Positions 1 through 64,000 of a stretch of 64,000 nt of DNA are shown here, in pieces (position 1 is the first letter of the stretch; every line of letters starts with the position of its first letter). This stretch comes from Paenibacillus dokdonensis (GTDB lineage Bacteria > Bacillota > Bacilli > Paenibacillales > Paenibacillaceae). The position numbers and the translations under genes are program-made. Location of the stretch: the NCBI RefSeq assembly GCF_004916975.1, contig NZ_STGQ01000002.1:248001-312000 (forward strand). Direction: 5' to 3'. Under the pieces are notes generated by a model. It did no database searches. It worked only from the letters and a program-made list of their open reading frames with translations, and was not told the DNA's origin.

Positions 1-771
1 GAAATAAACGATGGCAATGGTCGAAAAGTTCATGACCAGCATCATGATCGGCATCATCGCCGCCATGATTTTATTCACCTTCACCGCCGTTTGCGTCAGA
101 TCAAAGTTCGCTTCGTTAAAGCGCTTCTGTTCATGCTCAATGCGGTTAAAGGAGCGGATCACGCGCATCCCCGTCAGGTTTTCACGCAGAACGCGGTTCA
201 GTTTATCAAGTCTGACCTGCATCGCCTTGAACAGCGGTATACCCTTGCCGGCAATAATGGCAATGGCTCCTGCCAGCACGGGAACAACAACGACAATAAC
301 CAGGGACAGCTTCGCGTCTTTGGATACGGCCATAATGATCCCGCCAATGCACATCATCGGCGCGCTGATCATCATCCGCAGAATCATGGTCAGCACCTGC
401 TGTATCTGGGTGATATCATTTGTCGTACGGGTAATCAGCGAAGCAGTGCCCAGCTTGTCGAATTCCTGCAGCGAGAAATTTTGGACATGATGGAAAACCC
501 GACTGCGCAGGTTTTTGCCGAAACCTCCCGCAACCTTCGCAGACAAGTAGCTGGCACCGATCGAGCAAATGGCTCCAACTAAGGCCACGGCCAGCATAAA
601 GCCGCCTATTTTCCAAATATAAGGAATGTCGCCGTTAATGATGCCTTTGTCTACGATGTCAGACATCAATGTAGGTAGGTATAAATCCGACATGGACTGG
701 AAAAACACGAGCAGAAATACAAATAAAATCGGCAGTCGGTAAGGTTTTAAATTCCGGAACAGTTTCAGCAT
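1..771 (-). CDS. ABC exporter, membrane-domain part (partial, cut by window edge)
   Basis: This is the N-terminal part (about 257 residues) of a fused permease/ATPase of the multidrug exporter type; the gene runs off the low end of the window, so the ATPase domain is not seen. The visible part reads MLKLFRNLKPYRLPILFVF and then several hydrophobic segments, with the SDIVDKGIINGDI and RTTNDITQIQQ motifs usual in type IV (exporter) ABC membrane domains. The first 70 residues closely resemble those of the exporter at 27657, so the two are paralogues. The start codon at 771 overlaps the stop of the upstream marR-type gene by 7 bases, which indicates translational coupling. It probably pairs with a second half-transporter beyond the window, as the 27657/29395 pair does. 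Substrate unknown; drug efflux is only an inference from the regulator next to it. Confidence 0.85.
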   Translation of the reverse strand, partial: MLKLFRNLKPYRLPILFVFLLVFFQSMSDLYLPTLMSDIVDKGIINGDIPYIWKIGGFMLAVALVGAICSIGASYLSAKVAGGFGKNLRSRVFHHVQNFSLQEFDKLGTASLITRTTNDITQIQQVLTMILRMMISAPMMCIGGIIMAVSKDAKLSLVIVVVVPVLAGAIAIIAGKGIPLFKAMQVRLDKLNRVLRENLTGMRVIRSFNRIEHEQKRFNEANFDLTQTAVKVNKIMAAMMPIMMLVMNFSTIAIVYF

Positions 772-1295
772 GTTTCTATCGTTCCTCCTCCAGAAGGATC
801 TGCTTTGGCTTCATAATAGGTGTACGCCTTTGTGAGCAAATCAGCCAGCTGATTACCCTCATCATGGCCCAAATAATCAATCAGTCCCGAAAAGGATTCC
901 ATTGTAGAATCAATCGCCTTTTGTACGACTGCCTCCCCCTCCTCCGTAAGGCTGATTCGGACTGCTCTGCGGTCCAGCTCATCCATGGTGCGCTCGACCC
1001 AGTTCTTCTTCTCCATCGTCTTGATCAGCTGTGTTACTGTTGGCGATGTGACTCGCAATTTATGACTGATTTCCGAAACCATCAGCCCGATTGTACCTGG
1101 TTTCACACTCTTTTTTATACTGAACAAGAGCCCGAGCTCACTCATCTTAATTCCTTCAATTTTCCGCTGGCGGAACTCTGCCTTGTTAAAACGCATGGTG
1201 GCTTGCATAAGCTTCAGCGCCGTATTGTTTTCGACCGATGAATTATCACTCATTTCAAGGTAACATCTCCCTTCGTTCGATTGATTCGAGGCCAT
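765..1295 (-). CDS. MarR-family transcriptional regulator
   Basis: A 176-residue winged-helix repressor of the MarR family. The recognition region lies near residues 70-120 (VSEISHKLRVTSPTVTQL, then the wing DELDRRAVRISLTEEG, the classic MarR DxRxxxxxLT wing). The start at 1295 is favoured because AGGAG sits 9 bases upstream; an internal start at 1253 has a less well placed site. The gene is the first of an operon with the ABC exporter at 1-771, overlapping it by 7 bases. A strong promoter and a 15-bp palindrome lie directly upstream (1346-1388), which suggests autorepression relieved by a ligand that the exporter pumps out. The ligand cannot be read from sequence. Confidence 0.9.
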   Translation of the reverse strand: MASNQSNEGRCYLEMSDNSSVENNTALKLMQATMRFNKAEFRQRKIEGIKMSELGLLFSIKKSVKPGTIGLMVSEISHKLRVTSPTVTQLIKTMEKKNWVERTMDELDRRAVRISLTEEGEAVVQKAIDSTMESFSGLIDYLGHDEGNQLADLLTKAYTYYEAKADPSGGGTIETC

Positions 1296-1345
1296 CTTTA
1301 TCCACTCCTGACAATAGCTAAGAAACTAAATTACCTATCCTATTT

Positions 1346-1388
1346 ATTAGCACACCTAATTATATCTCTTCATAAAAATCTATGTCAA
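1346..1388 (-). promoter_or_regulatory. Promoter and putative MarR operator
   Basis: On the minus strand there is a consensus -35 TTGACA (1388-1383), an 18-base spacer and a perfect -10 TATAAT (1364-1359). Overlapping the last bases of the -10 is the palindrome ATTAGGTGTGCTAAT (1360-1346; arms ATTAG/CTAAT, 5-base centre). An operator at this place would block open-complex formation, consistent with MarR autoregulation. Confidence 0.8.
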
Positions 1389-1440
1389 TTCATTCATATG
1401 GGCTGCTCATCCTTCAAAGATCAAAATGGGATTGCCTGTG

Positions 1441-2340
1441 TTAATCCCCCGACTTTTCCACCATTAAAATACTCTTCGCAAATGAAATCCACTCCCTCGC
1501 CGCAAAGGACAGGTAACGATCCTTACGCCAAATCATCCCGAGCTGCCAGGGAATCGACGGATTAATGAGGGGTAAAATGCGAATCCGCTCCTGATCCACC
1601 TCGCGGCAGATGGTCTCCGGCAGCAGCGCGATACCCAAATTGGCCGCTACCATGCCGCTGATCAGATCCCACTGGGAGCTCTCATACACGATGCGCGGCT
1701 GAAAGCCGACCCGGACACATTCAGAAATAATACGGTCATGCAGTGCAAAATCCTCCCGGAACAGTACAAAGCTCTCGTCCGCTAACTCAACGAGTGGTAC
1801 AGCCCCTCGACCGGACAACCGATGCGAAGGATGAACGAGCAGCATCAGATTTTCCCTGGCAAAAGAGAAATAATGAAAGAGATCATCTTCAGTCGGCAGC
1901 ACGGCCACCCCAACATCCAGCAGTCCGCTCTCCACATCCTTTTCAACCTTTCTAGCTCCATCTTCAAACACCTGCATCGTCACCTGAGGATACCTTTTGT
2001 GAAACTGGCCGATCACTTCAGGGAAAAAGCTGGAGCCGACCATGGGCGGCAATCCAAGGCGGATATGCCCCTTTTGCAGGTTTTTCAAATCTCCTAGCTC
2101 AGCGGACAAGCTTTGAAAGGATTTGACGATCGGCTGCGCCTGCTCGTATATAATTCTGCCCGCGTCTGTCAGCTCAATTCTTTTATTCGAGCGGTCAAAC
2201 AGCGTCACGCCAAGCTCGTCTTCAATATTTCGGATCGTCTTGCTGATTGTTGGCTGTGTAATATACAGCGATTCAGCGGCCTTCGTGAAGCTCTGAAGAC
2301 GGGCCACTTCCATAAAATATTGCAGATGCCGGATATCCAT
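1441..2340 (-). CDS. LysR-family regulator (CidR/YwbI-like by context)
   Basis: A 299-residue LysR-type regulator. The first 60 residues form the winged helix-turn-helix (MDIRHLQYFMEVARLQSFTK, AAESLYITQPTISKTIRNIE), followed by the substrate-binding domain. It is transcribed away from the cidA/cidB-like pair at 2473, the arrangement of ywbI with ywbHG in Bacillus subtilis and of cidR with cidABC in Staphylococcus, where the regulator responds to overflow metabolism. I infer that it controls the divergent operon; two palindromes in the intergenic region (2389-2403 and 2422-2449) are candidate binding sites. The assignment to the CidR group rests on context as well as length. Confidence 0.88.
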   Translation of the reverse strand: MDIRHLQYFMEVARLQSFTKAAESLYITQPTISKTIRNIEDELGVTLFDRSNKRIELTDAGRIIYEQAQPIVKSFQSLSAELGDLKNLQKGHIRLGLPPMVGSSFFPEVIGQFHKRYPQVTMQVFEDGARKVEKDVESGLLDVGVAVLPTEDDLFHYFSFARENLMLLVHPSHRLSGRGAVPLVELADESFVLFREDFALHDRIISECVRVGFQPRIVYESSQWDLISGMVAANLGIALLPETICREVDQERIRILPLINPSIPWQLGMIWRKDRYLSFAAREWISFAKSILMVEKSGD

Positions 2341-2388
2341 CCCATCAACTCCCCTTTCACTGGCTGCTGCGTCACATATAGAAATATG

Positions 2389-2403
2389 GAATGATAATCA
2401 TTC
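2389..2403. promoter_or_regulatory. 15-bp perfect palindrome in the lysR/cidA intergenic region
   Basis: GAATGATAATCATTC is a perfect 7-1-7 palindrome about 50 bases upstream of the lysR start. Its middle 13 bases match the core of the classical Fur box, but the outer bases do not, so a Fur site is only one option. A LysR autoregulatory site is the other. Confidence 0.4.
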
Positions 2404-2421
2404 TTTTTATTCATTTTACCC

Positions 2422-2449
2422 ATGAAAATAACTGATGTAAAATTTTCAT
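2422..2449. promoter_or_regulatory. Long inverted repeat upstream of cidA-like gene
   Basis: ATGAAAAT and ATTTTCAT form perfect 8-base arms separated by 12 bases, just upstream of the ribosome-binding site of the gene at 2473. The element overlaps a plausible -10 (TAAAAT, 2438-2443). Its position fits an activation or repression site of the divergent LysR regulator. Confidence 0.45.
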
Positions 2450-2472
2450 ATAAATGAAAGGAGAGAATCCCT

Positions 2473-2847
2473 TTGAACAATATTGTAAAAGGTACGGTGC
2501 AGGTAGCGGCACTGATGGGTTTTTCGCTGCTGATGAACAAGCTGGCCGAACTTTTGCATTTGCCGATACCCGGCAGCATTCTCGGGATTATCGTGGTATT
2601 TATCTTACTGGAGACCGGCATTCTCCGCCTGGAATGGATCGAACTCGGAGCGAATTGGCTGCTTGCAGAGCTGCTGCTCTTCTTCATCCCGGCGGCTGTC
2701 GGTGTCATGAAATATATCCCCATGCTGGAAAGTGACGGTGTACGCATCTTGATCGTGGTCATTTTCAGCACATTTATCGTTATGGCCAGTTCCGGCCTGC
2801 TCGCATCCCGGATTGCCAAACAAAAGGAACGGAGGACTTCCCAATGA
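2473..2847 (+). CDS. CidA/LrgA-family holin-like membrane protein
   Basis: A 124-residue membrane protein of the CidA/LrgA family with four predicted membrane segments. The family motif IPGSILGIIVVFILL and the later LLFFIPAAVGVM stretch are clear. Family members were described as holin-like and act with the CidB/LrgB partner in murein-hydrolase control or in pyruvate/overflow-metabolite transport; the sequence alone does not say which. The start is a TTG at 2473 because AAAGGAG lies about 9 bases upstream and no in-frame ATG is well placed. The stop overlaps the start of the next gene (ATGA at 2844-2847), so the pair is translationally coupled. Closest known arrangement is ywbH-ywbG of B. subtilis. 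Confidence 0.9.
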   Translation: MNNIVKGTVQVAALMGFSLLMNKLAELLHLPIPGSILGIIVVFILLETGILRLEWIELGANWLLAELLLFFIPAAVGVMKYIPMLESDGVRILIVVIFSTFIVMASSGLLASRIAKQKERRTSQ

Positions 2848-3524
2848 TCGGCCTGATCTGTCTGCTGGTTACACTCGGCATTTACGCCGTATGCAAACGC
2901 GTATATGCCAAGCGGCCCAAGGTTTACCTGTCGCCGCTCCTGATTACCCCCATCATCGTTATCTTTATTTTGATCTGGGCCGAGATTCCTTATGAATCTT
3001 ATAATTCAGGCGGCAAATGGCTGAGCAGTCTGCTCCAGCCGGCTACGATCGCTTTTGCCATCCCTTTGTATAAAAACTTCAAGGTACTCAAAAAGCACGC
3101 CGTCGAAATTATCGTCAGCGTGCTCACCGGTTCATGTATTGCGATGATCTCATCTGCATTTCTGGCCAAATGGCTGCACTTGAGCTCTTCGCTCGTGACC
3201 AGCCTGATTCCGCGCTCCATCACCACCCCGATCGCCATGAATGTATCGCAGGTCATCGGAGGTGTGCCCAACATAACGGCTGTCTTTGTCATTATTACGG
3301 GACTGCTGGGCTCCATGATCGGACCGATGGTGCTCCGCATTTTCAAAATCGACAACGATATCGCGCGCGGCATTCTGTTCGGTACCAGTTCGCACGGCAC
3401 AGGTACCTCAAAGGCATTTGAGCTCAGCTCATTGTCCGGGACCATTTCCAGTATCTCGATGATCCTGGCCGCCCTGTTCACACTTGGAGCTGCGCCGCTC
3501 ATGATGTCTGTGCTGATGCGCTAA
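2844..3524 (+). CDS. CidB/LrgB-family membrane protein
   Basis: A 226-residue, strongly hydrophobic LrgB/CidB family protein. Typical family stretches are visible: SLIPRSITTPIAMNVSQVIGG and the GTSSHGTGTSKAFE motif near the C-terminal third. It overlaps cidA by 4 bases and is almost certainly made in equal amounts with it. In B. subtilis the equivalent proteins have been linked to pyruvate handling, in staphylococci to programmed lysis. No gene follows on the plus strand; the next gene is convergent, ending 16 bases away without a clear terminator between. Confidence 0.92.
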   Translation: MIGLICLLVTLGIYAVCKRVYAKRPKVYLSPLLITPIIVIFILIWAEIPYESYNSGGKWLSSLLQPATIAFAIPLYKNFKVLKKHAVEIIVSVLTGSCIAMISSAFLAKWLHLSSSLVTSLIPRSITTPIAMNVSQVIGGVPNITAVFVIITGLLGSMIGPMVLRIFKIDNDIARGILFGTSSHGTGTSKAFELSSLSGTISSISMILAALFTLGAAPLMMSVLMR

Positions 3525-3540
3525 AGGCTTTTCCCTTCTA

Positions 3541-4521
3541 TTAATAACTGATGCGGACCGGCTTGCCGGAAGCTGCCGACTCCAGTGCGGCGCAGGTTAC
3601 AGCCTGCGTCCTGCAGGCATCCGCATAATTGGACCGAATACGGGAGCTATCACCTGTGCGCAGCGCATGGATGAAGGCTTCCGTTTCTTTTACATAGGGA
3701 TTCGACTGCTCCAGATATTCCGTCTGCTCGCCTGGCCGTACTGCACGAAGCCGCTGCGGGCTCCAGTCCAATACGCCTTGATCCGTATAGAAGGTCAGCC
3801 CGGTCTGGCTGAGGCCTGCTCCTTCCGGCAGAACGCAGGTATTGGAGATGTTGGCTGCCAGGCCATTAGCCAGCTTAAGCGTGACGGTGCCCACATCCGC
3901 AACCTCCACGCCATCCACCTGCTCATGCTTGATGCGATTTCCGTAAAGCGCATACACTTCTTCCACCTCGCCGGCCAAATAACGCAGCAAGTCCACCAAA
4001 TGGGTTGTTTGCTCGATAAACTGCCCGCCTGATCCATTTTGCCGCCTCCACCAGGATACACCCGGCATGCTGTCCATCCAGCGCCCGAGCATCATGCCTG
4101 TTTTCTGCTGTTTCAGCAGCTCCTTCAGCTTGTCCATGTTGGATTGATAACGGAAATGATAACCAACCGAGGTAAGCAGCTTCGCTTCAGCAATCTGACC
4201 CATTAAGGCATGTGGAAGTTCCGTATCCAGCCCCAGCGGTTTTTCCACCAAAAATGGAATACCGCGGCGTATTAGCTCTTCCTCTATGGCTCCATGCGAC
4301 ATCGGCGGCACACAGATATAAACCGCATCCAGTCGTTCTGCATCCAGCATTTCATGCAAATCGCCATAGCTGGCTGCCCCATAGGCGCGAGCCTTTTGTT
4401 CCGCCTTTTCCCTGCTTGTTCCAAGAAAAGCCTGCACCTTCACGCCTTCGGTTCCCGCAAGAATGTCGGCATGTACCTGGCTGAACCAGCCCGTTCCGAT
4501 GATTCCGATCTGAAGCGTCAT
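3541..4521 (-). CDS. Gfo/Idh/MocA-family oxidoreductase
   Basis: A 326-residue NAD(P)-dependent sugar or inositol dehydrogenase-like protein. The N-terminal Rossmann fold shows GIIGTGWFSQVHA at residues 6-18, and the family EKPLG motif (FLVEKPLGLD) follows at about residue 90-98. The C-terminal dimerisation domain contains HFRYQSNMDKLK and GGQFIEQTTHLVDLLRYL, the latter carrying the usual catalytic-region histidine. It stands alone between cidB (convergent) and the helicase gene (same strand, 103 bases upstream). The substrate is not predictable; oxidation of a sugar alcohol or amino sugar is the family norm. Confidence 0.88.
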   Translation of the reverse strand: MTLQIGIIGTGWFSQVHADILAGTEGVKVQAFLGTSREKAEQKARAYGAASYGDLHEMLDAERLDAVYICVPPMSHGAIEEELIRRGIPFLVEKPLGLDTELPHALMGQIAEAKLLTSVGYHFRYQSNMDKLKELLKQQKTGMMLGRWMDSMPGVSWWRRQNGSGGQFIEQTTHLVDLLRYLAGEVEEVYALYGNRIKHEQVDGVEVADVGTVTLKLANGLAANISNTCVLPEGAGLSQTGLTFYTDQGVLDWSPQRLRAVRPGEQTEYLEQSNPYVKETEAFIHALRTGDSSRIRSNYADACRTQAVTCAALESAASGKPVRISY

Positions 4522-4624
4522 GAATACCCCACCTTTTACGCATATTTACACTCCACTATACATGACACCCGGAGCGCAGGCTATCTCTCTTTTCAACCGT
4601 TCTAAGGAGCAGCTTAGATGCCTT

Positions 4625-6919
4625 TCAGCCCTTCCATTCCTCCGGTAGCAGCTCCCGGTAATGCGGCTGCATGAAGCGGTCATCGATCAACAGCAGCACC
4701 CCTTCATCCTGCTCCGAGCGGATCAGCCTGCCTCCCGCCTGAAGCACCTTGTTCATCCCGGGCAGCACATATGCGTAATCGTACCCGTTTTTACCCTCGC
4801 CGTTAAAATAATCCCGAATCAGATTCCGCTCCAGCCCCAGCTGGGGAAGTCCAACGCCGACAACAGCGACACCGATCAGGCGGTCTCCCTGTAAATCGAT
4901 GCCTTCCGAGAAAATGCCGCCAAGTACAGCGAAGCCCACTAACGTCTCGCGGTTATCTGCCTGAAAAGCATCCAAAAATCTCTCGCGTTCTTCCTCAGCC
5001 ATGCCGGAGCCCTGCACAATCGTCTGTACCCCGGAATACCTCGCTGCAAAATCCTCATACACGCTTTGCAAGTACTGATACGAGGGAAAAAAGACCATAT
5101 AATTTCCGGTCCGCTCCGCAATGAGCTCATACAGCAGATCGGCGAGCTGCTCCCGCGTCCGTTCCCGGTCGCGGTATCTGGTGGAAAGAGGATGAATCCG
5201 GACATCCAGCTGTTCACGATGGAACGGAGAGGCAACAGAGATGCTGTAATCCTCCGAATCTGCGCCCAGCATGTCCCTGTAATAGGACAGAGGCGACAGC
5301 GTCGCAGAGAAAAACACCGCCGAACGGAATCCCTTATCCGCCTGCGAGAGTAAGTAGGACGGATCAAGACAGAACATCCGAAGGGTGACATCGCTGCGCT
5401 GGACCTCTGCGTAGGTAATATAGCGGCTGTCATACAGCTTCGCCGTACGGATGAAGTTCTGGGCGGCAAAATACGTATCCAGCAGCAGCTCCCGGTTCTC
5501 GCCTCCGGCGGCCAGCACCCGCTCAGCTTCGCCCGCGAAAAGATCCAGCAGGCTTACAAGCTCATCCGGCGCTTCCTTGGACAGCTGCTGACGGGTGTCG
5601 CCGCAGGCTTTTTTGAGCTCAATAAAGTACTTGTTCACGGCATCCGCCGCCTTGGAAATGGACGGGTTCACGGACTTATAATCCCGTTTCAGCTGCAGGA
5701 AGTCAGCCTTGCCGATGGCTGCAGAGAACATCTCCCGGCCCCTGTCCACCAGATTATGCGCCTCATCTACTAACAGCACCGTTCGCTTCTTCTGCTCCTC
5801 GATCAGCCGTTTAAGCGATACGCGCGGATCAAATATATAGTTATAATCGCAGATGACCGCATCTACGGCATACGCCGTATCCAGTGAAAACTCAAAAGGG
5901 CATACCCTGTGCTTGCGGGCGTACTGCTCCAGTACCTGCCGCGTCATCATCGTTTCATGGGAGAGAATATCAAGAACCGCCCCGTTAATCCGGTCATAGT
6001 ATCCATCGGCATAAGGGCAGGCCTCTTTGCTGCAGTGGGTCTCCTCCTGGAAGCATACTTTATCCTTCGCCGTAATCGTAAGCGCCTGCAGATGCAGCCC
6101 TCTGCCCTCCATCAGCGCCAGTGCCTGCTCTGCAGCAGTACGGGTAATCGTCTTGGCCGTCAGATAGAAAATCTGCTGAAGATGGCCTTCACCGATAGCC
6201 TTTACCGCAGGAAACAGGGTGGAGATCGTCTTACCGATCCCTGTAGGTGCCTTGGCAAACAGTTTTTTCTTCTCCTTGATGGCGCCATATACAGCCCCAG
6301 CCAGTTTCCGCTGGCCTTCCCGGTACGTTTCGAAGGGAAAGGGAAGCGTTCGAATGCTTTCATCTCTGATTCGCGCATTTTCCAGCCGAAGCGCGGCATA
6401 TGGAGCGTATTGTCCCACTACACTTTTTACGAAATCCTCAAGCTCCGCTAACGAAAATTCTCGATTGAAGCGTTTTTCTTCACCTGTTCCTGTATCTACG
6501 TAAGTCAGTTGTACACCGATCCGGTCAAGTTCCTGTTCCTTAGCCACGATATAGGCATAGACCTGCGCCTGCGCCCAATGTACGGTTCGTCCGCCCTCCA
6601 GCATATCCAGTCCGGCCGAAGTCGATTTAATTTCATCGATCATCCAGCCCTCTTCCGTTTGAATGAGTCCATCGCATCTTCCTTCAATCCGGAAAATAAC
6701 ACCATCGAAGGGGATTTCTGCTTTGAGATAAACCTCTTTTTGATCCCCTTCCTGATATGTCCGCTGCACCTGCTGGTGAATCCTCGTACCCTCATGCATG
6801 GCGCCGGCAGTCCGGAATCCGGAATCTATGCTTCCGCTTCTGAATACATATTCCACGAGCGGCCTTACTGAAATATGGACGATATTCGCTTCCAGGTCTT
6901 TGCCGGACAATAAGATCAC
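4625..6919 (-). CDS. PD-(D/E)xK nuclease-DinG/XPD-type helicase fusion
   Basis: A 764-residue DNA repair-type enzyme. Residues 1-170 look like a Cas4/RecB-type nuclease domain: GRCDGL gives D83 and DEIKS gives E96 and K98, a proper D...ExK active site. An XPD/DinG superfamily 2 helicase follows, with Walker A APTGIGKT (224-231) and DEAH box (385-388). Cysteines 289, 296, 301 and 340 are placed like the four ligands of the XPD Fe-S cluster. Late motifs (FFSATLSPL; GRLIRSEQDEG) are present. Classic Bacillus DinG has a DEDD exonuclease instead, so this belongs to the separate nuclease-helicase group found in many Firmicutes. It has no operon partner, and a small hairpin at 4602-4617 follows the stop. 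Confidence 0.9.
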   Translation of the reverse strand: MILLSGKDLEANIVHISVRPLVEYVFRSGSIDSGFRTAGAMHEGTRIHQQVQRTYQEGDQKEVYLKAEIPFDGVIFRIEGRCDGLIQTEEGWMIDEIKSTSAGLDMLEGGRTVHWAQAQVYAYIVAKEQELDRIGVQLTYVDTGTGEEKRFNREFSLAELEDFVKSVVGQYAPYAALRLENARIRDESIRTLPFPFETYREGQRKLAGAVYGAIKEKKKLFAKAPTGIGKTISTLFPAVKAIGEGHLQQIFYLTAKTITRTAAEQALALMEGRGLHLQALTITAKDKVCFQEETHCSKEACPYADGYYDRINGAVLDILSHETMMTRQVLEQYARKHRVCPFEFSLDTAYAVDAVICDYNYIFDPRVSLKRLIEEQKKRTVLLVDEAHNLVDRGREMFSAAIGKADFLQLKRDYKSVNPSISKAADAVNKYFIELKKACGDTRQQLSKEAPDELVSLLDLFAGEAERVLAAGGENRELLLDTYFAAQNFIRTAKLYDSRYITYAEVQRSDVTLRMFCLDPSYLLSQADKGFRSAVFFSATLSPLSYYRDMLGADSEDYSISVASPFHREQLDVRIHPLSTRYRDRERTREQLADLLYELIAERTGNYMVFFPSYQYLQSVYEDFAARYSGVQTIVQGSGMAEEERERFLDAFQADNRETLVGFAVLGGIFSEGIDLQGDRLIGVAVVGVGLPQLGLERNLIRDYFNGEGKNGYDYAYVLPGMNKVLQAGGRLIRSEQDEGVLLLIDDRFMQPHYRELLPEEWKG

Positions 6920-7074
6920 CCGTTCCCCTTTTATTTTTTATCATCATACCATAACCTTAAAAGAGAGCCCACTTCCACCCATACGGTTAGGGTAAATATT
7001 CCATAAAATTGTCTGAAATGTTTCAGAAAATAAAAAAAAATTTAAATTCAATGCCTATTTAAAGTATTAAAGGG

Positions 7075-7104
7075 TTGAAGAATTCCAGACTTCTCGTGTA
7101 TAAT
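7075..7104 (+). promoter_or_regulatory. Promoter of gdhA
   Basis: TTGAAG (7075-7080), an 18-base spacer and TATAAT (7099-7104) make a good sigma-A promoter about 100 bases upstream of the glutamate dehydrogenase start. The rest of the 290-base gap from 6920 is AT-rich with a run of nine A residues and no further gene. Confidence 0.65.
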
Positions 7105-7197
7105 TCTTGTTTAAATACAGATTCATGCTTACAGAATGCGTGAGCCTTTAGAAAACTAAATGCTTCAGCATTCTGTAATCTTGAATCTAGGGAATAA

Positions 7198-8589
<1,392 letters not shown>

Positions 8590-8613
8590 TTTGTTCTTCT
8601 TATAAATTAAACG

Positions 8614-8680
8614 AAAAAGCATTCGGATAACCGGAATGAGTGATACATCAACTCTCTCCCGGCAGCCGGATGCTTTTTTT
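8614..8680 (+). terminator. Terminator after gdhA
   Basis: AAAAAGCATTCGG at 8614-8626 pairs with CCGGATGCTTTTT at 8666 onward (one G-T pair), enclosing a long loop and followed by an uninterrupted T run to 8680. Confidence 0.7.
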
Positions 8681-8721
8681 TGCCTGTTACCTAAACCGCT
8701 TTTAGAAAGTTTTCCTCATTT

Positions 8722-8739
8722 GATACCCACATAGGTATC
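8722..8739. promoter_or_regulatory. 18-bp palindrome upstream of the LTA synthase promoter
   Basis: GATACCCACATAGGTATC has perfect 6-base arms with a 6-base centre and ends 9 bases before the -35 hexamer of the next promoter. An activator or repressor site is likely; the binding protein is unknown. Confidence 0.45.
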
Positions 8740-8748
8740 TACCAAGCT

Positions 8749-8777
8749 TTGACTTCTTCACTCTAGCGGGGCATAAT
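8749..8777 (+). promoter_or_regulatory. Promoter of the LTA synthase gene
   Basis: TTGACT (8749-8754), a 17-base spacer and CATAAT (8772-8777) lie 64 bases upstream of the GTG start at 8841. Confidence 0.6.
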
Positions 8778-8840
8778 GTTTTTATTAATGTAAAAGCTAA
8801 TACGCTAAGTTGTTTATCCACAACGGAGGGAAGTTGTGTC

Positions 8841-10691
8841 GTGTCACGTGAATCTATTATTCATTTTTTCAAAAAGCCATTCATTCTTTTTACGATCATT
8901 TTGCTGCTAAAAGGATATTTAGCATGGGCCGTAACCTTCGGCGACTGGCTGCCATGGAAGGTATTGATTACAGAGCTACCGTTTATCTGGCTGTTGTTCT
9001 GCTTGATTGAATGGTTCTCGTCCAAACGGAAATTAATGAACTACACCATCGTGAATTTAATTCTCACCGCGGTCTTTTTTGCGGTCATTATGTATTTCAA
9101 ATACTACGGCGTTATCGTCACCTACCATGCCCTGGCTCAGGTCAATCAGGTGACAGAGGTGAAGAGCAGCGTATTTTCGCTGATGGATCCTTACTACCTG
9201 CTTGTATTTGCTGACATCATCGTGCTGTTCGTACTGCTGCTCAAAAGCCGCAAGGTTAAAGCTTGGAGACTCGGCATCAAACGCAAACCCAGCAAGAGCA
9301 CCGTGTCCGTCGTATTCATTCTTTGTCTGATGATCTGTTTGTTCAACATCCTGCCGAATCGTGCCAGCATGAACGAAATCAAAAAAGCTCAGCAGATGGG
9401 AATTTTGAATTACGAAGCGTATACAATTCTTTCGCTTAAGAAGGAAGAGCTCGTTCCGCTGAAGAACATCAATCAGGCATCCATCGACAAGCTGAAGGGA
9501 ATCACAGCACCAAAGAATCCCCAGTATTATGGCAATGCAAAGGGAAAGAACCTGATCATCATCCAGCTCGAATCCTTTCAGAACTTCCTGATTAACCTGA
9601 AAATTGACGGCAAGGAAATTACGCCGAATATGAACAAGCTCGCCAACGAGAACCTGTACTTTTCAAATTTTAACCAACAGGTAGGCCAAGGAAATACATC
9701 GGATGCCGAGTTTGTGGTCAATACGTCCTTTTATGTCCCGCCTGATGGCGCGGCAACTCAGAAGTTCGTCGACAAGAAGCTGCCGAGTCTGCCCCGGCTG
9801 ATGGAACAGAACGGCTACAACACCGCAACTTTGCATACCAATGACGTGCAGTTCTGGAACCGCGAGGAGCTATACTCGTCTCTTGGCTTCCAGCATTACT
9901 ATGATCAGTCTTTCTTCGGCAAGGATGACATGGTGTTCTTCGGGCCTTCTGATGAGGTGCTGTACGCGAAGTCTACCGATAAGCTGCAGGAAATGGATCA
10001 GGAAGATAAGCCTTTTTATGCCCAGATCATTTCCATGTCGGCGCATCATCCATTCACCATACCGGAAAGTAAATACAAGATGGATCTTCCTGAACGGTAT
10101 CAAGGTACTTTTGTCGGAGATTACATCCGCGCCCAAAACTATGCCGATTACGCGCTAGGCCAGATGATTGATGATCTCAAGCAAAAGGGACTCTGGGACG
10201 ACAGTCTGATCGTCCTGTACGGCGATCACATGGGGCTCCCGATTTATTCGCTGGATCATGATGACAAGGAGCTTATGAAGGAAATCTACGGGCATGAATA
10301 CTCGTATACCGACATGCTCAACATCCCGCTCATCATTGCCGGCAGCGGCGCTCAGCACGAGCAGATCCGTGATGAGATTGGCGGCCAGTCAGACATTATG
10401 CCGACCGTTGCCAATCTTCTGGGTATTTCCATGAAGGATCATATCCATTTCGGTCAAGACCTGCTCAACCAGACCTATAACCTGATTCCTGAGCGGTATT
10501 ACCTCCCGACCGGCTCCTTCCTGAACGATAACGCCATGTTCATGTCGGGCAGCGGCTATGAGGACGGATCACAGTTTCCGCTGAGCGGTAAAGATTCCGT
10601 CGGTAAAGGTACGACCGAGGATGAATACAATCGCGCCCTGAAGCTGCTGAACCTGTCCGACAGCTATGTGAACCAGCAGCCGAAGAAATAA
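8841..10691 (+). CDS. Lipoteichoic acid synthase-family sulfatase
   Basis: A 616-residue LtaS-type phosphoglycerol transferase. Five hydrophobic segments fill residues 13-170, then an extracellular sulfatase-fold domain follows. The active site is visible: Glu in IQLES (E244), the nucleophilic Thr in GQGNTSDAE (T286, equal to T300 of Staphylococcus aureus LtaS) and the YGDHMG motif with metal-binding Asp and His. It polymerises glycerol phosphate from phosphatidylglycerol outside the membrane. B. subtilis has four such paralogues (LtaS, YfnI, YqgS, YvgJ) and I cannot tell which this equals, so no symbol is given. GTG start with GGAGGG 10 bases upstream. Monocistronic, closed by the terminator at 10740. 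Confidence 0.93.
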   Translation: MSRESIIHFFKKPFILFTIILLLKGYLAWAVTFGDWLPWKVLITELPFIWLLFCLIEWFSSKRKLMNYTIVNLILTAVFFAVIMYFKYYGVIVTYHALAQVNQVTEVKSSVFSLMDPYYLLVFADIIVLFVLLLKSRKVKAWRLGIKRKPSKSTVSVVFILCLMICLFNILPNRASMNEIKKAQQMGILNYEAYTILSLKKEELVPLKNINQASIDKLKGITAPKNPQYYGNAKGKNLIIIQLESFQNFLINLKIDGKEITPNMNKLANENLYFSNFNQQVGQGNTSDAEFVVNTSFYVPPDGAATQKFVDKKLPSLPRLMEQNGYNTATLHTNDVQFWNREELYSSLGFQHYYDQSFFGKDDMVFFGPSDEVLYAKSTDKLQEMDQEDKPFYAQIISMSAHHPFTIPESKYKMDLPERYQGTFVGDYIRAQNYADYALGQMIDDLKQKGLWDDSLIVLYGDHMGLPIYSLDHDDKELMKEIYGHEYSYTDMLNIPLIIAGSGAQHEQIRDEIGGQSDIMPTVANLLGISMKDHIHFGQDLLNQTYNLIPERYYLPTGSFLNDNAMFMSGSGYEDGSQFPLSGKDSVGKGTTEDEYNRALKLLNLSDSYVNQQPKK

Positions 10692-10738
10692 AACGGTAGC
10701 TGTTACATGGGAGGCTGAGTGTATCCCCTCCCAAACCT

Positions 10739-10778
10739 AAAGAAGTCTCGCCCGAGCCGGGTGAGACTTCTTTTTTTT
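10739..10778. terminator. Bidirectional terminator, LTA synthase / response regulator
   Basis: AGAAGTCTCGCCCG and CGGGTGAGACTTCT form a long near-perfect stem with a T run on the plus side and an A run on the minus side. It serves the convergent genes ending at 10691 and 10794. Confidence 0.88.
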
Positions 10779-10793
10779 GCACATATCCTGTTT

Positions 10794-11567
10794 TCATTTG
10801 GCATTCCGTTTCTTGTAATCCTTCGGGGTCATTTGCACCATCCGCTTGAACAGCTTGTTGAAATACACAGGATCGCTGTAACCGACAAGCTGCGAGATCT
10901 GGTAGTTTTTCAAATCAGGATGATCAATCAGGAACTGCTTGGCCTTTTCAATCCGTACCTCAATCAAATAATCCGTGATCGTATGACCTGTTTTGGTCTT
11001 GAACAGGCGGCTAATGTAGCTCGGACTCATGCCGGTCGTCTCAACGAGACGCTCCAGTTCAAAATTTTTATCATATTCTTTATCCAGGAAACCTTTGATC
11101 TGATCCACAACATAATGCTCGCCGGCCTCATGATCAGACAGATCTCCGGAACCCTCTACTGCTTCTGCAGCCCGGGTATCGTTACCGCCTACATTCTTAT
11201 TCTTCAAGTTCTTAAGCAGCTCATAGAGCTGCATTTTATCGATCGGCTTCAACAGATAATCCATCACGCCGAAACGGAGCGCTTGGCGCGCATACTCAAA
11301 CTCGCTGAAACCGCTTAGCACAATGATCGCAAGCCGATCCATTTTGTCTCTAACATGCTCAATAAGACGGAGTCCGTCCATCATTGGCATTTTAATATCC
11401 GTGATGAGACAGTCCACCTCACCCGGATCGGTTTTAGACAGTTGATTCAGCGCATCCATCCCGTTGCCATATGATCCTATGACTTTTACGTCGAGATCCA
11501 TTCTGGATATGATCTTCTCCAATCCAAGCCGGATCACTTCTTCATCGTCCACAATCATGATATTCAT
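10794..11567 (-). CDS. YesN-type response regulator (AraC output), without adjacent kinase
   Basis: A 257-residue response regulator. The receiver domain begins MNIMIVDDEEVIRLG with the phospho-acceptor Asp in ITDIKMPMMDG, the Thr/Ser switch in IVLSGF and the Lys in LLKPID. Two AraC-type helix-turn-helix motifs fill the C-terminal 100 residues (VETTGMSPSYISRLFKTKTG and QISQLVGYSDPVYFNKLFKR). It is the last gene of the broken mannan importer operon, 114 bases beyond the repaired end of the second permease. Such regulators nearly always sit next to a YesM kinase; none is here. The nearest unpaired YesM kinase is at 25090. The gene itself is intact, unlike its operon partners. Confidence 0.92.
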   Translation of the reverse strand: MNIMIVDDEEVIRLGLEKIISRMDLDVKVIGSYGNGMDALNQLSKTDPGEVDCLITDIKMPMMDGLRLIEHVRDKMDRLAIIVLSGFSEFEYARQALRFGVMDYLLKPIDKMQLYELLKNLKNKNVGGNDTRAAEAVEGSGDLSDHEAGEHYVVDQIKGFLDKEYDKNFELERLVETTGMSPSYISRLFKTKTGHTITDYLIEVRIEKAKQFLIDHPDLKNYQISQLVGYSDPVYFNKLFKRMVQMTPKDYKKRNAK

Positions 11568-11700
11568 GGATTATCACGCCCTTTCGCTGTTATGCCCTTA
11601 CGCGCATGAGAGTAGCATACACTGGATGCTGCGTGTAAGTCCTGAAGGCATAGGCCTAACGGGTCAAGGGAATCTGAGGGCTACTTCACAGCGCCGCTCG

Positions 11701-12522
11701 TCACCCCGCAAATATATACCGCTGCAGGAACAGATATAAGATTGCCGTCGGGATCATGATAATCATAATCGCTGAGGATACCATTTGCCAATCACCGCTG
11801 TTCACGCCAAAGAAACGCATCAGCGAGGTGGAAACAACCACATGCTCTTGCCTTGGGAGGTACAGATACGGTGTGAACATATCATTGTAAATGGCGATCG
11901 TTTTCAGAATAACGATTGTCGCCGTGGCTGGTGCCAGCAGCGGAAATATAATCGAGCGGTAGATCCGGAAGAGGGAGGCTCCTTCAAGCATCGCGCTCTC
12001 GTCGAGTTCATTCGGAATGTTGCGGATAAATTGAAGATAAATATAGATCTGCATGATATCAGCTCCGATATAGAGCAGCACGGGTCCCAAAAGATTATTC
12101 GTCAGACCGATCCCCTGGATGGTTTTGAAGTTCACAACCTGCGTGGTAATCTGCGGAATAATGGTCGCAAACAGAAATAACCCCACAATCAAGCCTTTAC
12201 CGCGAAAATCGAACCGCCCCACCGCATAACAGAACGCAGAGCCCAGGAATATGTTCAAAATAAGCGTCAGCGCAATAATGATGAGAGTATTGCCAAAAGC
12301 AAGACCCATATCCGCTTGTTTGAATGCATTCATAAAGTTGCTGAAGTTCAGGAAGTTGTCCGGCAGGGACAATGTCGGATTGTTCAGGAATTCCTCCTTG
12401 GTTTTAAAGGAGTTGACCACAATGATGTACGGAGGAAACAGGATAACCAAAACCGCTAAGAGCAAAGAGATGTACTTCAGCGTCTGGATTGCAGCATGGG
12501 CGCCGTTCTTTTGAGTAACCAT
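11701..12522 (-). CDS. Carbohydrate ABC permease (MalG type), C-terminus frameshifted
   Basis: A 273-residue inner-membrane permease with six predicted helices and the EAA loop (LDESAMLEGASLFRIYRSIIFP). The reading frame stops at RYIFAG (stop 11703-11701). In the next frame the sequence continues VTSGAVK and a TAG at 11683-11681, exactly the family ending (RYFVQG/FAGVTSGAVKG). Restoring one G in the run GCGGGG gives the full protein, so a single-base deletion has removed about seven residues. The protein may still work. It follows the first permease by 3 bases. Together with the other damaged genes of this operon it suggests decay of the importer; a homopolymer sequencing error is the alternative for this particular lesion. 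Confidence 0.82.
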   Translation of the reverse strand: MVTQKNGAHAAIQTLKYISLLLAVLVILFPPYIIVVNSFKTKEEFLNNPTLSLPDNFLNFSNFMNAFKQADMGLAFGNTLIIIALTLILNIFLGSAFCYAVGRFDFRGKGLIVGLFLFATIIPQITTQVVNFKTIQGIGLTNNLLGPVLLYIGADIMQIYIYLQFIRNIPNELDESAMLEGASLFRIYRSIIFPLLAPATATIVILKTIAIYNDMFTPYLYLPRQEHVVVSTSLMRFFGVNSGDWQMVSSAIMIIMIPTAILYLFLQRYIFAG

Positions 12523-12525
12523 AGC

Positions 12526-13409
12526 CTAACCCCTCCCCTTGTTCAAGAAATAACGCTGGACACCTAACACGATAACGACAAGAACCAACAAGACAACACT
12601 CATGGCCGAAGCCAGCCCATAGTTGTTAAATTGAAATGCCGTCTCGAGAATTTTCATGACAAAGGTCTCGCTCGCGCCCGCAGGTCCGCCATGGGTCAGA
12701 ACGAAAGGAATATCGAATACTTCAAGCGCCCCGGTTACGGTCAGGAACAAATTGAGCTCGATGATCTGATATATATTCGGAAGCGTAATCCGGATAAAAG
12801 ACTGCCAGCCGTTCGCACCGTCAATCGACGCCGCTTCATAAATGTCTTTTGGAATCGACTGCAATGCAGCCAGGTAAACCACCATGTTGAAGCCCATGAA
12901 GCGCCATAGCCCTATCGATGCAAGCGTATAGTTCACAAAGGATTCGCTGCCGAGCCAGCTGGTCTCTGACGGGAGGCCAAACACCCCAAGAACCCTATTC
13001 AAAGAGCCTTGAGTCGTATCAAATACATATCCGAAAAGATAGGCTACGGCTACCCCATTCAGAATGTATGGCAAAAACAGCAGAAGCCTGAAAAACAATT
13101 TGCCCCTGAGCTTGCTGTTCAGCAGGACGGCAAAGTAGATCGCCAGAATGTTCTGGATGATCCCCACTACAAAATAGGCGAGGTTATGCTTGAATACGCC
13201 GAAAATCTCCGGATTAGAAAAGACCTCTCTATAGTTCTCCCATCCGATCCATTGCTTGTCAGGACTCAATCCATCCCAGTTAGTGAAGCTTAGGCGGATG
13301 AGCTCAACCGCCGGATAATAGGCAAAAGTAAGTAAAAGCAGAGGGGCACGACCGTAAACAGGATCATGATAATGGTCTTCTGCTTGCGAAACGAAAGATG
13401 GCTGAGCAT
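12526..13409 (-). pseudogene. Carbohydrate ABC permease (MalF/UgpA type), frameshifted near the N-terminus
   Basis: The body from about 13344 down to 12526 encodes a normal permease (AYYPAVELIRLSFTNWDG, EAA loop IYEAASIDGANGWQSFIRIT). Its true N-terminus lies in another frame: ATG at 13409-13407 gives MLSHLSFRKQKTIIMILFTVVPL, typical for this family, and then runs out of frame at CCCCTCTGC (about 13346-13338). Adding one C there joins the two parts into VVPLLLLLTFAYYP. The ATG has no ribosome-binding site because the DNA just upstream is the middle of the binding-protein gene, left there by a deletion. As it stands, the open frame fuses about 50 residues of binding protein to the permease, preceded by an amber stop. 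A working product is unlikely. Confidence 0.82.
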
Positions 13410-14016
13410 GTACGATGCCTGCACTCTTCAGCTTTTCGCAAATCGCCAGAAACTCGTCGTAAGTTTTAGGCATCTCTGTAATGCCCGCTTTCTCAAAAGC
13501 CTTCTTGTTATATACAATCCCTACCGTAGAAGCCCCGGAGGATATGCCGTACATCTTGCCGTCCTAAACCTTCGCATCCTTAAAGTAGAGATCGCCCGAG
13601 AACTGAATGTCATCCATCGGTTCAAAATATTTCGGAAGATCCGCGTTGGGGATCGTAGGGATAAACACGACATCCGGATACTCGCCGGAAGAAATGCGGA
13701 TTTTCACGTTTTTGTCGTAGTCCGTGATCGCTTCGAACTGCAGATCCACATTCGGATACTTTTCTTCAAAACGCTTTTTGTAATCATCGTACTGTTTGCC
13801 GATCATATCGGTACGGTTTGTCAGAAAGACAAGCTTTCCGCTTGGCCCATCATCCTTACCGGCATCCGTTTTCCCTGCATCCTTCGTCTCAGCCGTTTGG
13901 CCAGTGCTGCCGGTGTCCGTACCCGAACCTGAACTGCTATTATCTTTTCCGCCGCACGCCGCTAAGGTTGTTATCATCAAACAAACTATTAATGATAACG
14001 ATAGTATCTTATTCAT
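13410..14016 (-). pseudogene. Truncated sugar-binding lipoprotein (importer component)
   Basis: The gene starts normally: MNKILSLSLIVCLMITTLAA then C, a lipoprotein signal with lipobox LAAC, followed by a Gly/Ser/Asp linker and the binding-protein fold (VFLTNRTDMIGKQYDDYKKR). An in-frame TAG at 13566-13564 interrupts it where the paralogue at 23795 has a Tyr (AKV-stop-DGKMYGIS against FKSYNGVRYGIA). The same frame continues to KLKSAGI and then, near 13410, jumps straight into the 5' end of the permease gene. About 270 residues of binding protein are therefore missing. The sugar would have been a manno-oligosaccharide, judged from the divergent mannan operon. A cre-like site and a TATAAT lie just upstream. 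Confidence 0.88.
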
Positions 14017-14038
14017 CTTTTTCCCCTCTTCTCATAAT

Positions 14039-14064
14039 TGGTAGCGTTTACAAATTTGATTATA
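14039..14064 (-). promoter_or_regulatory. -10 box and cre-like catabolite-repression site of the importer operon
   Basis: On the minus strand a TATAAT (14064-14059) is followed by TGTAAACGCTACCA (14052-14039), which matches 13 of 14 positions of the CcpA cre consensus TGWAANCGNTNWCA. No good -35 is present, which suggests dependence on an activator. The site placement between promoter and gene fits glucose repression. Confidence 0.65.
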
Positions 14065-14259
14065 GATCAAGTAAATCAGTTAAAAAATGGTCTGTATTTT
14101 TATTTAAAGTCTTCAATTGTCATTTATAACAAAACACTAACTTTATTTTATAAAGCGTTTTCTATACTCAAATACCGATTTTTTTTGGTATTAATTAGTT
14201 GATATCTTGATGTAAAAAACAAGGAATACACCGCTTTATATGTAATTTAAATTAAAGGG

Positions 14260-14288
14260 TTGCTATATTTATGAATCCATATTATAAA
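14260..14288 (+). promoter_or_regulatory. Possible promoter of the mannan catabolic operon
   Basis: TTGCTA (14260-14265), 17 bases, TATAAA (14283-14288). The whole 338-base divergent region 14017-14354 is very AT-rich and holds no gene; it holds this promoter, the cre-like site at 14039 and the ATAACAAA elements. Confidence 0.5.
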
Positions 14289-14300
14289 AAAGGTATCCAG

Positions 14301-14334
14301 TTATGATAACAAATTGATGTTTTATAATAACAAA
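14301..14334 (+). promoter_or_regulatory. Two direct repeats with 21-base period (AraC-type activator sites?)
   Basis: TTATGATAACAAA (14301-14313) and TTATAATAACAAA (14322-14334) are identical at 12 of 13 positions and spaced exactly 21 bases, two helical turns. AraC-type response regulators bind such phased direct repeats. The same ATAACAAA core recurs at 14126-14133 on the importer side and at 27076-27083 upstream of the unpaired sensor kinase. The second repeat includes a TATAAT, so it could overlap an activator-dependent -10. Confidence 0.5.
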
Positions 14335-14354
14335 CAAAGAAAGAGGTGCATGCT

Positions 14355-15329
14355 ATGCAAGCAAAGAAGCTTCCCGGATATGTCGCCGGAATGACTTGGG
14401 GCTGGACTGGAATTCGCGGAACCTGGAACACGCCAGAGGCAGTACATTCCATGAAGGAGATGAAGAACTCGCTAGGTGTAAACTGGACGGCTATTGCGCT
14501 GGGCGCTCTCCAGGATACGGCTCAATCTACGGAAATTCATTTCGAGGAAGAACCCACCGTTACGGATGCGGAAGTGAGATGGGCCATTCATGAAGCCAAA
14601 TCACTGGGTCTGCATGTCTGTCTTAAACCGGTGGTGAACTGTGCGGATGGCACATGGCGAGCGCATATTAACTTTTTTGATATGGACGTTCCGTGTGAGC
14701 CCAAATGGTCCGATTGGTTTGCTTCCTATACCCGGTTTATGCTTCACTATGCTGTCATCGCGGAGGAAACCGGCTGCGAAATGCTGTGCATCGGTTGTGA
14801 AATGGTACAGACGGACCGCAGGGAGCAGGAGTGGCGCCAGCTCATTCAGGAGGTACGCAAGGTCTATTCCGGTCTAATCACGTATAACTGCGATAAATAT
14901 CAGGAAAATCAGATCAAATGGTGGGATGCCGTAGATATCATCTCTTCGAGCGGCTACTACCCTGTCGGAACATGGGAAGAACAGCTGAGCCGAATCGAAC
15001 CTGTCGTGCAAAAGCACGGCAAACCCTTCTTCCTCATGGAGGCAGGCTGTCCAAGCCGGACGGGTTCCAGCCAAATCCCGAACAATTGGGGGCTTCCAGG
15101 CACACCCAGCGAAGATGAACAGGTCGAGTACTATAACCAGATGTTCCAAAGCTGCGGTCGGCAGGACTGGGTATCCGGTTTTATGCTGTGGGACTGGCCT
15201 GCTGTTCTCTATAAACCGGAGACCGCAGCAGTGAATGACGATTATTGCCCTTATGCCAAAAAGGCAGCGCAAGTGATTCGCGGGTATTACGATGCAAAAA
15301 CACAGCTTCTGGAAGGGGGTCAAGCATAA
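14355..15329 (+). CDS. GH113 beta-1,4-mannanase
   Basis: A 324-residue cytoplasmic (no signal peptide) TIM-barrel hydrolase of glycoside hydrolase family 113. It opens GYVAGMTWGWTGIRGTW, typical for the family. Candidate acid/base and nucleophile are E149 (LCIGCEMVQTDR) and E229 (PFFLMEAGCPSRTG). Their spacing of 80 residues equals that of E151 and E231 in the Alicyclobacillus acidocaldarius enzyme, as I recall it. The family cuts internal beta-1,4-mannosidic bonds of manno-oligosaccharides. ATG at 14355 is chosen over an upstream GTG at 14346 because AAAGAGG lies 8 bases before it. The stop overlaps the next start (TAATG). It supplies mannobiose for the next two enzymes. Confidence 0.87.
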   Translation: MQAKKLPGYVAGMTWGWTGIRGTWNTPEAVHSMKEMKNSLGVNWTAIALGALQDTAQSTEIHFEEEPTVTDAEVRWAIHEAKSLGLHVCLKPVVNCADGTWRAHINFFDMDVPCEPKWSDWFASYTRFMLHYAVIAEETGCEMLCIGCEMVQTDRREQEWRQLIQEVRKVYSGLITYNCDKYQENQIKWWDAVDIISSSGYYPVGTWEEQLSRIEPVVQKHGKPFFLMEAGCPSRTGSSQIPNNWGLPGTPSEDEQVEYYNQMFQSCGRQDWVSGFMLWDWPAVLYKPETAAVNDDYCPYAKKAAQVIRGYYDAKTQLLEGGQA

Positions 15330-16531
15330 TGAACTTTCCAGAGGAGCAAATCGATACGTGGAAATCTGAATTGAAGCAAGAGCTTCAGGAGCATATCCTT
15401 GGCTTTTGGATGAAGCATACCCCGGATGAGATGCATGGCGGATTTCTGGGGGAGATCACCCCGGATTTAAAGGTGATCCAGGATGCTGATAAGAGCCTGG
15501 TGCTGAACACCCGGATTCTGTGGACATTCGCAGCCGCTTACCGGCTGTACGGAGATGAGGCTTACCGCCAAATGGCGGATCGCGCCTATCAATACATTCT
15601 CCGCCATTTCGTTGATCAGGAATTCGGCGGCCTCTACTGGATGCTTCATGCAGACGGCTCGGTATCGAATGACAAGAAGCAGGTATACGGTCAGGCCTTC
15701 GCCATCTATGCTTTATCTGAATATTACCGTGCGGTACAGCAGGAGGAAGCTCTTGATCTGGCCGTTCATCTCTTCCGTATTCTGGAGGAGCACAGCTATG
15801 ATCCGGTGCATAAAGGGTATGTCGAAGCCTTGTCCCGCGATTGGAAGCAGACCGCTGATTTTAGCCTGAGTGATAAGGATTTGAACGAAAAGAAATCGAT
15901 GAACACCCACCTGCATGTGCTCGAGGCTTATACGAATCTATACCGCGTATGGCCGGACGGGAAACTCCATCATCAGCTTGCCGAACTGATCGGGGTGACT
16001 CTGGATCATATTGTGCATCCGGATCAGACTCACTTCCTTCTGTTCTTTGAAGAGGCATGGCAGGCGAAATCGAATCATATATCCTATGGACATGACATTG
16101 AAGGCAGCTGGCTGATGGTCGAGGCTGCGGAAGTGATTGGTGAAGCTGAATTGCTGAACCGCGTAAAGCTAACGGCTGTGGCCATGGCAGATCATGCGCT
16201 ATCAGAAGGCGTTGATCCGGATGGAGGCATGGTGAACGAGGCCGATTCCAGCGGATATATCGACACCCGCAAGGACTGGTGGCCGCAAGCAGAAGCAATG
16301 GTTGGTTTTTATAATGCTTATCAGTTAACAGGCGTCAGTAAATTTTATGATGCCTCCCTCTGCTCCTGGCAGTTCATTAAGCGGAGCATCATTGACCCCG
16401 AACATGGGGAATGGTTCTGGAACGCTGACCGTGAAGGCCGGCCAAACCGGGAGCAGCCAAAGGTCAGTGCCTGGAAATGCCCTTATCATAATGGCCGGGC
16501 CTGTATGGAAATGATTGAACGTCTTGGTTGA
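15329..16531 (+). CDS. Cellobiose/mannobiose 2-epimerase
   Basis: A 400-residue AGE/cellobiose 2-epimerase family (alpha/alpha)6-barrel enzyme. It inverts C2 of the reducing sugar, turning beta-1,4-mannobiose into 4-O-beta-mannosyl-glucose. Conserved catalytic stretches are visible: NTRILWTF (Arg), MNTHLHVLEAYTNLYR (His), ISYGHDIEGSWLMVEA (His, Glu) and SAWKCPYHNGRACMEM (last His). The ATG at 15329 overlaps the stop of the mannanase gene and fits the family N-terminus (MNFPEEQIDTWKSELKQEL); a longer frame reaching back into the mannanase gene is not credible. The neighbouring GH130 phosphorylase uses its product. Confidence 0.93.
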   Translation: MNFPEEQIDTWKSELKQELQEHILGFWMKHTPDEMHGGFLGEITPDLKVIQDADKSLVLNTRILWTFAAAYRLYGDEAYRQMADRAYQYILRHFVDQEFGGLYWMLHADGSVSNDKKQVYGQAFAIYALSEYYRAVQQEEALDLAVHLFRILEEHSYDPVHKGYVEALSRDWKQTADFSLSDKDLNEKKSMNTHLHVLEAYTNLYRVWPDGKLHHQLAELIGVTLDHIVHPDQTHFLLFFEEAWQAKSNHISYGHDIEGSWLMVEAAEVIGEAELLNRVKLTAVAMADHALSEGVDPDGGMVNEADSSGYIDTRKDWWPQAEAMVGFYNAYQLTGVSKFYDASLCSWQFIKRSIIDPEHGEWFWNADREGRPNREQPKVSAWKCPYHNGRACMEMIERLG

Positions 16532-16562
16532 AGAATATCCTAATCGGAGAGGAAGATGAATC

Positions 16563-17741
16563 ATGAATACATGTTTTGAAGAGCGCAAGAAGCATCTGAC
16601 AGAACGTTACGAGGCCCTTATTAAACGTCCCAACCCAAAAGTACCTTATGGAAACGGCATCTACGACCGTTATGAGTATCCGGTTCTAACCGCCGAGCAT
16701 GCCCCGCTGATTTGGAAATATGACTTTTCAGAACAGAATAATCCCTATTTTATGGAGCGGATGGGTATCAACGGTGTATTCAATCCCGGCGCCATCGAGC
16801 TCGGCGGCAAGTTCTACCTGATGGCCCGTGTAGAAGGAGTTGACCGCAAATCCTTTTTTGCGGTGGCGGAGAGTGACAACGGCGTGGACGGATTCCGCTT
16901 CTGGGATCACCCCGTCGTGATGCCCGAAACGGAGAATCCGGACATTAACGTCTACGATATGCGTCTCATTCAGCATGAAGATGGGTTCATCTATGGGCTC
17001 TTTTGCACCGAACGCAAGGATCCGGACGCCCCGCGTGGCGACCTCTCCAGCGCGGTTGCTCAGTGCGGTATTGCCCGTACGAAGGATTTGATCAGCTGGG
17101 AGCGGCTGGCTGATTTGAAAACCGGTTCGGCGCAGCAGCGTAACGTCGTGCTGCATCCGGAATTTGTGGATGGCAAATACGCGTTCTATACCCGTCCACA
17201 GGATGGTTTCATTGATACAGGCTCCGGCGGCGGAATCGGCTGGGGACTATCCGATTCGATCGAGCAGGCAGTGATCGAGCATGAGATCATTATCGATGAG
17301 CGGTATTATCATACGATCAAGGAAGTGAAGAACGGACAGGGACCTGCTCCGATCAAGACTGATAAGGGGTGGCTGCATATCGCCCATGGCGTACGCAACA
17401 CCGCAGCAGGTCTTCGTTACGTGCTGTATGCTTTTCTGTCTGATCTGCAAGAGCCTTACAAGGTAACACATGCACCAGGCGGACATTTCATCGCACCGGA
17501 GGGCGAGGAACGGGTCGGCGACGTGTCCAATGTGGTTTTCTGTAACGGGATCATTGCCCGGGACAATGGCGAAGTCTATATTTACTACGCCTCTTCGGAT
17601 ACAAGAGTTCATGTTGCGACAACAACCGTGGAGCAGCTGCTTGATTATGTGATGAATACTCCGGAAGATCCGCTGCGTTCCTATGCATGTGTTCAGCAGC
17701 GTCTTGAGCTGGTTGAACGCAATCTGCAGCATGCCGAATAA
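16563..17741 (+). CDS. GH130 4-O-beta-D-mannosyl-D-glucose phosphorylase
   Basis: A 392-residue five-bladed propeller enzyme of family GH130 (subfamily 1 by length and motif). It phosphorolyses mannosyl-glucose to mannose 1-phosphate and glucose. The catalytic Asp is in [11 protein letters not shown] at residue 132, one residue from the position I recall for characterised family members (D131). Phosphate-binding Arg/His stretches follow (LMARVEG near 87-92; [14 protein letters not shown]). Ribosome-binding site GGAGAGGAAG precedes by about 8 bases. Gap to the epimerase is 31 bases, so the three enzymes form one operon and a complete route from manno-oligosaccharide to glycolysis. It is followed by a strong terminator. 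Confidence 0.94.
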
Positions 17742-17748
17742 CCACCGC

Positions 17749-17796
17749 AACAAAAAAGGCAGGCCTATGGGTTTCCCCATTAGGTCTGCCTTTTTT
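17749..17796. terminator. Bidirectional terminator, GH130 / allantoate amidohydrolase
   Basis: AAAAAAGGCAGGCCTA at 17751 onward pairs with TTAGGTCTGCCTTTTTT ending at 17795; about 14 base pairs with a loop around GGGTTTCCCC. T runs occur on both strands, matching the convergent genes. Confidence 0.88.
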
Positions 17797-17800
17797 CAGG

Positions 17801-19015
17801 CTAATAAGCAAGCTGATGCAACAAATCGGTGAGTACACGAACGCCATCTTCCAGCTGCTGCGGCTCCGTATATTCCAAAGGTGAATGGCTGATGCCATTA
17901 CGACTGGGTACGAACAATATAGCCGTTCTGCAGTACGAAGCAAATATCTGCGCGTCATGCCCGGCTCCGCTGGGCATCCGGCGGTAGGGCAGCTCCTGCT
18001 TAAGGCAAATATCCTCGATCGCATCCGTCAAAGCCGGATCCATAGCAATCGGTGCGACATTCATCCAGCGCTCAATATCGATTTCCACGTTCCGCTGCGC
18101 CGCAGCGGAGCGAATTGTCTCTACCAAACGCTGACACGCCTCATCCAGTACCTTTTCATCCGGATGACGGACATCAATCGTAAAGTTTACCTGTCCCGGG
18201 ATAACGTTCGGCGTGTTGGGAACAAGCTCCATTTGCCCGACCGTCGCAACCAGCGGTGCACCGAGCTGCTCCGTTTTATCCATGATGGCAACCACCATCT
18301 CGCTTGCAGCCCGGACGGCATCCTTCCGGTAAGCCATCGGCGTCGTACCTGCGTGATTGGCTTCCCCTTTGACATGAACGGTATAACGCTGCAAACCTAC
18401 AATCTGCTCTACAATGCCGATCGACTTCTGCTCCTGCTCGAGAATGGCTCCCTGCTCCACATGAAGCTCGATAAAGGTATCGACATCCGACCTGGGTCCC
18501 TTCCCCTTCGTTCCCGGACCGAACCCGGCCGCCTCCATCGCAGTCATGAAGGAAACTCCCTGCTGATCCCGCGCCTGTTCGATATCTTTGTAAGACGCAG
18601 CTCCTGTCATGAAGGTCGAACCCCAATAATTATAAGGGAACCGGCTGCCCTCCTCCTCACAGAAGGCCACCACCTCAATGGTTTTCTTCGGCGTGCCGTA
18701 ACGCTCGCGAAGACGCGACAAAGCCGTGATTCCGGCTACAATGCCATAAGCCCCGTCGTATTTACCCCCACGCTTCACCGTATCGACATGGGAGCCCGTT
18801 AAAATACACGAACAATCGTCGTCTGACCCCTGCAGCCGTCCACACAGATTACCTGCATCGTCAAAATAAGCCTGCAGGCCAAGTAATTCCATTTTAGCAG
18901 CCAAGGCTTCCTGCGCCCCCTTCCAGGAAGGCGTATATAAAAGACGGGTTACCCCGCCATCCGAGTCCGAGCCAATCCTGCCCAACCACTCTATAAGTTC
19001 TTCTGTCATCTGCAT
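17801..19015 (-). CDS. Allantoate amidohydrolase / carbamoylase-family M20 peptidase-like hydrolase
   Basis: A 404-residue dinuclear metal hydrolase of the AllC/hydantoinase-carbamoylase family. Metal ligands are readable: GSHVDTV (His), KYDGAYG (bridging Asp), CEEEGSRF (Glu), LHVEQG (His) and GAGHDAQ (His). The dimerisation lid contains KGEANHAGTTPM. The context of an adenine/hypoxanthine-type permease and adenine deaminase, divergently transcribed 276 bases away, favours allantoate as substrate (purine nitrogen recovery) over N-carbamoyl amino acids. GGAG lies 10 bases before the ATG at 19015. No other ureide genes are in the window, so the assignment to AllC is by context. Confidence 0.85.
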   Translation of the reverse strand: MQMTEELIEWLGRIGSDSDGGVTRLLYTPSWKGAQEALAAKMELLGLQAYFDDAGNLCGRLQGSDDDCSCILTGSHVDTVKRGGKYDGAYGIVAGITALSRLRERYGTPKKTIEVVAFCEEEGSRFPYNYWGSTFMTGAASYKDIEQARDQQGVSFMTAMEAAGFGPGTKGKGPRSDVDTFIELHVEQGAILEQEQKSIGIVEQIVGLQRYTVHVKGEANHAGTTPMAYRKDAVRAASEMVVAIMDKTEQLGAPLVATVGQMELVPNTPNVIPGQVNFTIDVRHPDEKVLDEACQRLVETIRSAAAQRNVEIDIERWMNVAPIAMDPALTDAIEDICLKQELPYRRMPSGAGHDAQIFASYCRTAILFVPSRNGISHSPLEYTEPQQLEDGVRVLTDLLHQLAY

Positions 19016-19161
19016 ATCCGCTTAGCTCCAATCTTTTTCTGGCGTGCCAGATTCCCTATGTAACCATCCTCGCTTCTATACACCATATCACTGCCGCCAA
19101 CAAATTTCTATGGATAATCCGGGGTCATCCGCTCATCCTCCTCAATATTTGTCATATCTGT

Positions 19162-19206
19162 AAATACGAACATTTATGTTTGTTTATTTGCACAAAGTTC
19201 GCCTTT
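19162..19206. promoter_or_regulatory. Putative PurR PurBox pair
   Basis: AAATACGAACATT (19162-19174) matches 12 of 13 positions of the B. subtilis PurBox AWWWCCGAACWWT. An inverted, weaker partner AAAGTTCGCCTTT (19194-19206) matches 11 of 13. Spacing between boxes is 19 bases against the usual 16-17. Location upstream of a purine permease and adenine deaminase makes PurR control plausible. I looked for a purine riboswitch in the same leader and saw none. Confidence 0.5.
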
Positions 19207-19290
19207 TGCTTTGACGGTTCCGAAAAGTCCTGTTATAGTTACATGGCGCAAGAACGCAAACACAACATGAAAAGGAGTCCTCTAGCAATC

Positions 19291-20613
19291 ATGAACAACA
19301 CGAATTCATCTTGGTTAGATCGGTTTTTTAAGCTCAGCCAGTACAATACGAATGTTAAGACTGAGATTATCGCAGGTCTTACCACCTTTGTTACGATGGC
19401 ATACATCATCGTGGTTCAACCTGACCTCATGAAAGCCGCGGGCATGGATCAAGGTGCCGTTATGGTTACCGTACTGATTGCATCCGGCCTCTTCAGCATC
19501 ATCATGGGACTTTATGCCAAACGCCCTTTTGCGGTAGCGCCAGGTATGGGAGGAAACGCGTTTTTTGCCTATAGTATCGTAGCCGCAGGGCTAGCAACCT
19601 GGCAGCAGGGCCTCGGAATGATTTTCATCTCAGGGGTGCTTTTCTTACTGCTTACGTTCCTGGGATTACGCGAAACGATATCCCACATTATTCCGAAGAA
19701 TATCAAGCATGCCATCGGGGCTGCCGTCGGTTTGTTCATCATCGGTACCGGCTTCTCCAATGCCAAACTCATTGTTCAAAATAAAACCGGCACGTTAACG
19801 CTTGGCAGCCTGCATTCACCAACGGTGCTGCTGTCCGTCATCGGCCTGGTCATCATCATCGGGCTCATGGCCCGCAAATTGAAAGCTGCTGTATTCATTG
19901 GTATCCTGATTACTTCAATCATCGGTATTCCAATGGGTATCACCAAGCTTCCGCATTCTTTCGGAGATTTATTCTCTCTGCCGCCTAACCCTTCATCCAT
20001 CATGTTTCAGGCGGACATCCCGGGTGCCCTTAAACTAGCATTCTTCCCGCTATTGTTCACCTTCTTTACGGGAGAATTCTTCTCTACGATGGGTACAGTC
20101 CTGGGTGTAGGCGCGAAAGCGAATCTGCTGGATAAAGACGGCAACCTGCCCGATATCAAAAAACCGTTTATCGTTGACGGGGTAGCCACAGTGGGTGGTG
20201 CGCTGATGGGACAAACCACCATTACCACCTATATCGAATCGGCCAGCGGCGTTGAAGCCGGCGGGCGTACGGGCCTTACGGCTGTAACCACCGGTATTGT
20301 ATTCCTGCTCGCTCTTTTCATTACGCCGATCATTCTGTTAATTCCAAGTGCTGCTACAGCGCCGGCGCTTATTGTCATCGGATTGTCCATGCTCGCAACG
20401 CTTAAGAATATTAATATGGATGAATGGGAAGAATCCCTTCCGGCGCTGCTTACCGTTATTGCTGCCGGGCTTACATTCAGCTTGGCTAACGGAATTGTAT
20501 TCGGTATTTTGTCTTATGTCGTGATCAAAGTATTTCTGGGTAAATTCCGCGATATCCATATCGGATTATGGATACTCTGTGTTCCGCTCGTCTACTACCT
20601 CTGGTTAAAATAA
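19291..20613 (+). CDS. AzgA-type NCS2 purine permease (PbuG/PbuO-like)
   Basis: A 440-residue permease with about 12-13 membrane segments, of the AzgA branch of the NCS2 nucleobase transporter family (guanine, hypoxanthine or adenine uptake with protons). Typical stretches are TNVKTEIIAGLTTFVTMAYIIVVQP at the N-terminus and APGMGGNAFFAYSIV. The ATG at 19291 gives the family N-terminus; AAAGGAG lies 13 bases upstream, slightly far, and the frame is open further upstream to 19180 without a better site. It is followed after 24 bases by adenine deaminase, so the pair imports and deaminates adenine. PurBox-like sites lie upstream. Confidence 0.9.
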   Translation: MNNTNSSWLDRFFKLSQYNTNVKTEIIAGLTTFVTMAYIIVVQPDLMKAAGMDQGAVMVTVLIASGLFSIIMGLYAKRPFAVAPGMGGNAFFAYSIVAAGLATWQQGLGMIFISGVLFLLLTFLGLRETISHIIPKNIKHAIGAAVGLFIIGTGFSNAKLIVQNKTGTLTLGSLHSPTVLLSVIGLVIIIGLMARKLKAAVFIGILITSIIGIPMGITKLPHSFGDLFSLPPNPSSIMFQADIPGALKLAFFPLLFTFFTGEFFSTMGTVLGVGAKANLLDKDGNLPDIKKPFIVDGVATVGGALMGQTTITTYIESASGVEAGGRTGLTAVTTGIVFLLALFITPIILLIPSAATAPALIVIGLSMLATLKNINMDEWEESLPALLTVIAAGLTFSLANGIVFGILSYVVIKVFLGKFRDIHIGLWILCVPLVYYLWLK

Positions 20614-20637
20614 TCTGGAAAAAGGAGATCGATCATC

Positions 20638-22410
20638 ATGAACAACAAACTTATTGCCGCAGCACGCGGCGATCATCCACTAGATCTGGCTATTAACAAC
20701 ATCCAGTTGGTCAACGTATTCACCGGCGAAATTTATCCGGCAGCCATTGGCATTGTGGACGGTACGATTGTCCATGTCACCGCACCGGGTGAAACCGAGC
20801 TTGAAGCTGCAGCGTCAATCGATGGACAAGGCAAATTCGCCGTGCCGGGTCTCATTGACACGCATTTGCACATTGAGAGCAGCATGCTGACACCAGCTCA
20901 TTATGCCGAAACGGTACTTCCACATGGAACCACATTAATTGTCACGGATCCGCATGAAATTGGAAACATCCTTGGTGAAGAAGGCGTCCGCTACATGGTG
21001 GAAGCCAGCAAGGTGCTGGATCTGCGTGTCATGACGCTTGCACCTTCCTGTGTTCCATCAGCACCTGCAGTTGAAACCGCTGGCGCTGAGTTCACACCTG
21101 AAGTGATTGAGCGCATGCTGACCTGGGATGGAATTGATGGCGTAGCCGAGGTCATGAACTATCATGGGGTCATCCACGAGGATCCCCGCATGATGGGCAT
21201 TCTCGAAGCGAACAAGCGCGCCGGCAAAATCCCTCAGGGTCATGCGCCAACCGTCGTTGGGCGTGACTTATCCGCCTACCTGGTGGCTGGTCCCGACTCG
21301 GATCATGAATGCCGCACCATGGAAGAAGCCATTGCGAAGCTTCGCGCCGGCATGATCGTCGATATCCGCGAAAGCTCCTTCTCCCTGAATATGGCGGAGG
21401 TAGCCAAAGCGATTGTCGGCAAAGGTTATCTGCCTAACGTAACGCTATGTACGGATGATGTGCTGGCATCCGACCTGATCGAGCGCGGTCATATCAACCA
21501 TGTGGTGGTACGTGCCATCGAGGAAGGAATTCCGGCAGTCGATGCGATCCGTTATGCCACACTGAACGCTGCAAACCGGTTGAACCGCAAGGATATTGGA
21601 GCCATCGCTCCTGGACGTCTCGCTGATATCGTACTCGTGGATGCACTTGAGTCCATGAACGTATCCGATGTATTCATCGGAGGCAAGACGATCGTCAAGG
21701 AAGGCAAATTGACCGAGCGCCAACAGCATCTGGAGCCTCCTCAGGAATATTTGCAAACCGTGCATTTGCCTGAGATCCATGAAGAGGATCTGCATCTTCA
21801 TGTCGAGGATCCCCACGCTTCGGAAGCCCGTGTACGCGTGATCGAATATGACTTTGCACCGGGTCTTCCAACCGGATTCATCGAAACCGTGCTGCCTGTA
21901 AAAGACGGACAGCTCGTTCCTGAAAGCTATGATGGCCATAAAGGGCCGCTGAATCGCGTAGCCGTATGGCATCGTCATGGACTGAACGACAACAAGGCAC
22001 TCGGGCTTCTCGCAGGCTTCGGAATCATCGCCGGAGCCGTGGCAACAACCGTAGCCCATGACAGCCATCATCTGACCGTGCTCGGCGTGAACACGGAAGA
22101 TATGGTTATTGCAGCCAATGAGCTCCGCAAGCGTCACGGCGGTATGATTGCCGTCAAGGACGGCGAAGTGATCGCATTCCTGCCGCTCCCGCTCGCAGGC
22201 ATCATGAGCCTGGAGGAAGGCGAAACCTTTGCTCCGAAGATCAAGGAATTCATCGATATCATTCAGGCCGAAATCATGCCTGGCAAAAATCCGATTCACC
22301 GCATGATCGTCGTCACGCTTCCGGTCATTCCGCAGGCGAAGATCACTGACCTGGGTCTGGTGGATGTAGACAAGCAGCAGCTTGTCCCGTTGATCATCGA
22401 AACGAAATAA
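20638..22410 (+). CDS. ade: Adenine deaminase
   Basis: A 590-residue amidohydrolase-fold enzyme that converts adenine to hypoxanthine and ammonia; the B. subtilis homologue has been called adeC. Metal-binding and family motifs are clear: GLIDTHLHIESSML, VTDPHEIGNILGEEGV, VMNYHGVIHEDP, and the late AHDSHHLTVLGVN and GGMIAVKDGEV stretches of the C-terminal domain. Length matches the family (about 580). AAAAAGGAG stands 12 bases before the ATG. It is cotranscribed with the purine permease and closed by the terminator at 22560. The gene is not linked to pur biosynthesis genes here. Confidence 0.95.
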   Translation: MNNKLIAAARGDHPLDLAINNIQLVNVFTGEIYPAAIGIVDGTIVHVTAPGETELEAAASIDGQGKFAVPGLIDTHLHIESSMLTPAHYAETVLPHGTTLIVTDPHEIGNILGEEGVRYMVEASKVLDLRVMTLAPSCVPSAPAVETAGAEFTPEVIERMLTWDGIDGVAEVMNYHGVIHEDPRMMGILEANKRAGKIPQGHAPTVVGRDLSAYLVAGPDSDHECRTMEEAIAKLRAGMIVDIRESSFSLNMAEVAKAIVGKGYLPNVTLCTDDVLASDLIERGHINHVVVRAIEEGIPAVDAIRYATLNAANRLNRKDIGAIAPGRLADIVLVDALESMNVSDVFIGGKTIVKEGKLTERQQHLEPPQEYLQTVHLPEIHEEDLHLHVEDPHASEARVRVIEYDFAPGLPTGFIETVLPVKDGQLVPESYDGHKGPLNRVAVWHRHGLNDNKALGLLAGFGIIAGAVATTVAHDSHHLTVLGVNTEDMVIAANELRKRHGGMIAVKDGEVIAFLPLPLAGIMSLEEGETFAPKIKEFIDIIQAEIMPGKNPIHRMIVVTLPVIPQAKITDLGLVDVDKQQLVPLIIETK

Positions 22411-22466
22411 GCAAACGACCTCCACTTTAATCCATTTCACAACTCACTAAAACGATAATATTGAAA

Positions 22467-22506
22467 CTATATATAGACCAATAAAACCGTTTGGATCTAT
22501 ATATAG
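22467..22506. repeat. AT palindrome pair forming a stem-loop downstream of ade
   Basis: CTATATATAG occurs at 22467-22476 and 22497-22506. With flanking ACCAA/TTGGAT they can pair over about 14 bases around a short loop. No T run follows, so it is not an ordinary terminator. The 221-base gap 22411-22631 otherwise holds only the terminator at 22558. Confidence 0.4.
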
Positions 22507-22557
22507 CCTTGATTGAAGCGACTTAAGGTATTATGAAATTGATTCCCTTGTCTAAAA

Positions 22558-22594
22558 TAAAAAGCACCCCTGCCAATCAGGGGTGCTTTTCTTT
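22558..22594. terminator. Bidirectional terminator, ade / lacI-type gene
   Basis: AAAAAGCACCCCTG pairs perfectly with CAGGGGTGCTTTT around the loop CCAAT, with T and A runs on the two sides. It ends both convergent transcripts. Confidence 0.9.
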
Positions 22595-22631
22595 ACGATC
22601 ATAGACTTCAAGGTATCCACGAGCCCTGCCT

Positions 22632-23711
22632 CTATTCTGCCGAAGCCTGGCTACCCGGGGCTGCTGCGGTTGAATCACGGTAAACAATATCCCCTGCGAG
22701 CAGAATCTTCTCCATCGGCTCATGAAAACGCTCAATCCGCTCCAGCAGCTTCTGTACTGCACGACGGCCCAATGCTTCCTTGGGGACATGAACCGTTGTG
22801 AGACGCGATCCACCCTGCGGTGAATCCTCAATGTTGTCAAAGCCGGTAACGGATACTTCAGCAGGCACCTTCACACCAAGCTCGTTAAGCACCCTTAATG
22901 CCGTAACAGCAATAGAGTCATTGGCGCAAACTAGAGCTGTAGGCATCGATTTGGTCTTGAGCTTTCGTGAAACCCAGCTTCTGATCTCACTTTCAACGTC
23001 GCCCTTCTCCAGCTCCTGCAGCTGCAGCACGAATCCCTCCTGAACTGCCGGACTCAGTCCATGCTCGTCCAGCGTGATCTTAAATCCGATATGACGGTCG
23101 CGGAAGCTCCGGGAAAAGCGGTCATTGCCAATGAACTGCAGCCGGTTGTGCCCGATTCCAATCAGATGATTGGTCAGTCTCGCCATCGCATCCATGTTAT
23201 TCACAAAGATCGTATCCGAAGGGATAAGCGGATCCTCCATGTCTACCAGAACAATCGGCAATCCCATCCGGTGCACCTCCAGCAATAACGGCGTTGAAAT
23301 TTGGCCTACTCCAATCAGCCCCATGATCCCGTCCGGATTCAGGATGTTCACGAAGTTATCGACGCTCTGCTCCGAAATAATTACCATTCCAAGGCCCAGG
23401 TCTTCAAGACTGCTGGAAATCCCCTCTAGAATCTTGCCCCAATAAAGAGAATCCTTCGTCTGAAAGCGGATATTAGGCATCAGTACGATGACGGATTGCT
23501 TCCCGCCTGTTTTCGGTGAAGGCCGCTCCGTTTTTACGGTTCTCATATAGGCATTTTTTTGCGAAAAATATCCAAGCTGGGATGCGGCCTGAATCACCCT
23601 CTCCTTCGTCATCTCGTTGACACCGCCTTTGCCGGACAACGCTTTGGATACGACGAATTTAGACACGCCCAGATGGTCGGCAATTTGCTGCATAGTTATC
23701 TTCTTAGCCAT
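22632..23711 (-). CDS. LacI-family transcriptional regulator
   Basis: A 359-residue repressor. The N-terminal helix-turn-helix reads ITMQQIADHLGVSKFVVSKALSG, with the hinge helix after residue 50; then a periplasmic-binding-type effector domain (NPDGIMGLIGVGQ; TALVCANDSIAVTALRVL; VSVTGFDNIEDS). It follows the binding-lipoprotein gene by 83 bases on the same strand and precedes a terminator, so it seems to be the last gene of the kinase-lipoprotein-regulator operon. An Asp/Asn-rich pocket suggests a sugar effector, but which sugar cannot be said. A possible target is the mannan locus 6-9 kb away (inference). Confidence 0.9.
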   Translation of the reverse strand: MAKKITMQQIADHLGVSKFVVSKALSGKGGVNEMTKERVIQAASQLGYFSQKNAYMRTVKTERPSPKTGGKQSVIVLMPNIRFQTKDSLYWGKILEGISSSLEDLGLGMVIISEQSVDNFVNILNPDGIMGLIGVGQISTPLLLEVHRMGLPIVLVDMEDPLIPSDTIFVNNMDAMARLTNHLIGIGHNRLQFIGNDRFSRSFRDRHIGFKITLDEHGLSPAVQEGFVLQLQELEKGDVESEIRSWVSRKLKTKSMPTALVCANDSIAVTALRVLNELGVKVPAEVSVTGFDNIEDSPQGGSRLTTVHVPKEALGRRAVQKLLERIERFHEPMEKILLAGDIVYRDSTAAAPGSQASAE

Positions 23712-23794
23712 TTTTTCCTCACCTCAAGTGGCATGGATTCAAATAGTTTTTACCTCACGATGACATCCATTTGTTTCTCTCCATGCCCCGTTGT

Positions 23795-25093
23795 TTATAT
23801 TTTTGAATTCCTTCTTGCCTGCTCCCATCTTCGGTTCAAATCCTCGAAGGCCTTACCCAGATCGGGGGAAGCAATCAGTTCCTGAATATAGTCGCCTGAC
23901 CAAAAGGAGATCCCTGCTTTGTTCGCCAGTTCAATGAACTCATCCGTCTGCTGCTTATTCTCCACAAGCTCGGGCTTATAGGACAGAAACTCCTGAAACT
24001 GCGGCATCGTCGTTTTTTGTGTTGTATCTACAGGTAAAAAACCGGAGTCATTCACATACCCTGATTCTTTGACATAAAATTCGATCCAAGCGCGGGCCAG
24101 CTCTTTATTGGTGCTGAATTTGCTTACGCCAATGAACCAGTCGGGCGTCAGAGGCGCGTAATGCTGCTTGTTATTATCATAGGGAAACGGAAAAAATCCA
24201 ATGTCCTCCGGATTCGCTCCGGCATCAATAACCTGCTGGATCGCCCAGTTCCCCAGAAAATACATGGCCGAATCGCCGGAGGCGATTTTGCTCTTGGAGA
24301 TTTCCCAGCTGTTTGAAAACAAATGATCCTCCACATACCCCCGGTTAATCAGCGTTTTGGCGATGCCCACCGCCTGTCCCCATGGATTATCCAGCTGAAA
24401 AGGCTCATCTTCATTCACCATATTATTCAGCGCGTCTGACGAACCGGTCATGTAGTTCACCATGTTCTCCCCCCATTGCTGGAGAGGCCATTTGGCACCA
24501 TAATTCATATACAGCGGAATCATCCCAGCCGCTTTCAGCTTGGCGCATGCTTCATAAAAAGCGTCCAAGGTCCCAGGCACCTCATGGATACCAGCCTTGG
24601 CAAAGGATTTCTTATTATACACAATTCCGATCGTGCTGCTTCCCGTGGCGATTCCGTATCTCACTCCATTATAGGATTTGAAATCCGGAAAGCGTACATG
24701 CTCGAACATCGATTCGTTCAACGGTTCAAAATAGCTGGGCAGGTCCTTATTGGCAATACTGACCGGAAGCAGAAGCACATCCCCAATATCCCTCGTTGAC
24801 AGCCGTACCATGACATCATTGGTGTAATCCGTAATGCCTTCAAACTCTACCTTGGCACCGGGATACTTTTGCTCGAAATGTTCAGCGTACTTCTCCAGAA
24901 CGCCGCTTTCGATCAAATCTACCCTGTTTGTCATGACATGGATCGTTCCGCTCATCTGTCCGCCCGCATGCGGAATACCCTTGGCCGGTTCAGCCTTCGG
25001 GTTTGCCTGCGACGTTTCCCTGCAGCCGGCTGCGGCAGGCAGACACAACAGCAGAACGCCTATGAGCAGCCAGCGGTTCCATTTTTTTATCAA
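23795..25093 (-). CDS. Extracellular solute-binding lipoprotein coupled to a sensor kinase
   Basis: A 432-residue family-1 sugar-binding lipoprotein. Signal peptide with lipobox PAAAG-C at residue 24, then TIHVMTNRVDLIESGVLEKY and VYNKKSFAKAGIHEVPGTLD, typical of the oligosaccharide-binding group. It aligns along its first half with the damaged lipoprotein at 13410-14016. There are no permease genes nearby. The TTG start at 25093 overlaps the stop of the kinase gene (TTGA), with a G-rich Shine-Dalgarno-like stretch about 9 bases upstream, so the two proteins are translationally coupled. Two roles are possible: binding component for permeases encoded elsewhere, or an accessory sugar sensor feeding the kinase. 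I favour the second on context. Confidence 0.88.
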   Translation of the reverse strand: MIKKWNRWLLIGVLLLCLPAAAGCRETSQANPKAEPAKGIPHAGGQMSGTIHVMTNRVDLIESGVLEKYAEHFEQKYPGAKVEFEGITDYTNDVMVRLSTRDIGDVLLLPVSIANKDLPSYFEPLNESMFEHVRFPDFKSYNGVRYGIATGSSTIGIVYNKKSFAKAGIHEVPGTLDAFYEACAKLKAAGMIPLYMNYGAKWPLQQWGENMVNYMTGSSDALNNMVNEDEPFQLDNPWGQAVGIAKTLINRGYVEDHLFSNSWEISKSKIASGDSAMYFLGNWAIQQVIDAGANPEDIGFFPFPYDNNKQHYAPLTPDWFIGVSKFSTNKELARAWIEFYVKESGYVNDSGFLPVDTTQKTTMPQFQEFLSYKPELVENKQQTDEFIELANKAGISFWSGDYIQELIASPDLGKAFEDLNRRWEQARRNSKI

Positions 25094-27000
25094 TGACCAT
25101 TCCCCCCGTGATCATCCGGGCTGCTTTCGAGCAATACCGGCTTTGTACCCAGCGGCGGCAGCTCAATCACAACCTCAGTGCCCGCTCCCAGGCGGCTGAA
25201 TACTCTCATCCCGTACGCACTGCCATACTGCAGACGGATTCGTTCATGAACATTCCGCAGGCCAATGCCACCATTGCCTTCCCTTCGCGGAGCCGCCGTA
25301 GCCTGCAGCGACTGATTTAGCGCCTCGAGCGATCCTTCATCCATACCGCAGCCATCATCACGGATTGTCATACGCGTCAGTCGCGGCGTCATTTCCGCCT
25401 CTATCCATATATTCATCTTAAGCTTGAGATCATCCAATCCATGATAAACCGCGTTTTCCACGATCGGCTGGAACAGCAGGCGGATAATTGCGTATCTCAT
25501 GAGTGGCTCAGGTATATCCAGATGAAGCTCAAACCGGTTCGGATACCGATAATTCAGCAGCTGTACATAATGAATGACATGATCGATCTCCTCTCGCAGA
25601 GGAACCTCGTCTTGAATTTTGCCACCGATGCTGTAACGCAGCATTTTGCCCAAAATAGAGATCATGTCGGCTGCATCCGTGTCATCATTCAGCTCAGCCG
25701 TCATCCGGATCGTCTCCAGCGTGTTGTAGACAAAATGGGGGTTGATCTGGCTCTGCAGCGCCTGCATCTCTGCTTCCTTCTTCTGGCTCTCGATTTGGTA
25801 GATATCGTGGATTAATTGCTGAATCCGGCTGAGCATGCGATTGAACTGGTTGCCCAGCTGCCCGATCTCATCACGGTGTTTGACCTTAAACTTGACGCTT
25901 AAATCCCCTGCCTGCACTCTCCGCATCAGCCCGATCATTTTCTTCATCGGCTTAGTAAATGCAAAGGACAGAATGATAGAGGCGAGCAGTGCAACACCTA
26001 TGATAAACAGTGTGGCCAGAAGCGTCACATTGCGGGTCACATCCGCCTCCTTCGTGAGCTCCTTGACCGGAATCTGAATAATCACCTTCCACTTCGTCAG
26101 CGGAGATGTGGAGTATATGTACAGCTGGCGTTTGCCATCCACTGTATCATAGAAGCTGCCGCTGGTTCCTTTTGCCTTAAGCACCACCGGGTTACCGGAT
26201 GCGTTGATCGCCAGCATTTTACGGCCGCTGTCATATATCACATCCCCCTGTTCATCAATAATCAGCGAGGTTCCCCGGGTTACCTTATCGAGCTCCACCA
26301 CTTGATCCACGATCACGCTGATATTCGCGTCTACCGCTATCAGTCCGATGGGATTCAAGGAACGGTCAAGGATTTTGCGGACAACCGTAAAAGCATAACG
26401 AGTACTCTTCAGATTACTCCGGTATTCCTGAGTGCTGAACAGAAGCGCTTCACCATGCGTGGCGGCCACTTTGTCCATCCAGAGCTTGTAGCTGTCTGCT
26501 ATATCCAGCCTTACAGCGCCGTCCTTGCTGGAATAATATCCGTTACCGTATTGATCGAAGATATAGACCGAATTTGCTCCTCTTTTAATATTGTTGATAA
26601 ACGCGATATTTCCCTCGATCCCCCGCTGGATGGACAGCTGCAGATCAAAATCATTCGGGTACGTATTACTGCCGTCCTTGCCTACAACCTGCTGCCTCTG
26701 CTCATGATATTCATTGGAACGCACCAGATTGAGCTTGATATCGTCAATGTAGGCGGGAATGGACGAAATCCGCTTCATATCCTCGATATAATCATCCACC
26801 CTCTCCATCATCTGGCCGATCATATTCCGTGAGTAGAGAACCGTATTTTCCTGAATTGAGCGTGAATAACTATTATAAGAAATCAGGCTGATCACAGACA
26901 ACGGAAGAATAATGATGATAATAAAAACCAGCAGCAGCCGCCGTTCCATACTCATGTCACTCAGCCGCCAGCGCGGGTTCAGACGCCGGTTCTCCTTCAT
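25090..27000 (-). CDS. YesM-type sensor histidine kinase without adjacent response regulator
   Basis: A 636-residue membrane kinase. A first membrane helix (residues 20-45), a large extracellular Cache-like domain, a second helix near 325-350, HAMP (KPMKKMIGLMRRVQAGDLSVKF), then the His_kinase motif QINPHFVYNTLETIRM with the phospho-acceptor His, and an ATPase domain (IRDDGCGMDEG; GGIGLRNVHERIRLQYG). ATG at 27000 has AAGGAG 10 bases upstream and is better placed than a TTG at 27006. Normally a YesN regulator gene adjoins; here the next gene is a binding lipoprotein. The only unpaired YesN in the window is at 10794. The promoter region carries an inverted repeat of GAATTTGTTA. Confidence 0.92.
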   Translation of the reverse strand: MKENRRLNPRWRLSDMSMERRLLLVFIIIIILPLSVISLISYNSYSRSIQENTVLYSRNMIGQMMERVDDYIEDMKRISSIPAYIDDIKLNLVRSNEYHEQRQQVVGKDGSNTYPNDFDLQLSIQRGIEGNIAFINNIKRGANSVYIFDQYGNGYYSSKDGAVRLDIADSYKLWMDKVAATHGEALLFSTQEYRSNLKSTRYAFTVVRKILDRSLNPIGLIAVDANISVIVDQVVELDKVTRGTSLIIDEQGDVIYDSGRKMLAINASGNPVVLKAKGTSGSFYDTVDGKRQLYIYSTSPLTKWKVIIQIPVKELTKEADVTRNVTLLATLFIIGVALLASIILSFAFTKPMKKMIGLMRRVQAGDLSVKFKVKHRDEIGQLGNQFNRMLSRIQQLIHDIYQIESQKKEAEMQALQSQINPHFVYNTLETIRMTAELNDDTDAADMISILGKMLRYSIGGKIQDEVPLREEIDHVIHYVQLLNYRYPNRFELHLDIPEPLMRYAIIRLLFQPIVENAVYHGLDDLKLKMNIWIEAEMTPRLTRMTIRDDGCGMDEGSLEALNQSLQATAAPRREGNGGIGLRNVHERIRLQYGSAYGMRVFSRLGAGTEVVIELPPLGTKPVLLESSPDDHGGNGH

Positions 27001-27044
27001 CTCCAAGGCTCTCCTTGCGACTCAAATTATGGTGATTCGGATGT

Positions 27045-27086
27045 GAATTTGTTAGACTAATTTGTTGGTGTCATTATAACAAATTC
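27045..27086. promoter_or_regulatory. Inverted repeat GAATTTGTTA/TAACAAATTC in the kinase promoter
   Basis: GAATTTGTTA (27045-27054) and TAACAAATTC (27077-27086) are perfect reverse complements with a centre-to-centre distance of 32 bases (three helical turns). A third AATTTGTT lies between (27059-27066). The distal arm overlaps a minus-strand TATAAT (27078-27073). No good -35 is seen, so activator dependence is likely. The ATAACAAA core is shared with the mannan locus. Confidence 0.5.
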
Positions 27087-27148
27087 AAAACAGGTATTAT
27101 ACAAGTTATGCCTATTTTATTTTCCGGAAAAATTACTCATCTTCCGCA

Positions 27149-27176
27149 TTGACAAAACAAGTCATCGGCGTATACA
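27149..27176 (+). promoter_or_regulatory. Promoter of the small-protein/ABC exporter operon
   Basis: TTGACA (27149-27154), a 16-base spacer and TATACA (27171-27176). The -10 lies inside the first of two operator-like repeats. Confidence 0.65.
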
Positions 27177-27215
27177 TTTGTATACAAGTTAAAAAGCGTA
27201 TGCATTTGTATACAC
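27168..27215. promoter_or_regulatory. Twin operator, 28-base period
   Basis: GCGTATACATTTGTATACAA (27168-27187) and GCGTATGCATTTGTATACAC (27196-27215) match at 18 of 20 positions. Each holds the palindrome GTATAC-N4-GTATAC (second with one change). TTGTATACAA inside the first resembles the core of the B. subtilis gluconate GntR operator, so a GntR-family repressor is a candidate; none is encoded next door. Confidence 0.65.
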
Positions 27216-27233
27216 TTTGAAGGAGTGACAATT

Positions 27234-27647
27234 ATGAGGGAAGATCATACAGAGGCAAGACAAGGAACAGACGAGGTTAAAGATCATGGTGGACGTGGAG
27301 GACGCCGCGGCGGACACGGAAGACATGACCATGACCGGCGGGGACGAAGAGAGGATGGTGTTGAGGACGAACATGCACGCAATTTCCACAGTGCCCAGAC
27401 CTTCCGTCGTGGACGTGTGCTCATGTTTCTGGAACGTCTGCAGGTGCAGCGGGATACGTTAATGCAGCAGCTCGGCAAGCCGGAATTCCAATCCATTGTC
27501 CCCATTATAACCGGTGAACTGAAGGCTGTTGACCAAATGATGCAGGAATACATCCATACCTTTGAACTTCGTGAAATTGAAAATCCTTCTGCAAAAGACC
27601 CGTCCACTTCTGCCCCGTCTGCTCCCCATCATCAAGATACGGAGTGA
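27234..27647 (+). CDS. Small His/Arg/Gly-rich protein heading the ABC exporter operon
   Basis: A 137-residue protein of unknown function. Residues 1-48 are strongly charged and rich in His, Arg, Gly, Asp and Glu (GGRGGRRGGHGRHDHDRRGR); residues 52-110 form a probable two-helix unit (FRRGRVLMFLERLQVQRDTL and GELKAVDQMMQEYIHTFEL); the tail is Pro/Ser/Ala-rich. No helix-turn-helix is visible, so it is not an ordinary repressor. ATG at 27234 has AGGAG 8 bases upstream; a GTG at 27225 is too close to that site. The exporter follows after 9 bases, so the genes are cotranscribed. Possible roles are metal or nucleic-acid binding through the N-terminal tail or regulation of the exporter; none is shown. 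Confidence 0.8.
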   Translation: MREDHTEARQGTDEVKDHGGRGGRRGGHGRHDHDRRGRREDGVEDEHARNFHSAQTFRRGRVLMFLERLQVQRDTLMQQLGKPEFQSIVPIITGELKAVDQMMQEYIHTFELREIENPSAKDPSTSAPSAPHHQDTE

Positions 27648-27656
27648 GGTGAGAAC

Positions 27657-29411
27657 ATGTGGAAACTGAGAGCATACCTGCGTCCTTACAAAACCTCCGT
27701 AATCTTGGCACCGCTGTTCATGCTGCTGGAGGTATCTATGGATTTATTGCTTCCGGCCCTGATGGCAAGCATTGTGAATAAAGGAATTATTGCGGGCGAC
27801 CTCGCCTATATCCAGCATACGGGGCTGCTCATGCTTGGTGTTGCCCTGATCGGTCTGCTCGGTGGTGTGGGCTGCACGGTCTTTTCAAGCTACGCCTCTC
27901 AAAATGTCAGCATGGACTTGAGAAACAGCTTGTTTAACAAGATACAAACCTTTTCTTTTCGCCATATCGATGAGCTGAAGAGCGGCTCGCTGATTACCAG
28001 GCTGACCAATGACGTTGTTCAGGTGCAGACTTTTGTTCAAATGATGCTGCGCAGCATCCGATCACCGCTGCTATTTATCGGCAGCTTTATCATGGCCCTC
28101 GTGATGAGCCCGCGTTTGACGCTGATTCTGCTCATATCGATACCGCTGTTATTTGTATTTTTGCTGGTGCTCATCCGGCGGTCTTTCCCTTTGTTTACGA
28201 AGGTGCAGGCCATGCTCGATGGCGTGAACAATGTGCTTCAGGAAAATCTGTCCGGCATTCGTGTCGTGAAAGCCTTTGTGCGTTCCGATTATGAGCGCGG
28301 GCGTTTCGCCGAAGCCAACCAAGCCTACACGGGGATCGCCATCAGGGCAACCCGGCTGTTGGCATTGAATATGCCGGTGATGACGTTGATCCTTAACCTG
28401 AGTATCGTCGCTGTATTATGGTTTGGGGGCAGGCTCACTTTAGGAGGTTCGCTATCCTCGGGAGAGTTGATCGCATTTATCAATTATGTGACTCAGCTGC
28501 TGTTCGCCATGCTGATGATCACCAACATGCTGACTTTCATCTCGCGTGCTAAAGTATCGGCCGACCGGATTCAGGAAATCTTCGATACCGAGCCGGATAT
28601 TCATGATCCGGAAGTCATTCGAGAGCAGCGGACATCATGGACCGGAGAGGTTGAATTCTATGATGTTTCCTTTGGCTATGGGATGCAGCATGAGCAGAAT
28701 CCAAGGGAGCTTATTCTGAAACACATCAGTTTCAAGGCGAATCCCGGCCAAACAACCGCCATTCTGGGTGAAACCGGTTCAGGCAAGTCCTCCCTGGTCC
28801 ATCTGATTCCGCGTCTCTATGAGGCGACAGGCGGCCATGTCCGGATTGACGGCTGCGACGTCCGCGATATCCCGCTGGATGAGCTGCGCGGGATGATTGG
28901 CATGACGCTGCAGCAATCGGTTCTGTTCAGCGGCAAAATCATCGATAACATCCGCTATGGCCGTCCCGATGCCTCGTTTGACGAAGTGGTTCAAGTGGCT
29001 AAAGCAGCTCAGGCACATGAATTTATTATGCAAACGCCGGATGGATACGACACCATTATGGGACAGAAGGGCGTAAATCTGTCCGGCGGTCAAAAGCAGC
29101 GCTTATCCATCGCCCGCGCGCTGCTGGTCAAGCCGCGGATCTTAATACTTGACGATAGTACAAGTGCTGTAGATGTAGGGACAGAATCACGCATCCAGCT
29201 TGCGTTTAAAACCCTGATGAAGGATAGTACGAACATTATCATTGCCCAGCGGATCTCCTCCGTCATGGAAGCCGATCAGATCCTTGTACTGGAGAACGGA
29301 TCCATTGCCGCGCAAGGGACGCATGATGAACTGCTGCAGAGCAGTGAAATTTATCAGGATATTTACCGGTCTCAGCGGAAGGAGGATCATCCACATGCCA
29401 CAGCCAACTAA
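27657..29411 (+). CDS. Heterodimeric ABC exporter, half with degenerate Walker B
   Basis: A 584-residue half-transporter: six membrane helices to about residue 300 and a C-terminal ATPase. Walker A is GETGSGKSSL, the signature is LSGGQKQR, and Walker B reads ILILDDSTSAVD, with Asp in place of the catalytic Glu. That change is characteristic of one partner in asymmetric heterodimers such as BmrCD/TM287-288. The partner gene at 29395 overlaps by 17 bases and has a normal Glu. Type and order resemble the yfiB-yfiC/bmrCD group of multidrug exporters. The substrate is unknown. A paralogue begins at 771 on the other strand. Confidence 0.93.
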   Translation: MWKLRAYLRPYKTSVILAPLFMLLEVSMDLLLPALMASIVNKGIIAGDLAYIQHTGLLMLGVALIGLLGGVGCTVFSSYASQNVSMDLRNSLFNKIQTFSFRHIDELKSGSLITRLTNDVVQVQTFVQMMLRSIRSPLLFIGSFIMALVMSPRLTLILLISIPLLFVFLLVLIRRSFPLFTKVQAMLDGVNNVLQENLSGIRVVKAFVRSDYERGRFAEANQAYTGIAIRATRLLALNMPVMTLILNLSIVAVLWFGGRLTLGGSLSSGELIAFINYVTQLLFAMLMITNMLTFISRAKVSADRIQEIFDTEPDIHDPEVIREQRTSWTGEVEFYDVSFGYGMQHEQNPRELILKHISFKANPGQTTAILGETGSGKSSLVHLIPRLYEATGGHVRIDGCDVRDIPLDELRGMIGMTLQQSVLFSGKIIDNIRYGRPDASFDEVVQVAKAAQAHEFIMQTPDGYDTIMGQKGVNLSGGQKQRLSIARALLVKPRILILDDSTSAVDVGTESRIQLAFKTLMKDSTNIIIAQRISSVMEADQILVLENGSIAAQGTHDELLQSSEIYQDIYRSQRKEDHPHATAN

Positions 29412-31248
29412 ATCCGGGATTCCCAGCCCCTCCGGGGGCGGTGTGCCTCCCATGATGGGTAGGGGACCGGGTGGCCCCGGCCCCATAGTCATGAATAAAG
29501 CAAAGCCCAAGCAGGCATCTGCTACGCTGAAGCGGTTATGGTCCTATTTGAACCGGCAGCGCTGGGGGCTGATTACGGTATATATCTCCACCATTCTGAG
29601 CTCTGTCATTGCATTGATCGGTCCCTTTCTCATCGGGAAAGCAATTGATCAATTTATTATGCCGAATAAACATGAGGGTTTCCTGTCTCTGTGTCTGCTG
29701 ATGATCGGCATCTATGTGCTGGGAAGCCTTGTCTCCTGGGTTCAGGTGTACGTCATGACAGGCGTCTCGCAGCGAACGGTATTAGAGCTCAGGCATGATT
29801 TGTTCGATAAATATCAGCAGCTGCCGCTGCGGTTCTTCGACACCCATCATACAGGTGAACTGATGAGCCGGACGACCAATGATATTGAGAATGTATCCAA
29901 TTCCCTCAACCAAAGCGTCACGCAGCTGCTGAACAGCCTGATTATGCTGGCTGGTTCTCTGGTCATTATGCTGAAGCTGAATCTTTCCCTTACTCTGGTG
30001 AGCATGATCAGCATTCCCCTCGTCCTGCTGGCAACAAAGCGGATCACCCGTGTGACCCGCAAGTATTTCAAATCGCAGCAGCAGCATTTGGGCGAGCTGA
30101 ACGGCTATATCGAGGAAACGATCAGCGGACAGAAGATCGTCAAGCTTTTCCGCCGTGAACCTGTTGTAATCCAGCAATTCCAAAGCATCAACCGCAATCT
30201 GAACCGTGTCGGCATCAAAGCGCAGATTGTTTCCGGCTTGGTCGGCCCCGTTATGAACATGGTGAATAATTTAAGCTTTGCCCTCATTGCCGCCATTGGT
30301 GGCTGGATGGCGTTCAACGGACATACCAGCGTGGGTATTATCGTCAGCTTTCTTAACTACTCCAAGCAATTTGGACGGCCGATTACGGAGCTGGCCAACC
30401 AGTTTAACCTGATGCAGTCAGCAATCGCAGGGGCCGAGCGCGTGTTTGAGGTGTTTGATCTGAAAACCGAATACGAGGATCAGAGCTCCCATGCTGCGAA
30501 GCTCGACACCGTACAGGGGCATGTTGAATTCCAACAGGTATCCTTCGGCTACAATCCGGAAACTCCAATACTTAAGCAAGTATCATTCGAGGCCGCACCA
30601 GGTGATATGATCGCGCTCGTTGGTCCGACCGGTGCGGGCAAGACGACCATCGTCAATCTGCTGACCCGCTTTTACGAGATTGATGAAGGGGATATCTGCA
30701 TCGATGGACAGAGCATCAAAGAAACGGATAAGAATAGCCTGCGTTCCAAAGTAGGGATTGTGCTTCAGGATGCATATGTATTCTCCGGCAGCATCCGGGA
30801 GAACATCCGCTTCGGAAGGCTCGATGCAACCGATCAAGAGGTGGAAACGGCTGCCAGGCTTGCGAATGCGGACCGATTCATTACCCGTCTTCCAGAGGGT
30901 TATGATACCGTCTTGGCTGCGGAAGGCAGCAATATCAGCCACGGTCAGCGGCAGCTCCTGACCATTGCCCGCGCGATCCTGGCCGATCCGGCGATCCTTA
31001 TTCTGGATGAAGCGACCAGCAGCGTGGATACCCGTACGGAAATGCATGTACAGGATGCGATGAAGACGCTGATGAAGGGCCGGACCAGCTTCGTGATTGC
31101 CCACCGCCTGAGCACGATTCAGGATGCAGACCGCATTCTCTTTATCCGTGACGGCTGCATTGCCGAGCAGGGCAGCCATCATGAGCTGCTGGAGGCCAAG
31201 GGTTATTATTATGAGCTTTACTCCAGCCAGTTCCAGCGGGCCATCTGA
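29395..31248 (+). CDS. Heterodimeric ABC exporter, catalytic half
   Basis: A 617-residue half-transporter starting at ATG 29395, within the end of the previous gene, with AAGGAGG 9 bases upstream; an earlier in-frame start inside the previous gene lacks a ribosome-binding site. The first 35 residues form a Pro/Gly/Met-rich extension (MPQPTKSGIPSPSGGGVPPM) before the first helix. The ATPase has Walker A GPTGAGKTTIV, an altered signature ISHGQRQLL (His for Gly), and Walker B ILILDEATSSVD with the catalytic Glu. With its degenerate partner it should make one canonical and one non-canonical ATP site. The operon ends at the complex terminator at 31265. Confidence 0.94.
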   Translation: MPQPTKSGIPSPSGGGVPPMMGRGPGGPGPIVMNKAKPKQASATLKRLWSYLNRQRWGLITVYISTILSSVIALIGPFLIGKAIDQFIMPNKHEGFLSLCLLMIGIYVLGSLVSWVQVYVMTGVSQRTVLELRHDLFDKYQQLPLRFFDTHHTGELMSRTTNDIENVSNSLNQSVTQLLNSLIMLAGSLVIMLKLNLSLTLVSMISIPLVLLATKRITRVTRKYFKSQQQHLGELNGYIEETISGQKIVKLFRREPVVIQQFQSINRNLNRVGIKAQIVSGLVGPVMNMVNNLSFALIAAIGGWMAFNGHTSVGIIVSFLNYSKQFGRPITELANQFNLMQSAIAGAERVFEVFDLKTEYEDQSSHAAKLDTVQGHVEFQQVSFGYNPETPILKQVSFEAAPGDMIALVGPTGAGKTTIVNLLTRFYEIDEGDICIDGQSIKETDKNSLRSKVGIVLQDAYVFSGSIRENIRFGRLDATDQEVETAARLANADRFITRLPEGYDTVLAAEGSNISHGQRQLLTIARAILADPAILILDEATSSVDTRTEMHVQDAMKTLMKGRTSFVIAHRLSTIQDADRILFIRDGCIAEQGSHHELLEAKGYYYELYSSQFQRAI

Positions 31249-31264
31249 CCCTTTCTGAAGACTA

Positions 31265-31352
31265 CAAAAAAAACCGGCACTGCTATATAAATTGAACTAA
31301 AGTTTGTTTTTCTTTAGTTCATTTATTATTACAGCAGCATGCCGGTTTTTTA
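31265..31352. terminator. Nested (two-stem) bidirectional terminator
   Basis: An outer stem AAAAACCGGCACTGCT / AGCAGCATGCCGGTTTTT encloses a second, AT-rich stem ATAAATTGAACTAAAG / CTTTAGTTCATTTAT with loop TTTGTTTTT. T and A runs flank both sides. It separates the convergent exporter and hydrolase genes and is much longer than the other terminators here. Confidence 0.85.
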
Positions 31353-31364
31353 ATTTTCGATCGC

Positions 31365-32381
31365 TCATATGATTCCAGTACCGAATCCGTCAAGCTTAGC
31401 TCCACTCTCACCATAGCCAGGTACCGCTCGGTCATCCAGCTGGCCCCGAGCTAGGCCCAAATAACGGTCCGCAAAGCGGCCGATCCGTTCACGGTAGCTC
31501 GTTTTATCCATAAAATATGCATTCGCATGAACCGCACCGGACACCACATAGAGCTCCTTCTCTCCTCCCGCAGCAGCCGCAAGGCGGTTCACCATTTCAA
31601 ACGGAACAAATGTATCCTTGTCCCCGTGAATGAACAGAATGGGCAGTTTTGTCTTCGCCACCTGTCTAAGCGCCGAGCCTTCACCAAAAAAGTAGCCCGC
31701 ACGGAGCTTGCACATCAGACTCGTAATGGGGAGCAGCGGAAACGGCGGCAGCTTGTACATCTGCTTCAGCTGATACGTCAGGATATCTTGAACCGATGTA
31801 TAGGCGCAGTCCGATACGATGCATTTGACCTGTTCCGGCAGCTTCTCCCCGCTGGTCATGAGCACCGTGGCACCGCCCATCGAGACCCCATGCAGCAGTA
31901 TCTGCGTCTGCGGTCCACTCCGCTTCACAACATAACCGATCCACTTGATAATGTCCCGGCGATCCGGCCAGCCGAAACCGATGTAGCTTCCACCGCTTTG
32001 TCCATGGCCCCGATTATCGGGCATAAGCACATGAAAGCCCATCTCATGATAGAGCTTGGCGAAAGCGCCCATTTCCCTACCCTGACTATAATATCCATGA
32101 ACCAGGACTACCGTACGATCCGACGGCTCGGCGGACGGAATGTAATAGCCCGTTAATGAAAGCCCGTCCTCGGCCTGCATATGGAGCGTTTCAAGCGGCT
32201 GGCTCTTCAACCATTCCTCTTCATGCTCCCATGGGTTATCCACTTTAATAAGAGAGGGATCCTCCTCCAGAAAATCCTTTTTGCTGCGCCGGATCCCGAC
32301 ATTATAGAAGTACATACTGGCTCCTAAAAGCACGAGCACAATCAAAATAAGACAAATGATGACCGTTGTTACTACCGTCAT
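31365..32381 (-). CDS. Membrane-anchored alpha/beta hydrolase (YqkD-like)
   Basis: A 338-residue protein with one N-terminal membrane helix (residues 4-26) and an alpha/beta-hydrolase domain. The nucleophile is in LHGVSMGGATVLM, the acid in FIHGDKDTFVP, and the base in GAVHANAYF. The oxyanion loop is VLVHGYYSQGREM, and PDNRGHGQSGG is the family motif. Similar in size and layout to YqkD of B. subtilis, whose substrate is not established. A 14-base palindrome CACGCCGAGGCGTG (32407-32420) lies in its leader. It is preceded, on the same strand, by the small membrane protein gene at 32574, from which a terminator-like hairpin separates it. Confidence 0.88.
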   Translation of the reverse strand: MTVVTTVIICLILIVLVLLGASMYFYNVGIRRSKKDFLEEDPSLIKVDNPWEHEEEWLKSQPLETLHMQAEDGLSLTGYYIPSAEPSDRTVVLVHGYYSQGREMGAFAKLYHEMGFHVLMPDNRGHGQSGGSYIGFGWPDRRDIIKWIGYVVKRSGPQTQILLHGVSMGGATVLMTSGEKLPEQVKCIVSDCAYTSVQDILTYQLKQMYKLPPFPLLPITSLMCKLRAGYFFGEGSALRQVAKTKLPILFIHGDKDTFVPFEMVNRLAAAAGGEKELYVVSGAVHANAYFMDKTSYRERIGRFADRYLGLARGQLDDRAVPGYGESGAKLDGFGTGII

Positions 32382-32507
32382 GATTTCCTCCCACTGCCTG
32401 CTGAATCACGCCGAGGCGTGCATCATATATATAGAATTTCTTATCTCTTAAAATAACACCCGCTACAGCCCAGTGACAATGAAATGTTCAATAATGCCAA
32501 AGAAAAA

Positions 32508-32546
32508 ACAGCCTCCGGACTGATGACCGGTACGGCTGCTTTATCT
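32508..32546 (-). terminator. Terminator after the small membrane protein gene
   Basis: On the minus strand AGCAGCCGTACCGG and CCGGAGGCTG pair and are followed by TTTTTTC. The remaining part of the 192-base gap 32382-32573 holds only the leader of the hydrolase gene. Confidence 0.65.
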
Positions 32547-32573
32547 CTACTCATGATTCCTGCCAGCCCCTCC

Positions 32574-33023
32574 CTATTTTCCCTGATCCCTCATCATGGC
32601 GCGCAGTGCCTCGCGATAGGCATCATCAGAGCTTGGATCAGGCTTCTTCACAGGCGGCGGACTGCTCTCTTCTTCCACTGGTGTATGACCTGCGAACTTC
32701 CGAAGAGCTTCACGATAGGCACGATCACCGTCGCTGGCCGACCGATGCGCTTCAGACTCGGCCTCCTCCAGCGCGATTCTGTCCGGAGCTTCCGGTGCGA
32801 TCACTCTTTGTTCTTGTTCGACCGTTACATGGGCCTCGACTGGAGGAGCAGGAGTTATATCAGCCGGAGGTGCCGGGGTTGAGGGCGCAGCGGGCGGAGC
32901 AGAGGAAGCTGCAGGTTCCTCCCTGACATCTGGACGTTTCCCTGACCTCTTCGTTAAACGGGAGTTATATACAAAAAGAAAAATAAGCGCCACAATGGCG
33001 AGTACAACAAAAGCAATGACCAT
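32574..33023 (-). CDS. Small single-pass membrane protein with repeated AYREALR motif
   Basis: A 149-residue protein of unknown function. Residues 1-20 form a membrane helix (MVIAFVVLAIVALIFLFVYN) followed by basic residues, so the rest is probably cytoplasmic. Residues 35-60 are Pro/Ala-rich. The C-terminal part contains two copies of a short helical motif, DRAYREALRKFAG at about 99-111 and DDAYREALRAMMR at about 133-145, each preceded by a charged Ser/Asp linker. This repeat looks like a peptide-binding or oligomerisation element. It sits 12 bases downstream of the WrbA-like gene, likely in one operon. I do not recognise a family. Confidence 0.7.
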   Translation of the reverse strand: MVIAFVVLAIVALIFLFVYNSRLTKRSGKRPDVREEPAASSAPPAAPSTPAPPADITPAPPVEAHVTVEQEQRVIAPEAPDRIALEEAESEAHRSASDGDRAYREALRKFAGHTPVEEESSPPPVKKPDPSSDDAYREALRAMMRDQGK

Positions 33024-33035
33024 ATAGCATCCACC

Positions 33036-33590
33036 CTACCTTGTCGTAGTTGAAGCAACCAGCTGCTTGGTTACCTCAGCTACCCGTCTGCCTAACGCAC
33101 GACCGAGGATCAGATCATTTTCACTTGGCAGGTTCTTCGGATCATTCTCCGACAGCTCTACAGGGCAGGTTACGCCAACACCGTAGTATGATCCGTATAA
33201 CGCATTTTCCGGAATATTCCCGGGCAGTCCGACAATAATCATGCCGTTATGAAGCATCGGCGTAATCAGGTTGATCAGGGTCGACTCCAGTCCACCGTGA
33301 ACGGTAGCTGTTGTGCAAAATACGCCCCCGACCTTTCCAACCAGCTTGCCCTGTGCCCACAGGTATCCCAAACGGTCAATCCAGGTTTTGAGCCCGGCGC
33401 TGATCGTACCGAAATGACCCGGGCAGCCCCAAATAATCGCATCCATATCCTCCAGCTTGTAGATATCAGCATCATTCACGTGGGAAATTTCGGCCTCGGC
33501 TCCGTCTACGGCGGTTACACCCTCCATCACAGAGCGCGCGAGCGCCTCGGTATGTCCATTCTCACTATCATAAATCACATATATTTTCAT
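33036..33590 (-). CDS. WrbA-like NAD(P)H:quinone oxidoreductase / flavodoxin-fold protein
   Basis: A 184-residue flavodoxin-fold protein. FMN-binding loop [20 protein letters not shown] at the N-terminus, then [22 protein letters not shown], the WrbA-type motif, and [15 protein letters not shown]. It probably reduces quinones by two electrons. ATG at 33590 is chosen over a frame opening seven codons earlier (33611), because the flavodoxin strand begins there and AAGGGGAC precedes it. The gene is first in a probable operon with the small membrane protein. It diverges from the EmrAB-type efflux pair 180 bases away, a common layout for quinone/drug stress responses. Confidence 0.88.
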
Positions 33591-33769
33591 GCGGAATGTC
33601 CCCTTTTCCATGCTTTGATTTCTTATTTATCCCCAGAAGATCTCCGTTTATCCAGTACTCTAGTTAGCGAATCCGAAAAAGAAACGAAGCTGAATATGAA
33701 TTCTCCGTTTAGGGGATGCTCTCTGTAATTGGCTAAAGATAGCAACCATTTAGGAGGAGACAACACGTT

Positions 33770-34405
33770 ATGAACTCACGCGCACTTCTTGTCAATGTAC
33801 TCGTCGTCATTATTGTGCTCGGACTGGGCGGAGCGGCGATTTACTATTACAATCAGACATCCAGCTACGTCAAAACGGACAATGCCCAGGTTACCGGACA
33901 AGCCGTTTCGATCGCTGCTCCAGCTGCTGGAAAGCTCGACACCTGGAATGCCCAGGTCGGTCAATATTTTAAAACCGGTGATGTGGTTGGGAGTATAACT
34001 GCTCAGGGCACCCGGGTTGATATTACCGTTCCGCTCAGTTCTACAATCGTTCAACAAACGGCAATCCCTCATTCCTATGTAGCACCGGGGACTTCGCTGG
34101 CCAGAGGCTTCAATCTGAATAATCTGTGGATTTCAGCCAATATAGAAGAAACCAAGCTGGATAAAATCAAGGTTGGTCAAACGGTTGATGTCTATGTAGA
34201 TGCTTTTCCGGATACAACGCTCACCGGCAAAATCGATCAGATCGGCCTGGCCACTGCTTCGACGTTCTCTATGTTTCCAAGTACAAACTCCAACGCCAAC
34301 TACACCAAAGTGACGCAGGTCGTGCCCATTATCATCACGATTGAGGGCTACAAAGGTCTCGGAATTGTCCCTGGCATGAACGCTACCGTCCGAATTCACA
34401 TTTAG
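33770..34405 (+). CDS. EmrA/HlyD-type membrane fusion protein (short)
   Basis: A 211-residue adaptor with one N-terminal membrane helix (residues 7-27), then YYNQTSSYVKTDNAQVTGQAVSIAAPAAGKL, the EmrA biotinyl-lipoyl-like domain, and the beta-barrel portion (NLWISANIEETKLDKIKVGQTVDVYVD). The coiled-coil hairpin of Gram-negative EmrA is missing, as expected in a single-membrane cell. AGGAGG lies 9 bases upstream of the ATG. It overlaps no gene but is only 19 bases before the MFS transporter, with which it forms a drug efflux unit. Confidence 0.9.
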   Translation: MNSRALLVNVLVVIIVLGLGGAAIYYYNQTSSYVKTDNAQVTGQAVSIAAPAAGKLDTWNAQVGQYFKTGDVVGSITAQGTRVDITVPLSSTIVQQTAIPHSYVAPGTSLARGFNLNNLWISANIEETKLDKIKVGQTVDVYVDAFPDTTLTGKIDQIGLATASTFSMFPSTNSNANYTKVTQVVPIIITIEGYKGLGIVPGMNATVRIHI

Positions 34406-34424
34406 CGAGGGGGCAGGTCCTGCC

Positions 34425-35966
34425 ATGGAAAAAGAATTTCATATGGGACGCACGCTCACCGTGCTGCTGCTTGGAGCGTTCATCTCCATTCTGAACCAGA
34501 CGCTGCTGAACGTAGCCATCCCCCATTTGATGAATGAATTCAATGTATCGGCTACGACCGTCCAGTGGCTGTCCACGGCCTATATGCTGGTGAACGGCGT
34601 ACTGGTGCCGGTTACGGCGTTTTTGATTAACTCTTACGGAACAAGGGCTCTCTTCATGTCCGCCATGGGACTGTTTACCGCCGGTGCCGTGCTGTGCTCG
34701 CTTAGTAATTCCTTCGTGCTCATGCTCGTTGGACGGATTATTCAGGCCAGCGGCGCAGGGATTATTATGCCTGTGGTAATGAACGTATTCCTAACGGTCT
34801 TTCCACCTGAAAAAAGAGGCACCGCGATGGGCACAATGGGGATTGCCATGATGTTCGCACCTGCCCTCGGGCCGACGCTGTCCGGCTGGATTGTTGAACA
34901 TTACACCTGGCGGATCCTGTTTCTCATGGTCATTCCGCTGGCGCTGCTGGATATCCTTTTTGCCTTCAGATGGCTGACCAACGTCAACAAGCTCACCAAG
35001 CCGAAGTTCGATTTCTGGGGTGTGGTTTTCTCTACGCTTGGCTTCGGAATGCTGTTATACGGCTTCAGCTCCGCCGGAGACAAGGGCTGGGAGAGCTTTA
35101 CCGTACTCGGTTCCTTGTTTGTCGGAATTGTCTTCATTATGCTGTTCGTCCTGCGTGAACTAAAAATAGAAGTTCCAATGCTGGAGTTCAGGGTGTTCAA
35201 ATATGATATCTTTACGGTCTCTACCATTGTCGGCGGGCTTGTTAACATGGTCATGTTCGGTGCGATGCTGCTGCTGCCGATCTATCTGCAGAACATTCGT
35301 GGCTTCACACCCCTTCAGTCCGGCCTTCTCCTCCTGCCAGGCGCTTTACTGATGGGTGTGATGTCGCCGATCTCCGGCGCGATCTTCGATAAGATCGGGG
35401 CAAGACCGCTGGCAATTGTCGGACTGTTCATCACCGCCGTGATGACGTTTGAGTTCAGTAAGCTGACCTCAGATACCTCCTTCTCGCATCTGATGATCAT
35501 CTATACCATACGGAGTTTTGGCATGTCGCTCATCATGATGTCCGTACAGACCGAGGGTCTGAATTCGCTGCCGCCGCGCCTCGGCGCCCACGGTACGGCC
35601 ATGTCCAATACGATGCGGCAGGTGGCCGGGTCCATCGGAACCGCGCTGCTCATTACCGTGATGTCGACCCGTTCGACCACTCATATCGCTGATGCCGCCA
35701 ATCACTACACTGCGGATAATCCCTTCATAAGCGAGGATTTGGCAGCACTGAGCCAGAGTATATCCACGACGGCGGGTGTACCTGTAGAAACAGGCTACAG
35801 CTTGGTATTACAAAGCGTATTCGGAATCGTCTCCGAAAAAGGCACCATCGAGGGGATCAACGATGCCTTCATTGTGGCAACCTGGATTGCCATCATTGCC
35901 TTGCTTCTGTCCTTCTTCCTGCGCAGAGCGCGGAAGCCGGCGAAGAAGCCGAAGCATGCCAAGTAA
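34425..35966 (+). CDS. DHA2-family (14-TMS) MFS drug transporter, EmrB-like
   Basis: A 513-residue major facilitator transporter with about 14 membrane segments of the DHA2/EmrB/LmrB group. Motif C of drug:proton antiporters is visible as GIAMMFAPALGPTLSGWIVEHYTWR, and the N-terminal NQTLLNVAIPHLMNEF motif is typical. Proton-driven export of hydrophobic drugs is the family role. It follows the EmrA-like adaptor in one operon, with a GAGGGGGCAGG site before the ATG. The C-terminal tail is basic (RRARKPAKKPKHAK). Closed by the terminator at 35985. Confidence 0.93.
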   Translation: MEKEFHMGRTLTVLLLGAFISILNQTLLNVAIPHLMNEFNVSATTVQWLSTAYMLVNGVLVPVTAFLINSYGTRALFMSAMGLFTAGAVLCSLSNSFVLMLVGRIIQASGAGIIMPVVMNVFLTVFPPEKRGTAMGTMGIAMMFAPALGPTLSGWIVEHYTWRILFLMVIPLALLDILFAFRWLTNVNKLTKPKFDFWGVVFSTLGFGMLLYGFSSAGDKGWESFTVLGSLFVGIVFIMLFVLRELKIEVPMLEFRVFKYDIFTVSTIVGGLVNMVMFGAMLLLPIYLQNIRGFTPLQSGLLLLPGALLMGVMSPISGAIFDKIGARPLAIVGLFITAVMTFEFSKLTSDTSFSHLMIIYTIRSFGMSLIMMSVQTEGLNSLPPRLGAHGTAMSNTMRQVAGSIGTALLITVMSTRSTTHIADAANHYTADNPFISEDLAALSQSISTTAGVPVETGYSLVLQSVFGIVSEKGTIEGINDAFIVATWIAIIALLLSFFLRRARKPAKKPKHAK

Positions 35967-35981
35967 CTTCGCGGGCAGCAT

Positions 35982-36028
35982 GCGGAAGCCGCCATCCACA
36001 ACGGGATGGCGGCTTCTATGCGTTTTTT
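35982..36028 (+). terminator. Strong terminator after the efflux operon
   Basis: GAAGCCGCCATCC (35985 onward) and GGATGGCGGCTTC (ending 36016) form a 13-base-pair perfect stem with a short loop, followed after a few bases by TTTTTT. The region 36029-36328 beyond it has no gene; it holds a TATAAT at 36060-36065 and the element at 36238. Confidence 0.85.
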
Positions 36029-36237
36029 AGGATCATTTTAATCGTATCCCATCGGGTACTATAATCAACACTGTTATCATCCCCGGCCGGAGTTAGCCTA
36101 TGTGTGATCTTGAATTCCCCCCGCCATGTAAGCCCTTTTCTCCCTCAAGAACAGAAAAGCCGATCACGAAAAATCTGCCGATGGACACTCTTCGGGCGGC
36201 TCCTCTAGAATGAAATTGTGTTCACGGCCGTTCACTT

Positions 36238-36252
36238 TGTAAAACGCTTACA
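36238..36252. promoter_or_regulatory. TGTAA-N5-TTACA operator, cre-like
   Basis: TGTAAAACGCTTACA lies 77 bases upstream of the ribosome-binding site of the LplBCA-type operon. It is a perfect inverted repeat of TGTAA and resembles a CcpA cre with one extra base in the centre-left arm. CcpA or a LacI-family regulator could bind it. Confidence 0.5.
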
Positions 36253-36328
36253 TTTTATTCATCCATATCTATGGGAATGGAAAGCTGTGCTGCATCCTTC
36301 AATAACGTTCCATCAAGGGGGCTGTCCA

Positions 36329-37228
36329 ATGTCAATCAAATGGCTTCGATCCAACTGGGAGCTCTATGCTCTGATTCTGCCCGTTGTGGCCTATTTCATT
36401 ATATTCCATTACATCCCGATGTACGGTGTCCAAATTGCCTTCAAGGATTTCATCGCGACCAAAGGAATTCTCGGATCGCCTTGGGTAGGGCTCAAACACT
36501 TCGAGCGGTTCTATCACAGCTATTATTTCTGGCGACTCATTAAAAATACGCTGGGTATCGGCGTGTTTCAACTGGTCGTCGGATTTCCTGTCCCCATTCT
36601 GCTCGCGCTCATGATCAACGAGGTTCGCGTCAAAAAGTTCAAGAAGATCGTCCAGACGGTTACTTACGCCCCTCACTTTCTCTCTACGGTGGTCCTCGTT
36701 GGCATTCTGGTTATTTTCCTCACGCCTGATACAGGGATCATGAACCAGATCGTCAAAGCGTTTGGGGGCCAATCGATCTCGTTCATGACGGAACCATCAT
36801 GGTTCAAATCGCTCTATGTATTTTCCGGCGTGTGGCAGCAGATGGGATGGAGCTCGATTATTTATTTAGCAGCTCTTTCCGGCGTCGATCCCCAGCTTCA
36901 TGAAGCCGCACGAGTGGATGGCGCTTCCCGGATGCAGCGGATTTGGCATATTAATCTTCCTTGCATATTGCCGACCATCGTCATTTTGCTCATTCTTAAT
37001 ACGGGCTCTATCCTGAGTGTCGGGTTCGAGAAGGTATTCCTGATGCAGAACGACATGAACCTCGAGAGCTCGGACGTGTTTGCCACTTATGTATACCGTA
37101 GCGGACTTCTAGGGGCTCAGTACAGCTTCTCCGCGGCTGTCGGATTTTTCTCGAACATTGTCAACTTCATCATTATCGTAGCCGTAAACTTCATCGCGAA
37201 GCGGGTCGGCTCGACCAGTCTCTGGTAG
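36329..37228 (+). CDS. LplB-type sugar ABC permease
   Basis: A 299-residue permease with six predicted helices, of the LplB/YtcP-associated group common in Paenibacillus. N-terminus MSIKWLRSNWELYALILPVV and the FHYIPMYGVQIAFKDF motif are diagnostic; the EAA loop is LHEAARVDGASRMQRIWHINLP. ATG at 36329 is chosen because AAGGGGGC lies 7 bases upstream; a frame opening at 36218 has no such site. It is the first gene of an importer operon with the permease at 37247 and lipoprotein at 38154. There is no ATPase gene, as usual: a shared MsmX-type ATPase encoded elsewhere would serve. Confidence 0.92.
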   Translation: MSIKWLRSNWELYALILPVVAYFIIFHYIPMYGVQIAFKDFIATKGILGSPWVGLKHFERFYHSYYFWRLIKNTLGIGVFQLVVGFPVPILLALMINEVRVKKFKKIVQTVTYAPHFLSTVVLVGILVIFLTPDTGIMNQIVKAFGGQSISFMTEPSWFKSLYVFSGVWQQMGWSSIIYLAALSGVDPQLHEAARVDGASRMQRIWHINLPCILPTIVILLILNTGSILSVGFEKVFLMQNDMNLESSDVFATYVYRSGLLGAQYSFSAAVGFFSNIVNFIIIVAVNFIAKRVGSTSLW

Positions 37229-37246
37229 AAAGGAGGCCGCATCCCT

Positions 37247-38125
37247 ATGGGTGATACACGCGGCGATAAATTATTCGGCATCGTTAATACCATCGTACTT
37301 TTGATTATTTTAGCCATTGTTATGTATCCGTTGATTTTCGTTGTTTCGGCTTCGATCTCCAACCAGTTGGCCGTCTCCAGCGGCAAGATGTGGTTATTCC
37401 CCAAAGAATTTACCTTGGTCGGCTACCAAAAGGTATTCCAGAACCATGACATTCTCGTTGGATATGGTAATACATTTCTGTACGCCATCGTAGGTACATC
37501 CATTAATCTTGTGATGACCGTACTGGCGGCCTATCCGTTATCCCGCAGGAAGTTCGCAGGCAAAAACATCATCATGTTCATCATGGTCTTCACCATGTTC
37601 TTCTCTGGCGGCATGATTCCCACCTACCTTATCATCAAGAAGCTGGGGATGCTGAACACGATGTGGTCGCTCGTCATTCCGAATGCGGTAGCCGTATGGA
37701 ACATCATCATTATGCGGACATTCTTTCAGGAAAGCGTGCCGGCCGAGGTTCAGGAAGCGGCGATGATCGACGGATGTTCTCACACCGGAATTCTTATGCG
37801 AGTGATGCTGCCTCTGTCGATGCCGATTCTCGCGGTCATGACGCTCTTCTACTGCGTCGATCACTGGAACTCCTATTTCTCTGCATTGATCTATTTAACG
37901 GACCGGGCAAAGTTCCCGCTGCAGCTCATTCTGCGGGAAATCCTGATTCAGAACCAGATGGATAAAATGTCAGGGGGCGCCACTTCGCTTTCGGAACAAA
38001 TCATGTACGGGCAAGCCATTAAATATGCCGTGGTTGTCGTAGCCAACTTGCCGGTGTTCCTGCTCTATCCTTTCCTTCAGCGTTATTTCGTGCAAGGAAT
38101 GACCATCGGGGCAATCAAAGGATAA
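37247..38125 (+). CDS. LplC/YtcP-type sugar ABC permease
   Basis: A 292-residue partner permease of the one at 36329. Six helices, N-terminal VMYPLIFVVSASISNQLAVSSGKMWLFPKEFTLVGY, EAA loop EVQEAAMIDGCSHTGILMRVMLPLS, and the usual C-terminal ending FVQGMTIGAIKG. The intact ending contrasts with the clipped permease at 11701. Gap to the first permease is 18 bases with an AAAGGAGG site. The substrate may be a di- or oligosaccharide of plant cell wall; this cannot be settled from sequence. Confidence 0.92.
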   Translation: MGDTRGDKLFGIVNTIVLLIILAIVMYPLIFVVSASISNQLAVSSGKMWLFPKEFTLVGYQKVFQNHDILVGYGNTFLYAIVGTSINLVMTVLAAYPLSRRKFAGKNIIMFIMVFTMFFSGGMIPTYLIIKKLGMLNTMWSLVIPNAVAVWNIIIMRTFFQESVPAEVQEAAMIDGCSHTGILMRVMLPLSMPILAVMTLFYCVDHWNSYFSALIYLTDRAKFPLQLILREILIQNQMDKMSGGATSLSEQIMYGQAIKYAVVVVANLPVFLLYPFLQRYFVQGMTIGAIKG

Positions 38126-38153
38126 AAAATATCGTTTTCGAGGAGGATCTTAA

Positions 38154-39770
38154 ATGATGAAACACCGCCAAAAATCTTTGCTGTTGTTGGTTTCCCTTAT
38201 GCTGGCTGCGAGTACCCTGCTTGCCGCATGCAGCCGCACAAGTGAAACTTCAGCCCCGCAGGGCGACGGTCAAACTTCCGCATCAAACGAGGTTAGCATG
38301 GAAGGGATGCCTATCGTTCAAAACCCGATCAACTTGGAGTTCTTCGCACCCAAACGTTTCGCGGCATCCGACTGGAACAACATCCTCATCTGGCAGGAAT
38401 ATGAGAAAATGACCAACATCCATGTAAAATGGAACACGGTGGATCGGGATAATCTGGTAGAGAAGCGGAATATCCTGCTCGCTGGCGGCGACTATCCCGA
38501 TGCGCTGTACGGAAACGGCCTGTCGGCTTCCGATCTGATGATGTACGGCGAACAGGGCGTCTTCCTCAAGCTGAACGATTATATCGACAAATATGCGCCT
38601 AATTTCAAAAAACTGCTTGAGGAATACCCGGAGGTCAAAAAAGCGATTACGATGCCGGACGGTAATATCTATTCGTTCCCGACCATCACCGATCCCAATT
38701 TCAAATCGATGCTGACCGGCGCCTTTATGTGGTATAACCCCGAATGGTTCGCAAAAACGGGCCTATCCGAGCCGAAAACAACGGATGAGTTCTATGAATT
38801 TTTAAAAGCGGTCAAAGCGAAAGATCCAAAAACGATCCCCCTTGGCGGAGGCCCTGGCTGGGCATACCTCGGCAATTTCCTGCAGGGTGCCTGGGGGCTT
38901 GGCAACCGCGGGGTCACGCACCCGTATGTGGATATCGATCCAGCGACAAATGAGCTCCGGTTCTTCCCGATCGATCCGAACTATAAAGAGCTGCTTCAAT
39001 ACACGAATAAGCTGTATGCCGAGGGCTTAATTGACAGGGATTTCTTCACCGCGAACGCAGATCAGATTATTGCTAAAGGTTCCCAAGGTGTGTATGCTGT
39101 TATTGCCGATTACAATCCGGAATCCGTCTACTCGAATCTGAAGGGGTATGCCGGAGCATCTGCCTTGAAAGGACCGCACGGGGATCAAATGTATTCGTAT
39201 ATCGGTTCTTCCGTGGGCAATCCGGGCCAATTCGTCATTACGAACAAAAACAAGAATCCGGAAGCAACGGTACGCTGGGTTGATTATCTGTACAGCGATG
39301 AAGGCAGCAAGCTCTTCTTCATGGGCGTGAAAGATAAGACGTTCACCGAAAAAGCGGGCGGAGAGATGGATTACACCGATGAAATTAAGCATAACCCGAA
39401 TGGCTTGACCCAAGACCAGGCGGTATCGCAATATTTGGTCTGGCCAGGCGTAGGCTATCCGGGCATTCTAAAGCAGCAGTACTTTAAAGGTTCCGAAGGG
39501 ATGCCAGCCTCGGTTGATGCCGCGAAGAAAGTGGAACCGTATCTCATTAAAGAGATCTGGCCGCCATTCACATACACCAAGGATGAAACGGAACGGATGA
39601 CGGTACTCCGGGCGGATATAGAGACCTATGTTAAGGAAATGACCACCAAGTTCATTACGGGAGGCGCCTCCTTTAATGAATGGGATTCCTACGTGAATAC
39701 GCTGAAAAAAATGGGGCTGGACGAATATATGGAGATTTATAAAGCCGGCTACAATCGTTATACGAAGTAA
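38154..39770 (+). CDS. LplA-type solute-binding lipoprotein
   Basis: A 538-residue extracellular lipoprotein. Signal peptide with lipobox LLAAC (Cys at residue 25), a Ser/Thr/Gln linker, and the large binding fold of the LplA/LipO group (NLEFFAPKRFAASDWNNILIWQEYEK; NILLAGGDYPDALYGNGLS). The start may be either of two adjacent Met codons; AGGAGG is 7-10 bases before. It completes the importer with the permeases at 36329 and 37247. An intercistronic hairpin separates it from the AraC-type regulator. Confidence 0.92.
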   Translation: MMKHRQKSLLLLVSLMLAASTLLAACSRTSETSAPQGDGQTSASNEVSMEGMPIVQNPINLEFFAPKRFAASDWNNILIWQEYEKMTNIHVKWNTVDRDNLVEKRNILLAGGDYPDALYGNGLSASDLMMYGEQGVFLKLNDYIDKYAPNFKKLLEEYPEVKKAITMPDGNIYSFPTITDPNFKSMLTGAFMWYNPEWFAKTGLSEPKTTDEFYEFLKAVKAKDPKTIPLGGGPGWAYLGNFLQGAWGLGNRGVTHPYVDIDPATNELRFFPIDPNYKELLQYTNKLYAEGLIDRDFFTANADQIIAKGSQGVYAVIADYNPESVYSNLKGYAGASALKGPHGDQMYSYIGSSVGNPGQFVITNKNKNPEATVRWVDYLYSDEGSKLFFMGVKDKTFTEKAGGEMDYTDEIKHNPNGLTQDQAVSQYLVWPGVGYPGILKQQYFKGSEGMPASVDAAKKVEPYLIKEIWPPFTYTKDETERMTVLRADIETYVKEMTTKFITGGASFNEWDSYVNTLKKMGLDEYMEIYKAGYNRYTK

Positions 39771-39798
39771 CTTTACACCGACATCAACCTTACCAGTC

Positions 39799-39837
39799 TG
39801 CCAAAGACGAAACGCTTCGAGCGTTTTCTCTTTGGCA
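39799..39837 (+). other. Intercistronic stem-loop between lipoprotein and regulator
   Basis: TGCCAAAGACGAAACGCT and AGCGTTTTCTCTTTGGCA pair around a TCG loop with two minor mismatches. There is no T run, so it is more likely an mRNA-processing or stabilising element (raising lipoprotein level over regulator) or an attenuator than a full terminator. Confidence 0.6.
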
Positions 39838-39889
39838 TTGGCTGTCTTAAGGAGATGGCGATGACTATTAAGGCAAAGGCGGGAAGACG

Positions 39890-42241
39890 ATGCGTGCAAA
39901 ATGGCTGGGCGGAACCATGCGGCTCCGTTTCTACAAGTATTTTCTATCCTATGTTGCTGTGATTGTCGTTCTTCTTCTTATCGTCGGCGGTATCGTATAC
40001 AAAGGCTTTTTTACCACGTTAAGTGCTGAAGTGCAGGATCATACCATTGCGAATCTGACAGGAATTAAAGATACGATGGATACCAAGATCAGCGAAATGA
40101 ACCGGATGGCCCTGCAGATATCATCCGATCCCGTGCTGACCCCGTTTATGATTGAAGAGAATGGATATGCGCTGAACCGAACCGTCAAGGAATTGAAAAC
40201 GTATAAATCCACGAACATGTTCATCCGTGACTTATTGATATACTATCCCACCCAGCACTCGGACCGTCTGTACGGATCAAGCGGTACCTATGACGCCGAC
40301 GATTTTTTTGGATACGTTTACAAATTTAAAGATTGGAGTAAGCCGAATCTGGACGCCATTTTCTCCGGAATGAAGGCACCCATGATGCGGCCGCTCGAAA
40401 CGGTGATGGTCAACGGAGTCAATCCGATGCAGCTCTCCGTTTATATCCATCCCCTGTCGATTAACCGGGAGAACCGTTACGGAATGCTGCTGTTCCTGAT
40501 TGAAGAGTCCAGCGTACGTTCGATCGCGCAGGCCGCTCTGCAGCATTATGACGGATTTATGTATATACTGAACGAACGGAATGAACAGGTGTTCCGCCTG
40601 GCCAACGGGGAACGCGATGAAGCGGAGACGGCGATCAGCCAGCGGATCATGAACGGACCCACTGACAAAACAGTCGATACCCTGCCGGTGAAGGGGCGCA
40701 ACTATTCAATTATACGGCTGCAATCCGGTTATAATCATTGGTCATACATCACCGTAATGCCTACGGACCAGTTTATGGGGAAAGTGGAGCGGAGCCGCCT
40801 TCTCTTTCTGTATACCATCGCAGCGGTCTTTCTGATTGGCCTGGTCATGGCATTTGCCCTTTCCTTAAATAATTACCGGCCCCTGCAGCGGCTGATCACC
40901 AAATTGAAAACCCAATATTCCATTCATGATTCCGCCAGGCAGACGGATGAATACGAGTTAATATTTCATGCCGTCGGAGAGATCAACCGCGAAAAGGAAG
41001 GGCTGCTTCACCGGTTGAATGCCCAGGGAGCCGCCCTGAAGGAAAAACATCTGCTGTCTCTCCTGTACGGACGGATGAAACCCGAAAATGTGGAGGAAAC
41101 CTTCGCCCACTCCAATGTCGTTCTTGATAAGCCTTTTTTCACAGTGCTGATATTCCTCATCGACGACAGCGGAAAGCTCAAGCAGACCCAGACGGAATCC
41201 ATGCAGCTGATTGTGAGGTACAGCCTGCTCAAAATGATTGAGGACCTTTCCCTCGAATCCGGTGCGGGCTACGGCATCGAGCTGCCCGATAACCGCGGCT
41301 TTGTGCTCCTGCTCAACTTGAATGAAGGCTTCGATCATGTACGGCATCCAGCCGAATTAGCCGCCAAGGCCAAGGAGCTATTCCGGCAGTACGCGGGCCT
41401 ATCCGTCACGGCAGGCATTGGCGGTATATATGGCGATATCGGCAAAACTTATCAATCTTTCCTGGAAGCAGGCCAGGCTGCGAGGTATCGCTTTATTCAA
41501 GGCGGCGACCGGGTCATTCTTTATGAAGACATCCAGCATCATGACCAAAAAGGCATCTTCTGGCACCCGCTTGAGCAGGAGTCGGAAATCGCTCGGGCGA
41601 TCAAGGGCGGCCGCAGCGACGAAGCGGAGGCGATAATCCGCGACATCATCGCCAACATCGTCCATCGGCAAATCCCGCTGAGGGCTGCAGAGCTGATCTG
41701 TTTTGACATTGTAAATACGATATTAAAAACGTTCATTGAGCTGGAGATTCAATCGGCCGAGCAGAGTGACGGAGGCCTTGAAGATCTGCTCGCCGCCGAA
41801 TTCGAAACAATGGAAGAGATGGAATGTATGCTGATTGGACTTTGCAGGCATCTTTGTTCCTATATCGGCAAGGCTACGGAAGGTAAGCAAACAGGCCTGA
41901 CCGAGAAAATTCTGGCCTATATTACTGATCATTACTGCGACCATTCCCTATCCCTCGACAACATTTCCGGCCAGTTCGGACTGTCTCCCTCCTACGTCAC
42001 CCGGTTATTCAAAGAGACGTCAGGACAATCGCTGATGCGGTACATCGACGGCATGCGAATGAACAAAGCGAAGGAACTGCTTCGGTCTTCCGATGCCCCG
42101 CTCAAAGATATTATCCATGAAGTCGGTTATATTGACGCCACGAATTTTATTCGCAAATTCAAGAAGAATGAAGGACTGACCCCGATCCAGTACAGGACCG
42201 TCGTCCGTGCGGATCATACCGAGGGAGGTATAAGTTTGTAA
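39890..42241 (+). CDS. Membrane-bound AraC-family regulator
   Basis: A 783-residue one-component regulator. One helix at residues 17-37, an extracellular Cache-like sensing domain, a second helix near 300-322 (LLFLYTIAAVFLIGLVMAFAL), a middle cytoplasmic region, and a C-terminal AraC double helix-turn-helix (ISGQFGLSPSYVTRLFKETSG and DIIHEVGYIDATNFIRKFKK). This type (as in YtdP of B. subtilis) activates a neighbouring sugar importer without a kinase. The likely target is the promoter upstream of 36329. A second possible start is at 39917 with GGCGGAA before it. The operon ends at the terminator at 42271. Confidence 0.9.
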   Translation: MRAKWLGGTMRLRFYKYFLSYVAVIVVLLLIVGGIVYKGFFTTLSAEVQDHTIANLTGIKDTMDTKISEMNRMALQISSDPVLTPFMIEENGYALNRTVKELKTYKSTNMFIRDLLIYYPTQHSDRLYGSSGTYDADDFFGYVYKFKDWSKPNLDAIFSGMKAPMMRPLETVMVNGVNPMQLSVYIHPLSINRENRYGMLLFLIEESSVRSIAQAALQHYDGFMYILNERNEQVFRLANGERDEAETAISQRIMNGPTDKTVDTLPVKGRNYSIIRLQSGYNHWSYITVMPTDQFMGKVERSRLLFLYTIAAVFLIGLVMAFALSLNNYRPLQRLITKLKTQYSIHDSARQTDEYELIFHAVGEINREKEGLLHRLNAQGAALKEKHLLSLLYGRMKPENVEETFAHSNVVLDKPFFTVLIFLIDDSGKLKQTQTESMQLIVRYSLLKMIEDLSLESGAGYGIELPDNRGFVLLLNLNEGFDHVRHPAELAAKAKELFRQYAGLSVTAGIGGIYGDIGKTYQSFLEAGQAARYRFIQGGDRVILYEDIQHHDQKGIFWHPLEQESEIARAIKGGRSDEAEAIIRDIIANIVHRQIPLRAAELICFDIVNTILKTFIELEIQSAEQSDGGLEDLLAAEFETMEEMECMLIGLCRHLCSYIGKATEGKQTGLTEKILAYITDHYCDHSLSLDNISGQFGLSPSYVTRLFKETSGQSLMRYIDGMRMNKAKELLRSSDAPLKDIIHEVGYIDATNFIRKFKKNEGLTPIQYRTVVRADHTEGGISL

Positions 42242-42270
42242 TAACATGAATGTTTCCATGTGAACCCAAA

Positions 42271-42305
42271 CAGCCTGAGTCCTTATGAATACAGGACTCA
42301 GGCTG
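42271..42305. terminator. Bidirectional terminator, AraC / alkaline phosphatase
   Basis: CAGCCTGAGTCCT and AGGACTCAGGCTG form a 13-base-pair perfect stem with a 9-base loop. The T content downstream on the plus side is modest (GCTTTTTAA at 42317). Confidence 0.75.
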
Positions 42306-42347
42306 CTTAAAGATTGCTTTTTAATAGCCGCCTGCATGACAGGCTTC

Positions 42348-43604
42348 TTACTTCATGAGCCCCCAAGCCTTAAGAATCGCATCATGCACGTACGTATTTT
42401 CATGGACGCCGGTGAAGAGCTCCGCGCCGCTTCCCATCGCAGTCAGTGGAATATCAACCCCGGTATGTCCCGAAGTCGTCCAGTCAACGTAGAACTGCTC
42501 CTTGGAGCCGTAGATACTGAATGGTCCATCCTCTTTCGAGATTCCGTCACCAGACTCATCCTTATCATCCACACCTTCGAGTGCAAAACCGCCGGTTTCA
42601 TGATCAGCCAGCACCAGTACGAGCGTATCCGGATGCTTTTTCGCGAATTCCTTGGCAACGCCCACCGCTTTATCCAGCTCCTGTCCAGCCTTGATCGTCA
42701 GCTTCGCGTTGTTTTCATGCGCCATTTCATCGGTTCCTTCCTCTTCAACCATCAGGAAAAATCCTTTTTTGTTCGTGGAGAGGGTATCCAGCGCCTTCTG
42801 TGTCATGTCCTTCAGCGGTACAACCGGGTTGTACACATCGCCTTCTCCCTCAGGCTTCTGCTGGAACATCTCCTCATTAGCGAACAGCCCGAGAATTTTT
42901 CCGTTCTTCGCTTTTTGCAGCTCCTCCTTGCTCGTCACATATTGATAGCCGAGTTTTTTGGCATGATCCACCAGATTGCCTTCCGTCCCTTTGCTTTCTT
43001 CCGTTGGATCTTCGGCGGGATGATCCTCGAATTTACCCGGGTTGCCGGCAGGATACCAGAAATCTTCTCCGCCTCCGAGCAGCACGTCTACCTTGCTGTT
43101 ATCGAGATATTGCTTTGCGATCTTGCTTTGCTGTGAACGGTCTTCGACATGGGATCCAAACACCGCCGGTGTCGCATCGGTAATCTGGCTTGTCGTCACG
43201 AGACCCGTTGATTTGCCGAGTCCTTTTGCAACTTCCAGCAGGGTTTTGACAGGTTTTTTATTCGCATCAACGCCTACGGCGCCGTTATATGTTTTGACTC
43301 CGCTGGCAATCGCTGTTCCTGCAGCTGCTGAATCGGTCACGGCTACAGTGGAGTGCGTACGGAGAAATGCGGAATAAGGCATATCGTCCATCTGAAGCTT
43401 GCCATTTAATCCGACTGTATTCAGGCGGATAGCATCCCGCTGCGCTGCTCCCATGCCGTCACCGACGAACAGGATTACATTTTTTGCTTTCGTGGACGCT
43501 GTGTTCCCTTTGGCTTGAACAATCCCTCCGGAAATCACAAGACTTGCTGCCGCTGTCAGGCATAGTGCGGCTTGTACGATGCTCCGTTTCTTTCTTATCA
43601 TCAC
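42348..43604 (-). CDS. Secreted alkaline phosphatase
   Basis: A 418-residue phosphomonoesterase of the PhoA/PhoB type. Signal peptide at residues 1-31 (basic start RKKR, hydrophobic core, ending near VQAKG). The active site reads NVILFVGDGMG (metal Asp), VTDSAAAGTA with the nucleophilic Ser, GFFLMVEEEGTDEMAHEN, and VLADHETGGF with metal-binding Asp and His; SGHTGVDIPL provides a late His. It releases phosphate outside the cell. An upstream PHO box predicts phosphate-starvation control by PhoPR. Monocistronic. Confidence 0.95.
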   Translation of the reverse strand: MMIRKKRSIVQAALCLTAAASLVISGGIVQAKGNTASTKAKNVILFVGDGMGAAQRDAIRLNTVGLNGKLQMDDMPYSAFLRTHSTVAVTDSAAAGTAIASGVKTYNGAVGVDANKKPVKTLLEVAKGLGKSTGLVTTSQITDATPAVFGSHVEDRSQQSKIAKQYLDNSKVDVLLGGGEDFWYPAGNPGKFEDHPAEDPTEESKGTEGNLVDHAKKLGYQYVTSKEELQKAKNGKILGLFANEEMFQQKPEGEGDVYNPVVPLKDMTQKALDTLSTNKKGFFLMVEEEGTDEMAHENNAKLTIKAGQELDKAVGVAKEFAKKHPDTLVLVLADHETGGFALEGVDDKDESGDGISKEDGPFSIYGSKEQFYVDWTTSGHTGVDIPLTAMGSGAELFTGVHENTYVHDAILKAWGLMK

Positions 43605-43636
43605 ATTTCCTCCTTTGGTTGAATGATACTAGAGTC

Positions 43637-43690
43637 AGTATAGAAGGAAACTGTTAAATAAATTTCTAATAAATGTTAATTGTATGTATA
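43637..43690 (-). promoter_or_regulatory. PHO box (four PhoP repeats) and -10 of alkaline phosphatase
   Basis: Reading the minus strand, hexamers TATACA (43690-43685), TTAACA (43679-43674), TAGAAA (43668-43663) and TTAACA (43657-43652) are spaced exactly 11 bases, the layout of Bacillus PhoP sites (TTAACA-like repeats, N4-6). A TATACT at 43642-43637 would be the -10, at the distance expected of a PhoP-activated promoter. Confidence 0.8.
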
Positions 43691-43711
43691 ATATATCTTT
43701 TCATATATATA

Positions 43712-43803
43712 AAATTGAAATAAAGAAAACGACAAGCTTTATTTCAGTTTATATAGTTAAATTGAAATAACGAAAACGGCATGCTTTATTTCATTTTATA
43801 TAG
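43712..43803. repeat. Two tandem 47-base repeats, each with a stem-loop
   Basis: Copies at 43712-43756 and 43759-43803 follow each other with a constant 47-base period and differ at four positions. Each contains the inverted repeat TGAAATAAAG / CTTTATTTCA (copy 2 with one mismatch) around a loop containing GAAAACG. They lie between the phosphatase PHO box and the fumarase gene, about 110 bases upstream of the latter. Confidence 0.75.
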
Positions 43804-43916
43804 AAGGAAGATTATGATATATTTCATATCAGGTGGGTCCGTTTCAATAGGCTTTTTTATGGAGATGGATCTCAGGATTGAATAGAAACTCACGTGTGGT
43901 GAAGGAGGAAATACAA

Positions 43917-45308
43917 GTGGAATTCAGAATTGAAAAAGACACCATTGGTGAAATTAAAGTTCCTGCGGACAAGCTATGGGCAGCCCAAACGCAGCGGAGC
44001 TTTGAAAATTTCAAAATTGGCACAGAAAAAATGCCGCTGGAACTGATCCGCGAATTTGCGATCCTGAAAAAAAGTGCGGCTCTTGCCAATAAAGAGCTGG
44101 GCAAGCTCAACGCTGAGAAGGCCGATGCCATCGTGGCAGCAGCCGATGAGGTCATCGCAGGCAAGCTGAACGAGCACTTCCCGCTGGCTGTTTGGCAAAC
44201 CGGAAGCGGCACCCAGTCGAATATGAATGTGAATGAGGTTATCGCGAACCGCGCCAACCAAATGCTTCAGGAAAAAGGCAGCGAGCAGCGCATTCATCCA
44301 AACGATGACGTCAACAAATCGCAAAGCTCGAACGATACGTTCCCAACAGCGATGCATATCGCGGCACTCATTGCCGTTGAGGATCAAGTCCTCCCTGCCA
44401 TCGCCAAGCTGAAGGAAACGTTCCGCTCGAAGAGCGAAGAGTATATGGATATTATCAAAATCGGCAGAACGCATCTGCAGGATGCTACTCCACTTACGCT
44501 CGGCCAAGAAATCAGCGGCTGGCACCGCATGCTGGAGAAAAGCGAAAGCATGATCCGCACCAGCATCGAATCGCTGCGTGAGTTGGCGATCGGCGGAACA
44601 GCTGTCGGCACAGGCATCAATGCTCATCCGAAGTTCGGCGACATGACGGCTGCCAACATCAGCAAGCTGACCGGCAAAACCTTCACCTCCGCCTTGAACA
44701 AATTCCATGCGCTCACAAGCCATGACGAGCTCGTGTATGTTCACGGCGCGCTGAAAGCGCTTGCCGCTGATCTCATGAAAATCGCCAACGATGTGCGCTG
44801 GCTGGCCAGTGGTCCGCGCTGCGGCATCGGTGAGCTTGTGATCCCTGCCAACGAGCCGGGCAGCTCCATTATGCCGGGCAAAGTGAACCCTACACAAAGT
44901 GAAGCGATCACGATGGTCGTGTGCCAGGTTATGGGTAATGATGCTGCCATCGGCTTTGCTGCCAGCCAAGGCAACTTTGAGCTGAACGTGTTCAAGCCGG
45001 TGATCATTTTCAATTTCCTGCAATCCGCACGTCTGCTGGCGGATTCAATGGTATCCTTCAATGACCACTGCGCCGTAGGCATCGAGCCAAACCGTTCCGT
45101 GATTGAACGCAATCTGAACCAATCGCTGATGCTGGTAACGGCGCTCAATCCGCATATCGGCTATGAAAATGCCGCAGCGGTAGCCAAGATGGCTCACAAG
45201 GAAGGACTGACCTTGAAGGAAGCAGCTCTGAAGAGCAACCTGCTGACCGAAGAGCAGTTCGATGCTGTGGTGCGTCCGGAGCAAATGATCCATCCGAAGG
45301 AAGACTAA
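43917..45308 (+). CDS. fumC: Fumarate hydratase class II
   Basis: A 463-residue iron-independent fumarase (fumarate to L-malate in the TCA cycle). The superfamily signature [15 protein letters not shown] is at about 315-329; [17 protein letters not shown] and the [21 protein letters not shown] stretch are diagnostic for class II. GTG at 43917 is preferred because AAGGAGG lies 8 bases upstream and it gives the family N-terminus ([21 protein letters not shown]); a frame opening 13 codons earlier lacks a site. Monocistronic, closed by a strong terminator. The tandem hairpin repeats upstream may be part of its regulation. Confidence 0.96.
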
Positions 45309-45321
45309 ACTCTTTCATAAA

Positions 45322-45361
45322 TAAAAAAAAGCAGCCTATCCGCGGATGGGCTGCTTTTTTT
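45322..45361. terminator. Bidirectional terminator, fumC / MFS
   Basis: AAAAAAGCAGCCTATCC and GGATGGGCTGCTTTTTT pair (one G-T pair) around CGC, with A and T runs on either side. It serves the convergent genes ending at 45308 and 45392. Confidence 0.9.
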
Positions 45362-45391
45362 GTATCGGCTCGTTGGGAGGGCTTTTGTTGC

Positions 45392-46651
45392 TTAGAACTG
45401 CTCTTGAAGCGCCCCTTCGCATCCCATCTTGGGTGCTGCGGATACTCTTTGCTCTTGTGACAGCAGCTGTGACTTACGGGCGCTATAATATCTCGCAAAT
45501 CGGACTGAATACGCCAGCATGTAGAGTACCAGCAAGGAAGCCAGAATATTTAATACGATCAGCGACACATGCAGGTCGAAGAAATACGTCAGAATGCCAG
45601 TGCCCACAATGGGAACGATGAAACCGGAGTATCCGGCCAAATAGAAGCTTGTAATTACTTTCGGACGCTCCTCCGGATTGGGAAGCTCTCCGGCAAGCTG
45701 CAAACTGATCTGAAACGTCCAGCCGCTGCCGATTGCCTGAACAAGAACTCCGATCCAGAGCAGGATGATGCTTCCCGTTGAACCCGAGAATACGACCAGC
45801 CAAGCACCTATAGCCAGCAATACAATACCGATACGCAGGCGAGTGACCGGGTATTTAACCCATGGCAGCAGCTGCATGAGGGCTCCGCCTCCCAGAAGCA
45901 GCAGAATCAGCAACCCTGACACGGAAAGATTCGTAGTATGGATCACACTTTTTACAAAGGAAGGGATCAGTGAAAGTATGATTCCGTTCAGCGTAAACAA
46001 CGTAAAGATCGGAAGAGCACTGAAAGACCAGAAATGACGGCGGATATCTGTGGGAACACCGAGAGATATAGGTGCAGATGCAGTTTTTCCCATTCTTTTC
46101 TGTGCCTCGAAATCATGATCCTTTAACGTTTCAAGAGCAGCCCAGGCGCTAACCAGCAGTAGGGTCAAGAACCAGAACGGCATACGCAGCGGCATGATAT
46201 GCAAATATTGAATGACCAGTCCGGTCAGTGCCGGCCCGAGGCCAAAACCGACGGACACCGTGATTCCCGATAAGGTGATTGCTTTTTTCGCTTGATCTTT
46301 GGAACTCTGCTGCAGCAGGAAAGCTACCGCCGTTCCCGTAAAGGTGCCGTATGCGATGCCTTCGAGTATCCTCGCCGCATAGATCAACCACGCCTGCTGA
46401 CTCCCCATAAAGAGAATCGTAGCCGCGATCGAAATCCAGATACTGATGCGAAGAACCCTTTTTAATCCCCACCCGCCTCCTCTTGATCCCGCAATGAGCA
46501 GTGACGGCAGCAGAAAGAGGGCATAAACCGCAAATAAGATCGTGATCTGCAAGCTGCTTAATTGATAATGCTCCTGATAAAGCGGGAATAGCGGTGAGGT
46601 AAAGGTGGCTCCGACGGACATCATCAGAATGACCCATAACATTCGTTTCAT
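45392..46651 (-). CDS. MFS efflux transporter
   Basis: A 419-residue major facilitator with 12 predicted helices, similar in layout to sugar or drug efflux (SetB/Blt-like) proteins. N-terminal motif SVGATFTSPLFPLYQEHYQLSSLQ and the loop 2-3 region GSRGGGWGLKRVLR are visible. Start chosen at the fourth nearby ATG (46651) because GGAG is 9 bases upstream; earlier in-frame ATGs overlap that site. It follows the TetR gene at 46770 on the same strand, and two 18-base operators lie between them, so it is most likely the TetR target. The substrate is unknown. Confidence 0.88.
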   Translation of the reverse strand: MKRMLWVILMMSVGATFTSPLFPLYQEHYQLSSLQITILFAVYALFLLPSLLIAGSRGGGWGLKRVLRISIWISIAATILFMGSQQAWLIYAARILEGIAYGTFTGTAVAFLLQQSSKDQAKKAITLSGITVSVGFGLGPALTGLVIQYLHIMPLRMPFWFLTLLLVSAWAALETLKDHDFEAQKRMGKTASAPISLGVPTDIRRHFWSFSALPIFTLFTLNGIILSLIPSFVKSVIHTTNLSVSGLLILLLLGGGALMQLLPWVKYPVTRLRIGIVLLAIGAWLVVFSGSTGSIILLWIGVLVQAIGSGWTFQISLQLAGELPNPEERPKVITSFYLAGYSGFIVPIVGTGILTYFFDLHVSLIVLNILASLLVLYMLAYSVRFARYYSARKSQLLSQEQRVSAAPKMGCEGALQEQF

Positions 46652-46668
46652 TGACATCATCTCCATTT

Positions 46669-46686
46669 CTAGAATGGTCGTTCAAG
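46669..46686. promoter_or_regulatory. TetR operator copy 1 (at the MFS gene)
   Basis: CTAGAATGGTCGTTCAAG, an 18-base inverted repeat with one mismatch; read on the minus strand it is CTTGAACGACCATTCTAG. It lies immediately upstream of the MFS ribosome-binding site. Confidence 0.6.
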
Positions 46687-46735
46687 AATAAGGCAAAAAA
46701 ATAGAATCTCACCTTCTCATCAACTTCAAGCAATA

Positions 46736-46753
46736 CTTGAACATCCATTCAAG
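46736..46753. promoter_or_regulatory. TetR operator copy 2
   Basis: CTTGAACATCCATTCAAG, a perfect inverted repeat (arms CTTGAA/TTCAAG, 6-base centre), between the tetR-type gene and the MFS gene. Confidence 0.65.
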
Positions 46754-46769
46754 AATTATCAAAAAAAAA

Positions 46770-47357
46770 TTATAGTATGGCCGAAATTGCCACTTTACAG
46801 AAATCTTCAAGCACGCTGCGATCCGCCGCGGTCCGCGCCATCACATGCAGCCCCTGTTTGGTTCCAGCCAGAAATCGCGCCAGCTCGCGGGGACTGTGTT
46901 TGCTTTTCAGGCATCCTTTTTTCTGTACACGCATTAAGAAGCTAAAAAATAAAGCCTCCGTATTCGTCGCATGCGCCTCAATCCGGCTGGCCACATTCGG
47001 CACATAAGCCACGGGTCCAAGCGTCGTATTCGTCATTAAACAGCCGCGCCCGCGTGCGGCGTTGTTCATGGATACATCGATCACTTTGGAGAAATAGCGT
47101 TCCAGCTGTTCCTTGGGCGAATCGCTGTTTTCTTTTAAAATATAATTATAATTTTCATCAGCCCGTTCACTGAAACGGTCCAGGCAGGCCAAGAACAACT
47201 CATGTTTATCCCCAAACGTGTCGTAGAGACTGCCCCGGTGAATTCCCAGGTGATCACACAGATCCTGAATCGAGGTGCTTTCATAGCCCTTCTCCCAGAA
47301 TAGGTCCAGTGCCTGATCAACAGCCTTTTCCTGGTCAAACTCTTTATGTCTCCCCAT
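46770..47357 (-). CDS. TetR-family regulator
   Basis: A 195-residue repressor. N-terminal helix-turn-helix with the family motif DLFWEKGYESTSIQDLCDHLGIHRGSLYDTFGDKHELF (residues 17-54), followed by an all-helical ligand domain containing NNAARGRGCLMTNTTLGPVA, typical of the TetR subgroup with the TetR_C_ (AcrR/YxaF-like) domain. It is the first gene of a tetR-MFS pair. Copies of an 18-base CTTGAA-N6-TTCAAG type operator occur upstream of itself and of the MFS gene, implying autoregulation and joint control. Confidence 0.92.
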   Translation of the reverse strand: MGRHKEFDQEKAVDQALDLFWEKGYESTSIQDLCDHLGIHRGSLYDTFGDKHELFLACLDRFSERADENYNYILKENSDSPKEQLERYFSKVIDVSMNNAARGRGCLMTNTTLGPVAYVPNVASRIEAHATNTEALFFSFLMRVQKKGCLKSKHSPRELARFLAGTKQGLHVMARTAADRSVLEDFCKVAISAIL

Positions 47358-47393
47358 GGATAGTCCCCCTTTCGTGTAATTAATATAATTTTT

Positions 47394-47411
47394 CTTGAAC
47401 GATAAGTCAAG
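47394..47411. promoter_or_regulatory. TetR operator copy 3 (upstream of the tetR-type gene)
   Basis: CTTGAACGATAAGTCAAG, an inverted repeat with 5-base arms, 37 bases before the start of the regulator gene. A further half-site CTTGAACGATTA begins at 47423. Confidence 0.6.
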
Positions 47412-47476
47412 TATTAGACGACCTTGAACGATTACAATGGGCTCATCCCTGCATAGAGCTTGACCTCAACCATAAC

Positions 47477-47516
47477 AGGGGTGCCTCTCGGTCTGCAGAC
47501 CTTTGAAGACACCCCT
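47477..47516. other. Stem-loop with inner palindrome downstream of the 52-residue ORF
   Basis: AGGGGTG (47477-47483) pairs with CACCCCT (47510-47516), and GGTCTGCAGACC (47490-47501) forms an inner perfect palindrome. No T run follows on either strand, so it is at best a weak terminator for the minus-strand small ORF. Confidence 0.45.
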
Positions 47517-47535
47517 CATCATCATGTATTAAACA

Positions 47536-47694
47536 TTACTCTTTATTCTCTGATTGCTGCTGGCCAAACGCTTCCTTCGCGTCTTCTTCCATTTCTTTCG
47601 CAAACTCTTCTCTTTGCTCGTCAGGTACCGGCATTTTGTTCAGCTTCGTGGTTTGTACCTCATACTTGCTTGGCTCCTGGGAATTGTTGCTCAT
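47536..47694 (-). CDS. Small acidic protein, 52 residues, unknown function
   Basis: A short ORF starting ATG at 47694 and ending TAA at 47536. An excellent AAAGGAGGTG site lies 9 bases upstream. The protein begins MSNNSQEPSKYEVQTTKLNK, then MPVPDEQREEFAKEMEEDAK, and ends EAFGQQQSENKE; it is very hydrophilic, Glu/Lys/Gln-rich, without Cys or a membrane segment, and probably helical between residues 24 and 45. The consensus ribosome-binding site and uniform hydrophilic composition argue for a real gene. I do not recognise a family. It lies between the tetR gene and cydC, on the same strand as both. Confidence 0.68.
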   Translation of the reverse strand: MSNNSQEPSKYEVQTTKLNKMPVPDEQREEFAKEMEEDAKEAFGQQQSENKE

Positions 47695-47815
47695 CTTACT
47701 CGCACCTCCTTTAAGTTACCAACTTGCCCATATGTAGGATGCGGCGACGAGTCTCTTTTTATGCACTCAACGGGATGAACGATATCCTTCCACGCATCCC
47801 CAATATAAATAGAGC

Positions 47816-47837
47816 CATACCGCTTCCTGGCGGCATG
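47816..47837 (-). terminator. Weak hairpin after cydC
   Basis: CATACCGC and GCGGCATG pair (one G-T pair) around TTCCTG, 17 bases downstream of the cydC stop; on the minus strand a short T-rich stretch (CTCTATTTATATT) follows. Probably the end of the cyd operon. Confidence 0.45.
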
Positions 47838-47853
47838 ACTCCAATATATCCTT

Positions 47854-49620
47854 TCACTTCACCATAAACGCCTCCGGACGATCCAGCCGGTACAGATTGC
47901 GGTACCGCTCGGATGTTGCCATCAGTTCCGCATGGGAACCTCTCATCTCTATGTGTCCGTTCTCCATGAAAATGATCTCATCCATATGCTCGGCACCCAC
48001 CAAATGATGCGTTACCCAGACCAATGACTTGCCCTTCATCGTATCCAGGATCGTTGCGAGCAGATCATTTTCGGTGCGTGGGTCCAGTCCAACGGTCGGC
48101 TCGTCAAGGATGACAACCGGATTGTTCTGGAGAAGAACCCTCGCCAGCGCGATCCGCTGGCGCTCACCACCTGAGAAGCGCTGCCCCGTCTCATGCATCG
48201 GCGTTTTGTAGCCGAGAGGCAGGGATTCGATTAGCTGGTCCAGCTTAACCTGACCGGCTGCGCGCCGGATATCCTCGTCCTCGGCATCGCGGTCGCCTAG
48301 GCGGATATTGTTCGCCACGGTCGTGTCGAACAGATGCGGGCTTTGATTCAATACGGAGACTACCTGCGGCATTTGGTCGCCAATCGCAAACGCATCCATG
48401 TCATTTAATCTGACGGTTCCTGATGAAGGTGCCAGAGCGCCCTCGATCATCTTGAGCAGCGTCGATTTGCCCGCCCCGCTGCGGCCGATAATGGCAATCC
48501 GCTTGCCTTGCGGCAGATCAAGCGATACATCCTGCAGCGACCAGGGTGAAGCTTCATCATAGCGGAAGCTGACGTTTTGCACCGTTAGATGGACATCGGA
48601 TGCTGCCATCTGGCGAACTTCCTCTGCGGAAATGCGTGAAACGTTCTCTTCCGTCCCATCCGCGCCGGCTGTCCGGCCGATGTCACGGAGCCGCTGCAGT
48701 GAGCTCTGGTAGCTTGGTATTTTTTCAATCGCTTCAGATACCGGCATAAATGCATCCATAATCGGGAACATCACCAGCACAAAAGCCGCAATCAGCGTTG
48801 CCGGGATATGCCCGCCGGCATATTCGCGCGCTGCCCATACCACCATTGAAATGACGCTGAGGCCAATCACAACCTGCCCGATCAGCTGCCGCCAGCGTGC
48901 CCAGCTCTTGAGCTGGCTGTTCACCCGTGCCGCCTCACGCTCATCCGCTTCATAGGCAACGAGAAAATGCGATTGTCTGCCGCTGATGACCCAGTCGCTC
49001 ATGCCAAGCACGGCGTCGGTCAACTTGCTGTACAAGCCGCTGCGCTGCTGCTTCGAAAGACGGCTTTTCGCCTTGGTAATAAGCAGTGATACCCAAGGCA
49101 GAACCGCTACGAGAATAAAGATATACAGCGCCATGAAAAGCGCAAACTTGATATCAAACCATCCCAAAGCCGCAATGGAGGCAATGTACATCACAAGCGC
49201 CACGACACCCGGAAATACGGTTCTGAGGTAAACATCCTGCAGGTATTGAATATCGTCAGATAGGACGCCGAGCACATCCCCCGTACGAAACCGGGAGGAT
49301 ATGAACAACGCCTGCGGCTCCAGAATCCGGTATAGTCTTGTACGCATCAGCGACACAATCCGCAGCACCGCATCATGGCTGACCAGCCGCTCCACATAGT
49401 GGACCGCCGCACGCCCAATCCCGAAGGTGCGGACCAGAACGATCGGCACATATACCATCAGGATATTTTCCGGGCGGAGCGCCGCTTTGGAAATCAGGAA
49501 GCCCGAGGTGAACATGAGCATCGATGCAGTCAGGAGTGTAAGGCAGCCCAGCACAATAATGATCAGAAATCGCCCCCGGTACGTTCGTACATAGGGCCGC
49601 AGCCAGCTCTCTTCTCTCAC
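47854..49620 (-). CDS. cydC: CydC, thiol reductant ABC exporter subunit
   Basis: A 588-residue half-transporter that, with CydD, exports cysteine/glutathione-type thiols needed for cytochrome bd assembly. Six helices then an ATPase with Walker A GRSGAGKSTLL, signature FSGGERQRIALARVLL and Walker B PVVILDEPTVGLD with catalytic Glu. CydC features include the N-terminal FTSGFLISKAALRPENILM stretch. It overlaps cydD by 4 bases (ATGA), is last in cydABDC, and is followed by a weak hairpin. Naming of the two subunits differs between E. coli and B. subtilis; I follow the E. coli scheme. Confidence 0.93.
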   Translation of the reverse strand: MREESWLRPYVRTYRGRFLIIIVLGCLTLLTASMLMFTSGFLISKAALRPENILMVYVPIVLVRTFGIGRAAVHYVERLVSHDAVLRIVSLMRTRLYRILEPQALFISSRFRTGDVLGVLSDDIQYLQDVYLRTVFPGVVALVMYIASIAALGWFDIKFALFMALYIFILVAVLPWVSLLITKAKSRLSKQQRSGLYSKLTDAVLGMSDWVISGRQSHFLVAYEADEREAARVNSQLKSWARWRQLIGQVVIGLSVISMVVWAAREYAGGHIPATLIAAFVLVMFPIMDAFMPVSEAIEKIPSYQSSLQRLRDIGRTAGADGTEENVSRISAEEVRQMAASDVHLTVQNVSFRYDEASPWSLQDVSLDLPQGKRIAIIGRSGAGKSTLLKMIEGALAPSSGTVRLNDMDAFAIGDQMPQVVSVLNQSPHLFDTTVANNIRLGDRDAEDEDIRRAAGQVKLDQLIESLPLGYKTPMHETGQRFSGGERQRIALARVLLQNNPVVILDEPTVGLDPRTENDLLATILDTMKGKSLVWVTHHLVGAEHMDEIIFMENGHIEMRGSHAELMATSERYRNLYRLDRPEAFMVK

Positions 49621-51356
49621 TCTACTCCCCCCAGTTGCGATTGTATCAGCTCATAGTAGACTCCCCTGCGGGCAATCAGTTCTTCATGGGTACCGGTTTC
49701 AGCTACTCTTCCGTGATCCAGTACGATAATCCGGTCCATATCCGGCATCCAGTGCAAACGATGTGTCGCAAGGAATACCAGCTTATTCTCGAAAAGAGAC
49801 AACATCGTCTGCTTCAGTTCATATTCCGTCTCTATATCCAAATGTGCTGTCGGCTCATCCAGCAAAATGACGGGCCGGTCGCTAAGAAAAGCCCGGGCCA
49901 ATGCTACACGCTGCTCCTGTCCGCCGCTCAGCTGGCGGCCGCCATTCCCGATGAGTTCCTCCGCACCATGCGGCAGGCTGTGTACCAGCTCCGATAATCC
50001 CGCGGCTGCCACCGCCTGTTCCACATCCGAGACATTCGCATCCGGCGAATAGAAGCAGATATTGTCCGCCAGCGTGCTGCTGAAAATATAGGGATGCTGC
50101 GGGATATACGTCGTCAGCTTTCTCCAGGCATCCGTCGTAAGCGAACCCCGGCGCTGATCATTCAGAACCATGTTTCCTGCCGACGGCTTCAGGAATCCGC
50201 CCAGTACATCAATCAGTGTGGATTTACCGGCGCCGCTGGCACCAATAATCCCGATCTTCCCCAGCCCTTGCACATCCAGCGAAACCTCCTGCAGCGAATG
50301 CGGGCCTTCCTGCTGATGCTGCACACCAACACCTGACAGGATCAGACGGCTGCTTATCGTCCAGTCCAGTTCTCTCTCTTCCTGACCCGTACTTTGAACA
50401 TCCGGTTCTTGTGTTAGCGGCTCATCGATGATAAGCTGCATCGCTGCTCCGGCTTCCTTGCCATCGAGTGTTGCATGAAAGTCCGCGCCGACCATACGTA
50501 CCGGCAGGAAATATTCCGGCGCAAGAATCAGTACCGTCAGTCCGGTCACCAGTGCCAGTTCACCGTTAACCAGCCGCAGGCCGAGGCCAACGGCGACAAC
50601 AGCCACTGATAGCATAGTGAAAAAGTCCAGTGCGAATGAGGACAGAAAGGCCACGCGCAATGTGCGCATGGTTGCCGATCTGTAGCGGTCGCTCACCCGG
50701 GCGATGGTATCGCTGTGCGAGCGGCTTTGCCCCAGCAGCTTCAGGGTTTCCAAACCGCGCAGCGAATCCACAAAATGGTTCGAAAGCGTGCGGTACGTAT
50801 CCAGCTGCTTTTCTGTATGTTTTCGGGCAGCAAGCCCGATCAGAATCATAAATACAATCAGAATGGGCATCGACAGAATCAAAATGATCCCGGATGTGAT
50901 GTCCTGCATGAAAATATACACCAGGATGATCCAGGGAATGATCGACATCCCGGCCATCCGCGGCACGATCAGCTCCAGGTAGTTCCGGAACTTCGCAGCA
51001 CCCTCCAGCACAAGAGTAACCAGGTTACCTGTGCCTTCCTGCTTCGCGAACCGGGGTCCGAGCTGGAACAGCTTCTCCATAACCTGCTTCCGCAGACTGG
51101 CACCTGTCCGCTCAGCGAACGCATAGCTGATTTTTTGCTGAAAAAAACCGATGATGTGCCGGACCAGAAATGCACCGAGAAACATCATCATTTTATTGTA
51201 TTGCGTGTGAAGAGGTTCACCGGCAAAGAGGGCGGAGAGGACCTCCGCCAGCCATCTTGCCAGTAGTATGATGGATACGCTTTGTACCAGCGTGAGCAGC
51301 AGAACAGCGGCAAGTGTTGGCTTTATCCCTTTGAAGCCCAGTAAATTACGATCCAT
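49617..51356 (-). CDS. cydD: CydD, thiol reductant ABC exporter subunit
   Basis: A 579-residue half-transporter and CydC partner. N-terminus MDRNLLGFKGIKPTLAAVLL is short before the first helix; RPxFAKQEGTGNLV-like segment GPRFAKQEGTGNLVTLVLEG is characteristic for CydD. ATPase motifs: GASGAGKSTLID, LSGGQEQRVALARAFL, VILLDEPTAHLD. The ATG at 51356 overlaps the cydB stop (TAATG), so expression is coupled through the operon. Confidence 0.93.
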   Translation of the reverse strand: MDRNLLGFKGIKPTLAAVLLLTLVQSVSIILLARWLAEVLSALFAGEPLHTQYNKMMMFLGAFLVRHIIGFFQQKISYAFAERTGASLRKQVMEKLFQLGPRFAKQEGTGNLVTLVLEGAAKFRNYLELIVPRMAGMSIIPWIILVYIFMQDITSGIILILSMPILIVFMILIGLAARKHTEKQLDTYRTLSNHFVDSLRGLETLKLLGQSRSHSDTIARVSDRYRSATMRTLRVAFLSSFALDFFTMLSVAVVAVGLGLRLVNGELALVTGLTVLILAPEYFLPVRMVGADFHATLDGKEAGAAMQLIIDEPLTQEPDVQSTGQEERELDWTISSRLILSGVGVQHQQEGPHSLQEVSLDVQGLGKIGIIGASGAGKSTLIDVLGGFLKPSAGNMVLNDQRRGSLTTDAWRKLTTYIPQHPYIFSSTLADNICFYSPDANVSDVEQAVAAAGLSELVHSLPHGAEELIGNGGRQLSGGQEQRVALARAFLSDRPVILLDEPTAHLDIETEYELKQTMLSLFENKLVFLATHRLHWMPDMDRIIVLDHGRVAETGTHEELIARRGVYYELIQSQLGGVE

Positions 51357-52372
51357 TAATACTCCAGATGCTTCTCGTGAACCCGTTTATGAAAGACGAA
51401 GTAGCTCCAGATCTGATAACCAAGCACGAAAGGCAGCAGGGATAAAGCCACAATGGTCATCACCTTAAGCGAGTAATGTCCGGAAGCCGCGTTGGTTAAA
51501 GTCAGGTTGAAGGCCGCATCAATCGAGCTGACCATGACATTTGGGAAGAGCCCGATGAAGAAGAAAGCAATCGTCAGCGCTATGACCGCGCCGGTCATAC
51601 CAAATGCCCAGCCGTCTTTTTTCTTGCCGGAAAACAGAGCAGCCAGCGCAAATGCTATGATTATTACCGCAATGACAGCCATCAAAATGCCGCCACGAAC
51701 CTCAAAAATTCCGGTATTAAAATACGTCAGGGTCAAGAAAGCAACCACCATCACGGCAAGTGGGACCATCAGATTACGTGCCATTTTACGTGCGCGGTCC
51801 TGAAGTTCACCGTTCACACGCAGCGTCGCAAACAGAAGTCCATGCACGAGGCAGAGCAGCACCATTGTCAGGCCGCCAACCACGGAATACACATTCACGA
51901 TATCGCCGAAGAACGAAGCTCTCATCTCCATGGCCTGATCAATGGGAAGCCCTTGGATCAAGTCTGTGAACACCACGCCCAGCAAAAGCGGCGGCAGCAG
52001 ACTGCCGGTAAAGATGATGACGTCCCATGTTTTTTTCCAGGATTGCTTCTCCACCTTGCCCCGGTATTCGAATGCAACTCCGCGCCCGATCAGTGCCAGC
52101 AGCAGCAGCACTAGCGGAGTATAGAATCCGCTGAACAGCGTGGCGTACCAGTTCGGAAATGCGGCGAACATCGCGCCCCCCGCAGTCAGGAGCCATACCT
52201 CGTTGCCATCCCAGAAGGGTCCGATCGAGTTGATGAGCAGCCGGCGCTCCCCATCTGTCTTTGCCAAGATGCCTGTAGACATTCCTACGCCAAAGTCGAA
52301 GCCTTCCAGAAAGAAAAAGCCGGTGAATAATACCGCGACAAGCACAAACCAGAGTTCATTAAGAGATAGCAT
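51356..52372 (-). CDS. cydB: Cytochrome bd ubiquinol/menaquinol oxidase subunit II
   Basis: A 338-residue integral membrane subunit with about eight or nine helices. LNELWFVLVAVLFTGFFFLEGFDFGVG at the N-terminus and PFWDGNEVWLLTAGGAMFAAFPNWYATLFSG are classic CydB signatures. Start fixed at 52372 because AAGGAGGG lies 9 bases upstream and it yields MLSLNELWF; a frame opening 14 codons earlier is inside cydA without a site. It overlaps the end of cydA by 14 bases. Confidence 0.95.
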   Translation of the reverse strand: MLSLNELWFVLVAVLFTGFFFLEGFDFGVGMSTGILAKTDGERRLLINSIGPFWDGNEVWLLTAGGAMFAAFPNWYATLFSGFYTPLVLLLLALIGRGVAFEYRGKVEKQSWKKTWDVIIFTGSLLPPLLLGVVFTDLIQGLPIDQAMEMRASFFGDIVNVYSVVGGLTMVLLCLVHGLLFATLRVNGELQDRARKMARNLMVPLAVMVVAFLTLTYFNTGIFEVRGGILMAVIAVIIIAFALAALFSGKKKDGWAFGMTGAVIALTIAFFFIGLFPNVMVSSIDAAFNLTLTNAASGHYSLKVMTIVALSLLPFVLGYQIWSYFVFHKRVHEKHLEY

Positions 52373-53765
52373 GACGGTATCCCTCCTTATCGAATGGATC
52401 ATGGGATTCTTCATGTTGAGGCTTCACTTCGTAAGGCCCCTTTTTAATCGTGCGAACAAACAGGTAGACCATGACAGCTCCCAGAATGGCATAAGCACCA
52501 ACGAAGACGATGAGGGAGAACAGCACCTGGCCGGATGTCACGCTAGGCGAAACGCTGTCCGCTGTCGTCATGAGTCCGAATACGGTCCATGGCTGGCGTC
52601 CCATCTCGGTCATAAGCCAGCCGGATGTGTTAGCAATGACGGGAAGTGAAATGCTGAACAGCATAATCCGGTAAAACCATTTGTTTCTGTTTTCGAGTTT
52701 TTTACGTGCTGCCAGGTATACGCCGTACAAGCTGAACACGATCATCAGCGAGCCTGCAGCCACCATGAAGCGGAAGCTCCAGAACGTGGTGCGTACCGGT
52801 GGAATGTAATCGCCGGGACCGTATTTTTGCTCATACTCCGCCTGCAGCTCCTTCATGCCTTTGACTTCGCCGGAGAACTTACTGTACGACAGAAAGCTGA
52901 GCAGATAGGGAATTTGGAACTCGCCTGTATTCTTCTGTTCTTTTGTATTGATCATTGCCGTTACCGTCCATGCAGCCGGATCGCCGCTGTTTTCCCAGAG
53001 CGCTTCGGTAGCAGCCATTTTCATCGGCTGTGTTTTGACCAGGTACTGTGCTTGCTGGTGACCGACCAAAGCCACGCCAATGGAAGTTACGAGCCCAACG
53101 ATAACCGCAATCGTAAACGATTTCTTGAAAAATGCGACATCCTGCTTCTTCAGCAGCTTATACGCGCTCACGCCTCCGATTAAGAACGCTCCCGTCAGAA
53201 AGGCACCCAGAATGGTATGCGGGAATTCCAGCAGCAGCTGGCCGTTCGTGATCAGTGCAAGGAAATCGTTCATTTCCGCGCGTCCATTATTCATGGTGAA
53301 GCCGACAGGTCTTTGCATGAAGGAATTCGCAGCCAGAATCCAGAACGCCGACATCACTGTGCCAATGGCTACCAGCCAGATACAGAGTGCATGGACTTTT
53401 TTGGAGAGCCGATCCCATCCGAAAATCCAAAGCCCGATAAACGTTGATTCCAGGAAGAAGGCGAGCAGCGCTTCAACCGCTAGCGGCGCCCCGAATACGT
53501 CCCCGACGAATCGGGAGTAAGCTGACCAGTTCATCCCGAACTGGAACTCCTGCAGAATGCCTGTGACCACCCCAATCGCGAAATTGATCAGGAACAGCTT
53601 GCCCCAGAACTTGGCCATTTCTTTATATTCTTCTTTGCCTTTGACGACATACATCGTTTCCATGATTGCGATCAGAAGAGCCAAACCGATCGACACGGGC
53701 ACGAAGAAGAAGTGAAAAATCGTCGTTGCTGCATACTGGATCCGAGACAGCATCACTACATCCAT
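52359..53765 (-). CDS. cydA: Cytochrome bd oxidase subunit I
   Basis: A 468-residue subunit, the same length as B. subtilis CydA, with the short quinol loop of Firmicutes. Haem ligand region HFFFVPVSIGLALLIAIMET (axial His at 17), the FGAPLAVEALLAFFLESTFIGLWIFGW helix with the conserved Glu residues, and the loop KGMKELQAEYEQKYGPGDYIPP. It reduces oxygen to water with menaquinol at low oxygen. First gene of cydABDC. Two TGTGA-N6-TCACA sites 170-225 bases upstream suggest control by a CRP/FNR-family protein or Rex. Confidence 0.95.
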   Translation of the reverse strand: MDVVMLSRIQYAATTIFHFFFVPVSIGLALLIAIMETMYVVKGKEEYKEMAKFWGKLFLINFAIGVVTGILQEFQFGMNWSAYSRFVGDVFGAPLAVEALLAFFLESTFIGLWIFGWDRLSKKVHALCIWLVAIGTVMSAFWILAANSFMQRPVGFTMNNGRAEMNDFLALITNGQLLLEFPHTILGAFLTGAFLIGGVSAYKLLKKQDVAFFKKSFTIAVIVGLVTSIGVALVGHQQAQYLVKTQPMKMAATEALWENSGDPAAWTVTAMINTKEQKNTGEFQIPYLLSFLSYSKFSGEVKGMKELQAEYEQKYGPGDYIPPVRTTFWSFRFMVAAGSLMIVFSLYGVYLAARKKLENRNKWFYRIMLFSISLPVIANTSGWLMTEMGRQPWTVFGLMTTADSVSPSVTSGQVLFSLIVFVGAYAILGAVMVYLFVRTIKKGPYEVKPQHEESHDPFDKEGYRHAIS

Positions 53766-53934
53766 TTTTCTTCCCTCTTTCTAAAAGTTATTCTCAGAAC
53801 CCTGTACTTCCCGGATTCGTGAACACACAAGTATTAGTTATCCTTCGGATTATGCAAAATTCGTTTCCACGCCTTTTTTGACTTTTGCAATATCCTTTCC
53901 TTCATGTATTCTGGCAGACGAACGACGCTTCCAA

Positions 53935-53950
53935 TGTGATAAATGTCACA
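53935..53950. promoter_or_regulatory. FNR/CRP-type site 1 upstream of cydA
   Basis: TGTGATAAATGTCACA is a perfect TGTGA-N6-TCACA palindrome, the consensus of B. subtilis Fnr and of CRP. It is the copy nearer to cydA; a clear -10 downstream could not be fixed. Confidence 0.7.
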
Positions 53951-53974
53951 TTCTCCGGTCCAAAAATGAGATAA

Positions 53975-53990
53975 TGTGAATTATGTCACA
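53975..53990. promoter_or_regulatory. FNR/CRP-type or Rex-type site 2 upstream of cydA
   Basis: TGTGAATTATGTCACA, second TGTGA-N6-TCACA palindrome, exactly 40 bases from site 1. Read on the minus strand with flanks it is TTGTGACATAATTCACAT, which also fits the Rex operator TTGTGAAN4TTCACAA at 12 of 14 defined positions. The remaining part of the 540-base gap 53766-54305 has no gene; a terminator lies at its far end. Confidence 0.7.
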
Positions 53991-54199
53991 AAATATTAAA
54001 AATTTTAGGCATTGCCTCTCGCCGGCTTATGATTGTACATACATATCCACTCCAGTTACCGGCGCAGCCCATGATTTATTACCCAAAGCCATCGCAAATA
54101 TTACCAAAATATCCCTGCGTGTATCAAAACATCTTTCCTGCGTCCCTATCTCCCGCTGATCGAAAGGTTCAAGCTTTAGAATGCTATAAATGAACAAAA

Positions 54200-54243
54200 C
54201 AAAAGGGACTGTCCAAGCCGTAGCGGCCTTGAGGCAGTCCCTT
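54200..54243 (-). terminator. Terminator after the zinc-ribbon gene
   Basis: On the minus strand AAGGGACTGCCTCAAGGCCG and CGGCTTGGACAGTCCCTTTT form a long stem with small bulges, followed by TTTTGTTTTG. Confidence 0.78.
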
Positions 54244-54305
54244 AAACATGTTCAATTCATCCTCTATGTCTTCACCCTGTGACGGGCGTTTTTTGCTCAT
54301 TCATG

Positions 54306-54791
54306 CTAGTCCCTTGATACATAATACTTGTTGGTCATGTACCAGGCATCGCCCTTGTCTGTAGACACTCTGCCCTTTTTCTTGTCCAAAAACACGATCT
54401 CCTTACATTTGGAACAATACCATTTCGTCGTGTAGTATTGGGAAAAGGTCGTGTATGTGGTACCGCATTTGCAGTCGACTTTAAAGTATACACGGTTCTC
54501 TTCATACGCTTTCGACAGCTGGTCGGCATTATCCGGTTCGGCCGGCGGGTTGCCTACGGGCTTGATGACTTCAGCGTAATTAGAGAACCGATTATGCACT
54601 TTAAAATCCGCAACCAGCTCTGGATTGAGGCCAAAAAACTCTTTGCCAATAGCTGTGATGAATTTCGCATCGGTACGATAGCATTCGATCCATTCCTGAA
54701 TTTGCTTATTCGATAAAGGTACAGTTCCTTTAATGCCACTATTCAAGGTGTAGGTCATGATGGTCAGATTCTCATTGTCTTCATAGAACAT
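54306..54791 (-). CDS. Uncharacterised protein with C-terminal zinc ribbon
   Basis: A 161-residue cytoplasmic protein of unknown function. The C-terminal part has CKCG at about residues 107-110 and CSKC at about 129-132, a CxC...CxxC pattern that can bind one zinc ion. The N-terminal half (YTLNSGIKGTVPLSNKQIQEWIE) is mixed alpha/beta without a motif I know. AAGGAGG lies 11 bases upstream of the ATG. It stands alone between the cyd operon and the coat ATP-grasp gene, and has its own terminator. Confidence 0.78.
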   Translation of the reverse strand: MFYEDNENLTIMTYTLNSGIKGTVPLSNKQIQEWIECYRTDAKFITAIGKEFFGLNPELVADFKVHNRFSNYAEVIKPVGNPPAEPDNADQLSKAYEENRVYFKVDCKCGTTYTTFSQYYTTKWYCSKCKEIVFLDKKKGRVSTDKGDAWYMTNKYYVSRD

Positions 54792-54943
54792 TAATTCAGA
54801 AACCTCCTTATGATTTCATCTATTAATGTACTACTTCTTCGGGTCATAATCAAAGTGTGAAATATAGGCAGTAAAGTGCAAACAGGAAAATAACTCACGA
54901 CGTATTCTTACGAGGGTCAGACCGAATGTTGAGTGGCAAAAAG

Positions 54944-55699
54944 CTATAAAGAGGCGCGTCTATATTTCATTACTTTTCGATACATTCTTTTATCAGAAAG
55001 CTGGTTGAAAATATACGGATCAGGATTCGTGTTTACTTCCAATATCCACGGCGTCCAGGTGCGGTCAAATCCAATATCAAGCCCAAGTTGTCTGAATCCA
55101 GGATACTTGGCATGCATATGACGGGCTACTTTAACGCCCAGTCGTTCCAGCGTCCCTATCGTTTTGGTCATTTGATTCTGGGATAAATGCGCGCCCAGCA
55201 GACGATTGACATCCATCGGCTTTCCGCCGCTATGGTAATTCGTCACAATTTTCCCCGGATGCGCTACCCTTCCGATCAGCCCCGTTGTTTCCCATATTCC
55301 CTTCGGGCTCAGCTGAACCATCACGCGGATATCAAAACGGCGGTGATTGTATTTCACCAGATGAATCCCTTTCTGAATAAGGTAGCTTCTGCTTCCGGTT
55401 AATTTTATAAGAGATTCATAAAATGAATCGAAATCTTTTTTTATATTGACCTTGGTTCCCAGCTGATGCGAATAACCTCCTGACTCCAGCTTCTCCACCC
55501 GGATCACACCGTTGCCAAAGGTCCCTACATCAGGCTTAACATATACCATTTTATAGGTACTCAGCATAGACTTCAAAGTCGGCTTACTTAACTTTCGTGT
55601 ATCCGGTATAACCGACTTCACATCATCATGAACCACAAGCAGTTTCGTTTTAGTCCACTTACTCATCAAGGTTGAACGCAGTTTCCTTTTTTCAGTCAT
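54944..55699 (-). CDS. YheC/YheD-family ATP-grasp protein (spore coat associated)
   Basis: A 251-residue ATP-grasp family protein of the YheC/D group, linked in B. subtilis to the spore coat. Family motifs visible: VYVKPDVGTFGNGVIRVEK (ATP-binding Lys), FDIRVMVQLSPKGIWETTGLIGRVA, HPGKIVTNYHSGG and LGLDIGFDRTWTPWILEVNTNPDP (metal-binding Glu and Asn). The reaction is unknown; the fold suggests ligation of a carboxylate with an amine. The start could also be at residue 12 (MSKWTKTKLL). A sporulation-type -10 lies about 50 bases upstream. Confidence 0.88.
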   Translation of the reverse strand: MTEKRKLRSTLMSKWTKTKLLVVHDDVKSVIPDTRKLSKPTLKSMLSTYKMVYVKPDVGTFGNGVIRVEKLESGGYSHQLGTKVNIKKDFDSFYESLIKLTGSRSYLIQKGIHLVKYNHRRFDIRVMVQLSPKGIWETTGLIGRVAHPGKIVTNYHSGGKPMDVNRLLGAHLSQNQMTKTIGTLERLGVKVARHMHAKYPGFRQLGLDIGFDRTWTPWILEVNTNPDPYIFNQLSDKRMYRKVMKYRRASL

Positions 55700-55749
55700 C
55701 TCATGATCTCTCCATTCCGGGGCGTTTAGGTAGCGTAGCGAAGACTGTA

Positions 55750-55758
55750 TAGTTTATG
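55750..55758 (-). promoter_or_regulatory. Possible sporulation sigma (E/K) -10 box
   Basis: CATAAACTA on the minus strand fits the CATAnnnTA -10 of sigma-E and sigma-K promoters, about 50 bases before the coat-protein gene. I could not find a matching -35, so this is weak. The rest of the 260-base gap 55700-55959 holds only the terminator at 55932. Confidence 0.3.
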
Positions 55759-55929
55759 CACGAATTCCGGTGATGAACAGGCCATTGTCACCCTTATCGC
55801 AATGATAGGCCGCCTGTACGGATGAAAGACTATACTCTCTCTAACCGACTTGCATACAAGTAAAGAGATGAACATCTATCGCTTGTAACGGACAGGAGGA
55901 AGGTTCCAGAAACAGAAGAACAACGCAAA

Positions 55930-55951
55930 GAATCCCCCTGCTAGGGGGATC
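55930..55951 (-). terminator. Terminator after the ABC-2 exporter operon
   Basis: ATCCCCCT and AGGGGGAT pair perfectly around a 3-base loop 9 bases beyond the permease stop; a T-rich stretch (TCTTTGCGTTGTTCTTC) follows on the minus strand. Confidence 0.75.
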
Positions 55952-55959
55952 CGGCATTT

Positions 55960-57615
55960 TTAATCATATGTTAAATGGTTTAAAGATCCCTTGCGGAAAG
56001 CCAGCTTCCAGGCGATGAAATTGAAGACCAATAGCAGCAGCATCCACAGGTACTTCCCATACGCTAAAAATGTAAAGCCCAGGTGGGCGCCTGCGAATAC
56101 GCCAAGCAATATCATCAGCCCCAAGAAAACAAAAGTGCTTCCTGATTGCGTGTTCTGAAAAGGCCTCGAAAAAGGCAGTTCCTTGTCAAGCACCATAAAG
56201 CTAATTACGGTATACAGCAGGACGCTAAGCAGAATGACGACAAGATCGGGAATAATCCTCGCCCCGAAAATAAACAGGAAAACAACGGCCTGAAACACAA
56301 ACACCGGTCCGAACAGCCTGGCGATCATCGCCTTCACAGCCCCTTTATAGATCGGGGCGCTATCCCTCAGCGGGATGGTCTGGTAGATCCATGCTCCTTT
56401 AGAGCTGCCGGAGAACCTGAGCATCAGGACGATGGTCGGAATCATCATCGCACAGAAATACACAAACAGATAACCCCTGCCCTCTCTCATCGCCGCGAAG
56501 CCGCTGTTTGAACGCAAAATATTAAACATGAAAATAAACGGAAAGATCAGAGAGAATCCCAGCTGCGGATATACCTTCAGCTTGAAATCCCGCTCCCGCC
56601 CCATCATGTCCCAGGAGAAGCGGAAGAACAGCCTTTCGATATTCCCCCGGCAAAATAAGACGCTGAGCCGATCCGCAAGCCGGAGCCGGTTCATTTTCCC
56701 CCGTGCCTGATGGGTGGCGAGTTTTTGCAAATTCCGTTCGAAGGAAGGCATCAGCAAGGAATAAATCCATAACGCGGCCAGCGGGCCAACCACGGACAGC
56801 ACCGAGAAAATAATAACATACATATTCCCGCCTTCGCCTAGCAGCCATTCGAAGGAAGATGCGAACCAGGTAGGGAAGATAAATAGTTCCCACCATTTCG
56901 CCGTAAAGGCCACCTTAACATCCATCAGATTAAATAATCTGGAGATGAACTGGTATCCGACGGTCATGGCAATGGTCAGTCCGATCTGAACATAGTTGAT
57001 AATATCCTTCAGCTTCTCCCCGTCAAAAAAGCGCAGCACGAGCCAATACAGCGCCGCCGTCAGTACGACGATAAACACGTCCATCAGGATGATTTCCACG
57101 ATAAACAGCAGGAAAAAGAGAATGCCATGCCTGTACAGTCCCACCAAGAGAGGCAGCACGGTCAGTGATCCGGTCAGCAGCAGCAGGTAGATCGCCACAT
57201 GCAGCAGCTTTGCCATATTGATCGCCTTGCGCTGAACCGGTTTGGAAAATAAAATATTGCGGTCACGGACATCCAGCAGCACCGAAGAAAAGTCGGAAAT
57301 CATGGAAGTCGTGATCATAAACATGAGTATGCCGAATACCAGGCTCATCTGAAACATGAAGTTCATCTTCATGGCCACGAGCGGCACCAGCACCAGACTG
57401 AGCACAATGTATATCCACAGCGACTTAATAAACTGATTGGACATCGTGGCGGGATCAGCGTTTTTGGAGGATTTCTGAAGCAGCGTTGGCGCCCTGCGTC
57501 CATCCATCAGCAGTTTGATCTCCAAAATCTTACGCATCACCGGGTAATCCACGCCGAATTTCTCAAACACATTCCGCAGCGGGTCCAGCATACGAAGCCA
57601 TTTTATCGTTCCCAT
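55960..57615 (-). CDS. ABC-2 type exporter permease, large
   Basis: A 551-residue membrane protein with about 12 hydrophobic segments. It belongs to the putative ABC exporter group whose members sit next to an ATPase such as YthP in bacilli. Recognisable: LRMLDPLRNVFEKFGVDYPVMRKILEIKLLMDGRR at the N-terminus, VLLDVRDRNILFSKPVQRKAINMAKLLH, and SFERNLQKLATHQ in the middle. It starts 3 bases after the stop of the ATPase gene at 57619, so they form one operon and one transporter. The substrate is unknown. Confidence 0.85.
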   Translation of the reverse strand: MGTIKWLRMLDPLRNVFEKFGVDYPVMRKILEIKLLMDGRRAPTLLQKSSKNADPATMSNQFIKSLWIYIVLSLVLVPLVAMKMNFMFQMSLVFGILMFMITTSMISDFSSVLLDVRDRNILFSKPVQRKAINMAKLLHVAIYLLLLTGSLTVLPLLVGLYRHGILFFLLFIVEIILMDVFIVVLTAALYWLVLRFFDGEKLKDIINYVQIGLTIAMTVGYQFISRLFNLMDVKVAFTAKWWELFIFPTWFASSFEWLLGEGGNMYVIIFSVLSVVGPLAALWIYSLLMPSFERNLQKLATHQARGKMNRLRLADRLSVLFCRGNIERLFFRFSWDMMGRERDFKLKVYPQLGFSLIFPFIFMFNILRSNSGFAAMREGRGYLFVYFCAMMIPTIVLMLRFSGSSKGAWIYQTIPLRDSAPIYKGAVKAMIARLFGPVFVFQAVVFLFIFGARIIPDLVVILLSVLLYTVISFMVLDKELPFSRPFQNTQSGSTFVFLGLMILLGVFAGAHLGFTFLAYGKYLWMLLLLVFNFIAWKLAFRKGSLNHLTYD

Positions 57616-57618
57616 AGG

Positions 57619-58419
57619 CTACACCTCTTGGACGATCGATACAAATGACGCCGCCACATCCTTATATTCATGAAATCCCGTTAAATCGTTGAAAATCTGC
57701 TCCAGCGAGCGCTCATGCGACTGCTCCCGCAGCTCCTCAAAGCTGCCGTCTGCGACAATCTGTCCCCCGTTTAACAGCAGAATACGGCTGCTGATCTTCT
57801 CCACAACGTCCATAATATGCGATGAATAAAAAATCGTCTTGCCTTCCGCCGCCAGCGCGGCCAGAATTTCCTTCACGATCATGACGCTGTTGGCATCCAG
57901 ACCGCTCAGCGGCTCATCCAGGAACAGGATATCCGGATTATGCAGCAGACTCGATATGAGGAGCACCTTCTGCCGCATCCCTTTACTAAATGAAGATATC
58001 CGGTCAAAATAAACCTCTTCCAGCCCGAATTTAGTCATCAAACGTCTCGCCTTATGGTCAGCCTTCCGCTGCGTAAGTCCATACAGCTCACCCACAAACC
58101 CCAGATACTCCTGCGCGGTGAGACTGTCATACAGCTCCGCTACCTCAGGCACATAGCCTATACGCCGCTTGTATTCGATGTCCCCGTCCGCGATGTCCCT
58201 GCCAAAGATCCGCACCTCTCCCTGGTAACCCTCTACCAGACCGAGCATGATTTTGACCGTTGTGCTTTTGCCCGCGCCATTTGGACCGATATAGCCGATA
58301 ATTTGCCCCTCGTACACGTCCAGATCAATTCCCTGCAAAATCGGCTTGCTTCCATAACTCATTTCCAAATTGCGGATGGATATTACGCGTTCTTTTGAAG
58401 TTTCCGCCGTTTCTATCAA
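57619..58419 (-). CDS. ABC transporter ATPase (partner of the 551-residue permease)
   Basis: A 266-residue ATP-binding subunit. Walker A GPNGAGKSTTVKI, Q-loop RIGYVPEVAELYDSLT, signature FSKGMRQKVLLIS (Lys for the second Gly, usual in the ABC-2/CcmA group) and Walker B PDILFLDEPLSGLD. The start is taken as TTG at 58419 because GGGAG lies 9 bases upstream; a frame opening 22 codons earlier has no such site. Coupled to the permease at 55960. Confidence 0.92.
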   Translation of the reverse strand: MIETAETSKERVISIRNLEMSYGSKPILQGIDLDVYEGQIIGYIGPNGAGKSTTVKIMLGLVEGYQGEVRIFGRDIADGDIEYKRRIGYVPEVAELYDSLTAQEYLGFVGELYGLTQRKADHKARRLMTKFGLEEVYFDRISSFSKGMRQKVLLISSLLHNPDILFLDEPLSGLDANSVMIVKEILAALAAEGKTIFYSSHIMDVVEKISSRILLLNGGQIVADGSFEELREQSHERSLEQIFNDLTGFHEYKDVAASFVSIVQEV

Positions 58420-58526
58420 TTCGCATCTCTCCCTTGGGTATTGCCTTATGTATTTTAAAAATCTACCACTTCCAAATACTAACATAATTTCTAGCTGAGC
58501 TGGTATGATCCTGAATTTTCATAGAA

Positions 58527-58560
58527 AAGAAAAAAAGAAGCCCCGGATCGGACTTCCTTC
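58527..58560 (-). terminator. Terminator after the oligouronide operon
   Basis: On the minus strand GAAGTCCGATCCGGGGCTTC folds with minor mismatches and is followed by TTTTTTTC, 10-40 bases beyond the cupin stop. Confidence 0.65.
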
Positions 58561-58571
58561 TATTAAGTATA

Positions 58572-58889
58572 CTATCTGCGAATCAGGTCCTCGCGCAGCG
58601 GCGTGAAGCAGTCCAGCAGCGCGCTCGGCTCAAGCGCCTTAGCCCCATGCCTCGCACCGCCCGGAATGACAATGGTTTCACCTGCGGAAATAATGGTCTT
58701 CTCACCATCAATAGTGAATTCGATCTTTCCCTTCAGGCAGTAAGACATCTGCTCATGGGAGTGTGCATGCTCATAGCCTTCCGCACCCTCCTCAAAATGA
58801 ACCTCCATCATCATTAGCGATGCCCCCGGCTGCATGATTTTACGGATCACGCCCGGTTCGGCATCTTCCCATTTTCCAATGTTGCTCAT
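58572..58889 (-). CDS. KdgF-like cupin
   Basis: A 105-residue single-domain cupin. Motif 1 is EHAHSHEQMSYCLKGKIEFTI, with two His, a Gln and later the second-strand His in PGGARHGAKAL, the metal site of KdgF-type cupins. KdgF linearises unsaturated uronate monomers from pectin or alginate breakdown to the keto-uronate. It is the last gene of the operon, 43 bases after the PL15-like lyase, which would supply exactly that substrate. AAGGAGG precedes the start. Confidence 0.85.
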   Translation of the reverse strand: MSNIGKWEDAEPGVIRKIMQPGASLMMMEVHFEEGAEGYEHAHSHEQMSYCLKGKIEFTIDGEKTIISAGETIVIPGGARHGAKALEPSALLDCFTPLREDLIRR

Positions 58890-58932
58890 ATGAGTTCCTC
58901 CTTATTCTCAGTTGCCAGGATGATTTGCCCTC

Positions 58933-61248
58933 TTAAAAAGCCTTGGCAATCTCAATTTTCTGCGTTCGCCCGTTATCCGTTAAGTATAGATTAAAGCTGA
59001 AGCCCTGATCGTCCATAAAATAGGATACATATTTGCCGCGCTCACTATGGTGCTTGGGTACAAGCAGCGTGGCGATCCGGTGTGATGCCGCGGCCTGAGT
59101 TTCAGCGCTGAGATGCCAGTGCTTTGCCAGCCCCTCGATCTCTGCCGGGTCTACGCCGGTAAACTCATCCGACTGGGTCAGAACCAAGTCCCCTGCCGAG
59201 CTGAAAATAAACCTGCCCTCCATATCTGCTTGCCGGCCATGAACATGGAACGACTGCCCTTTCAGTTCCATCTCATAGAGCGTATGAAACAGCCACTGAA
59301 TCCGCCCCGGCTGCTCCAGATCGATTGAATCCACAATGACGAAATAAGCATTCTGCACAAAATAGATCTCCCGCTTATACTGCTTCAAGTAAGGGACATG
59401 CTCGAGATAAGCCTGCGTCGGGTTCATGCGCACATAGGCATAATCCTTACCCTGAAAGGCATCCTCCACTTCACCCTTGGCCGCAATGTTGAGCGCCTTA
59501 TTCATATCCGCAAACTGACCCTGACCATCGATCAGAATCGTATTTTTCGAGCAGGTCTGTCTGCGCCAATTCAGGTGCATGGAGCTGTTGAAGGCAATAT
59601 AATAGCCGCTTTCGATCGCGAGCGGTTCACCAAAGGCATGCAGCATGAATGCGCCTTGGTCACCGTGACTGTGGCTGACGGAGCCGTATCGGCTGCATTT
59701 GGTTACAAGCGAGATTTGCTCATTTGGTTCATGCATCTTGTGATGCATGGCTACCCAGCCAACGTCGCGAAACCATTTGACCGGTTCAATGCCGGACGGC
59801 TCTACCGCCGAAATAACAGGATAATTGTGGCGGTACAGCAGCTCGTCAAAGTGGAAGTCCCACCAGCCGTAGTTGTAAAACATCAAATCCGCTTCCGGAT
59901 TTCTGTCTTTCAGCTGCTCAAAATACCACTGATACCAGCCATTGCCCGTAATACCGGCATACTGCCGGATATTGTAGCCCACCTTTTTGATGATATCGTC
60001 TCCAAGAGTAGAGTTATCGCCAAACGTGGTGCGGGTAGAGGTGGTAGGACTATAACAATACAGCGGAAAATTGCCCGTATGCTGGAAAAATGGACGCTGG
60101 AATACATTCAGATGCGCAAAATTTTTCAGTAAATCCAGCGCCTCGGTAAGATATGCCATGCCCGTGGTCCAATAATGCGGACCTTCTGCCCAGCCTCCAT
60201 CCTCACCGCCCCAAGGAGAAAAAAGAGTGTAATAATACTCCACGGTATAATCGAGCCAATCCCTGGCTTCCGGTTCCTCGTCAAACAGAGCGATGCAGCA
60301 GGGTACCAGCACAGAGGACAGGGAACGGACCGCGTGACTGTCGTAAGGCACCTGATGAATTTTGGAGCGTTCGATGACGTGAAAGGCAACCTGACGGGTA
60401 CGATGCAGCAGCTTCTCACGTATTAGCTCGCGCTCATCTGCCGTTAGTTCATCGTACAGCCAATCATAACCCCAGGCGAGCGCCCCCGCGATCCGAAAGG
60501 CGGATTCATCGTTATAATCCCGGCTTGTCGTGCCGTTCGCATCCCATGAAGCGGCATGAAGCAGCCAGCGTTTGGCCTGGTTGATCAGCTCCTTATCCTT
60601 TAGAACGATAGCCGCGATGCTCAAATGCCGGATAGCATACAACATCTCCTGGCAGTCCAGATAGCTCTGCCTCCAGAGTGCAGCAGTCCGCTTGTTATCC
60701 GGATAGGGGGCCGGTTCCGGAATCAGCTCCCGGCTTAACCACGGCTTAACCGACAGCTCGTAAAAGTTCTGCCAGCCCATATCAGACGCGTCCTGCTCCA
60801 CCCTACCACTGAAAGCTTCAAGCTCATCCGGCTGAAGCCACAGCCGCGGATGTCCGCTCATGACTTCTCCGTAACGGTTGGAACGGGAGGCTAGCGGCGT
60901 TTTTGGCAAGTCATCAGGAACTTCAAACCTCCTTACCCGGCTCCACTCCGACTGCGACGCATCTGCTCCGGATCCTTCAACCAGTGCGTAGCGCCAGTAA
61001 TAGATGCCCGGCGGCAAAGCCTCATCCGGTGTGAAAAAGTTATAGGGGAGCGGTCCGTAGACCTTTGTTTCCCCTTGATCAAAATCGGGAGAAGGTGAGA
61101 TCTCAAGCGTGTAACGGTCATCCTCCAGCTTGGCGGGTATCCAGGTGAACCGCGGCGGATTTTCACTGAGCCTGATTTCCTCACTGGGCTGGTACTGGAC
61201 TGTTAAATCCCCGCTTAAAGGCTGGTACAACGCATTCGTGATGCTCAT
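58933..61248 (-). CDS. PL15-like exo-oligouronide lyase (heparinase II/III superfamily)
   Basis: A 771-residue enzyme with an N-terminal beta domain (fibronectin-like, residues 20-115), a central (alpha/alpha) toroid and a C-terminal heparinase II/III-type beta domain (SRYGSVSHSHGDQGAFMLHAFGEPLAIESG). Candidate catalytic residues are His305 (YDSHAVRS) and Tyr359 (GPHYWTTG), 54 residues apart, the same distance as His311 and Tyr365 of the Agrobacterium exo-alginate lyase Atu3025 as I recall it; length is also the same. No signal peptide, so it acts inside on imported oligosaccharides. Start chosen at 61248 because GGAGG lies 10 bases upstream. Alginate is likely, heparin-like glycans possible. 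Confidence 0.82.
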   Translation of the reverse strand: MSITNALYQPLSGDLTVQYQPSEEIRLSENPPRFTWIPAKLEDDRYTLEISPSPDFDQGETKVYGPLPYNFFTPDEALPPGIYYWRYALVEGSGADASQSEWSRVRRFEVPDDLPKTPLASRSNRYGEVMSGHPRLWLQPDELEAFSGRVEQDASDMGWQNFYELSVKPWLSRELIPEPAPYPDNKRTAALWRQSYLDCQEMLYAIRHLSIAAIVLKDKELINQAKRWLLHAASWDANGTTSRDYNDESAFRIAGALAWGYDWLYDELTADERELIREKLLHRTRQVAFHVIERSKIHQVPYDSHAVRSLSSVLVPCCIALFDEEPEARDWLDYTVEYYYTLFSPWGGEDGGWAEGPHYWTTGMAYLTEALDLLKNFAHLNVFQRPFFQHTGNFPLYCYSPTTSTRTTFGDNSTLGDDIIKKVGYNIRQYAGITGNGWYQWYFEQLKDRNPEADLMFYNYGWWDFHFDELLYRHNYPVISAVEPSGIEPVKWFRDVGWVAMHHKMHEPNEQISLVTKCSRYGSVSHSHGDQGAFMLHAFGEPLAIESGYYIAFNSSMHLNWRRQTCSKNTILIDGQGQFADMNKALNIAAKGEVEDAFQGKDYAYVRMNPTQAYLEHVPYLKQYKREIYFVQNAYFVIVDSIDLEQPGRIQWLFHTLYEMELKGQSFHVHGRQADMEGRFIFSSAGDLVLTQSDEFTGVDPAEIEGLAKHWHLSAETQAAASHRIATLLVPKHHSERGKYVSYFMDDQGFSFNLYLTDNGRTQKIEIAKAF

Positions 61249-61277
61249 GAAAGACATGCCTCCATCCTCTGTTTTGA

Positions 61278-62045
61278 TTAGCGCATGAATAATCCGCCAT
61301 TAATCTCGATCGTCTCTCCCGTCAGGTAGTCCGACAAGGAGGAGGCCAGAAACAGTGCCGTGTCCGCCACATCCTGCGGAGTGCCTTCGCGGCCGAGCGG
61401 AATTTTCGCTATTGTCGCCTTCCGTCCCGCATCCGTGGTATGCGTGGCATGAAAGGATGTATGTCCGATAAATCCCGGTGACATGCAGTTTACGTTAATT
61501 CCCTGAGGAGCGAGCTCCTTGGCCAGCCCCTTGGAATAGGTGATGACGGCGGCCTTGCTCGCCGCGTAGATGGATGCGCCAGGCCCGCCACCGTCATGTG
61601 CCGCTACGGAGGTCAGATTAATGATCTTTCCTGCCCCCTTGGCGGTCATGCCCGGAATAACCAGCTTGCTCAAAAATACGCAGGACTTCAGATTCACGTC
61701 CATGACGCGCATGTAATGCTCCTCGGTCATTTCGGCATTCGTCACCCGCTGAATCAAATCGCCGGCATTGTTGACCAAAATATCAATCGTCCCGCCAAGC
61801 TGGGCCTGAACCTCCTCCACCATCGCCGCCATTTCTTCAATCTTCGTCACATCCGCGTAGAATGCGGCTGCTTTGCCGCCGGCACGGATCATTTCTGCGG
61901 CGGCAGCCTCCGCTTCTTCTTTTCCCTTGCGGTAATGAACGGCAACGGCAGCGCCTGCCGCAGCAAGTGTCTCCGCAATGTGGCGCCCAATGCCTGAGCT
62001 TGAACCAGTAACCAACGCGATCTTTCCTTGCAGCTGAATTGTCAT
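61278..62045 (-). CDS. SDR-family oxidoreductase (candidate uronate reductase)
   Basis: A 255-residue classical short-chain dehydrogenase. Cofactor motif TGSSSGIGRHIAE (residues 14-26), NNAG at 90-93, catalytic Ser near 145 (LTSVAAHDGGG), and YAASK with catalytic Tyr and Lys at about 160-164. An Arg/Lys after strand 2 (HYRKGKEEAE) suggests NADP(H). FabG-like in sequence. Between a sensor kinase and a uronide lyase it may reduce the 4-deoxy-5-keto-uronate (DEH) to KDG. Its ATG overlaps the kinase stop (ATGA), coupling sensing to metabolism. Confidence 0.87.
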   Translation of the reverse strand: MTIQLQGKIALVTGSSSGIGRHIAETLAAAGAAVAVHYRKGKEEAEAAAAEMIRAGGKAAAFYADVTKIEEMAAMVEEVQAQLGGTIDILVNNAGDLIQRVTNAEMTEEHYMRVMDVNLKSCVFLSKLVIPGMTAKGAGKIINLTSVAAHDGGGPGASIYAASKAAVITYSKGLAKELAPQGINVNCMSPGFIGHTSFHATHTTDAGRKATIAKIPLGREGTPQDVADTALFLASSLSDYLTGETIEINGGLFMR

Positions 62046-63901
62046 CCTACTCTCTCCTCATATATGCAAGTGATACTGCCGTCAAGCGGCAGTGATATCG
62101 TAATCCTCGTTCCCTCCTGAAAGATGCTGTCGATAGACAAACCGTACGTGTCGCCATACACCATTTGAATGCGGCGATGCACATTCATCAGCCCCAGTCC
62201 GCCTTTGTGATACAAAGAATGGGAATCCGATTCGGCTAACTGATTCAGGCGCAGCTTCTCACGTACCGCATGCAGCTTTTCTTCCGTCATCCCCACTCCG
62301 TTATCCTCAACGGCCAGATGAAAGCAGTCCCCTACTACAAATGCATGAATGCCGATCCGGTGATGATCCTGAATCCCGTTTGGAAAGGCATGCTGAAACA
62401 TATTCTCGATCAACGGCTGCAGGGTAAGCCGGACCATTTTATGCAGGAGCAAATCCGGCGGAATATTCACATCCAGCTCGAACTGCCTTTGGGTCCGGTA
62501 TTGGAGGATCGTCATATAATTCAAGACATGCTTCAGCTCATTGACGACCGTAATCTCCGTTAAACTGGTCTGGATGGCATAGCGCAGCATCGATGCCATC
62601 GCCTCGACCATATCCATAATTTCCTCGGAATCCTGTACGACGGCATAACACTTGATCGTTTCCAGCGTGTTGTACAGAAAGTGGGGGTTGATCTGCAATT
62701 GAAGCGCCTGAAACTCGGCTTTATGCTGCTCCAACGCAATCCTCTGCAGGTTCAGCTCCGTCTTTTGCGACTTCAGCTCCGCCTCATAGACCCTCTCGAT
62801 CATCTCCGACAGCCGGGTCAGCATCTTGTTGTAATTCAAAATGAGATATCCGAATTCATCCTGCCGGTCTTCCGCATCGATAATCTGCCATTCTCCCTTT
62901 TCCATGAGCCGCATGTTCCGCACCAGCTTTTTCAGCGGCTGGACAAGCGATTTTCCGAAACGGCCGGCAATCCATAAGGCAATCAGCAGTGTTACTGCAC
63001 CCGCTATGACCGTGGTGTAACGAATATTCATAATCGGCTCGCGCAGCTCGCTGACCGGAACCGAGATGACCATACGCCAATCGGCAGCGTGCAGCGATTT
63101 GGAGACATACATCCGTTTCTCCCCGCCAACACGTGCTGTGAAGGTATCCTCGCCTCCGGCAAGCAGCTTCTGCTTGATTTCCTCGTCCATGTACATATCC
63201 GCCGCCACATTCTCAGGCTTATTAACGAAATTTCCCTTGCTGTCAATAATGAAGGAATATCCTTTTTCCCCCAGATCCATTTGACCCCACAGCTTGGAAA
63301 TTTCCCGCGTATTGAGCTTCATCCCGAGAATCCCTCTCGGCTGATGCGACACAATACCGCGTACCCGGCGGACAAACGTAATATACTGGTCGTCCTCGGG
63401 GGCTACCGAAGCTGAATTGATGAGTGCACCCAGACCATTTTCCGGCAGATTCTTCTCGATTAGCTGGTAATAGGATTTGTAATCCTTCACTTCATCCTGA
63501 ATGATATCCTTGGTCGTAATGGCCTTGCCGTCCTGGTTAATGATATAAATCAGCTCGATCTGCGGATAGATAATGAATGCCGAATCGAATACCTGACTCT
63601 GTATTTTCTTGGAGAGCTCATAATACTGGTAACCGTTGTCCGGGTCCATCTCCACGAATTTCAGTACATCTCCGTTGGACAGGATGGTTTTGCTCGCATT
63701 ATCAAAGGTTTGCAGATACAGGTCCGTATGATAGGCCGCATGCGTAATCATTTGCGACAGATAACGCTCCAGCTGCCGGTCCAGCAGCTTGGAGGATTGG
63801 AAATACGTGATGGTGCCGACCACCGATAGTGAAATAATGATCAGTATCATGAAATAACCGAAAATCCGGTGCGAAATGCTTTTGCGGAAAATACGGAACA
63901 T
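62042..63901 (-). CDS. YesM-type sensor histidine kinase of the oligouronide operon
   Basis: A 619-residue membrane kinase: helix at 13-33, extracellular dCache-type domain to about 290, second helix near 295-315, HAMP (QPLKKLVRNMRLMEKGEWQII), coiled coil, then QINPHFLYNTLETIKC with phospho-acceptor His, and ATPase motifs VEDNGVGMTEE and GGLGLMNVHRRIQ. The start overlaps the regulator stop (TGATG at 63903-63899) and the stop overlaps the SDR start, so kinase, regulator and enzymes are one coupled operon. Confidence 0.93.
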   Translation of the reverse strand: MFRIFRKSISHRIFGYFMILIIISLSVVGTITYFQSSKLLDRQLERYLSQMITHAAYHTDLYLQTFDNASKTILSNGDVLKFVEMDPDNGYQYYELSKKIQSQVFDSAFIIYPQIELIYIINQDGKAITTKDIIQDEVKDYKSYYQLIEKNLPENGLGALINSASVAPEDDQYITFVRRVRGIVSHQPRGILGMKLNTREISKLWGQMDLGEKGYSFIIDSKGNFVNKPENVAADMYMDEEIKQKLLAGGEDTFTARVGGEKRMYVSKSLHAADWRMVISVPVSELREPIMNIRYTTVIAGAVTLLIALWIAGRFGKSLVQPLKKLVRNMRLMEKGEWQIIDAEDRQDEFGYLILNYNKMLTRLSEMIERVYEAELKSQKTELNLQRIALEQHKAEFQALQLQINPHFLYNTLETIKCYAVVQDSEEIMDMVEAMASMLRYAIQTSLTEITVVNELKHVLNYMTILQYRTQRQFELDVNIPPDLLLHKMVRLTLQPLIENMFQHAFPNGIQDHHRIGIHAFVVGDCFHLAVEDNGVGMTEEKLHAVREKLRLNQLAESDSHSLYHKGGLGLMNVHRRIQMVYGDTYGLSIDSIFQEGTRITISLPLDGSITCIYEERVG

Positions 63902-64000
63902 CAGATTCCCATCTTCTGCCGATATTCGGAAGGCGAAATACCCTCGTATTTCTTGAACGTCTTGGTGAAGTTGGAGTGATCGGCATATCCAACCGCATAC
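63901..64000 (-). CDS. YesN-type response regulator, C-terminal end (partial)
   Basis: Only the last 32 codons are in the window. They read AVGYADHSNFTKTFKKYEGI then SPSEYRQKMGI and stop at 63903, the second helix-turn-helix of an AraC-type output domain (YADHSNFTKTFKK is the recognition helix region). It is the partner of the kinase at 62042 and the rest continues beyond 64000. Confidence 0.85.
   Translation of the reverse strand, partial: YAVGYADHSNFTKTFKKYEGISPSEYRQKMGI

Follow-up and report, generated by a model that had tools for sequence, protein, structure and literature searches.

AraPST is the name of the two-SBP sensor system of Geobacillus stearothermophilus. Several further arrangements of a binding protein (SBP) and a sensor kinase have been described. 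In CuaDSR, the cellobiose sensor of Ruminiclostridium cellulolyticum, the kinase ectodomain is reported to bind the sensing SBP but not the SBP of the transporter, and CuaS can give a weak response in the absence of CuaD (PMC10384115). For NagB1/NagB2 of Paenibacillus sp. FPU-7, a sensing role was proposed by the authors for the SBP encoded beside kinase and regulator genes (PMC8233162), while in the Vibrio chitin system a single binding protein was reported to serve both delivery and signalling (PMC10384115, PMC8233162). Ten of the 11 characterised SBP–kinase couples are gene neighbours; two Pseudomonas SBP/kinase neighbour pairs were tested and gave no interaction, SBP and kinase genes that adjoin each other need not be functionally linked, and adjacency alone can mislead (PMC11113362).

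The window analysed here, a 64-kb stretch of Paenibacillus dokdonensis DNA, carries such a gene pair on the reverse strand. A YesM-type sensor kinase with a dCache ectodomain is encoded at 25090–27006 (638 aa; start codon TTG at 27006 or ATG at 27000), and its Pfam domains are dCache_1 (60–310), HAMP (349–397), His_kinase (412–492), and HATPase_c (509–618). With the membrane helices placed by eye, the ectodomain spans approximately residues 45–325. It is followed by SBP_A (23795–25093, 432 aa; Pfam SBP_bac_1, E 6e-28), the sugar-binding lipoprotein that we assign to sensing, whose N-terminus ...LLLCLPAAAGC reads by eye as a putative lipobox. The stop codon of the kinase (TGA) and the TTG start of SBP_A share four nucleotides (25090–25093), and a LacI-family gene (22632–23711, same strand; Pfam LacI, Peripla_BP_3) lies behind the lipoprotein gene, both as described in an earlier note on this DNA. 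The 4-nt overlap recurs in loci L031, L123, and L032, each with its own start codon. With the start taken as that of the longest frame, the kinase and SBP_A frames overlap or lie no more than 32 nt apart in 47 of the 48 loci read, P. dokdonensis included; the lipoprotein gene is broken in L073, the sole exception.

The earlier note regarded the kinase as lacking a response regulator. This does not hold, as a short YesN-type response regulator (Response_reg at 3–118 and an AraC-type HTH) is encoded in the same window at 10794–11567, on the same strand as the pair, 13.5 kb downstream of it, and beside the mannan-uptake genes. In all 48 genomes with the complete triad of kinase, SBP_A, and regulator, the regulator gene shares strand and contig with the kinase gene and lies 1.5–27.6 kb downstream of it. 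It stands immediately behind SBP_A in two of them, G122 and G130, where the contiguous order is kinase–SBP_A–regulator–SBP_B–permB–permC. An identical 22-row clade is present in the kinase and regulator trees, and the 11 nearest non-triad kinases and the 11 nearest non-triad regulators originate from the same 11 loci. Judging by its receiver and AraC-type HTH domains, co-occurrence, trees, and position, the regulator is the co-inherited and proposed partner of the kinase, with which it shares its line of descent and from which it would receive the phosphoryl group. An orphan kinase without a regulator is ruled out by the co-occurrence, the matching trees and loci, and the downstream position in 48 of 48 genomes.

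The regulator departs from the canonical YesM/YesN arrangement in that its gene does not adjoin the kinase gene in P. dokdonensis, while a regulator gene adjoins 49 of the other 54 kinase genes in the genome. In addition, its length of 257 aa is not that of the canonical full-length YesN (roughly 500 aa, including a long central region), as compared with 503–506 aa in the six complete loci of the genus. Catabolic genes, plus three further genes in the P. dokdonensis lineage, lie between the sensor pair and the regulator; therefore, the pair looks orphan, and such a sensor can be missed.

The absence of permeases, also claimed previously, is true of the immediate neighbourhood, but the permease gene permC (11701–12522; intact frame, BPD_transp_1, 99% to permC of L031) and a damaged permease gene are located on the same strand of the window. 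The latter, permB, belongs to a damaged fusion (12526–13554) that joins the middle part of a binding protein (SBP_bac_1, 8–67) to a permease (BPD_transp_1, 135–336) and has an approximately 870-bp deletion relative to L031. SBP_T, the binding protein belonging to the transporter itself, is represented by a front fragment at 13564–14016 on this strand, its frame ended by an in-frame stop. Thus, two transporter components, the binding protein and one of the permeases, are broken in P. dokdonensis, and the sensor genes are intact. That the presumed target transporter is broken in this genome counts against the sensor reading. The binding protein concerned had been taken for a paralogue of SBP_A; the two are indeed homologous (46% over 149 aa), but the intact relative of the broken protein belongs to a different SBP clade. 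The forward strand encodes a GH113 family enzyme, a probable beta-mannanase (14346–15329; Pfam GH113, E 7e-144), a GlcNAc 2-epimerase family enzyme (15245–16531; PF07221, E 2e-42; longest frame, with the true start probably further in), and a GH130 phosphorylase family enzyme (16563–17741; Pfam Glyco_hydro_130, E 3e-23). Across the 48 triad loci, the transporter beside the regulator is of the SBP_B type in 43 and of the SBP_T type in 4, and a contig end is reached in 1. A second, separate SBP for the transporter is accordingly present in 47 of 48 loci (not visible in 1), broken in G000 and split in L063, and the sensor gene set is unchanged across both transporter types.

A survey of kinase–lipoprotein adjacency in relatives, as suggested in the earlier note, revealed that 48 of the 100 genus genomes retain the pair. 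Orthologues of all three genes are present in these 48 and none in 51, and the regulator alone was found in one incomplete assembly; the Fisher value on this co-occurrence ignores relatedness among the genomes. In each of the 48 triad loci, at identities down to ~56%, the SBP_A gene adjoins that of the kinase with its extracytoplasmic dCache_1 domain, and a permease is the next gene behind SBP_A in 0 of the 48 loci read. Since this kinase lineage occurs in outgroup loci together with permeases, a single binding protein, and a YesN regulator, the pair was probably derived from a complete locus of this kind by rearrangement. Homologous loci in which the pair is always followed by permeases and a YesN regulator had been named beforehand as a sign of mere deletion; although the outgroup loci agree with this in part, the pair has been kept since its origin and is under purifying selection (dN/dS relative to G063 is 0.05–0.08 for the kinase, SBP_A, and the regulator), which argues against decay.

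The best solved relative of SBP_A is BlMnBP1, with similarity across the whole fold (phmmer E 1e-48 over residues 39–425). BlMnBP1 and BlMnBP2 of Bifidobacterium animalis subsp. lactis are transporter proteins (PMC8106489), and the best solved relatives (PDB 6i5r, 6i5w, 6i5v, 6fuv) bind manno-oligosaccharides. In our own alignment, Asn56, invariant in 38 of 38 SBP_A proteins, matches the mannosyl-contacting Asn63 of BlMnBP1, a single residue that is no proof of specificity. The sister clade of SBP_A consists of SBPs from loci with permeases, where they are the sole SBP labelled; therefore, a transport role is possible for SBP_A.

We are fairly confident that the locus represents a three-component beta-manno-oligosaccharide sensor consisting of SBP_A, the kinase, and the distant regulator, with the transporter using a separate SBP. 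SBP_A would bind beta-manno-oligosaccharide outside the cell and would touch the dCache ectodomain of the kinase, which would phosphorylate the short regulator. The latter would act on the mannan transporter genes next to it and, probably, on the GH113, epimerase, and GH130 genes as well. Uptake would be left to a separate transporter equipped with a binding protein of its own, and the LacI protein encoded behind SBP_A would probably provide a second control layer. The earlier note, which had favoured a three-component sensor over the feeding of a transporter, is probably right on function: its lipoprotein set aside for sensing agrees with the pairing in 48 of 100 genomes, but the missing regulator has to be given up.

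It is unlikely, in our opinion, that SBP_A has a dual use, feeding the mannan permease pair and signalling via the kinase, as reported for the Vibrio chitin system (PMC10384115, PMC8233162). The position of SBP_A next to SBPs from permease-bearing loci would fit such a use, as would the state of P. dokdonensis, in which the transporter SBP is broken, yet permC and SBP_A are intact. However, in 47 of 48 triad loci the regulator-linked transporter comes with an SBP of its own, SBP_A persists alongside both transporter types, and permB is damaged too in P. dokdonensis, so SBP_A could not rescue uptake via permB there. As for the pair being a remnant of a complete kinase–regulator–permease–SBP operon that lost its other genes, complete loci of such kind exist in the genus and order, and the P. 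dokdonensis transporter is broken. We nevertheless consider decay highly improbable and set it aside, given the retention of the arrangement in 48 genomes, the co-occurrence of the triad with the regulator retained along with the kinase and SBP_A, and the low dN/dS.

Slightly less probable than dual use is that the kinase directly senses something else and SBP_A is merely an operon neighbour. The adjacency of the two genes in 48 of 48 loci down to ~56% identity, versus 40 of 48 for LacI and 34 of 48 for the chemoreceptor, speaks against this, as does the adjacency of 10 of 11 characterised couples (PMC11113362); the two Pseudomonas pairs without interaction (PMC11113362) and the weak response of CuaS without CuaD (PMC10384115) speak in its favour. 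The comparison of distances in 27 loci with all six parts, out of 39 looked at, also points that way. The Spearman correlation of SBP_A distances was 0.86 with the kinase sensor domain and 0.89 with its cytoplasmic part. The partial values were 0.28 and 0.45, respectively, when LacI, regulator, and GH130 distances were held, and 0.12 and 0.38 when the other kinase part was held too. No co-evolution signal specific to the sensor domain and SBP_A was found in these 27 loci, and the distance correlation was dropped as a sign of SBP_A–kinase contact, the value for the sensor domain being below that for the cytoplasmic part.

The LacI gene is next behind SBP_A in 40 of 48 loci. A palindrome, TGATWGCGCWATCA, occurs near the regulator start with no more than two mismatches in 31 of 37 loci, which include L086 of G023. 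In a control, 300 random palindromes with the same half-site composition were found in 0.28 loci on average, and one reached 31; the control gives no probability, as the genomes are related. The control palindrome that reached 31 loci may be the TGATWGCGCWATCA motif itself. The 64-kb window lacks the palindrome (3 matches at no more than three mismatches versus 12.1 expected), as do L031 and L032. Five of the 37 loci have no LacI gene, and four of these five carry the palindrome; for these reasons, it was not assigned as the operator of the SBP_A-linked LacI.

In 34 of 48 loci there is a chemoreceptor gene of the dCache type, which in most relatives lies immediately upstream of the kinase gene. 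The chemoreceptor and kinase ectodomains are both assigned to Pfam dCache_1, and their similarity is limited to short weak matches in five loci. It is a speculative and rather doubtful idea that SBP_A serves two receivers, the kinase for mannan gene induction and the upstream chemoreceptor for taxis towards mannan sugars. If true, one lipoprotein would couple gene induction and chemotaxis in a Gram-positive bacterium. The P. dokdonensis locus has the kinase branch only.

From these sequences, this soil bacterium appears to sense the breakdown sugars of plant mannan by a sugar-binding surface protein reporting to its own membrane kinase, with the corresponding regulator encoded a few genes off, next to the genes for mannan uptake. 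A probable sensing protein for beta-mannan utilisation by Paenibacillus can now be named, together with a probable kinase and regulator, and the predictions are that SBP_A binds manno-oligosaccharides and that the kinase phosphorylates the distant regulator. In the P. dokdonensis strain, the sensor genes remain intact despite a broken transporter, and the relatives P. chibensis and P. dendrobii possess an intact transporter.

The known systems resemble this locus to different degrees. BlMnBP1 and BlMnBP2 are the nearest solved relatives of SBP_A by sequence, with Asn63 matching Asn56; they are part of a transporter, with no kinase mentioned in the available text, whereas SBP_A is paired with a kinase. 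Both XylFII-LytS of Clostridium beijerinckii, in which one SBP senses and another takes up, and the Geobacillus stearothermophilus system, with separate SBPs for sensing and uptake, respond to other sugars (via PMC10384115). NagB1/NagB2 come from the same genus, with one SBP beside a kinase and regulator and a homologous SBP beside permeases; however, they concern chitin oligosaccharides, and the regulator is adjacent there and distant in P. dokdonensis. CuaDSR likewise combines a membrane-anchored SBP, a class-I kinase with an extracytoplasmic part and HAMP, and a YesN/AraC regulator, and its transporter is served by a second SBP, as in the Paenibacillus loci. It differs in having the SBP, kinase, and regulator in one operon, whereas the Paenibacillus regulator lies beside transporter genes, in its 538-aa regulator with a long middle stretch versus 257 aa in P. 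dokdonensis, and in its ligand, cellobiose instead of the expected manno-oligosaccharide. This kind of sensor, CuaDSR-like, is already known, and the locus would be a further good example of it and not a new kind.

The sensor kinase is encoded on the minus strand at 25090-27006 and carries dCache_1 (residues 60-310), HAMP (349-397), His_kinase (412-492), and HATPase_c (509-618) domains. The sugar-binding lipoprotein coupled to it, SBP_A (SBP_bac_1, E 6e-28), lies on the same strand at 23795-25093. As the earlier note had read, the two genes overlap at 25090-25093: the kinase gene ends in ...GGT CAT TGA, and the TTG start of SBP_A, with a G-rich stretch upstream, begins at the last T of CAT. 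An identical 4-nt overlap occurs in the nearest relatives (loci L031, L123, and L032). The LacI-family gene reported behind SBP_A is likewise present (22632-23711, minus strand). Compared with the closest relative, G063, the kinase (dN/dS 0.083), SBP_A (0.049), LacI (0.056), and the regulator discussed below (0.082) are under purifying selection. Between the kinase and a divergent small gene at 27225, downstream of which are two ABC exporter-like genes, there are two near-identical copies of a GTATACATTTGTATAC-type palindrome (27168-27221, 28 nt apart), which look like a putative operator of the small gene.

The pair had been described as lacking a response regulator; however, a regulator of 257 aa that combines a receiver with an AraC-type HTH is encoded at 10794-11567, on the same minus strand. 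Adjoining it, likewise on the minus strand, are a permease gene (11701-12522), a damaged gene that fuses a binding protein to a permease (12526-13554), and a fragment of a binding-protein gene (13564-14016). Next, on the plus strand, come genes for a GH113 protein, a GlcNAc 2-epimerase family protein, and a GH130 protein, whose families point to beta-mannan breakdown enzymes. Between these enzyme genes and the LacI gene are three genes read by eye as encoding a putative amidohydrolase, purine permease, and adenine deaminase.

Several features of the sequences argue that the regulator at 10794-11567 is the predicted partner of the kinase. The same 100 genus genomes were searched separately for the three proteins: SBP_A was found at an identity of at least 56% in 48 genomes (for G034, as a partial-length match), the kinase at no less than 60% in 48, and the regulator at no less than 62% in 49. 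The next matches, 43-44% for the kinase and 37-38% for the regulator, are separated by a clear gap. All three proteins occur together in 48 genomes, none in 51, and the regulator alone in one, the 72% complete G023 (Fisher p 5e-28, a value that ignores genome relatedness). All 48 loci with the triad of kinase, SBP_A, and short YesN-type regulator were examined (39, then nine more, L123 and L153-L160), and each has the regulator downstream of the kinase, with both genes on one contig and one strand, at a distance of 1.5 to 27.6 kb (median 6.6 kb). The gene order in G122 and G130 is kinase-SBP_A-regulator-SBP_B-permB-permC-GH130b, with no other gene displayed between. A comparison covered 77 kinases and 72 regulators, taken from outgroups, from 11 of the 48 loci with the triad, and from this genome (duplicate locus L048 dropped). 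The 11 kinases that came nearest from outside the triad belong to the same 11 loci as the 11 nearest regulators from outside it. Trees built from the cytoplasmic part of 68 kinases and from 68 regulators, out of 72 pairs after leaving out four with kinases of at least 700 aa, share a 22-row clade of the 11 triad and 11 nearest non-triad loci; its support is 100/95 and 100/97, respectively, from bootstraps not fully settled. Of the 55 His_kinase hits in this genome, 54 are other kinases, and in 49 of these a regulator gene is directly next to the kinase gene in its run. The exceptions are L099 and L132 (kinase-SBP-regulator), L116 (regulator at the run end), L135 (broken kinase, regulator in the run), and L148 (no regulator in the run).

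Natural interruptions of sensor components are seen in L051 (G012), where the kinase frame is split, and in L073 (G034), where SBP_A contains a stop. In 31 of 37 loci (e.g., L034 11524-11537), an operator-like palindrome, TGATWGCGCWATCA, lies close to the start of the regulator gene; the window lacks it.

The suggestion that no transporter gene is near stands for the immediate surroundings of SBP_A, with a permease directly after it in none of the 48 loci, but not for the window, given the permease and the damaged fusion. LacI directly follows SBP_A in 40 of the 48 (exceptions L063, L066, L068, L069, L071, L153, L154, and L155). The transporter beside the regulator has its own binding protein, which is SBP_B in 43 loci (in L063 as two pieces) and SBP_T in four (this genome, where it is broken, G063, G125, and G047); in L039, the contig ends before it. 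Thus, SBP_A is constant while the transporter type varies. In a 56-row SBP tree, the 15 rows of SBP_A group as a single clade (100/100), separate from SBP_T and SBP_B. Its sister (99/97) comprises SBPs from complete loci; in six genus genomes, these loci are ordered LacI-kinase-regulator (503-506 aa)-permB-permC-SBP, some with GH113 too, and permC was not found in one of them (L126). Because these sister SBPs belong to loci with permeases, a transporter SBP is the probable ancestor of SBP_A, which would then have been set aside for sensing. The loci support the proposal that the lipoprotein serves sensing and does not feed a transporter, and the sister SBPs temper it; overall, SBP_A has the look of a sensing protein and not of the binding protein of the transporter. 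In L050 and L075, from another family of the order, one SBP gene follows the kinase and regulator genes and another is next to the permeases; according to the tree, the two stem from a separate SBP duplication. In the present genome, an SBP gene is the immediate neighbour of 13 of the 54 other YesM-like kinases (L094, L099, L106, L114-L116, L121, L131, L132, L137, L140, L145, and L147); no permease is labelled in the same run at L094, L115, and L132.

In 34 of the 48 triad loci, a dCache chemoreceptor gene precedes the kinase gene in the same orientation, which gives ground for another reading, in which SBP_A is shared by the kinase and the chemoreceptor. The count combines 29 of the 39 first-examined loci, three of them (L051, L056, and L061) past a small frame, gap, or split kinase piece, with five of the nine later ones. 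The loci concerned fall within L033-L044, L051-L061, L065, L067, L070, L072-L074, and L156-L160, not every range member being independent evidence. However, the gene is missing in 13 loci where its position is visible (in L062, the contig ends before it), and the kinase and chemoreceptor ectodomains are not clearly similar, so we consider sharing unlikely. It is absent upstream of the kinase in this genome, G063, G047, and G125, and the eight LacI-less loci lack it as well; the best copy elsewhere in this genome is 52% identical. At L090 of G041 (8192-11638), where no kinase is labelled, a chemoreceptor gene 34% like that of the triad loci is directly followed by the gene of an SBP that is 38% like SBP_A and has a long branch in the SBP tree.

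As for the ligand of the putative sensing protein, the solved structures closest to SBP_A are the manno-oligosaccharide binders 6i5r/6i5w/6i5v (BlMnBP1, E 1e-48) and 6fuv (BlMnBP2, E 4e-44). According to PMC8106489, which assigns 6fuv to BlMnBP2, the two proteins differ 2500-fold in mannobiose affinity, and Asn63 of BlMnBP1, a glycine in BlMnBP2, contacts the sugar. Pairing of alignments places Asn63 at SBP_A Asn56. This position is Asn in 38/38 SBP_A, Gln in 39/41 SBP_B, and Asn in 4/6 rows labelled SBP_T; 11 other SBP_A-like proteins have His (6), Asn (3), or Gln (2). The pattern at this one position suggests that SBP_A may be tuned to short manno-oligosaccharides, as CuaD, the sensing SBP of Ruminiclostridium cellulolyticum, is to cellobiose.

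The sensor genes probably control the mannan transporter. Relative to L031 of G063 (SBP_A 98% identical), where the region is intact, a deletion of ~870 bp joins the front of SBP_T to permB, and an in-frame stop precedes it; 12526-14016 is what remains of SBP_T and permB. With the frames of the sensor genes intact, the transporter presumably under their control is likely dead in this strain. A second close relative of SBP_A was not found in this genome, the next full-length match being 27%.

A mannan three-component sensor in Paenibacillus was not found in the titles and abstract openings of the open-licence full texts searched. In Bacillus sp. N16-5, the SBP of the mannan transporter, ManH, belongs to a cluster with a LacI-type listed regulator (PMC4792470), and NagB1/NagB2 of Paenibacillus is a proposed case of SBP sensing (PMC8233162). 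As a caution, characterised SBP-kinase couples are neighbours in 10 of 11 cases, yet adjacent Pseudomonas pairs that were tested gave no interaction (PMC11113362). The closest worked-out case is the cellobiose sensor CuaDSR, in which CuaD binds the kinase ectodomain, whereas the transporter's CuaA does not (PMC10384115). Distinctive of the probable sensor described here are its short regulator, the location of that regulator next to the transporter genes, and the chemoreceptor gene that neighbours the kinase in most relatives.
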